Of a stretch of 64,000 nt of DNA, positions 1 to 64,000 are shown one piece after another. Position 1 is the stretch's first letter; each line of letters starts with the position of its first letter. Source of the DNA: an uncultured Veillonellaceae bacterium (GTDB taxonomy: Bacteria > Bacillota > Negativicutes > Selenomonadales > Selenomonadaceae). The stretch is taken from positions 1-64,000 of the forward strand of contig CADCIX010000013.1 in NCBI GenBank assembly GCA_902801565.1. The letters are read 5' to 3'. Made by a program: the position numbers and the translations under genes. The notes below the pieces were generated by a model. That model ran no database searches. It saw nothing but the letters and a program-made list of their open reading frames with translations, and had not been told where the DNA came from.

Positions 1-169
1 TGCAAAAAAACACGGCACGAACGTAATCGTGGCTCTACGGCTGGCATTCTCAGGCAGAGCCAGGGAAGCCATCTGTGGTGCATGCTAGTGAACAATTACC
101 TTCAGAGGATGCAGTAAAAAGGCATCCTGTCAGGAACCTTTGAGGAGACAGATTGGAAGCCCCGCTGTA

Positions 170-198
170 TTGAAAAATGCAACCGAAAATGATATAAT
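170..198 (+). promoter_or_regulatory. SigA-type promoter of the M48 protease gene
   Basis: TTGAAA (170-175) and TATAAT (193-198) are separated by 17 bases and lie about 43 bases upstream of the ATG at 241. Bases 1-169 hold several short hairpins but no gene or RNA family I can recognise. Confidence 0.7.
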
Positions 199-240
199 AT
201 TCCGTGTATAGAATTTTTGAAATTATGGGAGAGGGATAAG

Positions 241-1356
241 ATGTTTTGCAAGAAAACCGTAAAGAAGATCTCTGCAGCGGCATTGTCTGCTGTGCTTGGC
301 CTGTCCTTGAGTTTTTCTGCCGTTTCCATGCCGGAAGCCTCCGCTATTGGCCTTGGGGATGTTGTTGGCATTGGCATTGGGGCGGCACAAGCAGCGCAGC
401 AAAAAGAACAGGTAATGAAGGAATATAGGTACCTCAATACGGATGAGGAAGGGCGTGAAATGCTTTTCCGGAAATTTCAGAATGACTATGGTGTCAATGA
501 TGATTATGAATTATGCCAGAGGTTTGACACGATCATGGCGAATCTGTCCGCTGCTGTGGCGGAGGTTGACCCGAGCATCAAGGAACGTCCCTATAAGTAT
601 TTCATCAGCCAGGATAACAGCATCAATGCAGCATGTGGCATGGGGCATGTGATGATGGTGAATACCGGCACATTCCGTTATATGAACGATGATGAGCTTG
701 CTGCTATTGTTGGACATGAGATGGGACATGGGCAGAAAGACCATATGATCAAGAGCCTTTCCTCCAACATGGACAAGACCTTGCTGGCAAGTATTGCGGT
801 GGCTGCCACAGGGGGCACTGCTTTGGCGAATGTTCTTGGCAGCCTTACCTTGAACCAGTCCATTGTCCATGCGGACAAACGCAAGGAGTGGGAAGCCGAT
901 GGCCTTGCCTTTGAGTACATCGTGCATACGAATTACAATCCCGGTGCCTGTGCTGCTGTCATGCAGAAATTCATTGATCTCATGGGACCTCAGAAGCAGA
1001 ATTTTGGCGAGATGCTGCTCAATCCATCGGACCATCCCAACAGCGAGGCACGGAGGGACAAGTATGCCGAGAAGCTTTCGGAATACAGCGGCAAACATGT
1101 TACTGCCAAGAATGGAAAGGTCATGGTGAATGGCAAGGACTTCGTTGCTCCGGCTCCTGCCGGTGGCATGAGTGCCATGGAGCGTTCCTATTTCGTTTTC
1201 GGGAATCTTGCCGCTGCATACAATCATGGTCAGAACAAAGGGGATGCCCATGTGGAGAATGGAACCGTCATGCTTGGACTGCAGCCCATCCTCACTCCGG
1301 TGGAGGGCGATGAGTCTGCTGAGGTTCTGGCGGAAAGGCTGAACAGCATCAAGTGA
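241..1356 (+). CDS. M48-family zinc metalloprotease, exported
   Basis: A 371-residue exported protease. Residues 1 to about 36 form a signal peptide with a basic start, a hydrophobic core and an Ala-Ser-Ala end. The zinc motif HEMGH lies near residues 158-162, and a downstream WEAD motif near residue 217 supplies the third (Glu) ligand, as in M48 peptidases of the LoiP/BepA group that act on envelope proteins. The ATG at 241 is preferred over an in-frame TTG at 217 because GGGAGAGGG sits 5 bases upstream of it. The gene stands alone between its own promoter and the parS/repeat region. Family assignment is firm; substrate is unknown. Confidence 0.9.
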   Translation: MFCKKTVKKISAAALSAVLGLSLSFSAVSMPEASAIGLGDVVGIGIGAAQAAQQKEQVMKEYRYLNTDEEGREMLFRKFQNDYGVNDDYELCQRFDTIMANLSAAVAEVDPSIKERPYKYFISQDNSINAACGMGHVMMVNTGTFRYMNDDELAAIVGHEMGHGQKDHMIKSLSSNMDKTLLASIAVAATGGTALANVLGSLTLNQSIVHADKRKEWEADGLAFEYIVHTNYNPGACAAVMQKFIDLMGPQKQNFGEMLLNPSDHPNSEARRDKYAEKLSEYSGKHVTAKNGKVMVNGKDFVAPAPAGGMSAMERSYFVFGNLAAAYNHGQNKGDAHVENGTVMLGLQPILTPVEGDESAEVLAERLNSIK

Positions 1357-1409
1357 TAAGTGGATAAGAGAATGTATTTTGGGGCCGGCAATCTTCTGTC
1401 GGCCCTATT

Positions 1410-1425
1410 TGTTTCACGTGAAACA
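1410..1425. promoter_or_regulatory. parS centromere site
   Basis: TGTTTCACGTGAAACA is a perfect 16-bp palindrome identical to the Bacillus parS consensus bound by Spo0J/ParB. It lies 200 bp upstream of parA and directly abuts a mosaic repeat. It would be the nucleation site for the ParB encoded at 2362. Confidence 0.95.
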
Positions 1426-1426
1426 A

Positions 1427-1564
1427 ATTTTGCCTTTGGCAAAATTTGAATCCCCTCCGGGGACTAGCTTCGCGTCGCTATGCGTTATGACGAAACATAG
1501 TTTCGTCGAAACGTCAATATGTATATTTTGCCTTTGGCAAAATTTGAACTATGCGTTATAATAA
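1427..1564 (+). repeat. Mosaic repeat family A, copy 1
   Basis: Two copies of the palindromic unit TTTTGCCTTTGGCAAAA followed by TTTGAA flank a segment with a TCCCCTCCGGGGA hairpin and a GACGAAAC-ATA-GTTTCGTC hairpin (1489-1507). The copy ends with TGCGTTATAA. The same modules recur at 14601-14637 and, inverted, at 40291-40465. Confidence 0.85.
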
Positions 1565-1610
1565 TATGGTGTTTGAAATGGACGTTGATTTGGAAAAGAG
1601 ATGGTGATAT

Positions 1611-2369
1611 TTGGCTAGGACGATAGCGATTGCAAACCAGAAGGGCGGCGTGGGCAAGACCACGACGGCGGTGAACCTCTGCGCCTGTCTTGCGGCTTTG
1701 AAGAAAAAGGTGCTGCTGGTGGACTGCGATCCCCAGGGGAATGCTACCAGTGGCTTCGGCATCAACAAGTCGGAGCTGGAGGCGACGGTATATGATGTGC
1801 TGATCAACAACAAGGACATCCATGAGGCAATCAAGGCGACGGAATACAAGGTGGACCTCCTGCCATCGAACATCGAGCTGGCGGGTGCGGAGATCGAGCT
1901 TGTGGCAGCGATTTCCAGGGAGACCCGTCTGAAGAAGGCATTGTCTCCGGTGCTGGAGGAGTATGACTATATCTTTATTGACTGTCCTCCTTCTCTGGGA
2001 CTTTTGACTCTCAATTCCTTGGCGGCGGCGGATTCTGTCCTCATGCCCATCCAGTGCGAATTCTATGCCCTGGAGGGCGTGTCCCAGCTCATGAACACGA
2101 TCCAGCTGATCCAGAACAATCTCAATCCCGATTTGAAGATTGAGGGCGTGCTGATGACGATGTACGATGCCCGCACCAATCTTTCCATGCAGGTCGTCCA
2201 TGAAGTTCGGAAGAATTTTGGCGATGCGGTCTACAAATCCATGATTCCGCGCAATGTGCGGCTTTCCGAGGCACCTTCCTATGGGGAGCCCATCATCGTC
2301 TACGATGGCAAGTCCAAGGGTGCGGAGGAATACATGAATCTTGCGAAGGAGGTAATCAAGCGTGGCTAG
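1611..2369 (+). CDS. parA: ParA/Soj chromosome-partition ATPase
   Basis: A 252-residue ParA/Soj protein. The deviant Walker A motif KGGVGKTTT lies near residues 10-18, followed by VDCDPQGNAT and a Walker B DCPPSLG near residue 124. It is a cytoplasmic, nucleoid-binding ATPase that works with ParB-parS to segregate origins. The start is a TTG: no ATG or GTG gives the conserved MARTIAIANQKGG beginning, and its ribosome site (GAGATGGTGAT) is weak. It overlaps parB by 8 bases, so the two are translated together. No gidA, gidB or dnaA lies beside it, unlike the usual origin-proximal arrangement. Confidence 0.96.
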   Translation: MARTIAIANQKGGVGKTTTAVNLCACLAALKKKVLLVDCDPQGNATSGFGINKSELEATVYDVLINNKDIHEAIKATEYKVDLLPSNIELAGAEIELVAAISRETRLKKALSPVLEEYDYIFIDCPPSLGLLTLNSLAAADSVLMPIQCEFYALEGVSQLMNTIQLIQNNLNPDLKIEGVLMTMYDARTNLSMQVVHEVRKNFGDAVYKSMIPRNVRLSEAPSYGEPIIVYDGKSKGAEEYMNLAKEVIKRG

Positions 2370-3312
2370 CAAGGTACATGGCGGCTTGGGAAAGGGGCTT
2401 GGCGCGTTGCTCCAGAGTACGCCGGTGGCTTCTGTTCCTCCGGGAGAGAAGGTTCAGGAAATCAAGGTATCTGACATTCGGGCGAACCGTTACCAGCCGC
2501 GCCAGGATTTCGATGAGGGTGCCATGGAGGAACTCAAGGAGTCCATCAAGAGCTATGGCGTGCTGCAGCCTGTCCTGGTGCGCAAATTGCCGGACGGGGG
2601 CTATGAACTGGTGGCCGGGGAACGCCGTCTGCGGGCGGCAAAGCTGGCAGGGGTGGAGGAAATCCCTGCCATGGTAAAGGAATACAATGACGCAGAAATC
2701 AGTGAGATCGCCCTGATTGAGAACATCCAGAGGGAAGATCTCAACGTCATTGAGGAAGCCCATGCCTATGACCGTCTGATGAAGGAATTCCAGCTGACGC
2801 AGGAGGCCATGGCGGGCAAATTGGGGCGCAGCCGTTCCCATATCGCCAATACGCTTCGTTTGCTGAAGCTTGCGCCAAAGGTTCAGGACTATGTTTCCAA
2901 TGGGACCCTTTCCATGGGGCAGGCACGTCCTCTCCTGGCCCTTGAGGACGAGGAGCTTCAATGCTCGACGGCAGACACGATACAGGAACAGGATCTTTCG
3001 GCGCGTCAGGCGGAAGCACTGGTGAAACGGATACAGGCGGGGGAGGACGTCGCTCCGAAGAAATCCTCACCGGCTGTAAAGGAGCAGGCGGTCTATGTGC
3101 GGGATGCGGAGGAGAAATTGCGGCAGCTGTTGGGAACCCAGGTGAAGATCCTCAGCGGCAAGAAGAAGAACCGCATAGAGATCGAGTTCTATTCCGAGGA
3201 GGATCTGGAGCGCATCCTTCAAAGCATGACGCAGACGCAGGATGATAGCGCGAAGCAGGAAAAGATTGAGGCACTGAGGAAGGTTTCCCTGGCACAGAAT
3301 TTCACAGTGTAA
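2362..3312 (+). CDS. parB: ParB/Spo0J CTP-dependent partition protein
   Basis: A 316-residue ParB. The N-terminal CTPase domain carries the GERRLRA motif near residue 85 and ENIQRE near residue 120. A central helix-turn-helix (GKLGRSRSHIANTLRLLKL, about 151-169) recognises parS, and the C-terminal part is the dimerisation region. Start is a GTG at 2362 preceded by GAAGGAGG inside the end of parA. The cognate parS is at 1410. The protein loads at parS, spreads as a sliding clamp and recruits SMC in Firmicutes; its role here is inferred from the family. Confidence 0.96.
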   Translation: MASKVHGGLGKGLGALLQSTPVASVPPGEKVQEIKVSDIRANRYQPRQDFDEGAMEELKESIKSYGVLQPVLVRKLPDGGYELVAGERRLRAAKLAGVEEIPAMVKEYNDAEISEIALIENIQREDLNVIEEAHAYDRLMKEFQLTQEAMAGKLGRSRSHIANTLRLLKLAPKVQDYVSNGTLSMGQARPLLALEDEELQCSTADTIQEQDLSARQAEALVKRIQAGEDVAPKKSSPAVKEQAVYVRDAEEKLRQLLGTQVKILSGKKKNRIEIEFYSEEDLERILQSMTQTQDDSAKQEKIEALRKVSLAQNFTV

Positions 3313-3367
3313 TGCAATATATCAACACGGCCGGAAAAGGGCGAAAAAGGGGGATGTCAGAGATTTC

Positions 3368-3874
3368 ATGGATATACAAGCACTTAACAGCACGATGATG
3401 AACCATCTTTTTTACATTATGGTTGGTTTGTCTGTTCTGGTGGTCATCTTGCTGATTGTCTTGGGAAATGTTTATTACAACCTGTCCTATCTCAAGAAAA
3501 GATATCGCAAGATGATGACAGGGGTCGATGGCGCGAACATGGAGCGGATGCTGATCGGCCACATTGATGAGACGAAGGCAGTTGTGGAGGAGAACCGGCG
3601 CATTGATGAGGAGAACCGGCGGATTGGGGCATTGCTCCAGAAGGCGATTACCCGCGTGGGTGTTGTGAGGTTCAGTGCCTTTGAGGGCATGGGGAGCGAT
3701 TTGAGCTATGCGGTTGCTCTGCTGGATGCCGAGAATAATGGGGTAGTCCTTTCCAGCATCTTTGGCAGGGATGATTCCCGCAGCTATGTAAAGCCGATTG
3801 AGGCAGGGACATCCAAATACAAGCTCACCCAGGAAGAAGAGCAGGCATTGAGGGATGCCGTGCGGAAGGGGTAA
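3368..3874 (+). CDS. DUF4446 family membrane-anchored protein
   Basis: A 168-residue protein with one membrane segment near residues 15-37, a charged linker rich in EENRRI repeats (about 70-90), and a C-terminal domain with RVGVVRFSAFEGMGSDLSYA followed by LLDAENNGVVLSSI. This matches DUF4446, a family repeatedly found directly downstream of parB in Firmicutes. Function is unknown. The gene follows parB by 55 bases and abuts the M23 peptidase gene, so it is probably in the same transcript. Confidence 0.85.
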   Translation: MDIQALNSTMMNHLFYIMVGLSVLVVILLIVLGNVYYNLSYLKKRYRKMMTGVDGANMERMLIGHIDETKAVVEENRRIDEENRRIGALLQKAITRVGVVRFSAFEGMGSDLSYAVALLDAENNGVVLSSIFGRDDSRSYVKPIEAGTSKYKLTQEEEQALRDAVRKG

Positions 3875-4822
3875 ATGGCAATGTCAGGAAAGAAAGAATA
3901 TACCATCAAGTTCATACCCAGTGGAAATGGGACGGTGCACAGCGTCCGTCTGCCTGCCCGCCTCTTTCAGTATGGACTGGCATCCATGGCAATCGGGGCT
4001 CTGCTTTTTGTGGGAGCCTTCAGCTATGCGGTATACAGTACGTTCATCTCACGGAACAATGCGACGGAAATCGGGGAACTTCGGCAGGTGAACAGCATCC
4101 AGCAGGAGCAGCTCCTGCAGCTTGCCCGAAAGGCAAATTCCCTGCAGGACCAGATAGAACAGCTTGCCCAGATGGAGAATGAGCTCAGGCGGCTTTCGGG
4201 AATTGCCCCGAGCGAGGAGGCACCGCCTTCTGTTACGATGGAAGGCGACGGTGAGCATGCGGGACAGGGAGGGCCTTATATCCAGCCCGATGTGCGGAAT
4301 GTGGGGCTTGCCCTTGACCAGGTGGAAAAGGAACTGGAAAAGCGCAGGGCGAGCCTGACGCAGCTTCGGAATCAGCTCAAGGAGCGGCAGGCACAGGTTG
4401 GGCCTTTTGGCTTCGCAGGAATCGTGATTCCCGGCGTGGGCGCGACGACACCTTCCATCTGGCCGACGGATGGTGTGGTGAGCTCCCCCTATGGACTTCG
4501 CTGGAACGGCTCGGATTTCCATCCGGGCATCGATATTGCCAATGATATGGGTACGCCCATCGTGGCGACGGCAGACGGTGTTGTCATTGAGGCCGGATGG
4601 AATTCCGGCGGCTATGGCAATATGGTGGACATTGACCACGGGAGTGGCATCATGACGCGTTATGCCCATGCCTCCCAGGTTGTGGTCACTGCGGGACAGC
4701 ATGTGCGCCGCGGTCAGCTCATCGCCTACATGGGCAGCACGGGATTCAGCACAGGCCCCCATGTCCACTACGAAGTCCGCATTGATGGTCAGGCCGTGAA
4801 CCCGGTCACTTATCTGCATTGA
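3875..4822 (+). CDS. M23-family murein endopeptidase, membrane-anchored
   Basis: A 315-residue protein starting at the ATG that directly follows the stop of the preceding gene. It has a cytoplasmic N-terminus, one membrane segment near residues 36-58, a coiled-coil region (about 65-110) and a second helical stretch (about 150-175). The C-terminal LytM/M23 domain begins near residue 205. Zinc and catalytic residues are visible in HPGIDIAND and GPHVHYEVR. Such proteins cut peptide cross-links in peptidoglycan or, if degenerate, activate other hydrolases; here the catalytic motifs look intact. Confidence 0.92.
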   Translation: MAMSGKKEYTIKFIPSGNGTVHSVRLPARLFQYGLASMAIGALLFVGAFSYAVYSTFISRNNATEIGELRQVNSIQQEQLLQLARKANSLQDQIEQLAQMENELRRLSGIAPSEEAPPSVTMEGDGEHAGQGGPYIQPDVRNVGLALDQVEKELEKRRASLTQLRNQLKERQAQVGPFGFAGIVIPGVGATTPSIWPTDGVVSSPYGLRWNGSDFHPGIDIANDMGTPIVATADGVVIEAGWNSGGYGNMVDIDHGSGIMTRYAHASQVVVTAGQHVRRGQLIAYMGSTGFSTGPHVHYEVRIDGQAVNPVTYLH

Positions 4823-4858
4823 GGGCTGAAGTTCTGGGATGAAGGATGAGAGATATCC

Positions 4859-5783
4859 ATGGAAAAACCGAAAGAAAGCATTCAGCACCTTTTTTTGAGA
4901 AATGTGCTCATACTTCTTGGCGTGCTGCTGTTATTGCAGGCAGTGATTGCTGCTTTTCAGATCAAGGAAAGCATGGAGGCACAGGTCGAAGAAAATCTTG
5001 AATCCCGCGCGGAGGCCATTGCGGGGGAAATCAACCAGCGACTTTTGACCTTCCGGCTCAAGGCGGAGGGATTTGCTCTTGCGGCGACGAGCCTTCCCGT
5101 TTACGAGGAAGGCCCGCTTTACCGCATGCTGAACACCCATATTGAATCGGATCCCATGATTGTGGGGGGCGGATTTTGGTTCGCCCCCTATGTTTACGAT
5201 TCTCAGCGGCGGTTTGTCTGCGGTTATTCCGAGAGGGACGGGAATGGCGGCATCCGCATTGCAGAAGGCTATGTGGGCGGGAACTATGACTACACGGAGA
5301 CGGGATGGTATCACAGCGGGCAATGGCATGTAAAAAAGGCCTCATGGACTGGGCCTTACCGTGATGAGGTGACAGGCGTGCCCATGCTGACGGCAACCTG
5401 CGGCCTTTGGAAGGAGAGGCGTTTTGAAGGCTGCGTTACTCTGGATGTTGGCATGAGCGAGCTGGAGGAGTATATCCAGGGCGTTCGCGTCGGACAGACC
5501 GGCCATGTCTTTTTCGTCCGCCGGGATGGCCATTTCGGGGCTTCCTGACAGGGAGATTGCCGAGCAGAAGGCAAAACAGCTCTTGAAGGCTGCGCGGGAG
5601 CTTGAGGCAGACGGGCGGAAGGCCGGCATCACTTCCAGCATTGGCATTTCCCTTGCTCCCCTTCAGGGAAGCAGCTACGAGGAACTTTTTGCCGCAGCGG
5701 ACCGGTGCCTCTACAAGGTAAAGAACCAGGGACGTGACGGCTACTGCATTGGGACAGATGAGCAGGTACATCATGAGCTCTGA
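4859..5783 (+). pseudogene. Cache-GGDEF diguanylate cyclase broken by internal deletion
   Basis: Frame 1 (4859-5548) encodes a membrane helix (about 13-32) and an extracytoplasmic Cache domain ending in VFFVRRDG, where such domains normally continue. From about 5530 the coding sense passes to another frame (to 5783), which encodes only the last part of a GGDEF domain: LPDREIAEQKA, SSIGISLAP and AADRCLYKVKNQGRDGY. The second membrane helix and the GGDEF core are absent. I infer an internal deletion of roughly 300-400 bases of coding sequence with a frame change. The upstream frame could still yield a truncated Cache protein. It stands alone after the M23 gene. Confidence 0.85.
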
Positions 5784-5790
5784 TGAAAGA

Positions 5791-5820
5791 AGCCTTCCCT
5801 CTATAGGGAAGGCTTTTTTG
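5791..5820 (+). terminator. Rho-independent terminator
   Basis: AGCCTTCCCT pairs with AGGGAAGGCT across a 4-base loop, followed by seven T. It closes the M23/broken-cyclase region before the convergent gene at 5824. Confidence 0.85.
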
Positions 5821-5823
5821 TCT

Positions 5824-6453
5824 TCATTCTTCGCTGCTCAGCAGCCGGAACATCAGCTGCTCGTACTTCTGGCGTTTGATGCCGGAGCTGTGGTCGATGG
5901 CCCATTGCAGGATCTTCAGGTTCTTTTCCCAGTTCATGGAGTTGCGCGAGAGCGTCCAGGTGCCGTTCAGGAAGTTGTCGGCGGCCTGCAGGCGGGTCTT
6001 GTTCAGGAGCTTCTGCACGGTGGTGGGGCTCATGTTGTGCTCCCTGGCAATCGCCTTGATGGACTGGCCTTCATAGATGTGCTGGATGAGGATGTCTGCG
6101 CCTTCCTCTGCAATGCTGTACTTCGGCGGGCGGCCTGTGGATTCCTTGCGCACCTTTGCGGGCGGGGCAATGAGGGAGCGCATGGCCTCTGAGGCAATCT
6201 CGTCCAGTATGATGGCGTGGTACTGTTCCGGCACAGTCCCGTCCGGGCTGGCGGGGATGTCCTCGATGAGCCCCCAGGAGCCGCTGCCCATGATGAGGAC
6301 AACAAGACGCTCATCCCCGGGCGTTGCTGATAGGATTTCTGTGGAGAGGAGATAGGCGGAGCCTTCCGCGATGGAGAGCATATCCGCCAGTTTGGGACGG
6401 GTCTCGGCATTGATGTCGCCCATGTGCAGCAGGAATTGGTCACGAGCTTCCAT
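5824..6453 (-). CDS. HTH protein with resolvase-like C-terminal motif, function unknown
   Basis: A 209-residue protein. The only part I recognise is GRPPKYS (about 127-133) followed by EGQSIKAIAREHNMSPTTV, a helix-turn-helix like the DNA-binding tail of Hin-type recombinases. The catalytic serine recombinase domain is absent. The N-terminal 110 residues (with DERLVVLIMGSGSWG) are unfamiliar, and the C-terminus has a tryptophan-containing segment (EKNLKILQWAIDHSSG). Start at 6453 has AGGAAAGGA upstream. It may be a DNA-binding regulator; it is transcribed alone, convergent with the broken cyclase gene. Confidence 0.6.
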   Translation of the reverse strand: MEARDQFLLHMGDINAETRPKLADMLSIAEGSAYLLSTEILSATPGDERLVVLIMGSGSWGLIEDIPASPDGTVPEQYHAIILDEIASEAMRSLIAPPAKVRKESTGRPPKYSIAEEGADILIQHIYEGQSIKAIAREHNMSPTTVQKLLNKTRLQAADNFLNGTWTLSRNSMNWEKNLKILQWAIDHSSGIKRQKYEQLMFRLLSSEE

Positions 6454-6506
6454 ATACAGTACATCCTTTCCTAAGAAATATGGCGAAAATATTTATTGAT
6501 ATAACA

Positions 6507-6535
6507 ATTATATCGCGAATTTCCTTGGATGAAAA
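6507..6535 (-). promoter_or_regulatory. SigA-type promoter for the HTH gene
   Basis: On the minus strand TTTTCA (6535-6530) and TATAAT (6512-6507) are 17 bases apart and lie about 55 bases before the ATG at 6453. The rest of 6454-6755 is AT-rich intergenic DNA in which I see no gene. Confidence 0.5.
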
Positions 6536-6755
6536 GAAAGTTTTTGAAATAATTATTATAATATCTGTTATACTACGTATTTATATATTGTCAGCACATT
6601 CCCTTCGTATTTTTAATCAAAATCCAATCTGCTTCTAATGGTTTTTAAAAGTTGATTTAGTAAACTAATGGCATAGCAGGAGGGAGATGTCACACGATAG
6701 GCAGAAGCCTGGTAGTGTCGATTCAATAGGCGGAAAAGAAAAGGGGATGTTCACA

Positions 6756-7133
6756 GTGATAAAAGGAACTTGCAGGAAGGCGGTGGCTGTTGCTCTGTGC
6801 AGCATCCTGAGCTTTGGCGTGGTCAGTACGGCTATGATGGAGCCGGCCTCGGCGGCATCGCGCCATAGTGTTAGCTATGGTGACAGGGACAAGGGGCTGG
6901 AGCGGATGAACTCCCACCAAAGGAGAGACAGGGAGTTTCGCGAGAGACAGCGGAGGGAAGAGGAACGGCGTGAGCGGGAGCGTCGCGAGCGGGAACGCCG
7001 TGAAAGAGAGCGCCATGAGCGGGAACGCCATGAAAGGGAGCACAGGTCCAACAGGGGACATTCCCAGGGTGAGGTGAATACGGCAGCGATTGTCGGGGCG
7101 GTCATTGGCGCTGTTATTGCGAAGAATACCTGA
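6756..7133 (+). CDS. Exported Arg/Glu-rich repeat protein with glycine-zipper tail
   Basis: About 125 residues. The first 30 form a signal peptide ending ASA. Next comes a charged block (about 50-100) built of RRERE/RHERE pentapeptides, then a C-terminal AAIVGAVIGAVIA segment resembling glycine-zipper membrane helices of outer-membrane lipoprotein-like proteins. Three starts are possible: ATG 6687 and ATG 6747 have Shine-Dalgarno spacings that are too short, whereas GTG 6756 has AAGGGG 9 bases upstream, so I prefer it. Function is unknown. The gene has its own terminator and is monocistronic. Confidence 0.6.
   Translation: MIKGTCRKAVAVALCSILSFGVVSTAMMEPASAASRHSVSYGDRDKGLERMNSHQRRDREFRERQRREEERRERERRERERRERERHERERHEREHRSNRGHSQGEVNTAAIVGAVIGAVIAKNT
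6966..7040 (+). repeat. 15-bp tandem repeat, five units, coding
   Basis: Five 15-bp units of the form CGNCRYGARMGRGAR encode Arg-Arg/His-Glu-Arg-Glu each. Third positions vary between units, so the array has been kept at protein level and is not a recent slippage product. Confidence 0.75.
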
Positions 7134-7166
7134 AAACAGTAGTAAGTTGACAGAGTCAACCACAAA

Positions 7167-7200
7167 AGGGAATCGAAAAATCGGTTCCCTCTTTTTATTT
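7167..7200 (+). terminator. Rho-independent terminator
   Basis: AGGGAATCGA (7167-7176) pairs with TCGGTTCCCT (7181-7190), followed by CTTTTTATTT. Confidence 0.85.
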
Positions 7201-7207
7201 CCTCCTA

Positions 7208-7236
7208 TTGTATTTTAAGTGCAATTTCTCTAAAAT
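7208..7236 (+). promoter_or_regulatory. SigA-type promoter of the HD-GYP regulator
   Basis: TTGTAT (7208-7213), 17-base spacer, TAAAAT (7231-7236), about 34 bases before the ATG at 7270. Confidence 0.55.
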
Positions 7237-7269
7237 ATAGGTATAAAATATTTTTTAGGAGTGCGTGGC

Positions 7270-8358
7270 ATGGATACTGGAAATGAGAGATTAAAACCCC
7301 TTATCCTTACGGTGGATGATGACCAGGTGACGTTGCACATGGTGGAAAAAATCCTGGGGGATATGGTGGAAGTCGTCAAGAAGCGCAGCGGAATGGATGC
7401 TTTGGAGTTTCTGTCCCATTCCAGCGTGGATTTGGTGCTGCTGGATTACAAGATGCCGGACATGAATGGCATTGAGGTCCTGAAATGCATGAAGCAGAGG
7501 GAAGAGACGAAGAATGTTCCGGTCATTATCCTGACAGCGGATGCTAATATGGAACTGGAAACAGAGGTCTTCCGATTCGGGGCTGTTGACTTCATTCGCA
7601 AGCCCTTTGTCCCCATGGCACTGCAGACGCGTGTCTGGCGGGTGGTGGAGAATGAGTATTTCAAGAAGAATATGCGGCGGGAGGCGGCGCGTCAGGTGCG
7701 TCGGGTAGAGGAACAACTGGCTGTCAGCGAGGAGCGTTTTGAGCAAATGGCGCAGGCTCTTGCCAGGACCATCGACGCAAAGGGCGAATATACCCAGGGC
7801 CATTCCCAGCGGGTGGCGGAATATGCCCGGCAGATTTTCAAGGTGGCCGGGGTATCGCCGAAAAAACAGCGCAAGGTCTATTGCATGGGACTCCTGCATG
7901 ATATCGGGAAGATCGGTGTTTCAAGCGCCATCCTCAACAAGCCTTCCGGCCTGACGGATGAGGAATACAAGAAGGTCAAGGCCCATACGACCATTGGCGC
8001 GGATATCCTCAAGAGCATCGCGAGATTTCCGGAGCTTGCCATTGGTGCCCGTTCCCATCATGAACGCTGGGATGGAAAAGGATATCCCGATGGAATTGGT
8101 GGGGAGGATATTCCTCTGGAGGCACGGGCGATTGCTGTTGCAGATGCCTACGATGCCATGACCTCCCGTCGCAGCTATCGTGATGTTATGCCGCAGGAAC
8201 GGGTACGGCGGGAAATTGAGCGGGGGCGGGGGACGCAGTTCGATCCCCGCTTTGCGAACATCATGCTTGGCATTATTGATGCGGATGTGGATTATAAGCT
8301 GCGTTCCAATGACGAGGTGGACGATCAGCAGCCTTCCCATGAAGAGGACAAGGAATAG
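7270..8358 (+). CDS. Response regulator with HD-GYP c-di-GMP phosphodiesterase domain
   Basis: A 362-residue two-domain protein. The receiver domain (about 8-125) has the acidic pair in VDDD, the phosphorylated Asp in LLDYKMPDMNG (about residue 58) and the Lys in RKPF. A helical linker leads to an HD-GYP domain (about 160-350) with HDIGKIGV near 210 and HHERWDGKGYPDG near 261, so the metal-binding and GYP motifs are complete. Predicted to hydrolyse cyclic di-GMP when phosphorylated. Start at ATG 7270 is chosen because TAGGAG lies 8 bases upstream. The adjoining gene is a chemoreceptor, likely in the same operon. Confidence 0.92.
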   Translation: MDTGNERLKPLILTVDDDQVTLHMVEKILGDMVEVVKKRSGMDALEFLSHSSVDLVLLDYKMPDMNGIEVLKCMKQREETKNVPVIILTADANMELETEVFRFGAVDFIRKPFVPMALQTRVWRVVENEYFKKNMRREAARQVRRVEEQLAVSEERFEQMAQALARTIDAKGEYTQGHSQRVAEYARQIFKVAGVSPKKQRKVYCMGLLHDIGKIGVSSAILNKPSGLTDEEYKKVKAHTTIGADILKSIARFPELAIGARSHHERWDGKGYPDGIGGEDIPLEARAIAVADAYDAMTSRRSYRDVMPQERVRREIERGRGTQFDPRFANIMLGIIDADVDYKLRSNDEVDDQQPSHEEDKE

Positions 8359-8387
8359 GCCGGATGGGCGATGGAGAGGATGGTATT

Positions 8388-10469
8388 GTGGGAGATTGGC
8401 TTGACCGACTGAACATACGACAGAAAATCATGGCATGTTTTTCCCTGGGATTCCTGCTCTGTCTGCTTGTTCTTGGCATTGTGCTGAGCCGGATGATTTC
8501 CGGCCATGCCCTGGAACAGGCGCAGGTTTCGGCTGTCCGGCAGATGAAGCAGATGGATGTTTCTCTGGTGAGCCTGGAACGGCTGCTCAAGACGGATTTC
8601 ATGCGGCTTTCGCAGAATAGTGAGATCCGTCAGGGAGCCGGCCTGACGGTCTACAGCCAGATGGAGGGAAATGAGAACGGCATTCTGGAGATGAATCCGG
8701 AAGGAAAAGGCGGCTTTGAGGAAAGGGCCTATCATATTTTTCAGGATTTTGCCAAGAGCTATGAGAAAGTCACGGCGGCGGTTACCTATGGGATGCAGGA
8801 CGGAGGATATGTGCAGTATCCGGCGGTGACACGGGAGAACAACTACGACCCGCGCAATACCTACTGGTACCGTGACGGAATGGCAGCGGGGGAAAGCGGC
8901 CTTCTTTACGTTTCGCAGCCCTTTCAGGGCTCCCATGGGAAACCTGTCATAGGGTTTTATTCCCTTGTCTGGAACCCTGGGGATGAACCGGCAGGGGTTC
9001 TTGGATTCCAGCTTGATCTTGCGTCCCTGCTTGGCATGACGGTGCCGGAGGAAACGGGCAAGGATGGGTTGATGGTTCTTGACAAGGAGAATACCATCCT
9101 GATCGACGAAAATCATCCCGATGCAGTGTTCCGAAAGATTGCGGATGCCGATTTGGGGGATATTTCCCTGACCGGCCAAAAGGATGAGGGGATTCATCGG
9201 GTCATGCTGGACCGTGAGGAAAAGTATGCGGTCATTTATACCTCGGAAACGACGGGGCTTAAGTACATCAAACTGCTGGATGCGGACGAGGTCATGGCGG
9301 GCGTGGGGAATGTGCGGATAGCCCTTGCCCTGCTGCTCCTGGCAGCGGTGGTGATGAGCGTGCTCGGCAGCCGGTGGCTGGCGGTGCGGATTACGGCTCC
9401 CTTCCGTGCCATGGAAGAAAAGGCAGAGGCCATTGGTGCGGGAAGGCTCCGGGAGGCCGGGGAATTGGCAGAGTCCGATGATGAGGTCGGGCGGCTCTCA
9501 CTGGCCTTTCAGGAAATGGCAGGGCAGCTTCGCGGCCGGTTGGAAGGGATAAAGGCGGATGCAGGGAAGCTTGCCGCTGCCTTCGGGCAGTTGACGGAGG
9601 AAGTGGCATCCTGCCGCAAGTCGGCAGAGGAGGTTGCAGGAAAAGCGTCTGCCATGACGTCTGCCGAGGAAGCGCAGGGAAAGACGGTAGGCGAGGTGGC
9701 AGGGCAGCTTGATGGACTGGCAGAGAGCCTGGAGCGTGCCTCGGATGGCATGAAGGAAATCGGAAAGGTGACGCACCAGCTAGGCCGGACGGCATCGGAT
9801 GGGCAGGAAGAGATGCAGAAGGCCTCCCAGGGGCTGTCAGAGGCGCAGAAGCGCATCGCATCCACGAGTACTGCGGCAGAAGCCCTGGACAAGAAGGCTG
9901 TGCAGGCGACGGAAATGGTCAAGTCCATCGGGGAGATGGCGGAACAGCTGAATCTCCTGGCACTGAATGCCGCTGTGGAGTCAGCGCGTGTGGGCAGCGG
10001 CAAGGAACGGAACAAGTTCACGGCAGTTGCGGAGGAGGTCCGGCAGCTCTCGGAGCAGTCCTCGAAGGCGGCGCGGAAGGCTTCCCTTGTCATCAGTGCC
10101 CTGCAGCAGGAAGCACAGCAGGCGTCGGCTGCTGTGAAGGATACGGAGGAGGCCGTCCGCTTCGGCAAGGAGTGTGTCAGGCAGAGAACGGAGGAGTTCC
10201 GGCGGCTGGAGGGACAGTTGGAGCATATCGACAAGATTCTGGAAGGAGCTTTCGCTGCCATCCAGTCCCTTGACGGAAGCGGGAAACGCACCAAGGCGGC
10301 TGCCGAGCAGGTGGAATGGGGAACGAGAAAATCCGCGGATGCAGCGGGAGCCGTTGCCAAGGCCGTGCAGGAGCAGTCCCAATCCCTGGAGAAATTGGAA
10401 AGGCTTTCCAAGGATCTCTCAGGGACCGTCAAGGCACTGCAATCAAGAACAGATAGTTTTGAAATATAA
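8388..10469 (+). CDS. Methyl-accepting chemotaxis protein with Cache domain and unusual tip
   Basis: About 693 residues. Membrane helix 1 near 12-34, an extracytoplasmic Cache-type sensor to about 300, helix 2 near 306-328, HAMP, then a long coiled-coil signalling domain. The hairpin tip (about 512-548) reads [19 protein letters not shown] followed by SGKERNKFTAVAEEV. This has two extra residues and several changes against the canonical tip seen in the second receptor of this window. GTG 8388 has GGAGAGG about 9 bases upstream; ATG 8364, 5 bases after the previous gene, is possible. Ligand unknown. Confidence 0.85.
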   Translation: MGDWLDRLNIRQKIMACFSLGFLLCLLVLGIVLSRMISGHALEQAQVSAVRQMKQMDVSLVSLERLLKTDFMRLSQNSEIRQGAGLTVYSQMEGNENGILEMNPEGKGGFEERAYHIFQDFAKSYEKVTAAVTYGMQDGGYVQYPAVTRENNYDPRNTYWYRDGMAAGESGLLYVSQPFQGSHGKPVIGFYSLVWNPGDEPAGVLGFQLDLASLLGMTVPEETGKDGLMVLDKENTILIDENHPDAVFRKIADADLGDISLTGQKDEGIHRVMLDREEKYAVIYTSETTGLKYIKLLDADEVMAGVGNVRIALALLLLAAVVMSVLGSRWLAVRITAPFRAMEEKAEAIGAGRLREAGELAESDDEVGRLSLAFQEMAGQLRGRLEGIKADAGKLAAAFGQLTEEVASCRKSAEEVAGKASAMTSAEEAQGKTVGEVAGQLDGLAESLERASDGMKEIGKVTHQLGRTASDGQEEMQKASQGLSEAQKRIASTSTAAEALDKKAVQATEMVKSIGEMAEQLNLLALNAAVESARVGSGKERNKFTAVAEEVRQLSEQSSKAARKASLVISALQQEAQQASAAVKDTEEAVRFGKECVRQRTEEFRRLEGQLEHIDKILEGAFAAIQSLDGSGKRTKAAAEQVEWGTRKSADAAGAVAKAVQEQSQSLEKLERLSKDLSGTVKALQSRTDSFEI

Positions 10470-10480
10470 CAGTAAATATA

Positions 10481-10540
10481 AAGAGGAATCGTGTCGAATA
10501 GTTGATTTTAAACGATAAAACGTGATTCCTCTTAATTATT
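10481..10540 (+). terminator. Probable terminator after the chemoreceptor gene
   Basis: AAGAGGAATC (10481-10490) pairs with GATTCCTCTT (10524-10533), with a 33-base loop, followed by a T-rich AATTATTTTA. The long loop lowers confidence. Confidence 0.5.
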
Positions 10541-10571
10541 TTATGGATTATTGTTGATAGATCCTGGCAAA

Positions 10572-10602
10572 CAAAAAAGCCTTTGCATTACGCAAAGGCT
10601 TT
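10572..10602 (-). terminator. Terminator of the tRNA-Val gene
   Basis: AAAGCCTTTGC (10577-10587) pairs with GCAAAGGCTTT (10592-10602). Read on the minus strand it ends in a run of six T, directly downstream of the tRNA. Confidence 0.85.
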
Positions 10603-10612
10603 GAATTCCATA

Positions 10613-10689
10613 TGGTGGGGTTAACAGGATTCGAACCTGTGACCTCCTCGATGTCAACGAGACACTCTAACCAACTGAGCTATAACCCC
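10613..10689 (-). tRNA. tRNA-Val (anticodon GAC)
   Basis: The reverse complement folds as a full 77-nt tRNA. The acceptor stem is GGGGTTA/TAACCCC with an encoded CCA end. The D arm is GCTCAGTTGGTTAGAGT, the anticodon stem TCTCG/CGAGG encloses TTGACAT, and the T arm is ACAGG-TTCGAAT-CCTGT. Anticodon GAC reads valine codons GTC/GTT. It has its own promoter and terminator. Confidence 0.97.
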
Positions 10690-10709
10690 CTGTCTGAACG
10701 ACAAGAACT

Positions 10710-10738
10710 ATTATACGGCACACCTGATGGTTTGTCAA
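10710..10738 (-). promoter_or_regulatory. Consensus SigA promoter of tRNA-Val
   Basis: On the minus strand TTGACA (10738-10733) and TATAAT (10715-10710) are both perfect and separated by exactly 17 bases, about 20 bases before the tRNA. Confidence 0.9.
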
Positions 10739-10762
10739 TGGGGAAATTGAGATTTTTATGGC

Positions 10763-10791
10763 TTGCATCCTGCAGGAAATCGCGATATGAT
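10763..10791 (+). promoter_or_regulatory. SigA-type promoter of the alanine symporter
   Basis: TTGCAT (10763-10768), 17-base spacer, TATGAT (10786-10791). A GCAGGA in the spacer is not followed by GAAT at the right distance and is not counted as a SigH-like site. Confidence 0.55.
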
Positions 10792-10853
10792 ATGGTTGGT
10801 ATGCTATAGTAGGTATGCTTTTGAAAGCATACAATTCAAAGGAGGGTTTCGCT

Positions 10854-12293
10854 ATGGAATTCTTGCATGGAATCATCAATGATATCAATGGGTTCATTTG
10901 GACTTATGTCATCATTTGGGCGCTGATAGGGCTGGGTATCTTCTTTACCCTGCGGACGGGGTTCGTCCAGCTCCGGCTGCTTGGCGAGATGGTGAAGCTT
11001 ATTCTGGGGACGGCGGGAACCAAGACCGTCGGCAATGAGATCAGCGGTTTCCAGGCCTTTTGCGTCAGCACGGCTTCCCGTGTCGGCGTCGGGAATATCG
11101 CGGGCGTCGCCATCGCCATTGTGACGGGCGGCCCGGGGGCAGTCTTCTGGATGTGGCTCATCGCCTTTATCGGTTGCGCCACGGGTTTTGTGGAGAGTAC
11201 CCTGGCACAGATTTACAAGCTGCCCCGGGGCAACGGGAAGTTCCACGGCGGCCCTGCCTATTATATCAAGAATGCCCTCGGTCAGCCGGGGCTTGCGAAG
11301 TGGTTTGCCATCCTGATTTCCGTGACCTTCGGGCTGATTTATAACTCGGTGCAGGCCAATACCATCGTCCTTTCCGTGGAAACCGCCTTTGGTGTCGCGA
11401 ACACGATTACCGCTCCAATCCTTGCCATCCTTACGGCGCTTGTCATCTTCGGTGGCATGCACCGTATCGCCAAGGTCACGGAACTGCTTGTTCCCGTCAT
11501 GGCGGGCATCTATCTTCTCGCAGCCCTGGCCATTATCGTGATGAATATCGATCAGGTGCCCTCCATGTTCGCCCTGATCCTGCATGATGCCTTCAGTCCC
11601 CAGGCGGCTGTTGGCGGTGGTCTTGGAACCGTCTTCATGACAGGCGTCCGCCGCGGGCTTTTCTCCAACGAGGCCGGCGAGGGCAGCGTGCCGAATGCCG
11701 CGGCAACAGCCAGTGGCAAGCATCCTGCCCGTCAGGGACTCATACAGTCTTTCGGTGTCTACGTGGATACCTTCTTTGTCTGCTCGGCAACGGCGTTTAC
11801 CATCCTTTTGACGGGGCAGTATGACATCGGCGGAAAGCTTACGGGCATCGCCCTTGCGCAGCAGTCCCTTTCCAGTGTCTTCGGAGATATCGCCTCGCCG
11901 CTCCTTTCCGTCATCGTCTTCATGTTTGCCTTCAGCTCGATTGTGGGGAACTATTATTACGGTGAGGTCAATATGGCCTTCTTCGAGGGTGATGAGTCCG
12001 GCACCATTCCCAGTGTGATCGCGAAGAATGCTCTTCTGATCTTCCGCGGCCTTGTCATTTTCATGGTGGTCTTTGGCAGCTTTGCAGAGCTTTCCTTCGT
12101 TTGGGATGCGGCAGACCTCTTCATGGGCTTCCTGTGCCTGACGAACCTCTACGCCATCGCACGGCTTGGGAAGTATGCTTTCCTTGCCCTTGACGATTAT
12201 GTGCAGCAGAAGCGTTCGGGTGTGGAGGAGCCGGAATTCGCTCCCTCTATCCTGCCGAACCAGACGGGAATCCATGCATGGGATGAGAAATAA
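10854..12293 (+). CDS. Sodium:alanine/glycine symporter (AGCS family)
   Basis: A 479-residue inner-membrane transporter with about ten membrane helices. AGCS signatures are visible: GNEISGFQAFCVSTASRVGVGNIAGVA near the start and GLFSNEAGEGSVPNAAATA in the middle. It takes up alanine or glycine with Na+ (or H+). ATG 10854 has AAAGGAGGG about 7 bases upstream; the 13 in-frame codons before it are not used. Monocistronic, with a promoter at 10763 and a terminator after it. The exact substrate cannot be read from sequence. Confidence 0.93.
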   Translation: MEFLHGIINDINGFIWTYVIIWALIGLGIFFTLRTGFVQLRLLGEMVKLILGTAGTKTVGNEISGFQAFCVSTASRVGVGNIAGVAIAIVTGGPGAVFWMWLIAFIGCATGFVESTLAQIYKLPRGNGKFHGGPAYYIKNALGQPGLAKWFAILISVTFGLIYNSVQANTIVLSVETAFGVANTITAPILAILTALVIFGGMHRIAKVTELLVPVMAGIYLLAALAIIVMNIDQVPSMFALILHDAFSPQAAVGGGLGTVFMTGVRRGLFSNEAGEGSVPNAAATASGKHPARQGLIQSFGVYVDTFFVCSATAFTILLTGQYDIGGKLTGIALAQQSLSSVFGDIASPLLSVIVFMFAFSSIVGNYYYGEVNMAFFEGDESGTIPSVIAKNALLIFRGLVIFMVVFGSFAELSFVWDAADLFMGFLCLTNLYAIARLGKYAFLALDDYVQQKRSGVEEPEFAPSILPNQTGIHAWDEK

Positions 12294-12318
12294 GCAAATA
12301 AAATATGAAATATGAGGA

Positions 12319-12368
12319 AGCGGTTGTCCTCCTGTGGCTGTGCGCCATGGGCGGGCAGCCGCTTTTTT
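12319..12368 (+). terminator. Terminator after the alanine symporter
   Basis: AGCGGTTG (12319-12326) pairs with CAGCCGCT (12356-12363), followed by six T. The T run overlaps the stop codon of the convergent DUF4143 gene. Confidence 0.65.
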
Positions 12369-13566
12369 ACGTGCGCAGGAGGAAATCCATGACGCTTATG
12401 ATGTGGATGCCCTCATAATTCGTTTCCTCCGCTTCCTCCAGGGTGAGGACGTATTTGGGATACTGGTCGCGGATCTGCTGCAGGGGATGCAGTTTCTTTG
12501 CCAGCAGGCGGTTTGCCGACACCTGGATGTAGATGGGATCCTTTTTTACGGCAAGAAAACTGATTTCCTTTGTTCCTGCCCGCCCGATGCAGACCTGGAA
12601 TCCTCGGCGGCGCAGTTCCAGGTAGACGAGGTTTTCCAGTATGCCCTCGGAAAGTTCCCGTTTTCCAAGAAGCAGTTCGCAAAGCCCAAGGTCTGCGGCA
12701 TAGCATTTTTCCGTGGACTGGAGCACCTGTCGTGTGCGCACATCGCAGCGGGGCACCCGATAGATGAGGTAGGCTTCTTCCAATGCCCGGAGATAATCGC
12801 TGACAGTATGGGCGCTGAGACTTTTGACGATACCCTTCTCCTTCATGGCAGCGGCGATTTTCGCGGGGGAAAGGGCTTCCCCAAGATGACTGTAGAGAAA
12901 GCAGAGCATGGCCTTCAGGAGGTTCATGTCCCGGAACTGCCAGCGGGCCGCCACATCCCAAAGCAGAGTCGTTGACAGGCAGCCCTCCAGATATTCCCTC
13001 CGCAGGCGTGCATTTTCCTCTCCCGACAGGCAGATTGCTCCCGGCAGGCCACTCTGGTGGATATAGCTTTCACATTGGTCGGCCATGTTCTCTTTGTCTT
13101 CGAGTGCTCCCGTGCTTTCTTGGACATACTCTGCCAGTGACAGGGGAAGCACATGGAGTTCCTCATAGCCGCCGGAGAGCACCGTGGCAAGTTCCCGCTT
13201 GACCAGCCCCGCCTGTGACGTTGCAATATAGATGTCCAGCCGACGGTTGAGGTAGAGGCTTCCCACAATTCGCTCGAAGTCTGCGGCACTTGCCAGTTCG
13301 TCCAGGAAGAGATAGATTTTTTTGCCCTGCTTCAGGCATTCCCCGATGTAATCATGCAATGCGCCATAGTCTAGGGATTCCTCATAATGAAGCTCGTCGA
13401 AGTCAATGGCTATGATATGCTCCGGTGGGACTCCCTCGCTGTGCAGATCCTCGGCAAACATGGCCAGAAGTGCCGATTTTCCGCTTCTCCGCAGCCCCGT
13501 GAGAACCTTGATGCCCGTGCTGTGGCTGAGTTCCTGCAATTTTTCCCGATAATTTTTGCGCTCCAT
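12367..13566 (-). CDS. DUF4143-type AAA ATPase
   Basis: A 399-residue member of the AAA_14/DUF4143 family. Walker A GLRRSGKS is at residues 24-31 and Walker B IYLFLDELASA near 90. The C-terminal DUF4143 module contains LENLVYLELRRRGFQV, IGRAGTKEISFLAV and further nuclease-like beta strands. Biological role is unknown. The start is ATG 13566 with GGAGGCGAGG upstream; an upstream extension to 13617 lacks a ribosome site. A decayed relative lies at 17640-18226. The gene is divergent from the PHP gene across an intergenic region with direct repeats. Confidence 0.88.
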   Translation of the reverse strand: MERKNYREKLQELSHSTGIKVLTGLRRSGKSALLAMFAEDLHSEGVPPEHIIAIDFDELHYEESLDYGALHDYIGECLKQGKKIYLFLDELASAADFERIVGSLYLNRRLDIYIATSQAGLVKRELATVLSGGYEELHVLPLSLAEYVQESTGALEDKENMADQCESYIHQSGLPGAICLSGEENARLRREYLEGCLSTTLLWDVAARWQFRDMNLLKAMLCFLYSHLGEALSPAKIAAAMKEKGIVKSLSAHTVSDYLRALEEAYLIYRVPRCDVRTRQVLQSTEKCYAADLGLCELLLGKRELSEGILENLVYLELRRRGFQVCIGRAGTKEISFLAVKKDPIYIQVSANRLLAKKLHPLQQIRDQYPKYVLTLEEAEETNYEGIHIISVMDFLLRT

Positions 13567-13600
13567 ATCCTCGCCTCCGCTTAAAAGTATATCACATAAT

Positions 13601-13653
13601 AAGGCAGTATGATGCATTTTTATTTATAGAATTTAAAAATAGGGCAGTATGAT
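13601..13653. repeat. Paired direct repeats in a divergent promoter region
   Basis: ARGGCAGTATGAT occurs at 13601 and at 13641, exactly 40 bp apart, and ATCACATAAT occurs at 13591 and 13663 outside them. The arrangement between divergent genes suggests a regulator binding site; no regulator is identified. Confidence 0.5.
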
Positions 13654-13715
13654 ATAATAAAAATCACATAATCCCGCTAGATTATTTCATACTTTAAAAG
13701 TCAAAAAGTCTATTC

Positions 13716-13744
13716 TTGAAAAATCAGGGCATATTTGCTATACT
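13716..13744 (+). promoter_or_regulatory. SigA-type promoter of the PHP gene
   Basis: TTGAAA (13716-13721), 17-base spacer, TATACT (13739-13744), 52 bases before the ATG. Confidence 0.75.
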
Positions 13745-13796
13745 TCATAGAGCCAAAAGAGTAAATTTTCCCGGAAAAGCAATTTTGGAGGTTATC

Positions 13797-14552
13797 ATGA
13801 AAGACTTGCTTGATGTACATATCCATACCATTGCCAGCATCCATGCCTACAGCACCATTCGGGAATCCATTGCTGCCGCGAAAGAGCGGGGGCTGGTGCT
13901 TGTGGGCATTTCCGACCATGGGCCGGCGCTGCCCGGTTCCATCCATGAGATGTACTTCCGCAATTTCAAGGTCATACGCGACAAGGATTTCGGCATCGGT
14001 GTGGTCATGGGTGTGGAGCTCAACATCATGGATTTCAGCGGCAGCACCGATCTTCGGGAAGACACCATCAAGCGTCTGGATTACGCCATTGCCAGCCTTC
14101 ATGATCTCTGCATCACCCCCGGCACGGTGGAGCAGAATACCGCTGCCATCATCGGCGCCATGCGGAATCCCTACGTGAAGATCATCGGCCATCCCGATAA
14201 CCCGCAGTATCCTGTGGACTTCGATGTCATTGCCAGGGCTGCGAAGGAGAACCATGTGCTGCTGGAGGCAAACAACAGCTCCTATGTATCGACGGGAAGC
14301 AGGGCGGGCTCCCGCGAAAAGGCGGCGGAACTTCTCGCCGCCTGCAAGCGCTGCGGCACGATGGTCATCATGGGCAGCGATGCCCACATTGACCTGGACG
14401 TGGGCAACCACGCCAGTTCCCGGGAGGTCATTGAGGCGGCAGGTTTCCCGGAGGAACTCGTCATCAACCGCGATGCCGCTGCCTTCCTTGATTTTATAAC
14501 GAGACAAGAGATGTCCCCCAACCTCTGTAGGTGGGGGGATGGATGCAAATAA
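13797..14552 (+). CDS. PHP-domain metal-dependent phosphatase (YcdX-like)
   Basis: A 251-residue protein of the PHP phosphoesterase superfamily. Metal ligands are visible in DVHIHTIASIHAYST (6-20), GISDHGPALPG, HPDNPQYPVD, ANNSS and GSDAHID, the order seen in YcdX-type trinuclear-zinc phosphatases. ATG 13797 has GGAGG 6 bases upstream. The last 19 residues (from TRQEMSPN onward) and the stop codon are encoded by mosaic repeat B copy 1, which begins at 14495, so the natural C-terminus has been replaced by repeat sequence. The substrate is unknown. Confidence 0.88.
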   Translation: MKDLLDVHIHTIASIHAYSTIRESIAAAKERGLVLVGISDHGPALPGSIHEMYFRNFKVIRDKDFGIGVVMGVELNIMDFSGSTDLREDTIKRLDYAIASLHDLCITPGTVEQNTAAIIGAMRNPYVKIIGHPDNPQYPVDFDVIARAAKENHVLLEANNSSYVSTGSRAGSREKAAELLAACKRCGTMVIMGSDAHIDLDVGNHASSREVIEAAGFPEELVINRDAAAFLDFITRQEMSPNLCRWGDGCK

Positions 14553-14593
14553 CAGGCGGCGAACCAATATTTTCCGCCTCGTTGAAACGTCAA
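14495..14593 (+). repeat. Mosaic repeat family B, copy 1
   Basis: A 99-bp element, TATAACGAGACAAGAG to GAAACGTCAA. Internal hairpins are GTCCCCCAACC/GGTGGGGGGAT and GGCGG/CCGCC. It differs at only a few positions from copy 2 at 21544-21642. It overlaps the 3' end of the PHP gene and is joined to repeat A copy 2. Confidence 0.92.
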
Positions 14594-14600
14594 TTGGAAG

Positions 14601-14637
14601 ATTTTGCCGTTGGCAAAATTTGAACAATGCGTTATAA
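14601..14637 (+). repeat. Mosaic repeat family A, copy 2 (short)
   Basis: ATTTTGCCGTTGGCAAAAT followed by TTGAACAATGCGTTATAA matches the terminal module of the copy at 1427-1564. Confidence 0.85.
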
Positions 14638-14661
14638 AGAAGAAATAAACATTTTCTGGCG

Positions 14662-14690
14662 GCAGGAATTTTGCCGGAGCAGTGCGAATA
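14662..14690 (+). promoter_or_regulatory. SigH-like promoter of the chemoreceptor gene
   Basis: GCAGGA (14662-14667), 18 bases, GAATA (14686-14690), 62 bases before the ATG at 14753. It fits RNAGGAWWW-N12-RNNGAATWW of Bacillus SigH except for T at the R position of the -10. Confidence 0.7.
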
Positions 14691-14752
14691 AAGAAAACAG
14701 GTATCCTCTAAAAAACGAGGCGTGTACGGAATGCGCCGGAAGGAAAGGATGT

Positions 14753-16801
14753 ATGGATATGTCAAGCATGGAAGGAAGCAGTTCTTCCAAGGCCCGTACG
14801 GTCAAGACGGAAATCCTGTTGTTCGTCTTGCCGATCGTTGCCATTGGTCTCATTATATTGACCGCCGTCATATTCAAATACATGGGGGCGTCATTTGAGG
14901 AACAGCTCGTGTCGAGCGCCTTGAGCAATTCCAAGGAGGTCAGCGAGGGAGTTTCCGCGTGGCTGGACAAGCGCATGCTGGAGACCCGACTGGTGGCCGC
15001 CCAGCCTGCGGCACGGGTGCTGGACCCCGAACTGCTCAACCGGACCAACGAGTATCGTATGGAGCTCATGGAAACGGCATACCCCGGTGTCTATGACAGC
15101 GTGAGCTGGGGCCCCTTTGATGGTTCCGGCGTACTCTATGGGGAGACGAAGAGCGGCTTCAAGGAGATGCAAAACAAGGACAAGGCATGGTACAAGGAAA
15201 CCATGACGGGGGCGAAGGATTACTTCATGTCCTCCCCGGTCATCTCCCAGGCCACGGGAAAGATCATCGTGAACGCCATCGCCCTGTCGAAGGATGCGGA
15301 AGACAAGAATGTGGGCATGGTGCTGGCCGCCATCTATGTGGAATCCGTCACGAAGAAGGTGGAATCCCTGAAGCTCGGCGAGGACGGCTACAGCCTTCTC
15401 GTTTCCAAGGAAGGCACCTATATCGTGAATCCCGATGATACGGCGGTCATGAAGAAAAAGATTTCTGAGGACGAGGACCCTGCTGTCCGCGCACTGGGAG
15501 AAAAGATGCTCTCGGGAGAGGATGGCGTGTATCGCTACACGAACAAGGACGGCAAGGAGATGCTCGCCTTCTACAGCTTCATCCCCGCCACCGGATGGGG
15601 CATGGCAACCGTTGCCTATGAGGACGAACTTTTCGCACCCGTCAATAATGCTCTCAAGATCATGGTGGCGATTTCCCTTGTGCTTCTCGTGCTCATTTCC
15701 CTGGGCATTCTCATGACCGTGAACCGGGCCATGAATCCCTTGAAGGCGATGATGGATGAACTCCATCTGCTGGCAGAGGGAGATTTCCGGGATCGTCCCT
15801 CTCGCGTGTCCACCAGCAATGAGCTGGGAGTTCTGGCCGCGGCCGTGCGGGATATGCGGAAGGGTGTCAACAAGGTCTTGAAGTCCGTCTACGATTCCTC
15901 GGAGAGCCTTTCCGCCTCTGCAGAGGAGCTCAATGCCACCACGGAGCAGTCCGCGGAGGCATCGAACCAGGTCGCCAGCTCCATCGTGAATGTGGCTCAG
16001 GGAACCTCGGAGCAGCTGGATGCCGTAGGGGGAACCACGGAGGCCATCGAGCGTCTCAACGAGACCATCCAGCGCGTTTCCTCCCAGGCAGACAATGCCG
16101 CGACACAGGGACGGGAGGCGGCGGATGTGGCGCGGGATGGCGGGAAGACTCTGGAACAGGCCATCCAGCAGATCCAGCACATCGAGCAGTCCACCATCCA
16201 GTCCACCGAAGTGGTGACATCCCTTGGGGAGCGCTCCAAGGAGATCGGCCAGATTGTCGGAACGATTTCCGGCATTGCGGAGCAGACGAACCTGCTGGCC
16301 CTCAATGCAGCCATTGAGGCGGCGCGGGCAGGGGAGCAGGGCCGCGGGTTTGCCGTGGTGGCGGATGAGGTGAGGAAGCTCGCCGAGTCCTCCCATGAAG
16401 CGGCGCAGCAGATTGCGAATCTCATCCAGGCCACCCAGAAGGACACGGACGATGCCGTGAAGGGTATGCAGGCCGGAAGCGAGGAAGTCCGCGTGGGGAC
16501 GCAGAACATCGTTTCCATGGGCGAGGCCTTCCGCAAGATCATCGACATCGTGGAACAAGTATCTGCGGAAATCCAGGGGATTTCCAAGGCCCTTGGCGGC
16601 ATGGCGGAGAACGGCAGGGAGATTGTGGGGCACATCCGCACCATCGGCACCACCAGCCGTACGGCCGCCGAGGAAGCGGAAACGGTATCCGCCGCCACCG
16701 AGGAGCAGTCAGCTTCTGTGCAGGAAATCGCCAACGCCAGCCAGAACCTTGCCCATATGGCATCGGAACTCAAGCAGGAAGTGCAGAAATTCAAGCTCTG
16801 A
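14753..16801 (+). CDS. Methyl-accepting chemotaxis protein with dCache domain
   Basis: A 682-residue chemoreceptor. Membrane helix 1 near 22-44, an extracytoplasmic dCache domain (about 50-295), helix 2 near 302-324, HAMP (about 325-378) and a full signalling domain. The tip is canonical: [19 protein letters not shown], then [21 protein letters not shown] 14753 is chosen because GGAAGGAAAGG lies just upstream; the open frame before it runs through repeat A and the promoter. Ligand is unknown, but the Cache fold often senses amino or organic acids. Followed by a strong terminator. Confidence 0.93.
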
Positions 16802-16828
16802 TTGTAAACCGAACATAACCAAAAAAGG

Positions 16829-16871
16829 CCGCCGTTGCGGTATCTTGATGATACTCGCAACGGCGGTCTTT
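16829..16871 (+). terminator. Strong terminator after the chemoreceptor
   Basis: CCGCCGTTGCG-GTATC pairs with GATAC-CGCAACGGCGG (16829-16866), a 16-bp stem with a single bulge, followed by TCTTT. Confidence 0.85.
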
Positions 16872-16887
16872 GCAGTCTGCCAGGCCA

Positions 16888-16931
16888 AATCATCCGATTT
16901 CATTGAACTAATCGGACGATTCTGTTATAAT
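16888..16931 (+). promoter_or_regulatory. Promoter and likely operator of the toxin-antitoxin pair
   Basis: TTGAAC (16903-16908) and TATAAT (16926-16931) have a 17-base spacer. The -35 is bracketed by the inverted repeat AATCATCCGAT (16888-16898) / ATCGGACGATT (16911-16921), 10 of 11 paired. This is typical of an autoregulated antitoxin operator. Confidence 0.75.
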
Positions 16932-16956
16932 AGAGAAAATGATTGGAGGGGGTATC

Positions 16957-17166
16957 ATGTCCATCACTGCCACTGAATTTAAGGCCAACCTTGGGAAATA
17001 TCTGCTCATGGCTGCAACAGAGGATATTTTTATCACCCAGTATGGGAAAGTTGTTGCAAAGCTCACCAACCCATTTCAGGATCGCGTAGAAATAGCTGAG
17101 TCCCTGTTTGGATCCCTGCCCCAGGCAACTACCTTGGAGGAAGCCATGGGGGAACGTGAAGTATGA
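16957..17166 (+). CDS. Phd/YefM-type antitoxin
   Basis: A 69-residue protein beginning MSITATEFKANLGKYL, with ITQYGKVVAKLTNP following. This is the Phd/YefM fold: an N-terminal DNA-binding domain and a short, probably disordered C-terminal tail (GSLPQATTLEEAMGEREV) that would wrap the toxin. ATG 16957 follows GGAGGGGG; six in-frame codons upstream are ignored. It overlaps the PIN gene by 4 bases (ATGA), so translation is coupled. It likely represses its own promoter through the inverted repeat at 16888-16921. Confidence 0.88.
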   Translation: MSITATEFKANLGKYLLMAATEDIFITQYGKVVAKLTNPFQDRVEIAESLFGSLPQATTLEEAMGEREV

Positions 17167-17585
17167 GATTCCTTATTGATACCAATGTTGTTGTTGATGT
17201 CCTGCAAAACAGGGAACCGATGGCCGAACATGGAAGGAAAATCTTCCTCGCTGCTGCCCGGCAACAGTTTGTAGGATGCATCACTGCCAAAGAAGTCGCT
17301 GATCTTCATTTCTTTGCCCGCAAGCAATTCCGGGGGCAGGAAAACGTAGATGAAAAAGCGCGGGGCATCATTGCCAAACTCCTTGCACTGTTCGAAGTCA
17401 TTGACACGACGGGAAGTGACTGCCGTGCTGCCCTCGGCATTCAGAACGGTGATTACGAGGATGCCATGATGATTGCCGCTGCCTTGAGGGAACATTTGGA
17501 TGGAATCGTGACCGGAAACGAACGTCACTTCGCCACGGCGTCCCTTCCTGTCTACACACCGGACAAATTCATCGTGCTTTTGTGA
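17163..17585 (+). CDS. PIN-domain ribonuclease toxin (VapC-like)
   Basis: A 140-residue PIN-domain protein. Acidic metal-binding residues are visible in FLIDTNVVVDVL (Asp6), TAKEVADLHFF (Glu near 44), and GDYEDAMMIAAAL and VTGNERHF near 98-120. Predicted to be an Mg2+-dependent RNase whose activity is held by the 69-residue antitoxin encoded immediately upstream. It is the last intact gene before a patch of decayed genes, which fits an accessory region. Confidence 0.88.
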   Translation: MRFLIDTNVVVDVLQNREPMAEHGRKIFLAAARQQFVGCITAKEVADLHFFARKQFRGQENVDEKARGIIAKLLALFEVIDTTGSDCRAALGIQNGDYEDAMMIAAALREHLDGIVTGNERHFATASLPVYTPDKFIVLL

Positions 17586-17639
17586 CAGATGAATATTACG
17601 GTGAATGGGGCATAGCAATATGTTACCCAGAGTCAAATG

Positions 17640-18226
17640 AAAGAAATTATAATATGCTTGCGGGAACCATCCTATTTCGGTTTCGCCCATCTTTCCAATG
17701 AAGACATGGTAGTCCCGTCTTAGAAGTTCCAGATAGACGAGATTTTCCAGGATATGCCCTCGGCCCATGTCCCGATATCCTAACAACATATTTCGGAAGC
17801 CCATGTCCACCAGATATTCCTTTCCGAGTGTTTTGAGGTGCTGCTTTCCTCTGATGTCATAGCGTTCTGCATGGTAAAAAACAAAGGCATCCTGCAAGGC
17901 ACGGATGTATTTGGCGACGGCATGGCCGGCAATGGACTGCCCCTTGCGTTGCTCTTTTAGATCACCCCTCTGCTGTCAGAATATTTCACATCTTGTTGGG
18001 AGAGGTTGCATTTCCTACGTTGGAACAGAGGAAGCGAATGATTTTTTCCAGTGTGTCCTGGTTTGCCCATAGGTCTGTTCTTTCTTTCCCAGTCGTTCCA
18101 TTATATATTTATAGAAAGAAAGATGATCTGTTAAATCGCTGTACTGCAGGGATTCAAGGTTCATGTGAAGGATGTTTTCGGAAGGAACGCCGCTTTGGAG
18201 CAGATGTTCATGGAACAGATTCCATT
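17640..18226 (-). pseudogene. Decayed DUF4143-type AAA ATPase
   Basis: On the minus strand three blocks remain in family order but in different frames. 18226-18075 gives LFHEHLLQSGVPSENILHMN and SDLTDHLSFYKYIMERL, the region after Walker A in DUF4143 ATPases. 18055-17985 gives TLEKIIRFLCSNVGNATSP. 17960-17690 gives AGHAVAKYIRALQDAFVFYH, LVDMGFRNMLLGYRDMGR, and HILENLVYLELLRRDYHVF ending IGKMGETEI. Walker A, Walker B and the end of the DUF4143 module are missing. Frameshifts and deletions make it non-functional. The intact relative is at 12367-13566. Confidence 0.82.
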
Positions 18227-18244
18227 TGATTTTTTTAATTCAAT

Positions 18245-18390
18245 TCAATTCAATACAACGATTTCATTATTAGTTTTGTAAAATCTTGCTTTGGATTGTT
18301 GGCTTACCAGCAAATATCCTTGTTCAATCAAGTTATTGAGTACCTTGTTGCGCAAGTAACTGGAATTACTGATGTCTAAATATGCAGCTA
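18245..18390 (-). pseudogene. C-terminal winged-helix remnant
   Basis: A 47-codon minus-strand stretch reads NIAAYLDISNSSYLRNKVL then NNLIEQGYLLVSQQSKARFY and ends KTNNEIVVLN before TGA (18245-18247). This resembles the winged-helix tail of AlbA_2-type proteins. A stop codon precedes it in frame and no start exists. A short TTCAA slippage run (18236-18255) overlaps its end. Confidence 0.6.
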
Positions 18391-18581
18391 TATTGCTTCA
18401 AAATAACTTCAATATAACTTCAACATAAAAACTGCTACTGGATGTATTTCAACTGATAAAAAATACAGTTGAAATACAATTGAAAATCAATTGAAAAACG
18501 AGGATATAATGGAAATACAGTTGAAAATATGATGTTTAGGTTGTACAATGGAATAGATATCGCATTGAAACGGACGGTGAT

Positions 18582-19838
18582 TTGCGCGTGAAGGAAAGCC
18601 GGACCTTGGAATTCAAAGAGGAAATAACGAATTCCTTTCTGAAGACTGTAAGTGCCTTTTCCAACTATGGAGGGGGCAGCATTGTTTTTGGGATTCGTGA
18701 TGATGGCAGCGTGGCAGGGCTGTCCAATCCAGAACAAGCCTGTCTGGATATTGAAAATAAGATTAATGACACGATACACCCTCAGCCGGATTACGAATTG
18801 ACCGTGCAATATGAGAGGAAAACAGTGACCTTGACAGTCCATGCGGGGCTGGAAAAACCATATATGTACAAATCCAAGGCGTATCGCAGAAATGATAGTG
18901 CAACCATTGAAGTGGACAAGACGGAATTGACCAGGTTGATTTTGCAAGGCCGTAATTTGAACTATGAGCAGCTGGCTGCCAAAGAGCAAGACTTGAGTTT
19001 CCACTCGTTGGAGCAAAAAGCCATAAGGGAAATAGGGATCAGCCGGCTCAATCATGATGTTCTGAAGACGCTGGATTTATATTCTGGTACAGAGGGGTTT
19101 AATCATGCGGCTGAACTGTTGGCGGACAGAAATTCCTTTCCCGGCATAGATATAGCTAGGTTTGGCAATTCCATTAATATTATTCTGAAACGCGTGACAT
19201 ATGAGCATATGTCTGTTCTTGACGCATTTGAGCAGACTGTGCAGATCTATCGTGACTATTACCAATACGAGGCCATTAAGGGAGTGGAGCGCGCAACGGT
19301 GGAACAGGTTCCGGAGGTGGCATTTCGTGAAGCCTTGGCCAATGCCCTTATTCACCGTACATGGGATGTGAGCGCACATATTCGTGTGTTGATGTTTGAT
19401 GACCGCATAGAAATTATCTCCCCCGGCGGATTGCCCAGCGGCATGACCAAGGAGGAATATCTCAGAGGCAGCGTTTCCATGCTCAGGAACCCCATACTGG
19501 GCAATATCTTTTATCGTTTGCATATGGTGGAGATTTTGGGAACGGGAATCCTGCGGATTCGCGGGGCTTATCGCAACAGCGGAAAGCACCCCATGTTTGA
19601 GGTTTCTGATAATTGCATTAAGGTAGTGCTTCCTGTGATGGACAGCCTTGAGTTGACCGAAGATGAAAAAATCGTCTATGGCGCTTTGAGCCGCATAACA
19701 CCGAAATCTGCCGGTGAAATCACCGGTGCCGTTCCCTTTGGGAGATCCAAAGTTGCAATGCTTCTAAAGTGCTTGGTGGATAAGGGTTGTGTCACTATTC
19801 ATGGAAATGGGAGAGGAACCAAGTACAGCAGGCAATAA
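18582..19838 (+). CDS. AlbA_2 (Schlafen-like) putative DNA-binding/ATPase protein
   Basis: About 418 residues. The N-terminal AlbA_2 domain has ESRTLEFKEEI, NYGGGSIVFGIRDDG and AYRRNDSATIEV. A middle ATPase-like region has EVAFREALANALIHRTWDV (about 245) and RIEIISPGGLPSGM, typical of RecG-like helicase-related proteins with a HATPase_c_4 fold. A winged helix is at the C-terminus (about 360-418). Start is unclear: TTG 18582 or GTG 18588, without a good ribosome site, and the frame is open back to 18540 without an ATG, so the N-terminus may be slightly truncated. It is probably a regulator; its role is unknown. Confidence 0.82.
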   Translation: MRVKESRTLEFKEEITNSFLKTVSAFSNYGGGSIVFGIRDDGSVAGLSNPEQACLDIENKINDTIHPQPDYELTVQYERKTVTLTVHAGLEKPYMYKSKAYRRNDSATIEVDKTELTRLILQGRNLNYEQLAAKEQDLSFHSLEQKAIREIGISRLNHDVLKTLDLYSGTEGFNHAAELLADRNSFPGIDIARFGNSINIILKRVTYEHMSVLDAFEQTVQIYRDYYQYEAIKGVERATVEQVPEVAFREALANALIHRTWDVSAHIRVLMFDDRIEIISPGGLPSGMTKEEYLRGSVSMLRNPILGNIFYRLHMVEILGTGILRIRGAYRNSGKHPMFEVSDNCIKVVLPVMDSLELTEDEKIVYGALSRITPKSAGEITGAVPFGRSKVAMLLKCLVDKGCVTIHGNGRGTKYSRQ

Positions 19839-19876
19839 GCCATGTGAAAACGAGCCATACAACCTCCATTTTCCCT

Positions 19877-19905
19877 TTGACATTCCTTGCTTCCTGGGAT
19901 AAAAT
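19877..19905 (+). promoter_or_regulatory. SigA-type promoter of the acyl-CoA ligase
   Basis: Perfect TTGACA (19877-19882), 17-base spacer, TAAAAT (19900-19905), about 43 bases before the start region. Confidence 0.8.
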
Positions 19906-19947
19906 CAAAGGAATACAGATATACATATATGTTAGGAACTGGAAGGA

Positions 19948-21462
19948 ATGGTGCGCAAGATGTTTTTGCATGAGCTTACCCGCAAGGGCCGTCCCAACGA
20001 TATTGCCATCGTGGATCATGGCCGTCGTTTCACCTATGATGAGTTTGCCGCGAAGATCAAGTTCTGCCGCAACAGCCTGTACGCCTCGGGGGTTCGTCTT
20101 GGAGACCGTGTGGGGCTTTTCTCGCGCAACAGCGCCGAGTTCGTCTTTGCCTATATGGGCATTGTCTCCCTGGGGGCCATTGTCGTTCCCATCAACTTCC
20201 AGCTCAAGAGCCGTGAGGTTGCCTACATTATTAAAGATGCCGGAATCCAGCATATCCTGACCTATGAGCCGCTTCATTTGGATAATGCATTGGCTTCCCT
20301 GGGCTGTGACACGAAGATTGTCCAGCATGACATCGCGGCCTTTATGGAGGCGGAGCCTTCCTGGACGGCTGCGCCGGACCTTCCCCATGACTTCGAGGAG
20401 ACGAGCCCTGCCGTCATCATCTACACCTCCGGCACCACGGGACTGCCCAAGGGCGCGGTGCTCTCCCACCGCAATCTCGTGAGCAATGCGGAGCAGATGA
20501 CGTGGATGGGCTGCAAGAAGGAGCATGTGGTGCTCTGCGTGCTTCCCATGTACCATTGCTTCGGCTGGACCTGCTCGGTGCTCTATCCCTTCTATTCCGG
20601 CGCATCCGTCGTCATCCTTGATGCCTTCACGCCGAAGGAGACCATCGAGACCATCCGCACGGAAAAGGTTACGGATATGTACGTTGTTCCTTCCATCTGC
20701 AGCCTGCTCACCAAGCTGGCCACCGCAGAGGACATGAAGACCCTGCGCCTCGTGGTCAGCGGCGGAACAACCCTTCCCCTCAAGATCGAGGAGGATTTCA
20801 TCGCGAAGTTTGGCGTTTCCATCTGCGAGGGCTACGGCCTTTCCGAGGCCAGCCCGGTGGTCACCATGAATCCCGCAGGGAAAGAGAAAATCGGCTCCAT
20901 CGGGCCGGTCATTCCCGGCATACAATGGCGCCTTGTGGATGCGGAGGGCAATGACGTGCACCGGGGCGAGGCAGGGGAACTCATCATCAAGGGCCCCAAT
21001 GTCATGCTGGGCTACTGGAACCTTCCCGATGCCACGGAAGAGGCCCTGCGGGGCGGCTGGCTCCATACCGGGGATGTTGCCCGCGCGGATGAGGATGGGT
21101 ACATCTTCATCGTGGACCGCCTCAAGGACATGATCATCAGCATGGGAGAGAACATCTATCCCCGTGAGGTGGAGGAGCTCATCTACCAGTATCCCGGTAT
21201 CTATGAGGCTGCCGTGGTGGGTGTGGAGGACAAGCTCCGCGGCCAGGCGGGTGTCTGCTTCTATGCACTGCAGGAGGGCACGGAGGGCTTCAAGGCCAGG
21301 GACCTCAAGAAGTTCCTGCAGCAGAATCTGGCCCTCTACAAGATTCCCAGGGAATTCTACGAGATGGAGGCTCTTCCCCGCACTTCCACCGGAAAGATTG
21401 CCAAGCGCATCCTTTCCGAGAACTACAACAAGGACAAGGCTGCGAAGAAGACGCAGAAATAA
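19948..21462 (+). CDS. Acyl-CoA ligase (AMP-binding, fatty-acid type)
   Basis: A 504-residue ANL-superfamily enzyme that activates a carboxylic acid as acyl-AMP and passes it to CoA. The P-loop-like motif IYTSGTTGLPKGAVLSH lies near 157-173, GYGLSEASPV near 297, GWLHTGDVARADEDGY near 371 and the catalytic lysine motif TGKIAKR near 487. ATG 19948 has GGAAGG almost touching it; ATG 19960 has better spacing and gives a start 4 residues later. A hotdog thioesterase gene follows downstream beyond repeat B. Chain length of the substrate cannot be read from sequence. Confidence 0.92.
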   Translation: MVRKMFLHELTRKGRPNDIAIVDHGRRFTYDEFAAKIKFCRNSLYASGVRLGDRVGLFSRNSAEFVFAYMGIVSLGAIVVPINFQLKSREVAYIIKDAGIQHILTYEPLHLDNALASLGCDTKIVQHDIAAFMEAEPSWTAAPDLPHDFEETSPAVIIYTSGTTGLPKGAVLSHRNLVSNAEQMTWMGCKKEHVVLCVLPMYHCFGWTCSVLYPFYSGASVVILDAFTPKETIETIRTEKVTDMYVVPSICSLLTKLATAEDMKTLRLVVSGGTTLPLKIEEDFIAKFGVSICEGYGLSEASPVVTMNPAGKEKIGSIGPVIPGIQWRLVDAEGNDVHRGEAGELIIKGPNVMLGYWNLPDATEEALRGGWLHTGDVARADEDGYIFIVDRLKDMIISMGENIYPREVEELIYQYPGIYEAAVVGVEDKLRGQAGVCFYALQEGTEGFKARDLKKFLQQNLALYKIPREFYEMEALPRTSTGKIAKRILSENYNKDKAAKKTQK

Positions 21463-21543
21463 GAATATATTTTATTGGAGAACAAACTGCCTGCGATGGT
21501 TGCCGGGCGGTTTGTTTTTCTTTATGTGATGGAAAAAATATGG

Positions 21544-21642
21544 TATAACGAGGCAAGAGATGTCCCCCAACCTCTGTAGGTGGGGGGATGGATGCAAATA
21601 ACAGGCGGCGAGCCAATATCTTCCGCCTCGTTGAAACGTCAA
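21544..21642 (+). repeat. Mosaic repeat family B, copy 2
   Basis: A 99-bp element nearly identical to copy 1 at 14495-14593, from TATAACGAGGCAAGAG to GAAACGTCAA. It fills almost the whole gap between the ligase and thioesterase genes and ends 8 bases before the thioesterase start. Confidence 0.92.
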
Positions 21643-21649
21643 GGCGGGG

Positions 21650-22066
21650 ATGTTGACGGAGGAATTCAAGCGGAAGGTTGAGGACCATATCATAAAGCAG
21701 GCAGCCATGGTGGACCACCTCGGCGTGAAGATGGACAGCGTTGAGGAGGGGAAGGTTGTGCTTTCCATGGATGTGGCCATCCATACGACGAATGGCTACC
21801 GCATCTGTCATGGGGGGGCATTCATGACGCTGGCGGACTCGTCCATGGGGGCGGTCTGCTTTGCCTATAACAAGAAGGTCGTTACCCTGGAGGCGAACAT
21901 CAGCTACCTGAAGCGTGCCCCGGTGGGCCGTCATCTGCGCTGTGTGGCGACCTGCCTCCACAATGGGGCGCGCACCCTGTCCTGTGCATGTGATATCTTC
22001 GACGAGGAGAACCATCTTTGCGCACAGGCAAGGGGAACCTTCTTTGTCGTGGGGAAAATCGAGTAA
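21650..22066 (+). CDS. Hotdog-fold acyl-CoA thioesterase (PaaI-like)
   Basis: A 138-residue PaaI/YbgC-superfamily thioesterase. The hallmark segment IHTTNGYRICHGGAFMTLAD (about 44-63) carries the catalytic Asp/Asn-His-Gly-Gly region, and LEANISYLKRAP follows as the central beta strands. Such enzymes hydrolyse acyl- or aryl-CoA and form tetramers. ATG 21650 is preceded only by AAGGCGGGG, part of which abuts repeat B, so the ribosome site may have been altered by the repeat. Context with the acyl-CoA ligase suggests control of acyl-CoA pools. Confidence 0.88.
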   Translation: MLTEEFKRKVEDHIIKQAAMVDHLGVKMDSVEEGKVVLSMDVAIHTTNGYRICHGGAFMTLADSSMGAVCFAYNKKVVTLEANISYLKRAPVGRHLRCVATCLHNGARTLSCACDIFDEENHLCAQARGTFFVVGKIE

Positions 22067-22088
22067 AATTTTTCCACGGGAGATGGAC

Positions 22089-22186
22089 TTATCCACAGTT
22101 GGGATTGAGTTACCCACAGGATTTTTGTGGATAACCTGTGAATCTTGGGGATAATGTGGCATTTGGCGGCGCGGCCTTGTGGATAT
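22089..22186. other. Cluster of five DnaA-box-like sequences
   Basis: Perfect TTATCCACA occurs at 22089-22097 and, inverted, at 22126-22134. One-mismatch boxes are TTACCCACA (22110-22118), inverted TTATCCCCA (22146-22154) and inverted ATATCCACA (22178-22186). All lie in the 178-bp gap between the thioesterase and phosphatase genes. This density is far above chance and typical of DnaA-binding regions. Confidence 0.7.
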
Positions 22187-22244
22187 ATTGCATATGTTCC
22201 TGTGACATGGACGATATGTTGCAGCAACGGGGGAGGGAAGAGCC

Positions 22245-22925
22245 ATGGGATATGAGCGGATTCTGGCAATCGGCGATATGCACGGGAACTTCGACAGGCT
22301 GTTGTCGGTTTTCCACAAGGTGCAGTTTCGTCCGGAGAAGGATCTGCTGATTCTGCTGGGGGACTATATCGACCGCGGTTCCGAGAATCTGCGCTGTCTG
22401 CGCTGGGCCATGGAGATGAGCGAGAAGGAGAATGTCATCGCCCTGCGGGGCAACCATGAGCAGATGATGCTGGAATACTACGCCCTGAAGGGGGAGTACA
22501 GTGATATATGGCTGCCCAATGGCGGGAGTGCCACGAAACGTGAAATGGATGCCTGGATGAAGCGGGATCCCGGGGCATTGAGGAGAGTCCTGGACTTCAT
22601 TCTCGCCCGTCCCCTGTATCATCGGCTCGAGGTGGATGGGCAGGAGTACATCTTTTGCCACGCGGGATGGAAGCCGGGAGTACCTTTGGAGGAGCAGAAC
22701 GAGGAGACTTTGCTCTGGATACGCAGCGAGTTCTACCGGCATTATGAAGGGGATGCCATTGCCGTGGTGGGGCATACGCCCACAGAGTATTTCGATAGCG
22801 GGCATACAACGCCGATTTTCTTTGGGAACATCATTCTCCTGGACACGGGGTCCTTCCTGCCCCAGGGGAAAATTTCCTGCATTGATGTTCTCACACGGCA
22901 GGTGTGGCAAAGCGATTCTATGTGA
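22245..22925 (+). CDS. Calcineurin-like serine/threonine (PPP) phosphatase
   Basis: A 226-residue PPP-family metallophosphatase. Metal-binding motifs appear in order: GDMHGNFDRL (about 9-18), GDYIDRGSENL (about 38), RGNHEQM (about 67), CHAGWKPG (about 139) and GHTPTEY (about 171). The family includes bacterial PrpA/PrpB-type protein phosphatases and ApaH-like enzymes that split dinucleoside polyphosphates, and the two cannot be told apart here. ATG 22245 has GGGAGGG upstream. The gene follows the DnaA-box cluster. Confidence 0.9.
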   Translation: MGYERILAIGDMHGNFDRLLSVFHKVQFRPEKDLLILLGDYIDRGSENLRCLRWAMEMSEKENVIALRGNHEQMMLEYYALKGEYSDIWLPNGGSATKREMDAWMKRDPGALRRVLDFILARPLYHRLEVDGQEYIFCHAGWKPGVPLEEQNEETLLWIRSEFYRHYEGDAIAVVGHTPTEYFDSGHTTPIFFGNIILLDTGSFLPQGKISCIDVLTRQVWQSDSM

Positions 22926-22992
22926 ATGACCATAAAATGGCAGCAGAAATGAGCCTGGGAGCAGCCGGGCAGACACCGGGGGGAGAGCGACT

Positions 22993-23727
22993 ATGTTAAC
23001 GTTGGAGAATATTTCTTTTTCGGTCATGGAGGAAGGAAAGCAGGTTGATATCATCCGTGATTTGAGCCTTGAGCTGGACAACGGGAAATTCATCGTGATT
23101 ACGGGGCCGAATGGCAGCGGAAAATCCACTTTGGCCCGAATCATCGCAGGCATTGAACAGCCCACGTCGGGAAAGATTTTCCTGGACGGCCAGGAAATCA
23201 CGGACAAGAGCATTACCGAGCGGGCGCGTATGGGCATCGGCTTCGCCTTCCAGCAGCCCGTGCGGTTCAAGGGGCTGGAGGTCTTTGATCTGCTGCGCCT
23301 TGCCGTGGGCAAGGAATTGACGGTGGAGGAGGCCTGCGACTACCTGTCCGAGGTGGGGCTCTGCGCCAAGGATTACATCAATCGTGAGGTCAATGCTTCC
23401 CTGTCGGGGGGCGAGCTGAAACGCATCGAGATCGCCACGGTGCTGGCGCGCAAGACGAAGCTGTCGCTCTTCGACGAGCCGGAGGCCGGCATCGATCTCT
23501 GGAGCTTCCAGAACCTGACGCGGATCTTTGAGAAGATGCAGAAGGAGATCAAGGGCAGCACCATCCTTGTCATTTCGCATCAGGAACGTATCCTGAGCAT
23601 TGCGGATGAGATCATTGTCCTGGCCGCAGGCCGGGTGGAGAAGCGGGGAACGAGCCAGGAAATACTGCCGGAAATCCTTGAGACAGAATCCGCCATGGGC
23701 ATGTGCGAGCGGCTCAAGTGCAACTGA
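22993..23727 (+). CDS. sufC: SufC-like ABC ATPase of a minimal SUF system
   Basis: A 244-residue ABC ATPase. Walker A GPNGSGKST is near residue 38, Q-loop AFQQPVRFKG near 90, signature LSGGELKRIEIA near 136, Walker B LSLFDEPEAGIDL near 157 and switch His SHQER near 194. PEAGIDLWS matches SufC proteins, which drive the SufB scaffold during Fe-S cluster assembly. It forms a two-gene operon with the SufB/D-like gene 24 bases downstream. No sufS, sufU, sufD or sufE is present, which matches the reduced SufBC systems of anaerobes. Confidence 0.88.
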   Translation: MLTLENISFSVMEEGKQVDIIRDLSLELDNGKFIVITGPNGSGKSTLARIIAGIEQPTSGKIFLDGQEITDKSITERARMGIGFAFQQPVRFKGLEVFDLLRLAVGKELTVEEACDYLSEVGLCAKDYINREVNASLSGGELKRIEIATVLARKTKLSLFDEPEAGIDLWSFQNLTRIFEKMQKEIKGSTILVISHQERILSIADEIIVLAAGRVEKRGTSQEILPEILETESAMGMCERLKCN

Positions 23728-23751
23728 CGTGGAAAGGGAAGGGATATCGAT

Positions 23752-24678
23752 ATGGTGCAGATGGACAGCATACAGAAGAGATTGATGGCCGAGGTTGCAG
23801 ACTTGCACGAAGTCCCCGCAGGTGCCTATAATTTCCGTGCCAACGGGGAACTGGCGGGACGGCATACCACGGCGAATATTGACATTGTATCCAAGGCGGA
23901 CGGCACAGGCATAGACATCCATATCAAGCCGGGTACCGTGAACGAGAGCGTGCATATACCGGTGGTGCTCAGTGCCAGCGGCCACAAGGAAGTCGTCTAC
24001 AATGATTTTTACGTAGGGGAGAATTCCGACGTGGTGATCGTGGCGGGTTGCGGCATAGACAACTGCGGCACACAGGACTCCCAGCACGATGGGGTGCATC
24101 GCTTTTTTGTTGGAAAGAACAGCAAGGTCAAGTACGTGGAAAAGCACTATGGCTCCGGTGATGGCACGGGAAAGCGCATACTGAACCCTGTCACGGAAGT
24201 CACCATGGAAGAGGGCAGCACCATGGAGATGGAGATGGTGCAGATCAAGGGCGTGGATTCCACTGACCGCATGACCACCGCCAATCTCAAGGCGGGGGCG
24301 AGCCTGGTGGTCCGGGAACGGCTGATGACCCATGGAACGCAGACGGCAACCAGCGGCTACAAGGTGGAGCTGAACGGCGAAGGTGCAAGCGCCGATGTGG
24401 TGTCGCGCTCCGTGGCCAAGAACAAGTCCTACCAGAAATTCGATGCCTGCATCGTGGGCAATGCTCCCTGCCATGGGCATACGGAATGCGACTCCATCAT
24501 CATGGATGAGGGGAAGATCCTGGCAGTGCCCTCCCTGGAAGCAAACAACGTGGATGCCATGCTGGTCCATGAGGCTGCCATTGGCAAGATTGCCGGCGAT
24601 CAGTTGATCAAGCTCATGACCTTGGGCTTGAGCGAGGCCGAGGCAGAAGAACAGATCATCAATGGTTTTTTGAAATAA
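23752..24678 (+). CDS. sufB: SufB/SufD-like Fe-S assembly scaffold (minimal type)
   Basis: A 308-residue SufB/D-family protein, shorter than the roughly 470-residue SufB of full SUF operons. The beta-helix core includes CGIDNCGTQDSQHDGVHRF, VKYVEKHYGSG and the conserved end GNAPCHGHTECDSIIM then EANNVDAMLVHEAAIGKIAG, with Cys and His residues that fit cluster or ligand binding. It would work with the preceding SufC as a two-component scaffold for Fe-S clusters. ATG 23752 follows GGGAAGGG. A strong terminator follows. Confidence 0.88.
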   Translation: MVQMDSIQKRLMAEVADLHEVPAGAYNFRANGELAGRHTTANIDIVSKADGTGIDIHIKPGTVNESVHIPVVLSASGHKEVVYNDFYVGENSDVVIVAGCGIDNCGTQDSQHDGVHRFFVGKNSKVKYVEKHYGSGDGTGKRILNPVTEVTMEEGSTMEMEMVQIKGVDSTDRMTTANLKAGASLVVRERLMTHGTQTATSGYKVELNGEGASADVVSRSVAKNKSYQKFDACIVGNAPCHGHTECDSIIMDEGKILAVPSLEANNVDAMLVHEAAIGKIAGDQLIKLMTLGLSEAEAEEQIINGFLK

Positions 24679-24687
24679 TGTAACAAG

Positions 24688-24726
24688 AAAAGAGGCTCCT
24701 GCTCAGAAAACGCAGGAGCCTCTTTT
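24688..24726 (+). terminator. Terminator after sufCB
   Basis: AAAAGAGGCTCCTGC (24688-24702) pairs perfectly with GCAGGAGCCTCTTTT (24712-24726). The flanking A and T runs could make it act in both directions for the convergent iorB. Confidence 0.9.
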
Positions 24727-24776
24727 GCATGATAATAAAATGCTGTTATAAATATAGTTACAATATATTTATAGTG

Positions 24777-25355
24777 TCATCCTTGAAAGTCTTTGCCAAG
24801 AGCAAAGGCCTTCTTGTTCAGTTCCAGGAACTTTGGTGGTACGTTGGCAGCCAAAGCCTCCTGCCATGCCTCCTCGCTGATGGAGAAGTAATGGGAGAGG
24901 CGCCCGAGAAGCACGATGTTCACTGCCTTGGGGGAACCTGCCTCCCTTGCAAGGGAAAGGCAGTCCATGGCATCGATCTTGACGCCCGCAGCCTTGATCT
25001 TGGACACCAGGTCCTCAGGGTATGTTGCTGCCCCCGTGATGACGGGCATGGGGTCGATCTGCTGGGTGTTTGTGACAATCTGCCCGTCGGGTTTCAGGTA
25101 GGAAAGCCAGCGGGCCGTTTCCAGAATCTCGAAGGAAACGATGTAGTCTGCCTCTCCTTCGTCCACCACGGGGGAATACACGCGGTCGCCGAAGCGCACG
25201 TATGTGATGACGCTGCCGCCCCGCTGGGACATGCCGTGGACCTCCGATACCTTTACGTCATAGCCCTGGCGGAGGAGCAAATCCCCCAGGATCTTGCTGG
25301 CCAGAAGGGAGCCCTGGCCGCCAACACCTACAATGATGATGTTTTTCGTCTCCAT
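24777..25355 (-). CDS. iorB: Indolepyruvate:ferredoxin oxidoreductase, beta subunit
   Basis: A 192-residue gamma-type domain of the 2-oxoacid:ferredoxin oxidoreductase family. It starts NIIIVGVGGQGSLLASKIL and contains SEVHGMSQRGGSVITYVRFG, the classic IorB fingerprint. With IorA it oxidatively decarboxylates aryl pyruvates (from Trp, Phe, Tyr transamination) to aryl-acetyl-CoA, reducing ferredoxin, or runs in reverse to make aromatic amino acids. It starts 12 bases after iorA stops and shares its promoter. Confidence 0.95.
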   Translation of the reverse strand: METKNIIIVGVGGQGSLLASKILGDLLLRQGYDVKVSEVHGMSQRGGSVITYVRFGDRVYSPVVDEGEADYIVSFEILETARWLSYLKPDGQIVTNTQQIDPMPVITGAATYPEDLVSKIKAAGVKIDAMDCLSLAREAGSPKAVNIVLLGRLSHYFSISEEAWQEALAANVPPKFLELNKKAFALGKDFQG

Positions 25356-25367
25356 AGCGCTTCCTCC

Positions 25368-27110
25368 TCAACCTTTCTCCGTACTGAAAAATGCCTGTTT
25401 CGGGCAGAGCTGGCTGCAAATGCCGCATCCCACGCACTGCGTTGTATCGACCACGGCCTTGCCGTCCTTCATGGAGATTGCCGGGCAGCCTACCCGCATG
25501 CAGGACTTGCAGCCGATGCATTTTTCCTTGTCAACGGCGAGGGGTGCCTTGTGTTTCACCTTTTTCAGCAGGGCGCAGGGACGGCGGGAAATGATGACGG
25601 AGGCCTCTTCCGCTGCCAGTTCCTCGGCAATCGCCGCATCGCAGGCCTTGAGGTCATAGGGGTCAACCACCCGGACGCGCCGGAAGCCCATGGCGCGGCA
25701 AAGGGCTTCCAGATCGATTTTCCCTGCAGGGTCGCCCTTGATGTTGAAGCCCGTGGTGGGGTTCTGCTGATGCCCCGTCATGCCCGTGATGCTGTTGTCC
25801 AGGATGATGATGGTGGAATTCGACTGGTTGTAGGCGACATTTGCCAGCCCGGTCATGCCGGAATGCATGAAGGTGGAATCGCCGATGACCGCCACGGTCT
25901 TTCCTTCGCTTTCCTTGCCGAGCATCTTGTTGAAGCCGTGGGTCGCGCTGATGGATGCCCCCATGCAAAGGGTCATCTCAATGGCGCCGAGGGGCGGCAC
26001 TGCGCCCAGGGTATAGCAGCCGATATCTCCCAACACCGTGCAGTTCCTCTTTTTGAGGGAGTAGAACATGCCGCGATGGGGGCATCCGGCGCACATCACC
26101 GGAGGACGGGGAGGAATCGCATCGGAAAGTTTCGTTCCTTCCTGCGTCTCTTTGCCGAAGGCCTTCGCTACCATGTTCTGGGAGAACTCATCGATTCCCG
26201 GCAGGACATCGCGGCCGGAGACCTCCAGCCCCATGGCCCGCACCTGCTGCTCGATGATGTCATCCAATTCCTCTACCACCACAAGTTTCTTCACCTTGGC
26301 GGCAAAGTCCTTGATGAGCTTTTCCGGCAGGGGATTCGTCATGCCCAGTTTCAGGACGCTGGCGCTGTCGCCGAAAACCTCCTTGACGTATTGGTAGGAG
26401 GTGGAGGCGGTGATGATGCCGAGTTCCGTGCCGCCCATCTCCACGCGGTTGAAGGATGCTGTCTCTGCGTACTCCCGCAGCTTTCTCGTGCGTTCCTCCA
26501 CGATGGGGTGGCGCTTCTTCGCATTTCCCGGCATCATGACGTATTTCGGGATGTTCTTTTCGTAGGGCTTCTGGTGCTCGACGCGCTCTCCCGTTTCCAC
26601 CACCGACTGGGAGTGGGCGACACGGGTGCACATTTTCATGAGCACCGGGGTATCGAACTGCTCCGACAGATCGTAGGCCATCTTCGTGAAGGCCAGGGCC
26701 TCCGAGGAATCCGACGGCTCCAGCATGGGAACCTTTGCCGCGATGGCATGATGGCGGCTGTCCTGCTCGTTCTGGGAGGAGTGCATTCCCGCATCATCCG
26801 CCACCACGATCACCATGCCGGCATTCACGCCTGTATAGGACATGGTGAAAAGCGGGTCTGCTGCCACGTTGAGCCCCACGTGCTTCTGGGCGCAAAAAGA
26901 GCGCCGTCCCGCCAGGGATGCGCCAAAGGCCGACTCCATCGCCACCTTCTCATTGGGTGCCCATTCGCAGTAAATCTCGTCATACTTGACGGCTTCCTCG
27001 GTGATCTCGGTACTGGGCGTACCGGGATAGCTCGAAACAAAGCAGACCCCGGCCTCATAGAGCCCGCGGGCAATCGCCTTGTTTCCCAACATCAATTCTT
27101 TCATGCTCAT
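25368..27110 (-). CDS. iorA: Indolepyruvate:ferredoxin oxidoreductase, alpha subunit
   Basis: A 580-residue cytoplasmic enzyme. The N-terminal pyrimidine-binding domain (about 1-180) begins GNKAIARGLYEAGVCFVSSY. The thiamine diphosphate-binding domain has GDSTFMHSGMTGLANVAY and NSITGMTGHQQNP (about 410-450). The C-terminal ferredoxin domain has two 4Fe-4S motifs, CIGCKSCMRVGCP and CVGCGICSQLCP. ATG 27110 has AAAGAGGAAG upstream. It heads the iorAB operon, which has a SigH-like promoter at 27177-27205, and is divergent from cstA. Both genes fit peptide and amino-acid fermentation. Confidence 0.95.
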   Translation of the reverse strand: MSMKELMLGNKAIARGLYEAGVCFVSSYPGTPSTEITEEAVKYDEIYCEWAPNEKVAMESAFGASLAGRRSFCAQKHVGLNVAADPLFTMSYTGVNAGMVIVVADDAGMHSSQNEQDSRHHAIAAKVPMLEPSDSSEALAFTKMAYDLSEQFDTPVLMKMCTRVAHSQSVVETGERVEHQKPYEKNIPKYVMMPGNAKKRHPIVEERTRKLREYAETASFNRVEMGGTELGIITASTSYQYVKEVFGDSASVLKLGMTNPLPEKLIKDFAAKVKKLVVVEELDDIIEQQVRAMGLEVSGRDVLPGIDEFSQNMVAKAFGKETQEGTKLSDAIPPRPPVMCAGCPHRGMFYSLKKRNCTVLGDIGCYTLGAVPPLGAIEMTLCMGASISATHGFNKMLGKESEGKTVAVIGDSTFMHSGMTGLANVAYNQSNSTIIILDNSITGMTGHQQNPTTGFNIKGDPAGKIDLEALCRAMGFRRVRVVDPYDLKACDAAIAEELAAEEASVIISRRPCALLKKVKHKAPLAVDKEKCIGCKSCMRVGCPAISMKDGKAVVDTTQCVGCGICSQLCPKQAFFSTEKG

Positions 27111-27176
27111 CTTCCTCTTTCGTTATAGTTGTATACTCACGTATCCAAGCATCTCCCATTTTGCTTGACCTTTCTA

Positions 27177-27205
27177 TATTCTACCATCCTTTCCGCCACT
27201 CCTGC
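27177..27205 (-). promoter_or_regulatory. SigH-like promoter of iorAB
   Basis: On the minus strand GCAGGA (27205-27200), 18 bases, GAATA (27181-27177), 67 bases before the iorA ATG. The full 29-bp site is strikingly like the one at 29164-29192: both have GCAGGAGTGG and ATGGTAGAATA. Confidence 0.8.
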
Positions 27206-27296
27206 AAATGTGGCAAAAATAACGCATAAATATAACGCATAAATATATAGAAGAAACTTTCTTTTCAAGATGTCCTTCCAGCATGGACACGGAGGG

Positions 27297-27325
27297 TTGA
27301 CATATGTCCTTCCGGGTAGTAACAT
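27297..27325 (+). promoter_or_regulatory. SigA-type promoter of cstA
   Basis: Perfect TTGACA (27297-27302), 17-base spacer, TAACAT (27320-27325), 38 bases before the ATG. A TGTCC/GGACA inverted pair at 27271-27289 just upstream could be an operator. Confidence 0.65.
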
Positions 27326-27362
27326 TGTCACCATGTATTTATAGAAAGAAGGCATTTATATC

Positions 27363-29045
27363 ATGAATGGTCTGACAGTTGTATGTGTGTCCATTGTCGT
27401 GTTCCTTGCCGCTTATCTCGGCTACGGCCGATGGCTGGTGAAAACCTGGGGCATCGATGAGAAGGCTGTGACGCCGGCGCATCGGTTCGAGGATGGACAG
27501 GATTTCGCTCCGGCATCCCGCTTTACGGTGTTTTCCCACCAGTTTTCTTCCATTACCGGCGCAGGGCCTGTGACGGGGCCCATCATCGCGGCGATGTTTG
27601 GATGGGGGCCGGCTCTTGCATGGCTTATCCTGGGAGGCATCTTCTTCGGTGCGGTGCAGGATTTCACGGCGCTCTACGCCTCGGTGAAGAACGAGGGAAA
27701 GTCCATGGGAATGCTCATTGAGCAGTATGTGGGCAAGGCAGGGCGCAGGATGTTCCTGCTCTTTTGCTGGCTCTTCACCCTTTTGGTGCTGGCGGCTTTT
27801 GCGGACATCATCGCCAATACCTTCAACGGCATGACGAAGGCGGGGGAGCCCAATGTTCCCGGCGCCCAGGCTGCAATGATTTCCATGCTCTATATTTTCG
27901 TTGCCATGGGCTTTGGCTGCTTCATCCGCAAGGTCAATCCTTCCGGTATCGTGAAGTTCCTGGCGGCAGTGGTTCTCGTCATTGGGATGTTTGCCGTCGG
28001 CATGGAGTTCCCTCTTTATTTCGATGCGCAGACCTGGCGCTATGTGACCTTTGGCTACTGCTTTATCGCATCGGTTCTTCCCATGTGGCTGCTCATGGAG
28101 CCCAGGGACTATCTCAGCGTATTCCTGCTTCTTGGCATGGTCGTTGGCGGTGTTGTGGGCGTGCTCGTCGCAAACCCTGTTCTCAACATGCCGGTGTTTG
28201 TGGGCTTTGAGGTGAACGGCAAGAGCCTGTTCCCGATTCTTTTCATCACCATTGCCTGCGGCGCTGTTTCCGGTTTCCACAGTCTCGTCTCTTCGGGCAC
28301 TTCATCGAAGACGGTAAACAATGAGAAGGACATGCTCAGCATCGGCTATGGGGCCATGCTCATCGAATCCCTTCTGGGCGTGGTTGCCCTTGTCATCGCC
28401 TGCGGTGCGGCCTCCGGCGGAGTGCTCCCCCAGGGAACGCCCTTCCAGATTTTCGCCGGTGCCATCAGCGGATTCTTCCAGATGTTCGGCCTGCCCGCAG
28501 GTGTGTCTGCCTGTGTCATCACCATGTGTGTCTCGGCGCTGGCCATGACCACCATCGACTCTGTGGCCCGTATCGGCCGCATGAGTTTCCAGGAACTCTT
28601 TACCCCCAGTGAGGGGGAAGAGGCAGGGCCGATTGCCAGACTCTGCATGGATCGCTATTTCTCCACGGTTGTTACGCTGGTTCTGGCTTATATCCTCTGT
28701 CTCGCCGGATACATGAACATCTGGCCCCTCTTCGGCGCAGCCAACCAGCTCCTTTCCTCTTTGGTGCTCATTTCCCTGGCTGTTTTCCTGCGCACCACGG
28801 GACGCAAGGGATGGATGCTTTATGTGCCCATGACCTTCATGTTCGTTGTCACCATGACGGCCCTTGTCATGAGCGCCTATGGCATCGTGACGAAATTGGG
28901 CACGGGGAACTTTGTTCCCATGGTGGACGGCCTGCAGCTGGTTCTCGCCCTTGCCCTCATGACCTTGGCGGTGCTGGTGGTGCAGCATTGCGGAAAGGAA
29001 CTTGCCGGCGGCAAGGAGCAGGCAGCCCGCGTCACAGCAGAATAG
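27363..29045 (+). CDS. cstA: CstA-family carbon starvation transporter
   Basis: A 560-residue inner-membrane protein with many membrane helices. Family features include the N-terminal YGRWLVKTWGIDEKAVTPAH, FSHQFSSITGAGPVTGPIIA near 58-77 and SGFHSLVSSGTSSKTV near 310. Relatives of this size import peptides or pyruvate and are made when carbon runs low. The ATG at 27363 has GAAGG upstream. It is monocistronic, divergent from iorAB, and closed by a terminator at 29075. The actual substrate cannot be told. Confidence 0.93.
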   Translation: MNGLTVVCVSIVVFLAAYLGYGRWLVKTWGIDEKAVTPAHRFEDGQDFAPASRFTVFSHQFSSITGAGPVTGPIIAAMFGWGPALAWLILGGIFFGAVQDFTALYASVKNEGKSMGMLIEQYVGKAGRRMFLLFCWLFTLLVLAAFADIIANTFNGMTKAGEPNVPGAQAAMISMLYIFVAMGFGCFIRKVNPSGIVKFLAAVVLVIGMFAVGMEFPLYFDAQTWRYVTFGYCFIASVLPMWLLMEPRDYLSVFLLLGMVVGGVVGVLVANPVLNMPVFVGFEVNGKSLFPILFITIACGAVSGFHSLVSSGTSSKTVNNEKDMLSIGYGAMLIESLLGVVALVIACGAASGGVLPQGTPFQIFAGAISGFFQMFGLPAGVSACVITMCVSALAMTTIDSVARIGRMSFQELFTPSEGEEAGPIARLCMDRYFSTVVTLVLAYILCLAGYMNIWPLFGAANQLLSSLVLISLAVFLRTTGRKGWMLYVPMTFMFVVTMTALVMSAYGIVTKLGTGNFVPMVDGLQLVLALALMTLAVLVVQHCGKELAGGKEQAARVTAE

Positions 29046-29074
29046 GATATCGATTTTGTCGATGGGAAAGTTTC

Positions 29075-29106
29075 AAGCCGTCCGGTCACGGGCGGCTTAT
29101 TTTTTT
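29075..29106 (+). terminator. Terminator after cstA
   Basis: AAGCCGTCC (29075-29083) pairs with GGGCGGCTT (29090-29098), followed by ATTTTTTTG. Confidence 0.85.
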
Positions 29107-29163
29107 GCTGATTGGCATGAGGAGGTCAGGTATTTTCATGGATGCGGATTTTTTTGCCTGTTT

Positions 29164-29192
29164 GCAGGAGTGGTGGCTACAATGGTAGAATA
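29164..29192 (+). promoter_or_regulatory. SigH-like promoter of the decarboxylase gene
   Basis: GCAGGA (29164-29169), 18 bases, GAATA (29188-29192), 83 bases before the ATG at 29275. It matches the iorAB promoter at 21 or more positions over the 29-bp site. Confidence 0.8.
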
Positions 29193-29274
29193 AAATAAAA
29201 GGAGTCTTTTCGTTTCTTATGGAGAACAGATCTCGCACAGATACTACATACCGATAAATCAGGAGGCAACCGCC

Positions 29275-30072
29275 ATGTTGACAAGTGTCGTTATAAAAGA
29301 CCGCATCTGCTATGTTGAGATGCAGCATGCCGATCATTTCAATTGCTTGAGCGAAGAGATGTGCAGGGAATTGATGGATGCTTTGGAAAAGGGATATGCC
29401 GATGAGTGCGTGGGCATCGTGCTGAAGGCACAGACCAGGCGAGGCGTATGGAGCGCGGGGCATGATATCAATGAGCTGCCGCAGGACGGCAGCGACCCCC
29501 TTGCCTTCAGCGTTCCCATGGAACAGCTTCTGCGGAAGGTGCAGGATACTCCCATACCGGTCATTGCCTGTGTGAACGGCACCGTATGGGGCGGGGCCTG
29601 TGACCTCTGCCTGTCCTGCGACATGATTGTAAGCTCCAGGAACGCCACCTTCGCCATCACTCCGGCAAAGATTGGCATCCCGTACAATGCCTCGGGCATC
29701 CTGCATTTCATAAACCAGCTGGGCATGAACAAGGCCCGGGAGATGTTCTTCCTGGGCACCCCCATCACTGCGGAAGATGCCCTGAACGTGGGCCTCATCA
29801 ACCGCGTGTCTGAAGAGGAAGAACTGGAGAACATGCTGGAGGAGCAGTTCCTTGCGCCGCTGCGCCGCAACAGCGTGCTGTCCATCAGCGCCATCAAGAG
29901 GCAGTTCCGCATCCTCTCCCGCGCATCCACTGTCATCAGCGCAGAGAACTTCGAGCGCATCAATGCCTATCGTGCCAAGGTGTTTGCAGGAGAGGACTAC
30001 AAAGAGGGCATCCACTCCTTCCTGGAGAAGCGCCCACCTCAGTACAAGGGCAAGGCATCGGATTTGGATTGA
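29275..30072 (+). CDS. Methylmalonyl-CoA decarboxylase-like crotonase (ScpB-like)
   Basis: A 265-residue crotonase-superfamily enzyme. Similarity to E. coli ScpB/YgfG is visible in WSAGHDINELPQDGSDPLAF, NGTVWGGACDL, TPAKIGIPYNASG and the end EDYKEGIHSFLEKRPP. The oxyanion-hole regions around AGHD and WGGA are intact. ScpB decarboxylates methylmalonyl-CoA to propionyl-CoA; in a propionate-forming anaerobe this would fit, but there is no mutase or CoA transferase next to it. ATG 29275 follows CAGGAGGC. Transcribed from the SigH-like promoter at 29164, perhaps together with the next gene 39 bases downstream. Confidence 0.85.
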   Translation: MLTSVVIKDRICYVEMQHADHFNCLSEEMCRELMDALEKGYADECVGIVLKAQTRRGVWSAGHDINELPQDGSDPLAFSVPMEQLLRKVQDTPIPVIACVNGTVWGGACDLCLSCDMIVSSRNATFAITPAKIGIPYNASGILHFINQLGMNKAREMFFLGTPITAEDALNVGLINRVSEEEELENMLEEQFLAPLRRNSVLSISAIKRQFRILSRASTVISAENFERINAYRAKVFAGEDYKEGIHSFLEKRPPQYKGKASDLD

Positions 30073-30111
30073 CCCATATTCTGGAATCTTTTGGGAAAAG
30101 AGGTGCTTTGC

Positions 30112-31152
30112 ATGAGAAAGAAGAGCATTGCATGGCTCTTGCTGGCTGTTATGGCACTTTTCGCTATAGGAGCAGGAATCGTCGGCTGTGGCGGCAATTC
30201 GCAGACAGATGGCAGCTCCTCTGCGAAAAATTCCGGCAAGAGGCTGATCATCTACACATCCATGAAGGAATCCCTGATTGGCGGCATCGTGAACGGCTTC
30301 CGGCAGAAGCATCCGGACATCGCCGTGGATTTCCATTCTGCGGGAGCGGGCGTGCTCATGGAAAGGATTGCCGCCGAGCGCCAAAGCGGCCACATCCAGG
30401 CCGATGTCATCTGGACCAGCGAGGTGTCCGATTTCTACTGGATGAAACAGGAAGGCCTGCTGGAACCCTTCCGGCCCACCGAATTCAATGAACTCCTGAA
30501 TCCCTTTGACGATTACGATGGATCCTTCACCGCTGCCCGTCTGGGAACCCTGGGCATCGTCATCAACAAGGACAGGGTCTCGGAGCCTCCGACCTCCTGG
30601 GAGGACCTCGCTTCCCAAGAGGTTTACAAGAATGCCTTTGGCATTGCAGATCCCACCCTTTCCGGGACTGCCTTCATGAGCATTGCCCTTCTGGAAAAGC
30701 AATTCGGATGGGACTACATCGTTCGTTTGCGGAACAACGGAGCCAGCAAAGGCAAAGGCTCCGGCCAGGTGATCGACAATACGGCTTCCGGCGCGCTGGC
30801 TGCCTGCCTCGGGGTGGATTACATCACCGCAAGCCGCATCGACAAGGACGCGCCTCTCATGATGGTCTATCCGAAGGAACTTCTCATGGTGCCCAGCCCC
30901 ATTGCGATTTTCAAGGAATCGGACAATGTGGATGCCGCCAAGGCCTTTGTGGACTATGTATTGAGCCACGAAGCCCAGCAAAAGGTTGCCGAGGCCGGCA
31001 CCGTCCCCGTCCGCAAGAATATCCAAATGCCGGAGCAGTACCACCTTCCAAATCCGGAGGATGCATTGAAGAACGGAATCCACGTCAATTATGCTGAGGT
31101 GCTTTCACACAAAGACGAACTCCTTCGGAATTTTTCCGAGCTGTTCAAATAG
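30112..31152 (+). CDS. Orphan ABC substrate-binding lipoprotein (iron/phosphonate type)
   Basis: A 346-residue lipoprotein. The signal sequence ends with lipobox GIVGC (Cys26), followed by a Gly/Ser linker and a periplasmic-binding fold: LIIYTSMKESLIGGIVNGF, DVIWTSEVSDFYWM, LGIVINKDRVSEPPTSWEDL, ADPTLSGTAF. This matches the family that binds ferric iron, 2-aminoethylphosphonate or similar. No permease or ATPase gene is adjacent, so it must work with a distant transporter. ATG 30112 has AAAAGAGG upstream. It may share the decarboxylase transcript. Confidence 0.88.
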   Translation: MRKKSIAWLLLAVMALFAIGAGIVGCGGNSQTDGSSSAKNSGKRLIIYTSMKESLIGGIVNGFRQKHPDIAVDFHSAGAGVLMERIAAERQSGHIQADVIWTSEVSDFYWMKQEGLLEPFRPTEFNELLNPFDDYDGSFTAARLGTLGIVINKDRVSEPPTSWEDLASQEVYKNAFGIADPTLSGTAFMSIALLEKQFGWDYIVRLRNNGASKGKGSGQVIDNTASGALAACLGVDYITASRIDKDAPLMMVYPKELLMVPSPIAIFKESDNVDAAKAFVDYVLSHEAQQKVAEAGTVPVRKNIQMPEQYHLPNPEDALKNGIHVNYAEVLSHKDELLRNFSELFK

Positions 31153-31163
31153 GGTATATTGAA

Positions 31164-31205
31164 AACCCCCATGCAGAAAATCAATCCTGCATGGGGGTTC
31201 TTGTA
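31164..31205. terminator. Bidirectional terminator between convergent genes
   Basis: AACCCCCATGCAG (31164-31176) pairs perfectly with CTGCATGGGGGTT (31187-31199). On the minus strand it is followed by TTTTCAAT, serving the ligase gene too. Confidence 0.85.
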
Positions 31206-31226
31206 TGCCGCTATATACCGTTGTCT

Positions 31227-32864
31227 TTATCTCTGGGTTTCCTTCGCCACCAGGTTTTCGATGCCGTACCGCTTCCGGAGCACAGGTTTCTCGATCTTGC
31301 CCGTGGCATTTCGGGGCACCGGTTCAAAGATGATCTTCTTGGGCCGTTTGTAGCGCGGCAGTTCCATGCAGTATTCGTTGATTTCCTCTTCGGTGCAGGT
31401 CATGCCTTCCTTGATCTCAATGATGGCCGTGCTGATCTCGCCCAGACGACGGTCCGGCAGCCCGATGACAGCCACATCCTTGATCTTCTCGAACTTATGC
31501 AGGAAATCCTCGATCTGGACGGGATAGATGTTTTCGCCGCCGCTGACGATGACATCCTTCTTGCGGTCCACAAGATAGTAGAAGCCTTCCTCGTCCTGTT
31601 TTGCCATGTCCCCGGTCAGCAGCCAGCCGTCCTTCAGGACTTCCGCGGTTGCCTTTTCATCGTTGTAATAGCAGGTCATGACGCCGGGGCCCTTGACGCA
31701 AAGCTCCCCGATGCTGCCCTGCTTCACTTCGTTCCCATTTTCGTCGATGATCTTGCACTGCCAGCGATATCCCGGCACACCAATGGCACCCACCTTGTGG
31801 ATGTTCTCCAGTCCGAGATGGACGCAGCCGGGGCCCGTGGACTCCGACAGGCCGTAGTTCGTGTCGTAATCATGATGGGGGAAATATTCCTTCCAATGGC
31901 GGATGAGGCTCGGCGGCACGGGCTGTGCCCCGATGTGCATGAGCCGCCACTGGTCCAGCTCATAGGCCTCCAGCTTGATATTCCCGCGATCCACCGCATC
32001 CAGAAGATCCTGCGCCCAGGGAACCAGCAGCCAGACAATGGTGCATTTCTCTTGGGACACCGCATCCAGGATGATGTCCGGTTTTGTGCCCTTCAGGAGA
32101 ACCGCACGGCCTCCCACCACAAGGCTTCCCATCCAATGGAACTTCGCCCCGGTATGGTAGAGAGGAGGAATGCAGAGGAAGACATCGTCGTGGGTGGTCC
32201 GGTGATGCTTCTGTTCCATCTGCGCTGCCTGCGTGAGGCTCTGGTGCTTGTGCAGAATGGCTTTGGGGAATCCCGTGGTACCGGAGGAGAAGTAGATTGC
32301 TCCGAAATCATCGTCGGTGATGGTCTCCACATTCGGCTTTGTGCTGGGACAGTCCGCCACCAGCATGTGATAGCTCTCCGCGAAGCTGGGGCAGTTATCC
32401 CCTGCGTAGAGAAGGAGGCGTCCCTTTGAGAGGCGTTCCGCATTCGCCTCAATTCGGCCGATGAACTCCGGGCCGAAGATGATGATCTGAACCTCGGCAA
32501 GCTCGGCGCAGTAGAGGATTTCCTTTGCGTCATAGCGGAAATTGAAGGGAACGGCAATGGCCCCTGTCTTCAGGATGCCAAAATAGATCGGCAGCCATTC
32601 CAGGCAGTTGTACATGAGGATGGCGACCTTGTCTCCCTTGCGCACGCCCCTTTGCAGGAGCAGATTCGCGCAACGGTTGGCCTTCTCTTCAAAGACGCTC
32701 CAGGTAATCTCCCGACGGTAGGGCGCAAAGGAATTCGACTCGATGAGACTGTATTCCTTCCAGCTCATGCGGCGGTTGTCCGGCTCTGCCGGATTCAGTT
32801 CCACCAGCGCCACTTCGTCGCCATACAGTTCCGCATTGCGCTCCAGATAATCCATAACAGGCAT
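31227..32864 (-). CDS. Acyl-CoA ligase (AMP-binding), second copy type
   Basis: A 545-residue ANL-superfamily enzyme, only distantly similar to the ligase at 19948. Motifs are IYFSSGTTGFPKAILHKHQ (about 186-204), NYGLSEST near 333, GWLLTGDMAKQDEEGF near 407, SGGENIYPVQIED near 433 and the catalytic lysine region NATGKIEKPVLRK near 518. It activates a fatty or aryl acid as its CoA ester. The gene follows panE across a perfect 30-bp palindrome (32901-32930), which may be the operator for this gene. GGAAGGAG lies upstream of the ATG at 32864. Confidence 0.9.
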   Translation of the reverse strand: MPVMDYLERNAELYGDEVALVELNPAEPDNRRMSWKEYSLIESNSFAPYRREITWSVFEEKANRCANLLLQRGVRKGDKVAILMYNCLEWLPIYFGILKTGAIAVPFNFRYDAKEILYCAELAEVQIIIFGPEFIGRIEANAERLSKGRLLLYAGDNCPSFAESYHMLVADCPSTKPNVETITDDDFGAIYFSSGTTGFPKAILHKHQSLTQAAQMEQKHHRTTHDDVFLCIPPLYHTGAKFHWMGSLVVGGRAVLLKGTKPDIILDAVSQEKCTIVWLLVPWAQDLLDAVDRGNIKLEAYELDQWRLMHIGAQPVPPSLIRHWKEYFPHHDYDTNYGLSESTGPGCVHLGLENIHKVGAIGVPGYRWQCKIIDENGNEVKQGSIGELCVKGPGVMTCYYNDEKATAEVLKDGWLLTGDMAKQDEEGFYYLVDRKKDVIVSGGENIYPVQIEDFLHKFEKIKDVAVIGLPDRRLGEISTAIIEIKEGMTCTEEEINEYCMELPRYKRPKKIIFEPVPRNATGKIEKPVLRKRYGIENLVAKETQR

Positions 32865-32900
32865 TTTCCGATTCTCCTTCCAAGGCAGGAAATATCTGCA

Positions 32901-32930
32901 TATTCAATAACTTTATAAAGTTATTGAATA
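32901..32930. promoter_or_regulatory. Perfect 30-bp palindrome, probable operator
   Basis: TATTCAATAACTTTA is followed directly by its exact reverse complement. It covers the last codons of panE and lies 36 bases before the acyl-CoA ligase start. On the minus strand no T run follows it, so it is unlikely to be a terminator for panE and fits a dimeric repressor site better. Confidence 0.6.
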
Positions 32931-33847
32931 CCTTTTTCCTTGCCCCATTCACTGATTTTTGTATAAAGAGGGACAGGAACATGATAGTGTTTTCCCAATT
33001 CCACGATGCGGTTGACCAATCCATCGAATTCCGACGGCCCCTTTGCCAGCACATCCCGCTGCATGGATGTGCGCAAGCCGGGCTTGAAGGCATCGATGAG
33101 TTTCAGCCCTGTCTCCACCAGATCCTTCTCAAAGACAAGTCCCATGGCACTCCCAAGGGCAACGACCTCCTTGATGAGACCGATGAACATCTCGCGTTCC
33201 GGCCCCTCCTGCTGGAAATCATCGCTGACGGCATCGAAATAGAGACCTGCCGCTCCCATGGGGGAGACAAAGGCAAATTTCTGCAAGGCATCCCTGCGGA
33301 TATTGTCGGAGAAATGTCCCCGGATATCCGCGGCGCGAAGAATCTCTTCCAGTTCCCTGGCCTTGGGGGCAAGACGGTTGTCCTGTCCCGGGCGGAACCC
33401 GAAGATGATGCGCAGGATCTTTTCCGGCTGTTCGATGACCCCCGGCTCCAAAATCTTGGCGAAGATATACATGCATCCATCCAGACAGGTCAAGTCCGGC
33501 AGCCTCTCCTGCATGACCTCCCCCGTGCCGAAGACATTGAGGATGGGAAGGATGAGGGTATCCGGGCCTGCCGTGCGCCGCGCAAGGGCAATGGCATCTT
33601 CCAGCCCATAGTATTTCACGCAGATGAACATGACATCCGGTGTGTCCTGATATTCCTCCATGGTGCATGCCTTGGCGGGCTGGATGAGGATATCCCCCCG
33701 ATGGGCCGTGCGGATGGCGAGTCCCTTCTCGCGGATGGCGGCGAGATGTCTGCCGCGGGCGATGAAGGTCACATCATTTCCGGCAAGCGCGAGGTAAGCC
33801 CCAATGGTTCCTCCCGTTCCGCCGGTGCCGACGATTGCGAATTTCAT
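32921..33847 (-). CDS. panE: 2-dehydropantoate 2-reductase (ketopantoate reductase family)
   Basis: A 308-residue NADP-dependent reductase. The Rossmann motif is MKFAIVGTGGTGGTIGAYLA. Other family features are FICVKYYGLEDAI (about 78-90) and the ApbA C-terminal helical domain (about 180-300) with RTSMQRDVLAKGPSEFDGLV. In pantothenate synthesis it reduces ketopantoate to pantoate, but many paralogues act on other 2-keto acids; no other pan gene is nearby, so the role is uncertain. ATG 33847 has AAGGAG upstream, which rules out the longer start. The last codons run into the 30-bp palindrome. Confidence 0.85.
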   Translation of the reverse strand: MKFAIVGTGGTGGTIGAYLALAGNDVTFIARGRHLAAIREKGLAIRTAHRGDILIQPAKACTMEEYQDTPDVMFICVKYYGLEDAIALARRTAGPDTLILPILNVFGTGEVMQERLPDLTCLDGCMYIFAKILEPGVIEQPEKILRIIFGFRPGQDNRLAPKARELEEILRAADIRGHFSDNIRRDALQKFAFVSPMGAAGLYFDAVSDDFQQEGPEREMFIGLIKEVVALGSAMGLVFEKDLVETGLKLIDAFKPGLRTSMQRDVLAKGPSEFDGLVNRIVELGKHYHVPVPLYTKISEWGKEKGIQ

Positions 33848-33880
33848 GGAATCAACTCCTTGCATGATGGGAATCAACAC

Positions 33881-33977
33881 AAACTCCGTGCGAAACGGTG
33901 TTTCGCACTACGCCCTTACACGAAATCTAACCGATTCTGAGCCCTTCGGGTTTGACTCGCTAAGATTTCATAGTAAA
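33881..33977 (-). repeat. Mosaic repeat family C, copy 1
   Basis: A 97-bp element about 96% identical, in inverted orientation, to copy 2 at 42339-42435. It holds the hairpin GTGCGAAAC/GTTTCGCAC and a GCCC-TTC-GGG-type stem. Its end supplies the stop codon of azlD. Confidence 0.92.
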
Positions 33978-34276
33978 ACCATTTCCGTCAAAAAGACCAC
34001 AACACAGCAGGAGGCAGCCACCTTGAAGAGGCTTGCTCCCCACCAGGCCAGGGCGATGCCGAAGACCAGGGCAAGGCCGCCTGCTGCCGGAGTACGGGTG
34101 GCATCGAGGATGGCAGGAAAGGTCATGACTGCCAGGGTCACATAGGGAACATAATATAGGAAGGAACGCAGAAAGCGGTTCTTGATCTGCCTTCGGATGA
34201 GCGTCAGGGGCAGGATACGGATGGCAAGGGTCACCGCAGACATGATGAAGAGATAGACGTAGATTTCATGCTCCAT
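33968..34276 (-). CDS. azlD: AzlD-type branched-chain amino acid exporter subunit
   Basis: A 102-residue membrane protein with about four hydrophobic segments: YVYLFIMSAVTLAIRILPLTL, then FLYYVPYVTLAVMTFPAIL, then GLALVFGIALAWWG. This is the AzlD/YgaH family that pairs with AzlC to export branched-chain amino acids or analogues. ATG 34276 is preferred to ATG 34285 because AAGGAGG lies 9 bases before the former and touches the latter. It overlaps azlC by 11 bases. The final three codons and the TGA come from mosaic repeat C. Confidence 0.88.
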   Translation of the reverse strand: MEHEIYVYLFIMSAVTLAIRILPLTLIRRQIKNRFLRSFLYYVPYVTLAVMTFPAILDATRTPAAGGLALVFGIALAWWGASLFKVAASCCVVVFLTEMVLL

Positions 34277-35003
34277 GGGACGCATCCTCCTTTACGGGGA
34301 AGAAATAGGCGGCAAGGCCGGAGAGAAGCACCGTGAGGATGATGGTGCGGGTTCCGCCGGAAAGCTCCATAAGTCCTGGCAGGTGGACAGCGACAAAGCT
34401 GGCCAGAAAGCTCAAAAGGACGAGCGCCCCTACGATCTTGTCCTGACGGGCAGGAGGGATGATGACGGCGAGGAACATGCCATAGAGGGCAACACTCAGG
34501 GCACTGACCGCCTCTATGGGGAGGATGTTCCCCGCAGCGACTCCGACTGCTGTTCCCACAGACCATCCCGGCAAGGCCACCAGCATGGCGCCATAGTTAT
34601 AGTAGGGGTCAAGGCGCCCCGGTCTCGCCACAGTGATGCCAAAAATCTCGTCCGTCACATCGAAACCGACAAAGATGCGGTGCCAGATGGAGGCATCCGG
34701 GGAGAATTTCTGGCTCAAAACGCAGCTCATCAAGAGGTAGCGGGCATTTGCCACAAGGGTAATCAGGGCGATTTCCAGATAGGCCGCATCCGCGGCAATG
34801 GTAGTGAAGCCCGCGTATTCCCCGGCGGAAGCATTGTTGAAGAAACTCGCCAGAAATCCCTGAAAGGGAGTAAGCCCCGCATTCTTCGCCGCGATTCCCA
34901 AGGTGAAGGAGACGACAAAATAGCCCAGGGCGATGGGCATCCCGTCCCGCACGCCCTCCCTCAGCGCCTGCCCGTGAGTGACGAGAACCCCTTTTTGCAG
35001 CAT
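34266..35003 (-). CDS. azlC: AzlC-type branched-chain amino acid exporter subunit
   Basis: A 245-residue membrane protein of the AzlC/YgaZ family. Features are REGVRDGMPIALGYFVVSFT at the N-terminus, ASFFNNASAGEYAGF, ALITLVANARYLLMSCVLSQ and five to six membrane helices. With AzlD it forms an exporter for branched-chain amino acids. ATG 35003 is chosen because TTGGAG lies about 9 bases upstream. It is followed by azlD in the same transcript and preceded by the gtrA-like gene with a 42-base gap. Confidence 0.9.
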   Translation of the reverse strand: MLQKGVLVTHGQALREGVRDGMPIALGYFVVSFTLGIAAKNAGLTPFQGFLASFFNNASAGEYAGFTTIAADAAYLEIALITLVANARYLLMSCVLSQKFSPDASIWHRIFVGFDVTDEIFGITVARPGRLDPYYNYGAMLVALPGWSVGTAVGVAAGNILPIEAVSALSVALYGMFLAVIIPPARQDKIVGALVLLSFLASFVAVHLPGLMELSGGTRTIILTVLLSGLAAYFFPVKEDASHGA

Positions 35004-35045
35004 GGCACCAGCTCCAATTCCATTCAATGTGCATTCACTTCCTCG

Positions 35046-35429
35046 TTATCCTTGCAATGCCTTCCTTTTCATGACATAGTTCCAGAAGGTCACCACGGCA
35101 GTGGCCACGATCTTGGCAAGCATGTAGTGCATTGCGAAACAATCCACGAGGATCCACATGCAAAGCTGGTTGAGCCCAAGCCCCGCAATGCTGGATCCGA
35201 TGAAGAGCGTTGCCTGTCGCGCTGTCTGGTGGCGGCCGGCATGAAATACATAGACCACGCAAAGCCAATAGTTGAAGATCACCGACACGGTAAAGGATAT
35301 CCCGGAGGAGTAGAGATAGTAGATTCCCGCATACTCCGTCAGGACGTAGAGAAGCCCGTAGTCCAGAAGGAAGGACAGGCCACCCACGATGCAAAACCGA
35401 AAAATCTCAAAAAATCGTTCTTTCGCCAA
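35046..35429 (-). CDS. GtrA-family membrane protein
   Basis: A 127-residue protein with four membrane helices: FCIVGGLSFLLDYGLLYVL, YSSGISFTVSVIFNYWLCVV, ATLFIGSSIAGLGLNQLCMW and KIVATAVVTFWNYVMKRK. The spacing and the N-terminal RFCIVGG are typical of GtrA-like proteins, some of which flip undecaprenyl-linked sugars. No glycosyltransferase partner is adjacent. The start is a TTG at 35429 with TAGGAGG upstream; a longer ATG frame to 35492 lacks a ribosome site. Confidence 0.8.
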   Translation of the reverse strand: MAKERFFEIFRFCIVGGLSFLLDYGLLYVLTEYAGIYYLYSSGISFTVSVIFNYWLCVVYVFHAGRHQTARQATLFIGSSIAGLGLNQLCMWILVDCFAMHYMLAKIVATAVVTFWNYVMKRKALQG

Positions 35430-35463
35430 GACAATCCTCCTATCCGTGTTGTACCGACTTACT

Positions 35464-35492
35464 ATTTTACCATAGCAGGAAAGTCCATTCAA
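35464..35492 (-). promoter_or_regulatory. SigA-type promoter of the gtrA-azlCD group
   Basis: On the minus strand TTGAAT (35492-35487), 17-base spacer, TAAAAT (35469-35464), 34 bases before the TTG start. Confidence 0.65.
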
Positions 35493-35537
35493 CCGATATT
35501 CTCTTGTTCATGGAATTTGGCATAGAAGCGAACAAGG

Positions 35538-35566
35538 GCAGGAAAAATCTTCCATAGCGAAGAATA
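35538..35566 (+). promoter_or_regulatory. SigH-like promoter of the Gfo/Idh/MocA gene
   Basis: GCAGGA (35538-35543), 18 bases, GAATA (35562-35566), 95 bases before the ATG at 35661. The -10 GAAGAATAA fits RNNGAATWW fully. Confidence 0.78.
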
Positions 35567-35660
35567 ACTATGGTAGACATGATTCTTCGGAAGCAGGACT
35601 TCGTCACGAGTGATGAATTTGAAATTTCTGTCAAGAAAATGCGAAAGTGGGGGAATTGAA

Positions 35661-36647
35661 ATGACTGGCACAAGGTATCGTTGGGCATCCCTTGGATGCG
35701 GTGTCATCGGGCATCAACTGGCAGAGGCGATGGAAAAGCTGGGAGGGTCGCTCTATGCCGTGGGGAACCGTACAAAATCAAAGGCAGAAGCCTTTGCGGA
35801 GAAATACGGGATTTCCAAGGTGTATGACCGTCCGGAGGATATATTTTCCGATGAGAATGTGGACATTGTCTACATTTCCACGCCCCACAACACGCACATC
35901 AACTATCTCTTGCCTGCACTTTCCAGTGGAAAGCACGTGCTTTGCGAGAAGTCCATCACCCTGAACTCCGACGAACTGGCAAAAGCGGTCGCATGCGCCA
36001 AAGAGCATGGCGTGGTATTGGCAGAGGCCATGACGATTTACCATATGCCCATCTATAGGAAGCTCAATGAGCTGATTCGCTCGGGCTCCCTGGGAGAACT
36101 CAAGGTCATACAGATGAATTTCGGCAGCTACAAGGAATACGATATGAAAAATCGTTTCTTCAATCGCAATCTGGCTGGCGGGGCGATGCTGGATATCGGC
36201 GTCTATGCCCTGTCCTTCGTCCGCTGGTTCCTGTCCTCACAGCCGGACCAGGTGCTTTCCCAGGTCAAATATGCGCCGACGGGAGTCGATGAGCAGGTGG
36301 GAATCCTCCTGAAGAACAAGGAAGAAGAAATGGCGACGATCCTGCTGTCCCTTCACGCCAAGCAGCCCAAGCGCGGCACGATTTCCTTCGACAAGGGGTA
36401 TGTGGAACTGTTCGAATATCCGCGCGGGGAGAAGGCAATCATCACATGGACAGAGGATGGCAGGAAAGAGGAGATTGCCGCCGGCAGCACATTGGATGCG
36501 CTTTCCTACGAGGTCATGGACATGGAAGCCGCCGTCAGCGGGGAGAGGAACGACATGCATTTGGACTACACCATCGATGTCATGGACCTCATGACACAGA
36601 TCCGCCGGGAATGGGGCATGCGTTACCCGGAGGAAGAGCATGAATGA
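35661..36647 (+). CDS. Gfo/Idh/MocA-family oxidoreductase
   Basis: A 328-residue NAD(P)-dependent dehydrogenase. The Rossmann domain begins YRWASLGCGVIGHQLAEAM, with ISTPHNTHINY near 82 and the EKS motif in HVLCEKSITLN near 106. The C-terminal substrate domain has GGAMLDIGVYALSFVRWFL (about 175-193). The family oxidises or isomerises sugars, inositols and trans-dihydrodiols; substrate cannot be predicted. ATG 35661 is preceded by GTGGGGG. Transcribed from a SigH-like promoter, and likely co-transcribed with the ArsC/Spx-like gene. Confidence 0.9.
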   Translation: MTGTRYRWASLGCGVIGHQLAEAMEKLGGSLYAVGNRTKSKAEAFAEKYGISKVYDRPEDIFSDENVDIVYISTPHNTHINYLLPALSSGKHVLCEKSITLNSDELAKAVACAKEHGVVLAEAMTIYHMPIYRKLNELIRSGSLGELKVIQMNFGSYKEYDMKNRFFNRNLAGGAMLDIGVYALSFVRWFLSSQPDQVLSQVKYAPTGVDEQVGILLKNKEEEMATILLSLHAKQPKRGTISFDKGYVELFEYPRGEKAIITWTEDGRKEEIAAGSTLDALSYEVMDMEAAVSGERNDMHLDYTIDVMDLMTQIRREWGMRYPEEEHE

Positions 36648-36708
36648 CCATGGGGATGGGACGGCAGGATTTCCCCAAAGGAACTCAAACCAGAAAGAAG
36701 GTCAAAAA

Positions 36709-37068
36709 ATGAGTGAGACAGTTTTCGTATGCTATCCCCGGTGCACTACCTGCAAGAAGGCGGAAAAGTGGCTGGCAGATCACGGGATAACCGTGCAGGT
36801 GCGGGACATCAAGGAAAACAATCCCACAAAGCAGGAACTCCGCTCATGGCATGAAAAGAGCGGTCTGCCGCTCAAAAGATTCTTCAATACCAGCGGCCAG
36901 AAGTACAGGGAGCTGGAACTGAAGGACAAGCTTGCTGCCATGAGCGAGGACGAGCAGTATGCCCTTCTTGCCACGGACGGCATGCTCGTAAAACGTCCCA
37001 TATTGATCAGTGAAGATGCTGTTCTCGTAGGATTTAAGGAAAAAGAATGGGAGAAGGAATTGTCATAA
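36709..37068 (+). CDS. ArsC/Spx-family thioredoxin-fold protein
   Basis: A 119-residue protein of the ArsC/Spx/YffB group. The N-terminus MSETVFVCYPRCTTCKKAEK carries CTTC at residues 12-15. VRDIKENNPTKQELRSW, FNTSGQKYRELELKDKL and MLVKRPILI (with the conserved RP) complete the fold. Members are glutaredoxin-dependent arsenate reductases or transcription-modulating Spx proteins; this one resembles the uncharacterised YffB-like branch. ATG 36709 follows AGAAAGAAGG. It begins 61 bases after the oxidoreductase gene. Confidence 0.85.
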   Translation: MSETVFVCYPRCTTCKKAEKWLADHGITVQVRDIKENNPTKQELRSWHEKSGLPLKRFFNTSGQKYRELELKDKLAAMSEDEQYALLATDGMLVKRPILISEDAVLVGFKEKEWEKELS

Positions 37069-37083
37069 AACGAATCAAAATAG

Positions 37084-37410
37084 CTATTCCACCCCCGGAA
37101 ATGCGTTGACATACTTGATCTTGATGTCAGGGAAGCTGTCCACGAATTGTATCGTGAAGTCCTCGCCGTATTCCACGAATTTCCATTCGCCGATATCATC
37201 GGGGAAGGCGTCAACGACCTTCACCCGCAGGTCGGGGAAGGCATTCACCACTTTGACCTTGATGTCGGCAAAATGCTCCACGACCTTGACCCTGCCGCAC
37301 AGCTTGATGCCTTTGTAGTAGCCGTCCTTGTTCACGACGGATGCCGCCATCGCCGGAAGGGTCATGGCAAGCAGGAACAGTACCGTGAATATCGTCGTTA
37401 GTTTTTTCAT
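37084..37410 (-). CDS. Small exported beta-repeat protein (septoil-knot-like)
   Basis: A 108-residue protein with a signal peptide (about 1-23, ending AMAA). The mature part is a run of short strands of one pattern: VKVVEHFADI, KVKVVNAFPDL, RVKVVDAFPDD, WKFVEYGEDF, IQFVDSFPDI and KIKYVNAFPG, with a lone Cys near residue 38. From memory this resembles the 7(1) septoil knot (DUF6150-type) family; I could not verify it. Function is unknown. ATG 37410 is the MKK start, with GAGAGGTG upstream. It has a SigH-like promoter and is convergent with the ArsC/Spx-like gene. Confidence 0.72.
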   Translation of the reverse strand: MKKLTTIFTVLFLLAMTLPAMAASVVNKDGYYKGIKLCGRVKVVEHFADIKVKVVNAFPDLRVKVVDAFPDDIGEWKFVEYGEDFTIQFVDSFPDIKIKYVNAFPGVE

Positions 37411-37450
37411 GATCAACACCTCTCAGTTTCATAGTTCCTCAACACTATCA

Positions 37451-37479
37451 AATTCGACCCCGGCGCGGCTGAATCCTGC
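37451..37479 (-). promoter_or_regulatory. SigH-like promoter of the beta-repeat protein gene
   Basis: On the minus strand GCAGGA (37479-37474), 18 bases, GAATT (37455-37451), about 41 bases before the ATG at 37410. Both boxes, GCAGGATTC and GTCGAATTT, fit the Bacillus SigH consensus well. Confidence 0.8.
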
Positions 37480-37609
37480 CAATGTCCCTGGAGTCGGTGG
37501 AAAATGGTGAAGGGACACCGCATGCAGCAGGGATTTGAGGATATCCGGCCAGCACTGGAAAAGCTGGATTGGGAAAAGGCCAGTCTTCTGTTGGAGCCGT
37601 AATCATGAA

Positions 37610-37644
37610 AAAAGCTGTTGCCGGATTTATTGGCAACAGCTTTT
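37610..37644 (-). terminator. Terminator after metQ
   Basis: AAAAGCTGTTGCC (37610-37622) pairs perfectly with GGCAACAGCTTTT (37632-37644). Read on the minus strand it ends in a run of six T. Confidence 0.85.
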
Positions 37645-37661
37645 CTGGCAAATAGGTGTGT

Positions 37662-38504
37662 TTAGAACGCAGGAACGACGGCTCCCTTGTACTTGTCGTT
37701 GATGAACGCCTTCACCTTGTCCGTCTTGAGTGCCTTGATGAGCGCCTCGATCTCGGGGCGCTTCTCGTCACCCTGGCGGACGGCGATGATGTTCACATAG
37801 GGAGAGGTGCTGTCCTCGATGAAGAGGGCATCCTTCGTGGGAACGAGATTGACCTGCATGGCATAGTTGGTGTTGATGACAGCAGCATCAACATCCTCCA
37901 GGGTGCGGGGAACCTGGGCGGCCTCCACTTCCTGGAACTTGATGTTCTTGGGATTCTCGACGATATCCTGGATGGTGGCCTTCTCGGCAACCCCGTCCTT
38001 GAGCTTCAGGACGCCGGCCTTCTCCAGAAGAAGCAGGGCGCGGCCCTCATTGGTGGGGTCGTTGGGAACAGCAATGGATGCGCCGTCCTTGAGTTCCTTG
38101 AGGTCTTTCAGCTTCTTCGAGTAGACACCCATGGGCTCAATATGGATGCCGGCTGCATTGGCGAGCTTGCATTCCTTGTGCTCGCTGATGAAGTTCTCAA
38201 GATAGGGAGCGTGCTGGAAGAAGTTGGCATCCAGTTCCTTGTCGTTGAGGGCGAGATTCGGCTGCACATAGTCGCTGAACTCGATGATGTCGAGCTCAAT
38301 GCCCTGCTCCTTGAGAATCGGCTTGATGGTCTCCAGGATCTCGGCATGAGGAACGGCAGTGGCGCCAACCTTGAGCACCTTTGCCCCGGAAGAGGACGCT
38401 GCCCCCGAGCCGGAACCGGAAGATTTTGCCTGATCGCCGCCGCAGCCTGTGAGGGCAAGGGCAGCAACCATGAGCGTTGCGATGAGTGCGAACAGTTTTT
38501 TCAT
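37662..38504 (-). CDS. metQ: Methionine ABC transporter binding lipoprotein MetQ
   Basis: A 280-residue NlpA/MetQ-family lipoprotein. The signal peptide ends ALTGC (Cys21), followed by a Ser/Gly linker. Family features are LKVGATAVPHAEILE near 46, DYVQPNLALNDKELDANFFQH near 85, and YSKKLKDLKELKDGASIAVPN then DPTNEGRALLLLEKAG near 130-155. It binds D- or L-methionine at the outer face of the inner membrane and feeds MetNI. It is the last gene of metN-metI-metQ and is closed by a terminator. Confidence 0.93.
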   Translation of the reverse strand: MKKLFALIATLMVAALALTGCGGDQAKSSGSGSGAASSSGAKVLKVGATAVPHAEILETIKPILKEQGIELDIIEFSDYVQPNLALNDKELDANFFQHAPYLENFISEHKECKLANAAGIHIEPMGVYSKKLKDLKELKDGASIAVPNDPTNEGRALLLLEKAGVLKLKDGVAEKATIQDIVENPKNIKFQEVEAAQVPRTLEDVDAAVINTNYAMQVNLVPTKDALFIEDSTSPYVNIIAVRQGDEKRPEIEALIKALKTDKVKAFINDKYKGAVVPAF

Positions 38505-38525
38505 AAGAATACCTCCTTTAGAAAG

Positions 38526-39179
38526 TCACTTTTTATTCAAATGCCTGGCCAATGTGTTGCCGGCAAATTGAACCAGTTGAACAAGAACGATGAGGATGAC
38601 CACCGTGGCAATCATGACATCGGGACGGAACCTCTGGTAGCCGTAGCGGATGGCAAGGTCGCCAAGTCCGCCGCCGCCGATGGCACCCGCCATGGCAGAC
38701 TCGCCAACGAGGGCGATGATGACCGTGGTGAGCTGTGCCGTGATGCTGGGCATGGCCTCCGGAAGAAGCACCCGGCAGATGATCTGCGCGGGCGTTGCCC
38801 CCATGGAAAGGGCTGCCTCCACAATGCCGTAAGGGACCTCTTTCAGCGAGGTTTCCACCTGCCGGCCGATGAAGGGAACCGACGCGATGACCAGGGGCAC
38901 CATGGCAGCCGTCGTTCCGATGGCGCTCCCAACCAGAAGGCGCGTAAAGGGTATGATGGCAACCATGAGGATGATGAAGGGGATGGAACGTATGGCATTG
39001 ACGATGCCGCCGATGACGCGATTGAGCGCCGGGCTTTCCAATATCTGCCCCTTGCTTGTGGTATGAAGGAGGACCCCGAGAGGGATTCCAAGGACGGTGG
39101 CGATGGCCATGGAGACAGCCACCATGTAAATGGTCTCTCCGAGAGCCTTAGTCAGAAGTGGAAGCATGTCGCTTGACAT
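38526..39179 (-). CDS. metI: Methionine ABC transporter permease MetI
   Basis: A 217-residue permease with five membrane helices and the coupling motif EAALSMGATPAQIICRVLLPEA (about 111-131). The N-terminal ALGETIYMVAVSMAIATVLG and the segment NAIRSIPFIILMVAIIPFTR are family-typical. It starts inside the end of metN, overlapping by 32 bases; ATG 39167, four codons later, is an alternative. It forms the channel of the MetNIQ methionine importer. Confidence 0.93.
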   Translation of the reverse strand: MSSDMLPLLTKALGETIYMVAVSMAIATVLGIPLGVLLHTTSKGQILESPALNRVIGGIVNAIRSIPFIILMVAIIPFTRLLVGSAIGTTAAMVPLVIASVPFIGRQVETSLKEVPYGIVEAALSMGATPAQIICRVLLPEAMPSITAQLTTVIIALVGESAMAGAIGGGGLGDLAIRYGYQRFRPDVMIATVVILIVLVQLVQFAGNTLARHLNKK

Positions 39180-40206
39180 AGCCGATCACCTCCATTTTGA
39201 GATCGTGGTTTCTCAGATAGTCCAATGCCTTTTCTATCTCCGCATCCTCGCCGGTAATGCCGATGATCATACGGCCAAAGGGCGTGGACTTGATCTGGTC
39301 GAGATTGCCGAAAAGCATGGTGCACTCGATGTTGCAGGAACGTATCATCCCCGCAATGACGGGATCGTCGGCGGATTCCCCGAGGAAGATCAGGCGAAGC
39401 AGCAGATAGCTGCCGGGAACGGGCTCGTGGGAGATGGCATTGCCGCGAAAGGCGGTGGGAAGGTCGTTGGAGAGAAGGACGCTGATAAACTCCTTCGTGA
39501 TGGGTTTCTGTGGATTGGTGAAAACCTCCATCACCGTTCCCTGCTCTGCGATGACGCCGTTCTCGATGACAGCCACCTTGTCACAGATGTCCTTGATGAC
39601 CTGCATCTCATGGGTGATGACCACGACGGTCAGGGCGAGCTTCTGGTTGATGTCCCGGATCAGTTCCAGAATGGATTTTGTGGTCTGGGGATCCAGGGCG
39701 CTGGTCGCCTCGTCGCAGAGAAGCACCTTCGGGCTGCTTGCCAACGCCCTTGCAATGCCCACGCGCTGTTTCTGTCCGCCGGAGAGCTGGGAGGGATACT
39801 GGTTCGCCTTGTCGGAGAGTCCGACGAGATTCAAAAGAGGCTCCACCTTTTCTTTGATTTCCTTTTCCCCTGTGCCGGAAAGCCGCAGGGGAAAGGCGAT
39901 ATTGTCATAGACCGTGGCCGAGGAAAGCAGGTTGAAGTGCTGGAAAATCATGCCGATGTCCTTGCGTGCCTCGCGAAGCTCTCCCTCGCTCATAGCCGTG
40001 AGATCCTTGGAATCCACGATGACCTGCCCGGAGGTCGGGCGCTCCAGCATGTTGATGCAGCGAATCAACGTGGATTTTCCCGCGCCGCTGAGCCCGATGA
40101 TGCCGTAAATCTCCCCACGTCCGATTTCCAGGCTGATATTCTTGAGTGCCTTTACGGGACCCGAAGGGCTGTCATAAATTTTCTCTATGTTGGATAGCTT
40201 TATCAT
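39148..40206 (-). CDS. metN: Methionine ABC transporter ATPase MetN
   Basis: A 352-residue ABC ATPase. Walker A GLSGAGKST is near 38, signature LSGGQKQRVGIARAL near 140 and Walker B VLLCDEATSALDP near 160. A C-terminal NIL domain (about 275-345) in other MetN proteins binds methionine and inhibits transport when the cell is full. ATG 40206 follows TTAAGGAG. It leads the operon from a strong SigA promoter; no S-box or T-box leader fits in the 44 bases between the promoter and the start, so control by methionine is not obvious in the RNA. Confidence 0.94.
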   Translation of the reverse strand: MIKLSNIEKIYDSPSGPVKALKNISLEIGRGEIYGIIGLSGAGKSTLIRCINMLERPTSGQVIVDSKDLTAMSEGELREARKDIGMIFQHFNLLSSATVYDNIAFPLRLSGTGEKEIKEKVEPLLNLVGLSDKANQYPSQLSGGQKQRVGIARALASSPKVLLCDEATSALDPQTTKSILELIRDINQKLALTVVVITHEMQVIKDICDKVAVIENGVIAEQGTVMEVFTNPQKPITKEFISVLLSNDLPTAFRGNAISHEPVPGSYLLLRLIFLGESADDPVIAGMIRSCNIECTMLFGNLDQIKSTPFGRMIIGITGEDAEIEKALDYLRNHDLKMEVIGYVKRHASTSD

Positions 40207-40249
40207 AAAGCCGTGACTCCTTAATTCCTAGTAATTTTATATGTTTTAC

Positions 40250-40278
40250 ATAGTATCATGAGAAACCATGCTTGTCAA
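40250..40278 (-). promoter_or_regulatory. SigA promoter of metNIQ
   Basis: On the minus strand perfect TTGACA (40278-40273), 17-base spacer, TACTAT (40255-40250), 44 bases before the metN start. Confidence 0.85.
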
Positions 40279-40290
40279 CGAAAAAATCCT

Positions 40291-40465
40291 TTATATTATA
40301 ACGCTTTGTTCAAATTTTGCCAAAGGCAAAATATTCCTATTGATGTTGCGACACGAAGCGAAGCGGAGTTAGTCCCCGGAGGGGATTCAAATTTTGCCAA
40401 AGGCAAAGAAGCGAAGCGGAGTTAGTCCCCGGAGGGGATTCAAATTTTGCCAAAGGCAAAATATA
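40291..40465 (-). repeat. Mosaic repeat family A, copy 3, with 53-bp tandem duplication
   Basis: Read on the minus strand it has three ATTTTGCCTTTGGCAAAAT-type palindromes, two TCCCCTCCGGGGACTAA hairpins and the end module TTGAACAAAGCGTTATAA. The internal 53-bp unit at 40355-40407 is repeated without change at 40408-40460. It sits between the metN promoter and the SigH-like promoter of the next gene. Confidence 0.9.
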
Positions 40466-40470
40466 CTTTT

Positions 40471-40499
40471 GCAGGAAACTTGCCTCTGTTTGGCGAATA
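40471..40499 (+). promoter_or_regulatory. SigH-like promoter of the YvyF-like gene
   Basis: GCAGGA (40471-40476), 18 bases, GAATA (40495-40499), 47 bases before the ATG at 40546. It begins 6 bases after repeat A copy 3. Confidence 0.78.
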
Positions 40500-40545
40500 G
40501 AAGCTAAAATATGGAAATGCAGGTGTTTTGAAGGCGGTGATATAC

Positions 40546-41040
40546 ATGCGTGGATCGCGAAGGTCGGGCGGGTCGGCCAAAACAAATATGGCAAAACGTC
40601 CCCAGATCAAGAGCTGTCCTATCTGCGGACGTCCTTATGTGGAAATGGGACGGAAGATGTGCCGGGAATGCTATGAAAAAGAAGAAAAGATGGAACTTGA
40701 GGTCATCCATTATGTCCGGGAGCACCCCAAGGCGACAGGCGAGGAAGTCATGGAAGCCACAGGAGTGCCAGCCTCCGTTATCCGCAGGATGATACGGGAA
40801 GGCCGCTTCGTGGACGAGAACTTCAAGATCGATTATCCCTGCGCCCGTTGCGGCAGATCGATCATCACGGGGAAACTCTGCCAGGATTGCCTGGCGAAGC
40901 TCCACAACAGGATCCAGAAGGCAACGAAAGAACTCCAGATCAAGCAGGCAAAGGAGGAAACCCGGATCAAGGGGATGTTTACCGCATCAGAGGACGGGGA
41001 AACACATGTGAAAAAAGGGAAAAAGACTGGCCAGAAATAA
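40546..41040 (+). CDS. YvyF-like flagellar operon protein (TIGR03826 type)
   Basis: A 164-residue cytoplasmic protein. Two Cys4 zinc ribbons flank a helix-turn-helix: CPICGRPYVEMGRKMCREC (about 24-42) and CARCGRSIITGKLCQDC (about 99-115). Between them, KATGEEVMEATGVPASVIRR is HTH-like. The C-terminus is highly basic. This matches the YvyF/TIGR03826 proteins encoded with flagellar genes (near flgM) in Bacillus; function is poorly known. ATG 40546 follows GAAGGCGGTGA. The mreB-flg operon begins about 220 bases downstream after a terminator. The upstream SigH-like promoter is notable. Confidence 0.82.
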   Translation: MRGSRRSGGSAKTNMAKRPQIKSCPICGRPYVEMGRKMCRECYEKEEKMELEVIHYVREHPKATGEEVMEATGVPASVIRRMIREGRFVDENFKIDYPCARCGRSIITGKLCQDCLAKLHNRIQKATKELQIKQAKEETRIKGMFTASEDGETHVKKGKKTGQK

Positions 41041-41055
41041 GTTCCGTGAATCAAC

Positions 41056-41091
41056 AAGGCGGGGTTCCTGCACAGGGAATCCTGCCTTTAT
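41056..41091 (+). terminator. Terminator after the YvyF-like gene
   Basis: A 13-bp stem, AAGGCGGGGTTCC (41056-41068) with GGAATCCTGCCTT (41076-41088), including two or three G-T pairs, followed by TATT. Confidence 0.7.
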
Positions 41092-41182
41092 TGGACGACG
41101 CCCTTTTCAAGGCGATTTGTTGTCCATGAACCACTTCAAATATTTATAGAGGCTTCCATTCATTTTGCAAAAAATTGTTGTA

Positions 41183-41211
41183 TTGTCAAATGGGAAAGAG
41201 TATTGTATATT
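41183..41211 (+). promoter_or_regulatory. Probable SigA promoter of the mreB-flg operon
   Basis: TTGTCA (41183-41188), 17-base spacer, TATATT (41206-41211), 51 bases before the ATG. Confidence 0.5.
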
Positions 41212-41262
41212 TGTATGGATTCAGGATTGCAATAGGGTGTTTTGGAAGGAGCTTTTTATTCT

Positions 41263-42285
41263 ATGTTTGGAATGACAATGGATATAGGAATAGATTTGGG
41301 CACGGCAAATGTGCTCGTTTATGTGAAGGGAAAAGGGATCGTCCTTCGGGAGCCGTCGGTGGTTGCCGTGGACAAGGACACAAACCGGGTGCTGGCCATT
41401 GGTGAGGAGGCCCGTCGCATGATCGGGCGTACTCCCGGAAATATTGTGGCAATCCGCCCCTTGCGGGAAGGGGTCATTGCCGACTATGACATCACGGAGC
41501 GCATGTTGCGCCATTTCATTGAGAAGGTCGTTGGCAGGAGTTTCGTTTTCCGCCCCCGCATCATGATTTGCATTCCCTCCGGCGTCACCATGGTGGAACA
41601 GCGCGCAGTGCAGGAAGCGGCGGAACAGGCGGGAGCACGTCATACACAGCTCATCGAGGAGCCCTTGGCCGCAGCGCTCGGAGCCGGCCTTGATATCTCG
41701 GAGCCCTGCGGGTCCATGGTGGTGGATATCGGCGGTGGCACGACGGATATTGCCGTCATCAGCCTTGGGGGCATCGTCACAAGTGACAGTCTGCGCATTG
41801 CCGGCGATAAATTCGATTCGGATATCATCGACTATGTGAAAAAGGAATTCAATATGATGATCGGCGAGCGCACCTCAGAGGACGTAAAGGTGAATGTGGG
41901 AGCCGCCTTTGCATCGGCGCGCAATGAGACCATGGACATCCGGGGCAGGGACCTGCTCTCGGGTCTGCCGAAGAACATCTCCATCACCACGGCCCAGGCA
42001 GCGGCAGCAATGGAGCAGTCCGTGACCAGCATCGTGGAACATGTGAAAAAGGTGCTGGAAGACACTCCCCCGGAGCTTGCCGCAGATATCATGGACCGTG
42101 GAATCATCCTCACCGGCGGCGGCGCCATGCTTTACGGCCTGGATGAGCTCATCCGCCGCGAAACGGAAATTCCCACAGCCCTTGCAGACGATGCTCTTTC
42201 CTGCGTTGCCCTGGGATGCGGCAAGGCATTGGATGCCTTCGCGAAATTCGATGGAAAGGCAACCAATACGAAATTCAAAGAGTGA
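41263..42285 (+). CDS. mreB: MreB/Mbl-type actin-like cell-shape protein
   Basis: A 340-residue MreB-family protein. Phosphate-binding loop GIDLGTANVLVYVKGKGIV is near 8-26, IPSGVTMVEQRAVQEAAEQA near 112, VDIGGGTTDIAVISLGGIV near 159 and LTGGGAMLYGLDELI near 287. It polymerises under the membrane and guides wall synthesis. Its place directly before flgF and flgG matches mbl-flhO-flhP in Bacillus, so it is probably the Mbl-type paralogue; mreC and mreD are absent. ATG 41263 follows GGAAGGA. Repeat C copy 2 separates it from flgF. Confidence 0.93.
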   Translation: MFGMTMDIGIDLGTANVLVYVKGKGIVLREPSVVAVDKDTNRVLAIGEEARRMIGRTPGNIVAIRPLREGVIADYDITERMLRHFIEKVVGRSFVFRPRIMICIPSGVTMVEQRAVQEAAEQAGARHTQLIEEPLAAALGAGLDISEPCGSMVVDIGGGTTDIAVISLGGIVTSDSLRIAGDKFDSDIIDYVKKEFNMMIGERTSEDVKVNVGAAFASARNETMDIRGRDLLSGLPKNISITTAQAAAAMEQSVTSIVEHVKKVLEDTPPELAADIMDRGIILTGGGAMLYGLDELIRRETEIPTALADDALSCVALGCGKALDAFAKFDGKATNTKFKE

Positions 42286-42338
42286 GGAAGGTATTTCCTT
42301 TTTTGTGGCGAATAAGTACATGAACTATGAATCGTGAA

Positions 42339-42435
42339 TTTACTATGAAATCTTAGCGAGTCAAGCCCGAAGGGCGCAGAATCGGTTGGATTTCGTGTAA
42401 GGGCGTAGTGCGAAACACTGTTTCGCACGGAGTTT
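42339..42435 (+). repeat. Mosaic repeat family C, copy 2
   Basis: A 97-bp element about 96% identical, in inverted orientation, to 33881-33977. The hairpin GTGCGAAAC-ACT-GTTTCGCAC is at its end. It fills most of the mreB-flgF gap and ends 13 bases before the flgF start. Confidence 0.92.
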
Positions 42436-42448
42436 GAGGTGAAAGGAT

Positions 42449-43273
42449 ATGTGGCGTGGGCTCTATGCAGCGGCTTCGGGCATGATTACGGAAACGAAGC
42501 GCACAGATACGATTGCAAATAACCTGGCGAATGCGGACACGAACGGTTTCAAGAAGGATGTGGCGGTGAGCAAGGAATTCGAACCGATGTTCATCCGACG
42601 CATCAACGACTACGATCCCAGGACGAAAGTGACTTCTTTCAAGGGATTTTCCTTGAATGGACGGCCCCCGCGTGTCGGTACCCTGGGGGTGGGAGCCAGC
42701 ATTGCGGAGATTGCGACAGACCGTGAGCAGGGAGCGATGAAGACCACAGGGAATCCCCTGGATGTGGCGATTGCAGGGGACGGTTTCTTTGCCGTGCAAA
42801 CAGACCAGGGGGTGCGTTACACCCGTGACGGGGCTTTCGTCCGTTCCTCTACCGGCCAGCTCCAGAACATGAAGGGGCAGCCTGTGTTGAATGCACAAGG
42901 ACGCCCCATCACGATTCCGGGGGATGCCTCGCATATCATCATAGGAGCACGGGGAGAGATTGCCGTGGGCAATCCCCAGAATGATATGACATACCAGCGG
43001 GTGGACCAGCTCATGTTCGTCTCCTTTGGGCCTGACCGACGTGCGATCCTCAAGCAGGGCGACAATCTCTGGAATCCACGGGAAGGCGCAGTTCCCGAGC
43101 CGGCTGAGGGGGAAATCCAGCAAGGCTGCCTGGAGGCATCGAATGCGAATGTCGTCATGGATATGGTGGAACTCATCAACAATCAGCGCATTTACGAGGC
43201 TGGGGCCAAGGCCGTGACGACGCAGGACACCATGCTGGAAAAGGCCGTGACCGAAGTTGGGCGCGTGACCTGA
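42449..43273 (+). CDS. flgF: Flagellar hook-basal body protein (FlgF/FlhO-like)
   Basis: A 274-residue rod protein. The N-terminal flagellar rod motif is MWRGLYAAASGMITETKRTD with IANNLANADTNGFKKDV. The middle has TTGNPLDVAIAGDGFFAVQT, and the C-terminal helix includes LEASNANVVMDMVELINNQR and IYEAGAKAVTTQD. It is a proximal rod subunit. It is slightly longer than FlgF of enteric bacteria and lies at the FlhO position of the Bacillus mbl-flhO-flhP cluster. Start at 42449 follows GAGGTGAAAGG. Confidence 0.9.
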   Translation: MWRGLYAAASGMITETKRTDTIANNLANADTNGFKKDVAVSKEFEPMFIRRINDYDPRTKVTSFKGFSLNGRPPRVGTLGVGASIAEIATDREQGAMKTTGNPLDVAIAGDGFFAVQTDQGVRYTRDGAFVRSSTGQLQNMKGQPVLNAQGRPITIPGDASHIIIGARGEIAVGNPQNDMTYQRVDQLMFVSFGPDRRAILKQGDNLWNPREGAVPEPAEGEIQQGCLEASNANVVMDMVELINNQRIYEAGAKAVTTQDTMLEKAVTEVGRVT

Positions 43274-43381
43274 TAGGAAAATAGATTTTAATTTTTTAGA
43301 GAAGTGCTTAAGTTTTTTTCCGGTTTCTTCGATATACAGAACAGGGAGATTCTACATTATCTTGTTTGGAGGAACTGCTTT

Positions 43382-44173
43382 ATGATGAGATCGTTGTGGT
43401 CATCGGCCTCAGGCATGATCGGCCAGCAGAAGCATATGGACGTTCTGTCCCACAATATAGCCAATGTCAATACCTATGGCGGCAAGAAGGTCCGGACAGA
43501 GTTCCAGGACCTGATTTACCAGAATCTTCGCGATGCCGGTGCGGACAGCGGTGCGGATTCCCAGTATCCCACGGGGCTGGCCATCGGACTTGGCACGAGA
43601 GTGGCGGCAACCCAGCGTGTGTTCGTGCAGGGAGCGCTTCAGACCACGGACAATCCGACGGACATCGGAATCCAGGGCGAGGGCTTCTTCCGCATCGAAC
43701 TGCCGGACGGCACCATTGGCTATACCCGAGATGGCACGTTCAAGCTAGATGCCAATCGCCGCATGGTAACGACGGACGGCTATCCCTTGGCAGATGGCAT
43801 CACCATTGATGAGACGGCGCCCAGTGACAGCATTGTCATTGCAGGGGACGGGCAGGTTTCCTGTACGCCTGCGGGCGGTGAGCAGCAGGCGGTGGGACAG
43901 ATTACCCTGGCACGGTTTGTAAATCCGGCAGGCCTCACGGCCATTGGCAAGAACCTCTTCATCGTCTCGGCAGCCTCCGGCGATCCCATTGAGGGGAATC
44001 CCGGTGAGGACGGCGCAGGAACCTTGACCCAGGGGACACTGGAGATGTCCACGGTGCAGATCGTTGAGGAGATGGTGGAGATGATCATCGCCCAGCGCGC
44101 CTACGAGTCCAATTCCAAGGCGGTCATTACCTCGGATTCCATGCTGGAAGTTGCTAATGGATTGAAGCGTTGA
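43382..44173 (+). CDS. flgG: Flagellar distal rod protein FlgG
   Basis: A 263-residue distal rod protein. N-terminus MMRSLWSSASGMIGQQKHMD, then LSHNIANVNTYGGKKVRTEF; middle TTDNPTDIGIQGEGFFRIEL; C-terminus LEMSTVQIVEEMVEMIIAQR and AYESNSKAVITSD. ATG 43382 has GGAGGA upstream. It ends in TGATG overlapping flgA. The 108-base gap before it holds TAAG-N15-TTCGATAT (43309-43335), a weak match to a SigD (FliA) promoter. Confidence 0.94.
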   Translation: MMRSLWSSASGMIGQQKHMDVLSHNIANVNTYGGKKVRTEFQDLIYQNLRDAGADSGADSQYPTGLAIGLGTRVAATQRVFVQGALQTTDNPTDIGIQGEGFFRIELPDGTIGYTRDGTFKLDANRRMVTTDGYPLADGITIDETAPSDSIVIAGDGQVSCTPAGGEQQAVGQITLARFVNPAGLTAIGKNLFIVSAASGDPIEGNPGEDGAGTLTQGTLEMSTVQIVEEMVEMIIAQRAYESNSKAVITSDSMLEVANGLKR

Positions 44174-44928
44174 TGAAATTGAAGATTCTTTTTGCGGCCA
44201 TTCTTTGCTTGTTCTGGAGTGGCTTTTTTTTCCTGCCTGTGGCATCCTGCGCTTACGGGCCTGGCTTGCAGATGGAGCGGTACCCCCAGGTGATCCCGTC
44301 GGAGCAGTTCCCTGTCCTCGCTGCCGAAAAGCTGGAGGCAGTGCTAGAGGAACAGGGGGAGACGCGGCGGCATGAGCTCAAGCTCCTGCGGGGCCCACAG
44401 ACGATGCACTGCCCACCGGGGGAGATTATCTGCGAGGCGACACTTCCCAAACAGATTCGCTACAATACGACAATTCCTGTTTACCTGTCCGTCTATATCG
44501 ATGGAAAATTTTATCGGCGGGCGACCTGCTACTACCGCGTCGTGGTCTATGACAGGGTGCTGGTGGCGGCGCGGGACCTGCCCCTGGAGCACAAGATCCA
44601 GCCGACAGATGTGCGGTTGGAGGAGCGGGAGATCGAGAGCCGGGCGGACGAATACCTTACAGATCCTGCGGACGTATCGGGCAGGGTTCCCGCCCGTGTC
44701 ATCAAGGAAGGCACGGCCATAACGGACCGAATGCTGCAAAGTCCCATCGTCATGGATGCAGGCGCTGCCATTACTCTCATGGCAACACATAACGGCATTC
44801 AGGTGAAGGCCGAGGGGGTCGCCATGGAGCGTGGCCGCATCGGAAAGATCATTCGCGTGCGGAACGCAAAATCCCGCAAGGTCCTCAGAGGACGCGTTCT
44901 GGATGCAAATACCGTGGAAATTATTTGA
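44173..44928 (+). CDS. flgA: Flagellar P-ring chaperone FlgA
   Basis: A 251-residue periplasmic protein with a signal peptide (about 1-27). The C-terminal SAF-like FlgA domain is visible in VLVAARDLPLEHKIQPTDVR, VPARVIKEGTAITDRML and the ending GKIIRVRNAKSRKVLRGRVL. FlgA helps FlgI assemble into the P-ring around the rod. It overlaps flgG by one base (TGATG) and precedes flgH by 10 bases, so translation is coupled along the operon. Confidence 0.92.
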   Translation: MKLKILFAAILCLFWSGFFFLPVASCAYGPGLQMERYPQVIPSEQFPVLAAEKLEAVLEEQGETRRHELKLLRGPQTMHCPPGEIICEATLPKQIRYNTTIPVYLSVYIDGKFYRRATCYYRVVVYDRVLVAARDLPLEHKIQPTDVRLEEREIESRADEYLTDPADVSGRVPARVIKEGTAITDRMLQSPIVMDAGAAITLMATHNGIQVKAEGVAMERGRIGKIIRVRNAKSRKVLRGRVLDANTVEII

Positions 44929-44938
44929 GGTGAGTGGA

Positions 44939-45532
44939 ATGAAGAAAAAGATGAGCTGTATGCTTGCCATAGCACTGGCCTGTTCCATTGCGGCTGCCCC
45001 CGTGGCGGGCGCACAGTCCCTTTGGTCGGACGAGGGGGGCAATGACTGGGGTGTCTTCGGGGATCACAAGGCGCATAATGTGGGTGACATCCTGACCATC
45101 GTCATCAGCGAGCGGACCACGTTGCAGTCACAGAAAGCGACCTCCAACAGCAAGTCGGGCAGCCAGAGCCTGGAGGGGGGAGTCGGTGTCTTCGACTTCA
45201 TCCGGGCGGCATCCATCAGCGGATCGGATTCCTTCTCGGCAAAAGGCTCGGCCACGGACACGAACCGCGTGACGGGCAATATCACGGTCACCGTGGTGGA
45301 GAAGCAGCCCAACGGCAATCTTGTGGTGGAGGGCGTACAGTCCATCTGGCACAACAAGGATGAGAACAAGATCACGTTGCGGGGACTGGTACGGCCGGAT
45401 GATGTGACGGCGGCGAATACGGTTCCATCCACCAAGGTGGCCAATGCGGTGGTCAAGTTCGATGGAAAGGGCCCGCTCAATGCGAAGCAGCGGCAGGGCA
45501 TTCTGACGCAGATTTTCAATATCCTGTTCTGA
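44939..45532 (+). CDS. flgH: Flagellar L-ring protein FlgH
   Basis: A 197-residue L-ring protein. Family features are SLWSDEGGNDWGVFGDHKAHN, VGDILTIVISERTTLQSQKA, NLVVEGVQSIWHNKDENKIT and LRGLVRPDDVTAANTVPST. The leader (MKKKMSCMLAIALACSIAAA, then PVAGAQS) looks like an ordinary signal peptide cut after AGA. The Cys at residue 15 is in a poor lipobox context, so the usual lipid anchor of proteobacterial FlgH may be missing. Its presence shows an outer membrane. ATG 44939 follows GAGGTGAGTGGA. Confidence 0.93.
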   Translation: MKKKMSCMLAIALACSIAAAPVAGAQSLWSDEGGNDWGVFGDHKAHNVGDILTIVISERTTLQSQKATSNSKSGSQSLEGGVGVFDFIRAASISGSDSFSAKGSATDTNRVTGNITVTVVEKQPNGNLVVEGVQSIWHNKDENKITLRGLVRPDDVTAANTVPSTKVANAVVKFDGKGPLNAKQRQGILTQIFNILF

Positions 45533-45545
45533 TGAGGTGTTGGTT

Positions 45546-46658
45546 ATGAAAAAATTCATCGCCATGGCATTGGCGGCCTCGCTCCTTATGGGAACGAATA
45601 TGGCATCGGTGTCTGCGGACTCAGCGGTTACGCGCCTCAAGGATATCTCCAAGGTACAGGGCGTGCGCTCCAACCAGCTCATGGGCTACAGTCTTGTGGT
45701 GGGGCTCAACGGTACAGGGGACTCCAACAAGTCGACAGAAACCATCCAGTCCGTGGTGAACATGCTCAGGAGCTATGGCGTGACCATCAGCGCTTCTTCC
45801 CTGAAGCCGAAAAACGTGGCTGCGGTCATGGTCACGGCAACTTTGCCTCCCTTTGTCCGGGAGGGAGATACCCTGGACGTGACGGTCTCTTCCATGGGAG
45901 ATGCCAAGAGCATCCAGGGAGGCACCCTTCTTCAGACTCCCCTCCGGGCGGGCAATGGGAATGTCTATGCCGTGGCTCAGGGGGCGGTTTCCACGGGCGG
46001 CTTCATGGCGGGGAATGGCGGCTCCGGCGTGCAGAAGAATTTCCCCACCGTGGGGATCACGCCGAACGGTGCCATCGTGGAACGCACGGTAGAGGATGAC
46101 CTCGGTGCCAACGGGAACATCAGCCTTTCCCTTGCCAAAGCGGATTTCACGACAGCGGCACGAGTTGCGGCAGCAGTGAACTCCCAGTACGGGAACATTG
46201 CCCGCGCAGCGAACCCGGGACGCGTGGACATCAAGATTCCCTCCTATTATCGGGGGAATGTGGTGGGCTTCGTGGCCAGCATCGAAGAACTTCCCATCAT
46301 GCCGGACAACGTTGCAAAGGTGGTTCTCAATGAACGCACCGGAACCATTGTCATGGGCGGCAATGTGGCCGTCGATGAATGCGCCATCACCCAGGGCGGC
46401 ATCACCATTCATGTGGAAGGCTCCACGGATGCATCCCAGCCCCTTCCCTATTCCTACGGCACCACGGTGGTGACCAAGGAAACGGATGTGGAAGCGACGG
46501 AGGACAAGGCGAAAACCATTGTCCTGCAGGCAACGGCAAATATCAGCGACATTGTCGGTGCATTGAACTCCGTTGGCGCGACGCCGAGAGATATCATCTC
46601 CATTATCCAGTCAATGAAGGCGGCAGGAGCAATCCATGCGGATGTGGAAATCATTTAA
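45546..46658 (+). CDS. flgI: Flagellar P-ring protein FlgI
   Basis: A 370-residue periplasmic P-ring protein with a signal peptide to about residue 24. Family motifs are LKDISKVQGVRSNQLMGYSL, VVGLNGTGDSNKSTET, GGTLLQTPLRAGNGNVYAVA and LNERTGTIVMGGNVAVDECA. The end DIVGALNSVGATPRDIISII is typical. It forms the ring in the peptidoglycan layer that the rod passes through. ATG 45546 follows GAGGTGTT. It is followed by flgJ with 14 bases between. Confidence 0.95.
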   Translation: MKKFIAMALAASLLMGTNMASVSADSAVTRLKDISKVQGVRSNQLMGYSLVVGLNGTGDSNKSTETIQSVVNMLRSYGVTISASSLKPKNVAAVMVTATLPPFVREGDTLDVTVSSMGDAKSIQGGTLLQTPLRAGNGNVYAVAQGAVSTGGFMAGNGGSGVQKNFPTVGITPNGAIVERTVEDDLGANGNISLSLAKADFTTAARVAAAVNSQYGNIARAANPGRVDIKIPSYYRGNVVGFVASIEELPIMPDNVAKVVLNERTGTIVMGGNVAVDECAITQGGITIHVEGSTDASQPLPYSYGTTVVTKETDVEATEDKAKTIVLQATANISDIVGALNSVGATPRDIISIIQSMKAAGAIHADVEII

Positions 46659-46672
46659 AGGATGTGGTTCAA

Positions 46673-47110
46673 GTGCAGATAGATCCTCTGTCCAGTACAG
46701 GGCTGAAACCGAACAATACCTATGGTTCCGCGAACTATGCAGCAGGTGAGGCACAGTTCTCCCAACAGCTCAAGGAGGCGGAGCGCAAGGCCATGAAGGG
46801 CTATGGCGCGGGGCATGTGGTGAACAGCGAGGACATCAGTGCCAGGGACAAGGAACTCAAGGAGGCCTGCAAGGGCTTCGAGACCATGTTCCTTCAGATG
46901 ATGTACCGGGAAATGCGCAAGACGGTTCCGGAGGATCCCATGTTCGGCAAGTCCAATGCCATGGATATCTTCGAGGACATGCGCGACACGGAGCTCATGA
47001 AGGCGACAGCGGAAGCGGGTGGCATCGGCCTCGCCGATATCATCTACAAACAGCTTGCTCCCTCAGTTCTCAGGCAGGAGGCTTTGGAACACGAGCAGGG
47101 CATAAAATAA
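46673..47110 (+). CDS. flgJ: FlgJ-like rod-binding protein without muramidase domain
   Basis: A 145-residue protein matching only the N-terminal rod-binding half of FlgJ: LKEACKGFETMFLQMMYREM, RKTVPEDPMFGKSNAMDIFE and LMKATAEAGGIGLADIIYKQ. The C-terminal glucosaminidase domain of enteric FlgJ is absent, so another hydrolase must open the wall for the rod. The start is GTG 46673 with AAAGG 11 bases upstream; GTG 46664 is too close. It is the last gene before a strong terminator. Confidence 0.88.
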   Translation: MQIDPLSSTGLKPNNTYGSANYAAGEAQFSQQLKEAERKAMKGYGAGHVVNSEDISARDKELKEACKGFETMFLQMMYREMRKTVPEDPMFGKSNAMDIFEDMRDTELMKATAEAGGIGLADIIYKQLAPSVLRQEALEHEQGIK

Positions 47111-47115
47111 ATGTA

Positions 47116-47154
47116 AAATTGCAGGATGCCAGGGCATCCTGCAATTTCTTTTTT
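47116..47154 (+). terminator. Terminator of the mreB-flg operon
   Basis: AAATTGCAGGATGCC (47116-47130) pairs perfectly with GGCATCCTGCAATTT (47133-47147), followed by CTTTTTT. Confidence 0.92.
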
Positions 47155-47224
47155 GCGAGTTTTGTGCTATGATATGGTACAATATCATCTTTTTCTTTTG
47201 GAGTTTTTTGGAGGTTTTTGTTTC

Positions 47225-48709
47225 ATGAGGTTCTTTCCACGCAGGTCCGCTTGTTTGGCGGCAGTTTTCGGCATAGCATTTCAGGCAGTCGTATGGGCTG
47301 CCCCCGCATCTTCTCTTTCCGGTGTGCGCTTCCACAGCGGCAGCGAGCATGACCGTATCGTGTTTGACTGGAACGCGATGCCCGGCTATCAGGTGAATTC
47401 ATCGGACGATGGCAAGTGCATCACCCTGACCTTTCGGGGACTTCCCGGCAAAGGATGGAAAAAGCCGGAAATATCCGGTGCTCTGGTGAAGAAGATTTCC
47501 TATGAGGAAAAAAATGGACGTTTCCTGGTGAAGATTTTCCTGAACCGCCCCTTGAAATACAAGGTTGACAAGCTCCAGTCCCCCGCACGGGTATTTGTGG
47601 ATGTCCTTCCCGACAAGCAGGAGCCCGTAAAGCCACAGACATCCGACAAGCCGGGAACCACGGCCTTGCAGGGTTCAGGCGAGCCAAAGGGAACTGCCGG
47701 CCCCACGAGGGATTTCACGGAAATCCAATTGGCCCCCGGCCTCAAAAAGACCATCTATTCCAGATGGGACAGCGATGGACCGGTGAAGGCATTCTTCATT
47801 GAGGCGGACAAATCCCGTTATCGCATCAAGCCTGCCCTGGATGGCAACCAGGTAATCGGCAGGGAGAGCGTGAGCAGGATCTCTGATGAGCAGGATGCAG
47901 TGGCGGCGGTCAATGCCTCCTATTTCGCATGGAATGGGGATATCCTGGGAGACCTGAAGATCGACGGGACTGTCGTCGGCACGACCTATATGGAACGCAC
48001 TGCCATGGGAATCGAAGATGACGGCTCTGTGATCTTCGGCCGCCCGACTTACAGCGGCCTGGTGACCCTGGGCAATCGATCCTGGCCCGTGGGAGGCGTG
48101 AATGCGGAGCGCGGCGCAGACAGCCTTGTGCTCTACAATCACTGGTATGGGCCCTCGACGCGGACGAATGAATACGGCCTGGAGTTTGTTGTGAAAAACG
48201 GAAAGGTCACGGATATCCGGACCGGGAATACCCCCATACCGTCAAACGGTGTGGTCGTTTCCGTGCATGGGACGGCCATGGCTGCCTTTCAAGGGGTTCG
48301 CGTCGGTGATGCCGCAGATATCCAGGAGGATATGGGCAATGAGTGGAACCGGGTGAATCAGGTGATCGGTGCCGGTCCCCGCCTTCTGGCAAACGGGAAG
48401 ATCCAGGTGACCGCAGGCGAGGAGCAATTTCCCTCAGATATCCGCTACGGAAGGGCGCCGCGCAGTGCCTTTGGCGTGACGAAGGACGGCAATTATGTCC
48501 TCGCCGTGGTGGATGGCCGCCAGTCCCAAAGCCATGGATGCACTTTGACGGAATGGGCGGAGCTCCTGAAGCAGTACGGCTGCGTGAATGCCCTGAATTT
48601 CGATGGCGGCGGCTCCAGCGCCCTCGTCATTGGCGGCCAGCTCCAGAACTCGCCCTCGGATGGCGAGGAACGCAGCGTGGGCAGTGCCTTGGTCATCCTG
48701 GAGAAATGA
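47225..48709 (+). CDS. AMIN plus phosphodiester glycosidase (NAGPA-like) exported protein
   Basis: A 494-residue exported protein. A signal peptide (about 1-26) is followed by an AMIN-like domain (about 31-125: SSLSGVRFHSGSEHDRIVFD, FLNRPLKYKVDKLQSPARVF), which targets cell-envelope polymers. A Pro/Thr linker leads to a NAGPA-type domain (about 185-494) with AVNASYFAWNGDILGDLKID, RTAMGIEDDGSVIFGRP, VVDGRQSQSHGCTLTEWAEL and NALNFDGGGSSALVI. That family splits GlcNAc-1-phosphodiester or acts on wall glycopolymers. ATG 47225 has TTTGGAGG upstream. Substrate unknown. Confidence 0.88.
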   Translation: MRFFPRRSACLAAVFGIAFQAVVWAAPASSLSGVRFHSGSEHDRIVFDWNAMPGYQVNSSDDGKCITLTFRGLPGKGWKKPEISGALVKKISYEEKNGRFLVKIFLNRPLKYKVDKLQSPARVFVDVLPDKQEPVKPQTSDKPGTTALQGSGEPKGTAGPTRDFTEIQLAPGLKKTIYSRWDSDGPVKAFFIEADKSRYRIKPALDGNQVIGRESVSRISDEQDAVAAVNASYFAWNGDILGDLKIDGTVVGTTYMERTAMGIEDDGSVIFGRPTYSGLVTLGNRSWPVGGVNAERGADSLVLYNHWYGPSTRTNEYGLEFVVKNGKVTDIRTGNTPIPSNGVVVSVHGTAMAAFQGVRVGDAADIQEDMGNEWNRVNQVIGAGPRLLANGKIQVTAGEEQFPSDIRYGRAPRSAFGVTKDGNYVLAVVDGRQSQSHGCTLTEWAELLKQYGCVNALNFDGGGSSALVIGGQLQNSPSDGEERSVGSALVILEK

Positions 48710-48720
48710 TGAACCGTTCC

Positions 48721-49368
48721 TTACGTGCCTTCCGTCAGGAGGAAGAAGATTGCGGCAAGGCAGAAGTATGGGCCGTAAGCAAAGGCCTCCTGACGTTTTT
48801 TCTTCTTTGAGAGCAGCAGGAAAAGCGCAGCCAGGCCGCCGAGCAGGAGCCCGAGAACGACAATGCTTGGGAGGCGTTCGGAACCGAACCACAGTCCAAG
48901 GACGGCGATGAGCTTCACATCGCCGCCGCCAATCCCTCCCCGCGTCAAAATGGCGAGAAGCAAGAATGCCAGGCCCCCGAGGAAGCCCGACAGCAAGTGG
49001 TCAAGGACAGGCATCCCCAGCAAAAGAGTTGCTGCAAGGCCTGCAAGGGCAAAGGGAAGCAACATGGCATCGAAGATCACATATTGCTCGAAATCCGTGC
49101 AGGTAATGAGGAGCAGGAAAAACAAGGCGAGAAGCCCCCAGAAAAGCGCCTCGCCCTGCAGGAATCCCGCCAGATGAAAACCGCAAGACGCGCCGAGCAG
49201 GGAAAGCCAAAGGCGCCGATGGCGGGCACGCTGCCTTATGCCTTCGGGAAAGCTCAATATGCCCCTGGAACCGGCATAGAGGGTATCGATCCAGGCAGAG
49301 CCGAAGGAAACGAGGGCAAGGATGAGAAGCAGTGCAGCGCAAATGGGCAGGAGAGAGAGAGATGACAT
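48721..49368 (-). CDS. Type IV prepilin peptidase (TadV/CpaA-like)
   Basis: A 215-residue A24-family membrane aspartyl protease with about six helices. Catalytic Asp residues are visible in TCTDFEQYVIFD (about 92-103) and GGGDVKLIAVLG (about 150). The N-terminal Cys4 methyltransferase domain of PilD is absent, as in TadV. It would cleave the two Flp pilins and possibly TadE encoded downstream. ATG 49368 follows AAGGAGG; the longer open frame to 49596 has no supporting ribosome site. It is divergent from the rest of the pilus locus. Confidence 0.87.
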   Translation of the reverse strand: MSSLSLLPICAALLLILALVSFGSAWIDTLYAGSRGILSFPEGIRQRARHRRLWLSLLGASCGFHLAGFLQGEALFWGLLALFFLLLITCTDFEQYVIFDAMLLPFALAGLAATLLLGMPVLDHLLSGFLGGLAFLLLAILTRGGIGGGDVKLIAVLGLWFGSERLPSIVVLGLLLGGLAALFLLLSKKKKRQEAFAYGPYFCLAAIFFLLTEGT

Positions 49369-49487
49369 GGATGAAGCCTCCTTTTTGCAAAATGTTCCCT
49401 TGAATTGTAGCACAGACCGGGAATGGATGTACAGGCAATCCCTGGCAAGATTATTTGCCGGATGAATCAAGAACATTTGAGGGAAGG

Positions 49488-51191
49488 ATGAGTCATATGA
49501 TGCAGATACTGGGGGAGTGGGGAAAACGAGGCGTTGCCTTTTTGCTGCTTTTTGTTGGTGTCCTGATTCAAAGGTGGGATCTTGATTTTGACGCATGGTT
49601 CATCCTGAACGGTGGCCGTTATGTCATGGAACATGGCATTCCCCATGAAGAACCCTTCACGATGCATGAGGGACTGCATTTTGTCTTGGAACAATGGCTG
49701 ACGGGGGTTCTTTTCTGGAATGTATACGACAGCTTTGGCCCCATGGGACTCTTGCAGATGGTCTTTGTCATCTGTTGCGTCCTGATCTATGCATACTATC
49801 GCCTGTGCCTTTTGGTGAGCAATGGGAATCGGCAGGTGGCAACACTGATGGCTATGGTCGTTGGTATCGTGGCCGCCCCATTCTTTTTTGTGACACGGCC
49901 TCAGGTCATTTCCACACTGCTCTTTGTGTCAGAAGTGTTTTTGCTGGAACAATATGCCCGCAGAAACCAATGGAGGTGGCTCCTGCCTCTCCCGTTGCTC
50001 TCTCTGCTTCTCGTCAATCTTCATGCGGCCCTTTGGCCCATGCTGCTCATTCTGCTCCTTCCCTTTTTCGCTTCCTGGGGTGTGGGCAAGCTGGACGTGC
50101 TGCCAAGGGAATACCATGGCAAGTTTCCAGTGCTCCCCTTTGCTCTGGCTGCCCTGGGCATATTTGGGGCAGGTTTTTGCAATCCCTATGGGTGGGAGGC
50201 CATGTCCTTTGTTTTTTACTCCTATGATCCGGAGATTCACGGGCGCATTGGTGAGATTCATCCCGCAACAATACAAGGCTTTTTTGGAAAATTCTTTTTC
50301 GGCTGGATTCTCTTGCTGACCATCATCCAGGGACGGCATGCAATGCCCCTGCACTACATTCTGCTGACTTTTGGCACGGCGCTGATGGGGCTGTGTGCCC
50401 AGAGGAATGCCTTTCTGTTTTTCTTCCTCGGCACCTTTCCTTTGGCCTATGCAGCGCGGGAATGGAAATCCGTCTTGCTTTCCGGCAGACAGGGCATGGG
50501 AAGCCCTTTGCGGCTTTTGCCCTTTGTGATCCTATGCCTCCTGTTGGGACACCGGGCGCTTGTGGAGGGCACTATGGCAGGACTGCCCCCCATCGTGCTT
50601 TTCCTGTTCATTATTCTGGCACTTTGCCTCGTGTGTTACGTTTTTTGCTATACGGAAGAGGGGCGGAGGTTCAGTTTCAAAGTTCCCATGCTGCGGTTGA
50701 AGTGTGGGGCAATTCTTCTGTCCCTGTCTGCATTTTTAGGGTTCATCATCTACTATCCGAATTTGCATGGCGAGGATTTTGGGGCACAATATGAACCAAC
50801 GGTTGATTTTTTGCTGGAGAAGCAAGCTGCGTCGGATATCGTCCTTTGGACTGGCTTCAATACGGGGGCATATCCTGAATTTCGCGGCATCCGTTGCTAT
50901 GTGGATGCCCGCCCGGAAATATTCCTGCCCTCCAACAGTCACCAGGAGCATAATATAATTAAAGAATATTATGATTTGGTGGACGGGAAGATATATTACC
51001 GGGATTTTTTCCATCAGTATCATTTTACCCATGTACTGACGGTGGAGGCCGATGGAGTTGTGCATGCGATGCTGCCCTATGACGACGGCTTTCGCCTGAT
51101 CTATGAGCAGAAGGATGAGGCGGGCAATGTGCTTTGTCGCTTGTTCGAGATTGTGCGGGAGGAAGACGGTGCGGCAGGAAAAAAATTTTAG
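49488..51191 (+). CDS. Polytopic membrane protein, GT-C-like, function unknown
   Basis: A 567-residue protein with roughly ten to twelve membrane helices and a soluble C-terminal part (about 425-567). The region before helix 2, FDAWFILNGGRYVMEHGIPHEEP then LEQWLTGVLFW, resembles the first loop of GT-C-type glycosyltransferase-like proteins, where acidic residues bind lipid-linked sugars. The C-terminal part has WTGFNTGAYPEFRGIRCYVD. ATG 49488 touches its ribosome site; ATG 49497 has better spacing. It sits between the prepilin peptidase and cpaB, so a link to pilus glycosylation is possible but unproven. Confidence 0.62.
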   Translation: MSHMMQILGEWGKRGVAFLLLFVGVLIQRWDLDFDAWFILNGGRYVMEHGIPHEEPFTMHEGLHFVLEQWLTGVLFWNVYDSFGPMGLLQMVFVICCVLIYAYYRLCLLVSNGNRQVATLMAMVVGIVAAPFFFVTRPQVISTLLFVSEVFLLEQYARRNQWRWLLPLPLLSLLLVNLHAALWPMLLILLLPFFASWGVGKLDVLPREYHGKFPVLPFALAALGIFGAGFCNPYGWEAMSFVFYSYDPEIHGRIGEIHPATIQGFFGKFFFGWILLLTIIQGRHAMPLHYILLTFGTALMGLCAQRNAFLFFFLGTFPLAYAAREWKSVLLSGRQGMGSPLRLLPFVILCLLLGHRALVEGTMAGLPPIVLFLFIILALCLVCYVFCYTEEGRRFSFKVPMLRLKCGAILLSLSAFLGFIIYYPNLHGEDFGAQYEPTVDFLLEKQAASDIVLWTGFNTGAYPEFRGIRCYVDARPEIFLPSNSHQEHNIIKEYYDLVDGKIYYRDFFHQYHFTHVLTVEADGVVHAMLPYDDGFRLIYEQKDEAGNVLCRLFEIVREEDGAAGKKF

Positions 51192-51370
51192 GTTCCTTAG
51201 TATAGCACAAACAGGAATCGAAAACACAGTCATTTCCTCCTATAAAGCAGATTTAAAAAAATAGGACTTTCCTCCCAAGGTATTTGGGAAGATTTGTAGA
51301 AGTAACAAGGTAAGGATGTATTCTTAAATTTATTCAGATATTTATCCAACTATAGGGGAGGGACGCTTCG

Positions 51371-52339
51371 GTGAAACTGCCAAAAGTCGCGGAATCCATC
51401 ATGGAGTTCATTGAAGGCATGACACCGCGAGGACTGTTGCTTTTGTCTGCCGTGGCAGGGCTGCTGGCCTTTGGGCTCTTTTTCCTGGTGCTGTCCAGCA
51501 TCATGCCGGACAAGGGCCCGGAAAACCGGCCGGACATGGCCATGGTGAAGGTCGTCACGGTCAAACGGGACATTCCGGTACGGACGGAACTCAAGGAGGA
51601 AATGCTTCAAGTCATTGAAATGCCAAAGTCCGCTGTTCCGGAGGACGCCATAAAGGATATCAACGTTGTTCTGGGCAAGCCTGTCCGGTCCATGATTTTC
51701 AGCGGCGATATCCTCACGGCACGCAAATTGTTCCCCGACCAGAAAGAAGCGGGCTTTACCGGGACGATTCCCGCGAATTGCCGCGCCATTTCCCTCGCCA
51801 TTGACGATGTCACAGGTGTGGCGGGCTTTGCTCTTCCGGGGGATTATGTGGATGTCATGACGGTCTCGGACAAGGTCAAGGACGGCAAGGTGACGGGAGA
51901 GATCCTCCTGCAGAATGTATTGCTTCTCAGCATCAACAAGATTACCGATGCGGCAAATGCCGGCGGAGAAAAGGGCAAAGACAGCAAAGAAGGGGGCAAG
52001 GTTCAGGCGGTTGATTCCCTTGCCACTGCAACCCTGGCGGTGCTGCCGGAGGAAGCCCTTCGGCTGATGGTGGCCTCCCAGACAGGGAAGGTCTATCTGG
52101 TTCTGCGTCCCTTCCGCCCGGCCGAGCCCTACATCATCGATACGAACTACACCATTACCCTGAACCAGGGCAAAAAGGCAGAGACGGCCCCTGCAGCACC
52201 GATGCCGGTATCTGCACCGGTATCGGCGCCTGCACCGGCATATACCCCGCCGGCAGAGTCATACAGCGGTTCCTATGACGCATCTTATGCGGGTGGGAGC
52301 AGCATAGAAGTCATTCGGGGGACACAGTTCTCAAAGTAA
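51371..52339 (+). CDS. cpaB: Flp pilus assembly protein CpaB/RcpC
   Basis: A 322-residue protein with one membrane helix (GLLLLSAVAGLLAFGLFFLV, about 18-40) and a periplasmic SAF domain (about 55-130: VVTVKRDIPVRTELKEEML, RSMIFSGDILTARKLFP). LPGDYVDVMTVSDKVKDGKV near 158 is typical of CpaB. The C-terminal tail is rich in Pro, Ala, Ser and Tyr. It is thought to stabilise the secretin through the wall. The GTG start at 51371 follows GGGGAGGG. It opens the main pilus gene group. Confidence 0.9.
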   Translation: MKLPKVAESIMEFIEGMTPRGLLLLSAVAGLLAFGLFFLVLSSIMPDKGPENRPDMAMVKVVTVKRDIPVRTELKEEMLQVIEMPKSAVPEDAIKDINVVLGKPVRSMIFSGDILTARKLFPDQKEAGFTGTIPANCRAISLAIDDVTGVAGFALPGDYVDVMTVSDKVKDGKVTGEILLQNVLLLSINKITDAANAGGEKGKDSKEGGKVQAVDSLATATLAVLPEEALRLMVASQTGKVYLVLRPFRPAEPYIIDTNYTITLNQGKKAETAPAAPMPVSAPVSAPAPAYTPPAESYSGSYDASYAGGSSIEVIRGTQFSK

Positions 52340-52369
52340 CGATTCCAAAGCGAAAGCGAGCGAGAAATC

Positions 52370-53980
52370 ATGAATTCATGGGGAATACGGGCAGGCCTTC
52401 TTGCAGGAGCCCTGGTTTGTGCCACGCCGGTGGCAATGGCCGCAACGACTCTGAGCATAGGAATGAACGAATACTTCCATTTCGCGGCACATGGCGTTGT
52501 CAGCCGGATTGCCGTGGGTAATCCGGAGGTTGCGGATGTCACGCTCTTGTCGGACGACACGGAATTCCTGATTGTTGGGAAAAAGGCGGGAACCACAACC
52601 CTTCTGGTTTGGTATGAGAACGGGCTTCTGGAAGAGTACGTTATCGGTGTCAGCCTGGATGACGCCGGACAGAGCTATATCATCCAGCAGGCCATCGGGC
52701 TGCCTCATGTCAAGGTCCGTGTGATCATGAGCGGGGAAAACCCCCGCATCCTTCTGGAGGGCACGGTGAAAGACCAGGTGGAGCATGACCGTGCTGTGAA
52801 GATTGCAAGTCTCTACAGCGGCGACAATGAAACGACGGAGACGAAATACGGCAATGATGACGGCGGCTTCGAGTACGATCTCGCCTACCGTTCGGCCCGT
52901 ACCTATGCCAATGTGGTGGATCTCCTGCAGATACAGAATCCAACGCAGATCCGTCTGGAGACACAGATCATCGAGGTATCCTACAACAAGGATGATACCT
53001 ATGGTACCCTGTTCCATTCTGCCACGGCCAAGACCATGGATACGGATACCGGCTTTACCACGGTGACGGCAGGGGCTGCAGGAACTTTTTACGGTGGCGA
53101 GGATTTCGCCAATTTGCACGATACCGGCTTCTGGCTGCTGGATCATTTCAGCCGGGTGAATGCCACCATCGACCTGCTGCTCAAGGACGGAAAGGCAAGG
53201 ATACTTTCCCGGCCCAATATCTCCACGCTGAGCGGGGCCAAGGCGAAGATACACATTGGAGGCAGCCTGCCTTTCCCAAAGGACAGCGGCAACAGCAGCA
53301 CCACCTTTGAGTGGAAGGACTACGGCATCCGCCTCAACATCATTCCCGTCATGGAATCCGACCATAGGATCACGGCGGAGGTTCATGCAGAGGTCAGTGC
53401 GCCGGATTACACCCGGACCATCCAGACCTCGGCGGGAACGGTGCCCTCCATGCGCTCCAGGAATGTTCATTCCCTTGTCCACATGGATGAAGGCTATACC
53501 ATGATCATCGGCGGCCTCCTGAGTTCGGAGGATGCCAAGAGCGTCCAGAAGATACCACTTCTCTCCAGCATCCCCATCATCGGCGAGTTCTTCAAGCATA
53601 CCAGCAAGACCAACGAAAAGAGGGAGCTGATCATTCTCGTCACTCCACGGGTGATTGACGGTGACACTCCTGCGGAGATGTCGGACAAGATGAGGGAATG
53701 GTATGCCCAGAACGAATACGAGGCACGGAATCGCAACCAGGTGGATGTGAACAATCCGCCTTTGCCGGAGAAGGAAGCAAAGAAAGAAGAGGAAAGGGAC
53801 CTGGAAAGAAAGACGCCGGACAGGACCACCCCGGAGGCGAGGGCGGCGGAACAAAGAGAGGAAGTATCCGCCGCAAGGATTGCGGAAGAGGCAGCAGGAT
53901 TTGGGATCGTGGATACTTCGCCAAGCCAGCCGATCCAGCCCGGCAGCTATCAGAGATTCAATGATGTCGCTACACCCTGA
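52370..53980 (+). CDS. cpaC: Outer-membrane secretin CpaC/RcpA
   Basis: A 536-residue secretin with a signal peptide to about residue 24. The N-terminal pilus-formation domain is visible in GVVSRIAVGNPEVADVTLLS and FLIVGKKAGTTTLLVWYENG. Next comes a BON-like segment, then the secretin core: RLETQIIEVSYNKDDTYG, LLLKDGKARILSRPNISTLS, PFPKDSGNSSTTFEWKDYGI and GGLLSSEDAKSVQKIPLLSS. The last 90 residues are highly charged and probably disordered. It forms the outer-membrane pore for the Flp pilus. Confidence 0.93.
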   Translation: MNSWGIRAGLLAGALVCATPVAMAATTLSIGMNEYFHFAAHGVVSRIAVGNPEVADVTLLSDDTEFLIVGKKAGTTTLLVWYENGLLEEYVIGVSLDDAGQSYIIQQAIGLPHVKVRVIMSGENPRILLEGTVKDQVEHDRAVKIASLYSGDNETTETKYGNDDGGFEYDLAYRSARTYANVVDLLQIQNPTQIRLETQIIEVSYNKDDTYGTLFHSATAKTMDTDTGFTTVTAGAAGTFYGGEDFANLHDTGFWLLDHFSRVNATIDLLLKDGKARILSRPNISTLSGAKAKIHIGGSLPFPKDSGNSSTTFEWKDYGIRLNIIPVMESDHRITAEVHAEVSAPDYTRTIQTSAGTVPSMRSRNVHSLVHMDEGYTMIIGGLLSSEDAKSVQKIPLLSSIPIIGEFFKHTSKTNEKRELIILVTPRVIDGDTPAEMSDKMREWYAQNEYEARNRNQVDVNNPPLPEKEAKKEEERDLERKTPDRTTPEARAAEQREEVSAARIAEEAAGFGIVDTSPSQPIQPGSYQRFNDVATP

Positions 53981-53991
53981 AACGGGAGGGA

Positions 53992-54810
53992 ATGAGGATG
54001 GAGGAAGGTCGCAGAGGCATTGTCGCCACGGTATTCAGCACGGCCTCGGCGGTGGGCAAGACACTCATCGCCATCAATATGGCCGCAGAACTGGTTCGGG
54101 AGGGTTATCATGTCTGCCTGGTAGATCTGGATCTGCAGTTCGGCGACGTGGCAAATTACCTGCACCTGGAGGCGGAGTATTCCCTGGCAGACGCCCAGCG
54201 GGAGGCCAAGACGAACACGGAGGGCTTCGATGTCAAGAAATTCCTGACGGTGTACGGTTATCAGGGATGGAGTTTCTATGTCCTTCCTGCCCCCTTTGCC
54301 CTGGAAGAGGCCTATAACATCTCCACTCCGGCCGTGCAGCACATCCTGCAGCAGCTCCAGCTCGACTTTGACTTCGTTGTGGTGGACACCACATCGGCCT
54401 TCAGCGAGATGAACCTGGCGGTCATGGACATGAGCACCATCATCACCTTCCTGGGCATCGTGGATTTCATTCCCACCATCAAGAACATGAAGATTGGCTG
54501 CGACACCATTCGCAGCCTGGGATATGAGGCCAACAAGATCCGCATCGTGCTCAACCGCAGCAATTCCAAGACGAAGATCGATCTGGCGGACGTGGAGCAG
54601 CTTTTGGGAGAGCCCTTCTATCATGTCCTCCCGAATGCCTTTGAGCCGGCCCGGAAGTCGATCCAGACGGGAGTGCCTCTGGTGTATTCCTCCACCAACG
54701 CCCTGTCCACGGAGCTCCGGGCATTGGTGGAACGCTACACGAACCGCACGTCAAGCCATGAGTCGAGTTCGTCGGGAGTCTCTTCCTGGTTCAAGAAGAT
54801 TTTCAATTGA
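53992..54810 (+). CDS. MinD-like ATPase of the Tad pilus (TadZ-like), without receiver
   Basis: A 272-residue MinD/ParA-superfamily protein. The P-loop STASAVGKTLIAINMA (about 16-31) lacks the first signature Lys of MinD-type KGGxGKT. Other motifs are VCLVDLDLQFGDVANYL (about 41) and FVVVDTTSAFSEMNLAVMD. Unlike the next gene it has no receiver domain. It ends SSWFKKIFN, a short amphipathic helix like the membrane-targeting tail of MinD. I infer a membrane-localised polar positioning factor for pilus machinery. Start at ATG 53992 or 53998, after AACGGGAGGGA. Confidence 0.82.
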   Translation: MRMEEGRRGIVATVFSTASAVGKTLIAINMAAELVREGYHVCLVDLDLQFGDVANYLHLEAEYSLADAQREAKTNTEGFDVKKFLTVYGYQGWSFYVLPAPFALEEAYNISTPAVQHILQQLQLDFDFVVVDTTSAFSEMNLAVMDMSTIITFLGIVDFIPTIKNMKIGCDTIRSLGYEANKIRIVLNRSNSKTKIDLADVEQLLGEPFYHVLPNAFEPARKSIQTGVPLVYSSTNALSTELRALVERYTNRTSSHESSSSGVSSWFKKIFN

Positions 54811-54831
54811 TGTTGGCGGAGGTGCTGACAA

Positions 54832-55953
54832 GTGGATTACCGGGTCATTTTGATCGAGAACAACCGGGTGATGCTGGAGCGCCTGTCCAGCGTGGTCCGC
54901 GGCATCGATGGCTATGAGCTCGATGCCCGCTACCAGCAGGCAGGGGATGCTCTGGGACAGGGAAAGATGTTCCAGCCGAACCTCATCCTTCTGGATATCG
55001 ATGTACCTCAGAATCTGGCATTGATTCCAGAGTTCACCGATGCTTTTCCGGGGGCGGCACTCCTTTGCCTCAGCAGCAATTGGAATGCCAACAATGCGGC
55101 GCAGATCGTGAAGGCCGGCGCCAAAGGCTATCTGCTCAAGCCCTTCACGGCACAGGAATTCATCGAGGCCGTCCATACCTTTGGCAGGAGCGGCATGGCG
55201 GCATCCTCGGAGACACTGGCCTTCTTCAGCCCCAAGGGAAAGAGCGGCAAGACGACGCTGGTGGCAAACCTCGCCCTGAGCCTTGCACGGAAAAGCGGAG
55301 AGGGCGTTGGCATCATCGATGCGGACCTGCAGTTCGGGGACATGGCGGTCTTCTTCAATCTCTCCCCTCAGAGCACCATCGTGGAGGCGGTGCGGGATAT
55401 CGAATTCCTCTCCCCCATCACATTGAACTCCTATTTCCTGGAGGTGCCGGAGGTGGACAACCTTCGCATTCTCTGCGGCACGAAAAAGCCGGATTATGCG
55501 GAGCTGGTGGACATCGAGCCCTTCGAGGAAGTGGTGCGCATGGCCCAGAGCCTGTTCCGCTATGTGCTCATCGACCTGCCTCCGGGGTTCAATCCCGTTT
55601 CGATATCGGCGGCGGAGCTTTCCACCCAGACCTATCTCGTGGCCATGATTGGCGGCGGCTTTGAGATACAGCATATGAGACGGGCCATGGAAATTTTCAA
55701 GGCATGGCCGGATTACGGGAAGCGGGTCAAGCCCGTGTTCACCCGGGTGGAGCCCTGCACGGACGAGCAGCGCCAGTGGCTGTCCAGGGAGATGGATTTC
55801 CCCGTGGATGCCATCCTTCCCAATGAGTACCTGCTGGTGTCGGCAGCGGCCAACAATGGCCGCATGGCGGTGGACAACCGCTCCGGCACGGTGTTTGCGG
55901 ACAATATCAACCGTCTGGCCGATGAGATCATCGGGCGGCGGAAGATGAGGTGA
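54832..55953 (+). CDS. cpaE: CpaE/TadZ-type ATPase with N-terminal receiver domain
   Basis: A 373-residue protein. The receiver-like domain (about 1-115) has LILLDIDVP with a conserved Asp near 55 and LLKPF with the conserved Lys, but the acidic pocket reads ENN. The ATPase domain (about 130-360) has FFSPKGKSGKTTLVANLALS, retaining the signature Lys, plus IIDADLQFGDMAVFF and YVLIDLPPGFNP. CpaE-type proteins place the Tad machinery at the pole. GTG 54832 follows GGCGGAGGTG. It overlaps tadB by 4 bases. Confidence 0.9.
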   Translation: MDYRVILIENNRVMLERLSSVVRGIDGYELDARYQQAGDALGQGKMFQPNLILLDIDVPQNLALIPEFTDAFPGAALLCLSSNWNANNAAQIVKAGAKGYLLKPFTAQEFIEAVHTFGRSGMAASSETLAFFSPKGKSGKTTLVANLALSLARKSGEGVGIIDADLQFGDMAVFFNLSPQSTIVEAVRDIEFLSPITLNSYFLEVPEVDNLRILCGTKKPDYAELVDIEPFEEVVRMAQSLFRYVLIDLPPGFNPVSISAAELSTQTYLVAMIGGGFEIQHMRRAMEIFKAWPDYGKRVKPVFTRVEPCTDEQRQWLSREMDFPVDAILPNEYLLVSAAANNGRMAVDNRSGTVFADNINRLADEIIGRRKMR

Positions 55954-56933
55954 AACAAGACATGATTATCGTGGCAGCCGTCGTCTGCGGCATTCTGATC
56001 TTCCTGATGTTCGTGTTCTTCCTGGAATACGCTAGGCGAAACAAGTCGGCCATCAGCCAGAGAATGCGCTACTATGCCGATGCGGCCCCCCGTCCCGTGG
56101 ATATGACGGCACCCCAGCCCCAGGAGAATTTCGCGAACTATCTGATGAACATGGTGCGAAACCTTGCCCGGAAGCTGCAGAACGTGCGAAAGGCCGAGAG
56201 TCTGGATTTCAAGATGCAGCAGGCGGGACTCCCCATCCTTGGCTCTGAGTTCCTGGTCATTGCCTTTTTCGGAGCCGTGGCAGCGGGCGTGGCCACACTG
56301 CTTCTGACGTTGCAGCCTTTTTCCGCAGTTTTGGTGGGCGTTGCAGCCCTCGCCGGGGAATGGTTCTATATACTCTATCGCATCAATCATCGACGCACGG
56401 CCTTCGTGAACCAGTTGGGGGACTGCCTCACCATGGTGGCCAATGCCATGCGGGCCGGGTTCAGCTTCCTGCAGGCCATGGACCTGGTGTCCAAGGAAAT
56501 GGAGCCCCCCATCAGTGAGGAGTTCGCCCATGTCATGCGGGAGATGAACCTGGGTGCACGGATCGAAAAGGCACTGGACGACATGGACAAACGGGTGGAC
56601 AGCCCGGACTTCTCCCTGATGGTAACCGCCGTTCTCATCCAGCGGCAGGTCGGAGGAAACCTCGCCCAGATTCTCGATACCATCAGCGACACCATCAACG
56701 AGCGCATTCGCATGCGCCGGGAGGTTATGGCATTGACCGCCCAGGGGCGTGCCTCTGGCTGGGTATTGGCCGCCCTGCCTGTTGGACTGGCAGGGATTCT
56801 TTCCGTTGTAAATCCGGGATATCTTACGCCTCTCCTTGAGGATCCCATCGGGAGGATGGCGATTGCAGGTGCCCTTGTGATGGAAGTCATCGGGTTCCTC
56901 GTCATCCAGCGCGTTGTGGATATTGAGGTTTGA
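55950..56933 (+). CDS. tadB: Flp pilus inner-membrane platform protein TadB
   Basis: A 327-residue T2SSF-family membrane protein. Helix near 3-25, a pair near 100-135, and a C-terminal pair (VLAALPVGLAGILSVV, MAIAGALVMEVIGFLVI). The F domain lies at about 150-275, with LTMVANAMRAGFSFLQAMDL and EEFAHVMREMNLGARIEKAL. GTG 55950 overlaps cpaE (ATGAGGTGA region). It pairs with TadC, encoded 2.4 kb downstream, to form the platform for Flp assembly. In most tad loci tadB follows tadA; here it precedes the pilins. Confidence 0.9.
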   Translation: MKQDMIIVAAVVCGILIFLMFVFFLEYARRNKSAISQRMRYYADAAPRPVDMTAPQPQENFANYLMNMVRNLARKLQNVRKAESLDFKMQQAGLPILGSEFLVIAFFGAVAAGVATLLLTLQPFSAVLVGVAALAGEWFYILYRINHRRTAFVNQLGDCLTMVANAMRAGFSFLQAMDLVSKEMEPPISEEFAHVMREMNLGARIEKALDDMDKRVDSPDFSLMVTAVLIQRQVGGNLAQILDTISDTINERIRMRREVMALTAQGRASGWVLAALPVGLAGILSVVNPGYLTPLLEDPIGRMAIAGALVMEVIGFLVIQRVVDIEV

Positions 56934-56959
56934 ACTGCTTTCCAAAGGCGGTGTGGAAC

Positions 56960-57124
56960 TTGTTTCAGCAAGATGGATGGTCAGAAAAGGGACAGGGACT
57001 GGTGGAATACGCCCTTGTGCTGGCCGCAGTGGTGGTCATTGCCACGGCGGTGGTACACAGTGAGATGCTCCAGCAAGCGACAGATGCCGTGTTTGCCTCT
57101 GTGGCCGCTTTGTTCGGGGGATGA
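56960..57124 (+). CDS. Flp-type pilin 1
   Basis: A short pilin, 54 residues from TTG 56960 (AAAGGCGG lies 8 bases upstream) or up to 64 from TTG 56930, which overlaps the tadB stop. The leader ends DGWSEKG, and the mature part begins QGLVEYALVLAAVVVIATAV with Glu5 and Tyr6 as in all Flp pilins; cleavage by the prepilin peptidase is expected after the Gly. The tail is VFASVAALFGG. Its weak start suggests lower expression than the second pilin. Confidence 0.82.
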   Translation: MFQQDGWSEKGQGLVEYALVLAAVVVIATAVVHSEMLQQATDAVFASVAALFGG

Positions 57125-57210
57125 GCGCTTTTTGGTATCCGGCCAGGGGAAGGGATTCCTAACGGCTTGATATAGAGAAATATTTATGTGTTTTAAGGAG
57201 GGGATTTTCT

Positions 57211-57393
57211 ATGAAGGAAATCATCGAGTATCTCAAGGCAAGGTATCTGAGTGAGAAGGGCCAGGGTATTGTCGAGTATGCATTGATCCTTGCGTTTGTC
57301 GTGGTTGTTGCGGCGGCAATCACCCAGAGCGGCGACTTGAAGACGGGCGTCCAGAATGCCTTTGACAGCATGGCGAATGCATTCAAAAAATAA
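57211..57393 (+). CDS. Flp-type pilin 2 (probable major pilin)
   Basis: A 60-residue Flp pilin. The leader MKEIIEYLKARYLSEKG is cut before QGIVEYALILAFVVVVAAAI, with the conserved Glu5-Tyr6. The soluble tail is TQSGDLKTGVQNAFDSMANA then FKK. ATG 57211 has a near-perfect TAAGGAGGGG ribosome site, and the gene is followed by a strong hairpin without a T run; both point to high expression. It differs clearly from pilin 1, so the pilus may be composite. Confidence 0.9.
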   Translation: MKEIIEYLKARYLSEKGQGIVEYALILAFVVVVAAAITQSGDLKTGVQNAFDSMANAFKK

Positions 57394-57417
57394 GCCCCAG
57401 AACAAAGTATATGCTCC

Positions 57418-57452
57418 GCAAAGGGCCTCCTGGATTCAGGAGGCCGCTTTGC
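57418..57452 (+). promoter_or_regulatory. Intercistronic hairpin behind the major pilin
   Basis: GCAAAG+GGCCTCCT pairs with AGGAGGCC+CTTTGC, a 14-bp stem with one bulged G and a 6-base loop. No T run follows, and tadE begins 18 bases later. It probably protects the pilin mRNA end or lowers read-through, as behind other highly expressed pilins. Confidence 0.7.
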
Positions 57453-57470
57453 CAAAGGGGAGGACTGGAC

Positions 57471-57914
57471 ATGAAACGGCAAAGAGGACAGGCGGTCGTG
57501 GAGTTTGCGATTGTCCTTCCATTTTTTCTGTTGTTGGTTTTTGGCATCATTTATTTTGGCTGCATGTTTGCGGATTATATAACCCTTAGCAATGTTGCCC
57601 GCAGCAGTGCGCGGGAAGCAGCACTGGTGGGCAGTGACGACTATGATACCATAAAAGGCTATTACAAAGACAACACCAAATTGATCACGAACATTTATAT
57701 CTGGCCGGGTAAGGATGAAACGGACGAGGATGATAGTTTTACGATTGAGAAAATAACGACCGCCGGAGCTGGGAATGTTCCGGGTTCTGTCAAGGTGACA
57801 ATAAAGGCAACATTGAACACGGACTTCCCTGCCTATGGCTTTATGAAACAAATATCTTTTCCTTCGGAATACGAGATAAAATATTCCATGCACGATGAGA
57901 AGGCGGGAACCTGA
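57471..57914 (+). CDS. TadE-like pseudopilin
   Basis: A 147-residue minor pilin-like protein. The N-terminus MKRQRGQAVVEFAIVLPFFL then LLVFGIIYFGCMFADYITLS is the TadE signature: a prepilin-like Gly followed by QAVVEFA with Glu at position 5. The periplasmic part (about 40-147) is acidic and has no Cys. ATG 57471 has GGGGAGG upstream. It is likely processed by the prepilin peptidase and helps start or anchor the Flp pilus. Confidence 0.87.
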   Translation: MKRQRGQAVVEFAIVLPFFLLLVFGIIYFGCMFADYITLSNVARSSAREAALVGSDDYDTIKGYYKDNTKLITNIYIWPGKDETDEDDSFTIEKITTAGAGNVPGSVKVTIKATLNTDFPAYGFMKQISFPSEYEIKYSMHDEKAGT

Positions 57915-57932
57915 TGGAATGGAGGGGTAGGA

Positions 57933-59321
57933 ATGTCAGCATTGCTGGAAAGACTTGGGAGGCCGAAGGGTGAGCGGGCAAGGCAGAGGCCAATCTTTGC
58001 GGGCCGCCAGTCGGAGACCACCGAGGATGCCTATCAGGAACTGAAACTGGCCATCCACCGCCGCATCGTGGACGAGATGAACGCCGAGGAGCAGAGGGTT
58101 CTCTCCAGCGGCGAGCATACCCGGGAAGAAGTGGAGGAGCTCATCGATACCTATTGCCAACGGGTGCTGGAGGAGAATCCCTTCTCGGTGCCCAGGGGGG
58201 AGCGGACTCGCATCATTGCCGATATCTGCGACGAGATGCTGGGGCTTGGGCCCATCGAGCCTCTTCTGAAGGATGAGACCATCACCGAGGTCATGATCAA
58301 CGGGCCCAAGAAGATTTTCGTGGAGCAGATGGGCAAGCTCTCCCTGACGAAGGTGCAGTTCCATAACGATGCCCACCTCATGAACATCGTGGAGCGGATC
58401 CTGACGCCCCTGGGCCGCCGCATTGACGAGTCCTCCCCCCTGGTGGATGCCCGTCTTTCCGACGGCTCCCGCGTAAACATCATCATCGCTCCGCTGTCTC
58501 TGGTGGGTCCCTGCGTCACCATCCGCAAGTTCTCCAAGACACCTCTTTCCGTGGAAAACCTCATCAGTTTCGGAACCCTCAGCGAGGACATGGCCATGTT
58601 CCTGCAGGCCTGCGTCAAGGCTCGGCTGAATGTGCTGGTTTCCGGCGGCACGGGTTCCGGGAAGACCACCACCCTCAATGTCTTGTCTAGCTTTATTCCC
58701 GAGGGGGAGCGCATCGTCACCATCGAGGATGCGGCAGAGCTTCGCCTTCAGCAGTCCCACGTGGTGACCCTGGAGGCGCGTCCCGCCAACATCGAGGGAA
58801 CCGGCGAGATCACCATCCGGGATCTGGTGCGGAATGCCCTGCGCATGCGCCCCGACCGCATCATCGTGGGCGAGGTGCGTTCCGGGGAGGCATTGGACAT
58901 GCTGCAGGCCATGAATACGGGCCATGACGGCTCCCTCACCACGGCTCACGCCAACAGCCCCAGGGATGCCCTGTCCCGTCTGGAGACCATGGTTCTCATG
59001 GCTGGCATGGAACTCCCGGTGCGGGCCATCCGTGAGCAGATTTCCTCCGCCATCGACATCATCATCCAGCAGTCCCGCATCCGGGATGGCAGCCGGAAGA
59101 TCACCTATGTGACGGAGGTTCAGAAGATGGAGGGGGATACCATTGTCCTCCAGGATCTGTTCCGCTATACCCAATCCTATATCGATGAAAACGGCAAGTC
59201 CGTGGGAAGCTATGTGGCCACGGGGCTCCAGCCCGGTTTCCTGGAGAAGTTCCGGATGAACGGTGTGGAAATTCCAAGCTCGATCTTCCAGGGACAGCCA
59301 GGAATGGCGAAGGAAAGGTGA
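57933..59321 (+). CDS. cpaF: Flp pilus assembly ATPase CpaF/TadA
   Basis: A 462-residue secretion ATPase. N-terminal helical domain about 1-110; [20 protein letters not shown] near 107; Walker [17 protein letters not shown] near 235; Walker B region [20 protein letters not shown] near 308; and [20 protein letters not shown] with the His box near 331. It is the cytoplasmic hexameric motor for both assembly and retraction in Tad pili. ATG 57933 follows GGAGGGGTAGG. The tadC gene follows after 6 bases. Confidence 0.95.
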
Positions 59322-59327
59322 TCTGTT

Positions 59328-60260
59328 ATGGCAATCATATTGGCAGCTTCCGTGACGGCAGGTCTGTTTGTCTTCATGCTGGTCTACTTCTTCGTCATGA
59401 CCCGGCTGATTCCCAAGACACAGATGCACCAGAGGCTCCGGAGCCTGCAGTACGGCTCCAAGGCCAAGGCGGAACAGGCCCAGGCCGCAAACCTCAGGGA
59501 AATTCCCTTTGTGGAGCGCACGGTGGTTCCCTTTTTCCAGGCACTGACCAAGCAGATCCTGCGCTTTGCTCCCAAGGGAATCCATGCCATGCTGGAGCAG
59601 CGCATCATGCTGGCGGGGAAACTGGGGGTATGGAGCGTCAATGCCTTTGTCTGCGGCTGGGTTCTGTCCATTGCCGCATGTTTCCTGCTTGCTTTCATGA
59701 TAGTGTCCGGAGGGACGTATCCCTTTATCCAGCGCATGGCGTTCCTGGCTCTTGGCATTGTCATCGGCGGCTTTCTTCCCTTTGCCATCCTGAATTCCAT
59801 CATCCGCAAGCGGAAGAACCTGATCCAGAGGCAATTGCCGGAATTTCTTGACCTGCTGTGCGTCAGCGTCCAGGCAGGGCTCGCCTTTGACGGGGGCGTT
59901 TCGAAAATCGTGGCCCGCATGAAGGGTCCCTTCATCGACGAGTGCGTGCGGATGCAGCAGGATGTTCGCATGGGGATGCCAAGGGCCAGGTCCCTTCGGC
60001 AAATGGCACAGCGATGCGATGTACAGGAGGTCTATCTCTTCACCACGGCAGTCATTCAGGCAGAACGGCTTGGGACCAGCATGGCGAGCACATTGGAGAA
60101 CCAGGCAGAGAATATGCGGGAGCGCCGCCGCCAGTACGCAAAGGCCGAGGCGCTCAAGGCACCGGTCAAGATCGTGTTTCCCCTGGTCATCTTCATCTTC
60201 CCTGCCCTCTTCGTAGTTGTGCTGCTGCCCTCTCTCCTGTTCCTTATGAAAAACATGTAG
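59328..60260 (+). CDS. tadC: Flp pilus inner-membrane platform protein TadC
   Basis: A 310-residue T2SSF-family protein. Membrane helices lie near 3-22, 103-127, 140-160 and 285-307. The F domain (about 170-280) has LPEFLDLLCVSVQAGLAFDG, KGPFIDECVRMQQDVRMGMP and VIQAERLGTSMASTLENQAE. It works with TadB as the platform above the CpaF motor. Start at 59328 follows AAAGGTGA. The DUF192 gene follows 7 bases after its stop. Confidence 0.92.
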   Translation: MAIILAASVTAGLFVFMLVYFFVMTRLIPKTQMHQRLRSLQYGSKAKAEQAQAANLREIPFVERTVVPFFQALTKQILRFAPKGIHAMLEQRIMLAGKLGVWSVNAFVCGWVLSIAACFLLAFMIVSGGTYPFIQRMAFLALGIVIGGFLPFAILNSIIRKRKNLIQRQLPEFLDLLCVSVQAGLAFDGGVSKIVARMKGPFIDECVRMQQDVRMGMPRARSLRQMAQRCDVQEVYLFTTAVIQAERLGTSMASTLENQAENMRERRRQYAKAEALKAPVKIVFPLVIFIFPALFVVVLLPSLLFLMKNM

Positions 60261-60267
60261 CGAGGCG

Positions 60268-60618
60268 ATGGCTTTGACGAAAATGAGCATTGAGGGTGCA
60301 TCGGATCCCCCTCCCCTTTCTTTGGAGGAAGCAGATACTTTCCTGAAGCGCTTTCTGGGGCTTATGGGGCGAAGAAGACTTCCCCAAGGACAGGGTCTGC
60401 TCCTTTCCCCCTGCAGCAGCGTTCACATGTGCTTCATGCGTTTTTCCATTGATGTACTGTATCTGGATGAGGAGGGACATATCCTCAAAATTGTCCCGAA
60501 CCTCCGCCCCTGGATCGGCCTGAGCCTCTGTCCGGGCGCAAGGGCGGCACTGGAACTCGCCGCAGGGGAGGCAGAGCGGATTGGATTGCGGGAGGGCATG
60601 AGGCTTAGGCGAGTATAA
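60268..60618 (+). CDS. DUF192 domain protein
   Basis: A 116-residue protein of the DUF192 family: LKRFLGLMGRRRLPQGQGLL, PCSSVHMCFMRFSIDVLYLD, HILKIVPNLRPW and CPGARAALELAAGEAERIGL. Many relatives are exported, but no signal peptide is seen here. The family is often found beside tad genes; its function is unknown. The start is uncertain: ATG 60268 is 2 bases from GAGG, and TTG 60274 or ATG 60283 are possible. It is the last gene of the cpaF-tadC group. Confidence 0.85.
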   Translation: MALTKMSIEGASDPPPLSLEEADTFLKRFLGLMGRRRLPQGQGLLLSPCSSVHMCFMRFSIDVLYLDEEGHILKIVPNLRPWIGLSLCPGARAALELAAGEAERIGLREGMRLRRV

Positions 60619-60651
60619 CGGATGAAAGGAAAAGTTTTGGGAGGGATGAAT

Positions 60652-60963
60652 ATGTCAGCAATGAGTGCAACCGAAATTCCTCTATCCCGATTTGTGGAAG
60701 GTGCACAGGAAGTTTTTGAGGAAGTGCGAAAAACAGGGGCAAAACTCATAACCAATGGGCAAGAAAAGCCCTGTGTCATGATGACTGCGGAGGAATATAT
60801 GAAGCTTGTGGACGATTTGGCCGACAGGGAACTCGAGTTGCTGGCTGCGGAACGTTTGGCACATCCAGACAAAGGAAAATGGTACACCATGGAAGAAGTC
60901 ATGGCGGAGTTTGGGATTACCGAACAAGATTTGGAAGCAATAGGGGATGTGGAAATTGAGTAA
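60652..60963 (+). CDS. Phd/YefM-type antitoxin (RelB-like partner)
   Basis: A 103-residue antitoxin of the Phd/YefM superfamily: SATEIPLSRFVEGAQEVFEE, KLITNGQEKPCVMMTAEEYM, then a helical tail (ADRELELLAAERLAHPDKGK) that would cap the toxin. ATG 60652 has GGGAGGG 6 bases upstream; ATG 60646 touches it. It overlaps the RelE-type gene by 17 bases. It is embedded between tadC/DUF192 and the tadG-like gene in the same direction. Confidence 0.85.
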   Translation: MSAMSATEIPLSRFVEGAQEVFEEVRKTGAKLITNGQEKPCVMMTAEEYMKLVDDLADRELELLAAERLAHPDKGKWYTMEEVMAEFGITEQDLEAIGDVEIE

Positions 60964-61279
60964 ATGGAACATCCTTATGACAGAGGCTGCCAAGCAAGAT
61001 TTCACGAAGCTTGACGGCAGTGTGAGACCGCAGGTGCTTCGCGCCATGTACAAGACAAGCAATAATCCTTTGCCACAGAGCGAGGGCGGCTATGGTGTGG
61101 AACTTAGGAACAGGAATGGCATAGATTTGACCGGATGCCTGAAAATCAAGCTCAAAAAAGCGGGAGTTCGCATTGTTTATACATTGGAACGTACAGCGAA
61201 GAGCATGAATATTGTCATCATCGGCATGAGAGCGGACATGGAAGTATACAAGGAAGCGGCGAAACGCTTGGGAAGATAA
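60947..61279 (+). CDS. RelE/ParE-superfamily toxin
   Basis: About 110 residues. The RelE fold is visible in ILMTEAAKQDFTKLDGSVRP, GYGVELRNRNGIDLTGCLKI and KLKKAGVRIVYTLERTAKSM, ending VIIGMRADMEVYKEAAKRLG. Basic residues typical of mRNA-cleaving RelE proteins are present (Arg in VRIVYTLER). The start is ATG 60947 or TTG 60956 inside the antitoxin gene. Predicted ribosome-dependent mRNA interferase, held by the Phd-type antitoxin. Confidence 0.85.
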   Translation: MWKLSKWNILMTEAAKQDFTKLDGSVRPQVLRAMYKTSNNPLPQSEGGYGVELRNRNGIDLTGCLKIKLKKAGVRIVYTLERTAKSMNIVIIGMRADMEVYKEAAKRLGR

Positions 61280-61298
61280 ATGTCTGGAGGGTTGTAGG

Positions 61299-62774
61299 AT
61301 GCGATGGAACTTATTGACATGTTGGCGGCAACGTGGGGCAATCATTGTCTTTACGGCGTTTCTTTTGCCGCTTTTGATGGCATGCACGGGATTTGCCTTT
61401 GATCTCGGCAATCTGTATATCCATCATTCCCGTCTGCAAAATGCGGCGGATGCGGCGGCGTTGGCGGGAGGGGCTGCATATGCGCAAGACCAGTCCAAGG
61501 ATAGCGCGGATGATGAGGCGCGGTTATATGTAGACCGAAACGTCATCCAGAGCAATAAATTGGGCATAGAACAGCTTTCCGACGAGAAATATCAGATGCA
61601 AACGGTGGAGGGTGTGACCTACTATCGTGTAAAGCTGACGGAAGATGTACCGATTTATTTTCTCAAGATTTTCATGCCGGATACCCAGTTCAAGGCTGTA
61701 AGCGCGGATGCTGTGGTTGCCATTGCAACCGGTGGCGGGATTACTGATGAGATGTTCAAGTTTGCGATGTGTGCTGCACATAATAGCTCATCCACTTACA
61801 ACATGAATGGCAATGGAAACTCCGAGGATTGCGGCATATGGTTTCATACGGATGATGTGACGGTAGATGGCGACATCATGACAAACGGCAAGCTCATGTT
61901 CGACAACAGCAGAAATACCGTTCTGACAGGAGACCTTTGGGCGGACAAGGATTTATTGAGCAGTGGATCATCTTTTTCCGCGGACTACTGGACAACCATT
62001 GACGGAAAAAGCGTTTATGTCACCAAAACCATTGAACCAAGTGTTTGGGGTAAATATAACTGGGGGACAGATGGCAAGCAGGAAACTTTCACATTTGTGG
62101 ATGAGAACGGCACATCCTTTGTGAAGGAAAACATATCCAACTTGCATCAGGAAGGCTGGCAGTGGAAGGCAACGGCTACAGAGGAAAGCCCGGATGTGCA
62201 TTATCGGGATGAGATTGATATCTCTGTTGCAAATAATTCCAGTATCCGTGAATTCATCGAGAACATAAAGGACATGTCCTATGCCGATCGTGAGAAACTC
62301 AATGTTTACTATGATGATTCCGGCAATGCGTACAATTTCAGTTCATCGACAGACACGTCACATTTTCCTGCACTTTGCCCACAAGGAAGCACTGTCGTTC
62401 CGAGCAGTGCAACAAGCGTCGATGTGTGGGCAAGATGGTATAAGACCATAGTTGTTGGCGGTGACATTCAGGTCAGTTTTGAAAAATCCCCGGCTCCCGG
62501 AAATGATGACTCGGCTGTGATTGTGTCGTTAAACGGAAACATTCACATTCCGAACAATATGAACTATAAAGGGATTCTTTACGCTCCGAATGGAACCATC
62601 AAGATTGACGGCACGGCCAAGGTGAGCGGCAGCATTGTCGCACAGAAGATAATCATTACAACAGGCGGGCAGTATATAGAGACTTCGGAAAGCTCGTCAA
62701 GTCACTCTTCTACGTCATATTCTGTCGGAAGCACCGTCAAGCTTGCAAGTCCCAAGAATCTGACGTGGGACTAA
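61299..62774 (+). CDS. TadG-like Tad-domain pilus protein with bactofilin-like tail
   Basis: A 491-residue protein. The Tad domain is at the N-terminus: RQRGAIIVFTAFLLPLLMAC then FDLGNLYIHHSRLQNAADAA and ALAGGAAYA. One membrane helix (about 14-34) leaves the rest outside. The C-terminal third has beta-helix-like rungs (VSLNGNIHIPNNMNYKGILY, APNGTIKIDGTAKVSGSIVA) resembling polymer-forming tails, then a Ser-rich stretch. ATG 61299 follows GGAGGG. It is probably an adhesin or anchoring part of the Flp pilus, and closes the locus. Confidence 0.85.
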   Translation: MRWNLLTCWRQRGAIIVFTAFLLPLLMACTGFAFDLGNLYIHHSRLQNAADAAALAGGAAYAQDQSKDSADDEARLYVDRNVIQSNKLGIEQLSDEKYQMQTVEGVTYYRVKLTEDVPIYFLKIFMPDTQFKAVSADAVVAIATGGGITDEMFKFAMCAAHNSSSTYNMNGNGNSEDCGIWFHTDDVTVDGDIMTNGKLMFDNSRNTVLTGDLWADKDLLSSGSSFSADYWTTIDGKSVYVTKTIEPSVWGKYNWGTDGKQETFTFVDENGTSFVKENISNLHQEGWQWKATATEESPDVHYRDEIDISVANNSSIREFIENIKDMSYADREKLNVYYDDSGNAYNFSSSTDTSHFPALCPQGSTVVPSSATSVDVWARWYKTIVVGGDIQVSFEKSPAPGNDDSAVIVSLNGNIHIPNNMNYKGILYAPNGTIKIDGTAKVSGSIVAQKIIITTGGQYIETSESSSSHSSTSYSVGSTVKLASPKNLTWD

Positions 62775-62812
62775 AATGTGCTCTTTGAATCGGGGGATTG
62801 AGGGATTACCGG

Positions 62813-62881
62813 ATGGATTTGACACTGGAAGTTCTTGAGGACCTGCCGAGTCAGAAGACCGAGCGATTTGGAATGCGCTAA
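62813..62881 (+). CDS. Possible 22-residue peptide, doubtful
   Basis: An ATG with GAGGG 9 bases upstream opens a 22-codon frame (MDLTLEVLEDLPSQKTERFG, then MR). It lies between tadG and its terminator. No relative is known to me; it may be a degraded gene end. Confidence 0.2.
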   Translation: MDLTLEVLEDLPSQKTERFGMR

Positions 62882-62886
62882 CGAGA

Positions 62887-62926
62887 GGATATGAAGACAG
62901 CCGATGCAGTCTTCATATCCTTTTTT
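62887..62926 (+). terminator. Terminator of the Tad locus
   Basis: GGATATGAAGAC (62887-62898) pairs perfectly with GTCTTCATATCC (62909-62920), followed by six T. Confidence 0.92.
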
Positions 62927-63217
62927 CTAATTCTATTGCAATTCTCATACTTATCTCGGATTAAAATTTTAAATCTTTTAAATGTTATTTTATATGCAGT
63001 TTGCAGGTCGGCAACGAGAGTTGTTCCGTATTTGCAGGATGATTTTGAATATGATAAAATGAACTCATTGAATCTGATAAAATGAAATTGTTGAATTCGA
63101 TAAAACAAAACAATCAAAATTATGCTTCTCAAGCAAATGTCGGAATTTCAGCAGCGCAGACCGGAATCCATGGATGTGTTGCGCACCGAACTCTTCACTT
63201 GGCGGTTTGAACTATAA
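62927..63217. other. AT-rich gap with degenerate tandem GATAAAA repeats
   Basis: No convincing gene. At 63048-63108 the motif GATAAAAYRAA with GAAT-type flanks recurs three times at about 22-23 bp spacing. The rest shows no clear coding bias on either strand. Confidence 0.5.
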
Positions 63218-63228
63218 TTGACAAAGTC

Positions 63229-63257
63229 TTGTTTCAACGAGGGGAATGCGGTAAAAT
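63229..63257 (+). promoter_or_regulatory. Probable SigA promoter of the right-edge gene
   Basis: TTGTTT (63229-63234), 17-base spacer, TAAAAT (63252-63257), 42 bases before the ATG at 63299. Confidence 0.5.
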
Positions 63258-63298
63258 AAAGACTATAATAGCAGAACTTTTGAATCGGGGGGATCCAT

Positions 63299-64000
63299 AT
63301 GAAAAGGCTTATGCGTTCTTTCTGCCTGGGAATGGCGGCCATGCTGCTTTCGGCGATGCCCTGCGCCCATGCGTCTTCTGTGTTCATCCAGCCGGACGGG
63401 ACGTACTGTTCCTACCGGCAAAACAAGACGGTGGATGAGATCAACGTCAAGGAATCCAAGCTCATGGGAAGGACCATCCCGAAGGGGGAGGCATTCTTGC
63501 CCAAGGGAACCACCATGGAAATCGTTCTGCCCTACCATCTCCACAGCCGCCACATCGAGGCGGGGGATATGGTGGCCTTCAAGCTGAAGGAGGACCTTCT
63601 CGTCAACGATGTGGTCATAGCCCCTGCCGGGACGAATGTCTGGGCCGAGGTCCTCTACTCCATCGGCAGTTGGGGCTGGGGGCACGGCGGCGAGCTGGAT
63701 ATGCTGGTCAAGGGCTTCAAGACATACAACGGTGTGGTTGTGCCCCTGAACTTCCGCATCCAGAAGAGGAACTCCAACATGGACGATCTCGCCATCGCTC
63801 TCGGTTACAATGTGCTCGGCAGCCTCTTCCATGGCGCCAGCGTAAAATATCGCGAGGGGGATACATGGATCGCCCAGGTGCCGGATCACGTGGATCTCAA
63901 TATCTCCCTGGAGAACCTGGAGAAATACGGCATCTATCACGGCCTGCGAATGGACGAGATGGAGACGGATCCGTCCCTTACCATGGACATCCGGGTGCCA
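63299..64000 (+). CDS. Exported protein of unknown function, cut by the window edge
   Basis: At least 234 residues, open to the end of the window. ATG 63299 has CGGGGGGA upstream. Residues 1-25 form a signal peptide (MKRLMRSFCLGMAAMLLSAM, then PCAHAS). The mature part has strand-rich segments: GTTMEIVLPYHLHSRHIEAG, DMVAFKLKEDLLVNDVVIAP, AGTNVWAEVLYSIGSWGWGH and GGELDMLVKGFKTYNGVVVP. I do not recognise the family; the pattern resembles an envelope protein with an SH3- or barrel-like fold. It has its own promoter, separate from the Tad locus. Confidence 0.7.
   Translation, partial: MKRLMRSFCLGMAAMLLSAMPCAHASSVFIQPDGTYCSYRQNKTVDEINVKESKLMGRTIPKGEAFLPKGTTMEIVLPYHLHSRHIEAGDMVAFKLKEDLLVNDVVIAPAGTNVWAEVLYSIGSWGWGHGGELDMLVKGFKTYNGVVVPLNFRIQKRNSNMDDLAIALGYNVLGSLFHGASVKYREGDTWIAQVPDHVDLNISLENLEKYGIYHGLRMDEMETDPSLTMDIRVP

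Follow-up and report, generated by a model that had tools for sequence, protein, structure and literature searches.

The window analysed here, a 64,000-nucleotide stretch of DNA at the start of contig C13 of an uncultured member of the Selenomonadaceae whose closest named relatives are mostly genomes from rumen and other gut metagenomes, contains a non-coding gap between a thioesterase gene and a phosphatase gene. Within this gap lie five DnaA boxes in 98 bp (22089-22186), two of them perfect, one of these inverted, and three with one mismatch, all at the positions given in a preliminary description of the sequence.

21650..22066, plus strand: 4HBT thioesterase gene, upstream of the gap (Pfam PF03061, E 3e-15)
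22067-22244: non-coding gap of 178 bp that holds the cluster
22089..22097, plus strand: DnaA box 1, perfect TTATCCACA; forms the opposed outer pair with box 3, invariant in three congeneric genomes
22110..22118, plus strand: DnaA box 2, TTACCCACA; middle box, offset 21
22126..22134, minus strand: DnaA box 3, perfect TTATCCACA; opposed outer partner of box 1, invariant in three congeneric genomes
22146..22154, minus strand: DnaA box 4, TTATCCCCA; offset 57
22178..22186, minus strand: DnaA box 5, ATATCCACA; position not conserved
22245..22925, plus strand: calcineurin-like (PPP) phosphatase gene, following the gap (Pfam PF00149, E 6.7e-22)

The two perfect boxes, 1 and 3, are opposed and 37 bp apart, start-to-start. 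A looser consensus, TTWTNCACA, adds TTTTCCACG at 22070 and, within the phosphatase gene, TTTTCCACA at 22309. The total number of boxes in the 64-kb window is not unusual (15 with at most one mismatch, against 10.1 expected). Their clustering is unusual, as 300 Markov-1 sequences of 64 kb with the same dinucleotide make-up gave no more than two boxes in any 98 bp against the five seen here. Genome-wide, perfect boxes number 29, against 11 for the reversed control. The DnaA of this organism carries DHTTV, the motif of the DnaA box-binding domain, in its domain IV, and the combination of an exact consensus with a DnaA bearing this recognition signature makes binding at the cluster highly likely. 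Separately, a second, weak Bac_DnaA domain match was seen on another contig (C3:87975-88268, E 8e-6) in a 208-aa open frame, perhaps that of a DnaA-like loader or regulator. Elsewhere in the window, the GC content dips locally at 18001-20000 (0.43 versus about 0.55) around a gene at 18582-19838 with AlbA_2/Schlafen and RecG C-terminal-like domains, which may be a recent acquisition.

Comparison with two genomes of the same genus, G001 and G002 (assemblies RUG11858, UBA3796; both draft metagenome assemblies), shows that the order thioesterase, box cluster, phosphatase is kept in both, with gap lengths of 178, 148 and 98 bp in this genome, G001 and G002, respectively. All 18 bases of the two perfect outer boxes are invariant in the three genomes, as are their 37-bp spacing and opposed orientation, while the rest of the gap outside the five boxes retains just 16 invariant bases out of 133. 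The flanking coding sequence also falls below the outer boxes, with 67/90 invariant bases at the end of the thioesterase gene and 40/60 at the start of the phosphatase gene. The invariance of the perfect boxes and their spacing, set against a gap that has otherwise drifted, is a strong sign that the opposed pair is under selection and, to judge by this conservation, the boxes are functional sites. The middle one-mismatch box is present in all three genomes, at offset 21 here and in G001; in G002 it is on the opposite strand at the mirror-image offset, which equals 21 when the near-symmetric module is read from its other end. A one-mismatch counterpart of box 4 is found at offset 57 in G001 and is absent from G002. 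Only the two outer boxes are strictly conserved, and the two outermost weak boxes are kept in part. The preliminary description had proposed looking for the boxes in syntenic gaps of relatives, and both perfect boxes and the 37-bp spacing are indeed present there in the two congeners.

An inverted repeat between two genes might also act as an RNA hairpin or terminator, with its likeness to DnaA boxes being incidental. The repeat does run a few bases past the boxes in G001 and G002, and the G002 gap contains a weak terminator-like match. In the window, however, the repeat ends at the box, and the terminator search found none in the window gap or in G001; furthermore, the roughly one-turn spacing of opposed pairs across the family, described below, would be unexpected for RNA loops. 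With no terminator found in the window gap and a repeat that stops at the box, this reading is rejected as very unlikely.

At 38 other loci of the phosphatase gene, all in other genera, no box cluster was found and the thioesterase does not adjoin the phosphatase, so a cluster at the exact thioesterase-phosphatase locus is confined to one genus (three genomes). The cluster therefore belongs to the gap in this genus rather than to the phosphatase, and a link to the phosphatase gene itself is rejected. The main rival to the reading we prefer is one in which DnaA acts as a transcription factor, repressing or activating the phosphatase promoter from the cluster and tying expression to replication. 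The position of the cluster allows this: the boxes precede the phosphatase ATG by 60-150 bp, with only about 43 bp between the last box and the ATG in G002. Boxes 3 and 4 overlap a weak sigma-70-like match (9/12), and a box module is also present in the dnaA promoter. Conversely, such a promoter-like match is no more than chance would give (0.4 expected) and neither congener has it, the sister modules adjoin unrelated genes, and an upstream box cluster is seen at 0 of the 38 other phosphatase loci. Moreover, the thioesterase and phosphatase genes are co-directional and the window gap between them showed no terminator, so that read-through into the phosphatase is possible. A promoter role is possible but unsupported, and we regard it as unlikely.

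The preliminary description had correctly noted that no dnaA lies in the window; the gene is at G000:C12:45079, on a contig other than the window's C13. On C12 the GC skew is negative to about 46 kb and mostly positive beyond, changing sign at dnaA-dnaN (46-48 kb), and groups of boxes occur in the dnaA promoter and between dnaA and dnaN. As the sign change and the box groups coincide there, oriC is at dnaA-dnaN on C12. On C13 the skew is positive on both sides of the cluster and along most of the contig, so that the GC-skew analysis suggested earlier as a way to place oriC finds a sign change at dnaA-dnaN and none at the cluster. A displaced or second replication origin could draw on the origin-like density of the boxes and on the nearby parS, but the neighbours of the cluster are not dnaA or dnaN, the G002 gap is just 98 bp long, and the marks of oriC, a skew sign change and adjoining dnaA/dnaN, are not found at the cluster. 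The GC skew and the position of dnaA speak against an origin, which the preliminary description had already ranked as the least supported reading; a displaced origin is rejected on these grounds and we give it next to no weight.

The distance between the cluster and dnaA deserves separate consideration, as the start of the window carries a partitioning locus.

1410..1425: perfect parS; the other four perfect parS of the genome are on the dnaA contig C12, at 1-12 kb
1611-2366, plus strand: parA, at the origin-proximal end of the contig
2362-3312, plus strand: parB/noc-like gene, at the origin-proximal end of the contig

The parS that the preliminary description placed about 21 kb from the boxes is a perfect one, at window position 1410. 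In the relative G012, a single contig carries dnaA, the C12 genes in descending order to C12:11858, parA, parB and then the C13 genes, and the same junction of C12, parA/parB and C13 is found in G021. The distance from parB to dnaA is about 24, 50 and 56 kb in three complete relatives, and in G001 the cluster and dnaA lie on one contig, 12 kb apart. A comparison of the end sequences of C12 and C13 found no overlap and, because the contig ends share no sequence, their adjacency is drawn from gene order only. We infer as the simplest layout one in which C12 and C13 have their low ends towards each other, so that the cluster would lie about 67 kb from dnaA plus the gap between the contigs; this layout fits the positive skew seen over most of C13. 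On the evidence of these genes, the start of the window (parS, parA, parB) appears to be part of the origin neighbourhood, and the cluster is probably near the origin. The earlier statement that the boxes lie far from any dnaA holds for the contig only and is in part a product of contig breaks, given the probably origin-proximal window start and the 12 kb to dnaA in G001. Since the window start appears to belong to the origin neighbourhood, stress on this distance is misleading and the phrase should be dropped.

The cluster is one of several that are dispersed through the genome. This genome has five opposed pairs of the form TTATCCACA-N10-40-TGTGGATAA, as does G002, and G001 has three; the backwards control gave none. 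The four other opposed pairs of this genome lie in the dnaA promoter and in the MscL, MgtC-LCP and SEC-C gaps, and a further cluster lies in the gap beside an AICARFT-like gene, a name that was read from the C-terminal sequence of the gene and not from a family match.

G000:C12:44596: dnaA-promoter module of opposed perfect boxes and a middle box, in the order plus, minus, minus at 0, 11 and 23 bp
G000:C5:661-704 (L003:661-704): MscL-side opposed pair, adjoining MscL and a CobT-like gene
G000:C26:21825-21935 (L006:3826-3935): opposed pair with three further boxes, between the MgtC and LytR-CpsA-Psr (LCP) genes
G000:C12:34020-34148 (L005:4021-4148): consensus boxes clustered where the AICARFT-like gene ends, about 11 kb from dnaA

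The module upstream of dnaA is common to G001 and G002 as well. The MscL pair is kept in only one of the two congeners, G002 (C143:3935), and is also found next to MscL in L164. The MgtC/LCP site has counterparts in the congeners, LCP-side clusters recur in G019 (L139), G070 (L141) and L165, and box pairs occur in the AICARFT-like neighbourhood in G007 (L155) and G023 (L143). The LCP, MscL and AICARFT-like neighbourhoods thus bear clusters in other genera too.

Across the family, opposed perfect pairs occur in 53 of 61 Selenomonadaceae genomes. None is present in G014, G054, G067 and G077 (genus g13) or in G021, and others have up to seven; loss or an altered box consensus are possible causes where they are missing. 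Opposed pairs (189) outnumber direct (89) and divergent (64) ones, where random orientation would give 85.5, 171 and 85.5, respectively. The start-to-start spacing of the 87 opposed pairs listed for the family takes only values of 21-26, 33-37 and 45-47 bp, and never 27-32 or 38-44 bp among these pairs, so that successive classes are about one helical turn apart; in the 23-bp class the middle box stands at 11 or 12 bp. Because the spacing figures cover only the pairs listed, of which those in related genomes are non-independent and some share a box, and because the de-duplication is rough, they describe a pattern and not exact probabilities. With similar spacers removed, the 38 listed pairs that are left show the same pattern, with a best period of 11.8 bp that 0 of 5000 uniform draws matched in strength. 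Elsewhere in the phylum, 43 listed pairs from families other than the Selenomonadaceae fall mainly into these classes, with some exceptions, and 9 of 20000 draws reached the strength observed at 11.8 bp. For direct pairs the peaks are at 20-24, 32-33 and 37-38 bp, and for divergent pairs at 27-30 and 38-41 bp; some of these peaks may stem from orthologous dnaA-dnaN regions.

The plain reading of the opposed spacing is that the DnaA molecules on the outer boxes would need to sit on the same face of the helix. A literature search, which misses most subscription papers, gave no clear precedent for helically spaced DnaA boxes outside oriC, and the family-wide rule of orientation and spacing may be the part of this work that a specialist finds new. 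A more ambitious proposal, which we hold tentatively and with some doubt, is that the Selenomonadaceae, and more loosely the phylum, possess a standard module of facing high-affinity boxes placed whole turns apart (about 23, 35 and 46 bp) with weaker boxes between them, at a set of sites of which some are conserved across genera. The face-to-face geometry of such a module would hold a DnaA dimer or short oligomer with a dedicated effect, either inactivation or DARS-like reactivation, as opposed to passive titration.

The second of these effects has a precedent in E. coli, where the DARS1 and DARS2 cores, as read from the K-12 record, each consist of three boxes in the order plus, minus, minus at 0, 14 and 26 bp, and a pair of DnaA molecules arranged head-to-head mediates the action of DARS boxes I and II (PMC8682772). 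Like these cores, the cluster has three boxes within some tens of bp of each other, of which one is opposed to the remaining two, and the DARS outer spacing of 26 bp falls within the first spacing class of the family. The order of the dnaA-promoter module is likewise reminiscent of a DARS core; that module and the cluster both have opposed perfect boxes with a middle box, at an outer spacing of 23 bp in the former and 37 bp in the latter. If the cluster were a DARS-like site, its opposed boxes would hold facing molecules of ADP-DnaA and promote the loss of ADP, reactivating DnaA rather than sequestering it. However, the spacing of the inner boxes differs from that of DARS, with a layout of 0/16/37 in the cluster (read from the other strand) and 0/11/23 in the dnaA promoter: boxes I and II are separated by 11 or 16 bp instead of 14, and boxes II and III of the cluster by 21 bp instead of 12. 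B. subtilis has moreover been reported to be without DARS (PMC13220808). We therefore consider a DARS-like role decidedly improbable.

A closer parallel is provided by B. subtilis itself, for which two reviews describe six DnaA-box clusters outside oriC that together delay initiation (PMC5295017, PMC13220808, citing Okumura 2012). According to these reviews, loss of the clusters leads to early initiation, strongly so only when all are gone, and reinsertion of a single cluster gives partial restoration (PMC5295017; PMC13220808). Here too there are several dispersed clusters of consensus boxes outside oriC, at least some of them near it, and the origin lies around dnaA-dnaN. The neighbouring genes, by contrast, are those of the Selenomonadaceae. 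With several consensus boxes in a short stretch outside oriC, the present cluster joins an already known kind of element, the DnaA-box clusters outside oriC. The E. coli locus datA likewise has five DnaA boxes outside oriC, but that locus depends on IHF and extends over about 1 kb (PMC5295017), whereas the present cluster spans 98 bp. The density of boxes in E. coli is higher close to the origin, which has been described as favourable for titration (PMC12371093).

Taken together, these comparisons lead us to propose that the gap probably contains a DnaA-binding cluster, distinct from oriC, which serves to sequester DnaA and to tune initiation much as the clusters of B. subtilis do. A cluster that is conserved, probably near the origin and one of about six fits a role of the B. 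subtilis type best. Among the three readings offered in the preliminary description, the titration-type one fits best since the genome has a whole set of modules beside unrelated genes, and the displaced origin falls to the GC skew. In this model, DnaA monomers would bind the two opposed high-affinity boxes with their 37-bp spacing and, assisted by the weaker boxes in the middle and on the flanks, would assemble into a small complex along a single helix face. The cluster and about five sister modules, one of them in the dnaA promoter, would together sequester DnaA. Once the origin region had been copied, the doubled clusters would lower the level of free DnaA and so delay the next initiation. 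We infer this titration effect for the set of modules; that of one five-box cluster alone would be small.

Our results suggest that the cluster helps to control the timing of chromosome copying in this organism. Little is known of the control of replication timing by sites outside oriC beyond E. coli and B. subtilis, and a 2026 review treats as open whether B. subtilis possesses regulators of the balance between ADP-DnaA and ATP-DnaA (PMC13220808). A conserved, dispersed set of modules with a preferred orientation and stepwise spacing constitutes a testable design rule. The same module pattern provides a genomic signature by which such sites can be located in uncultured bacteria.
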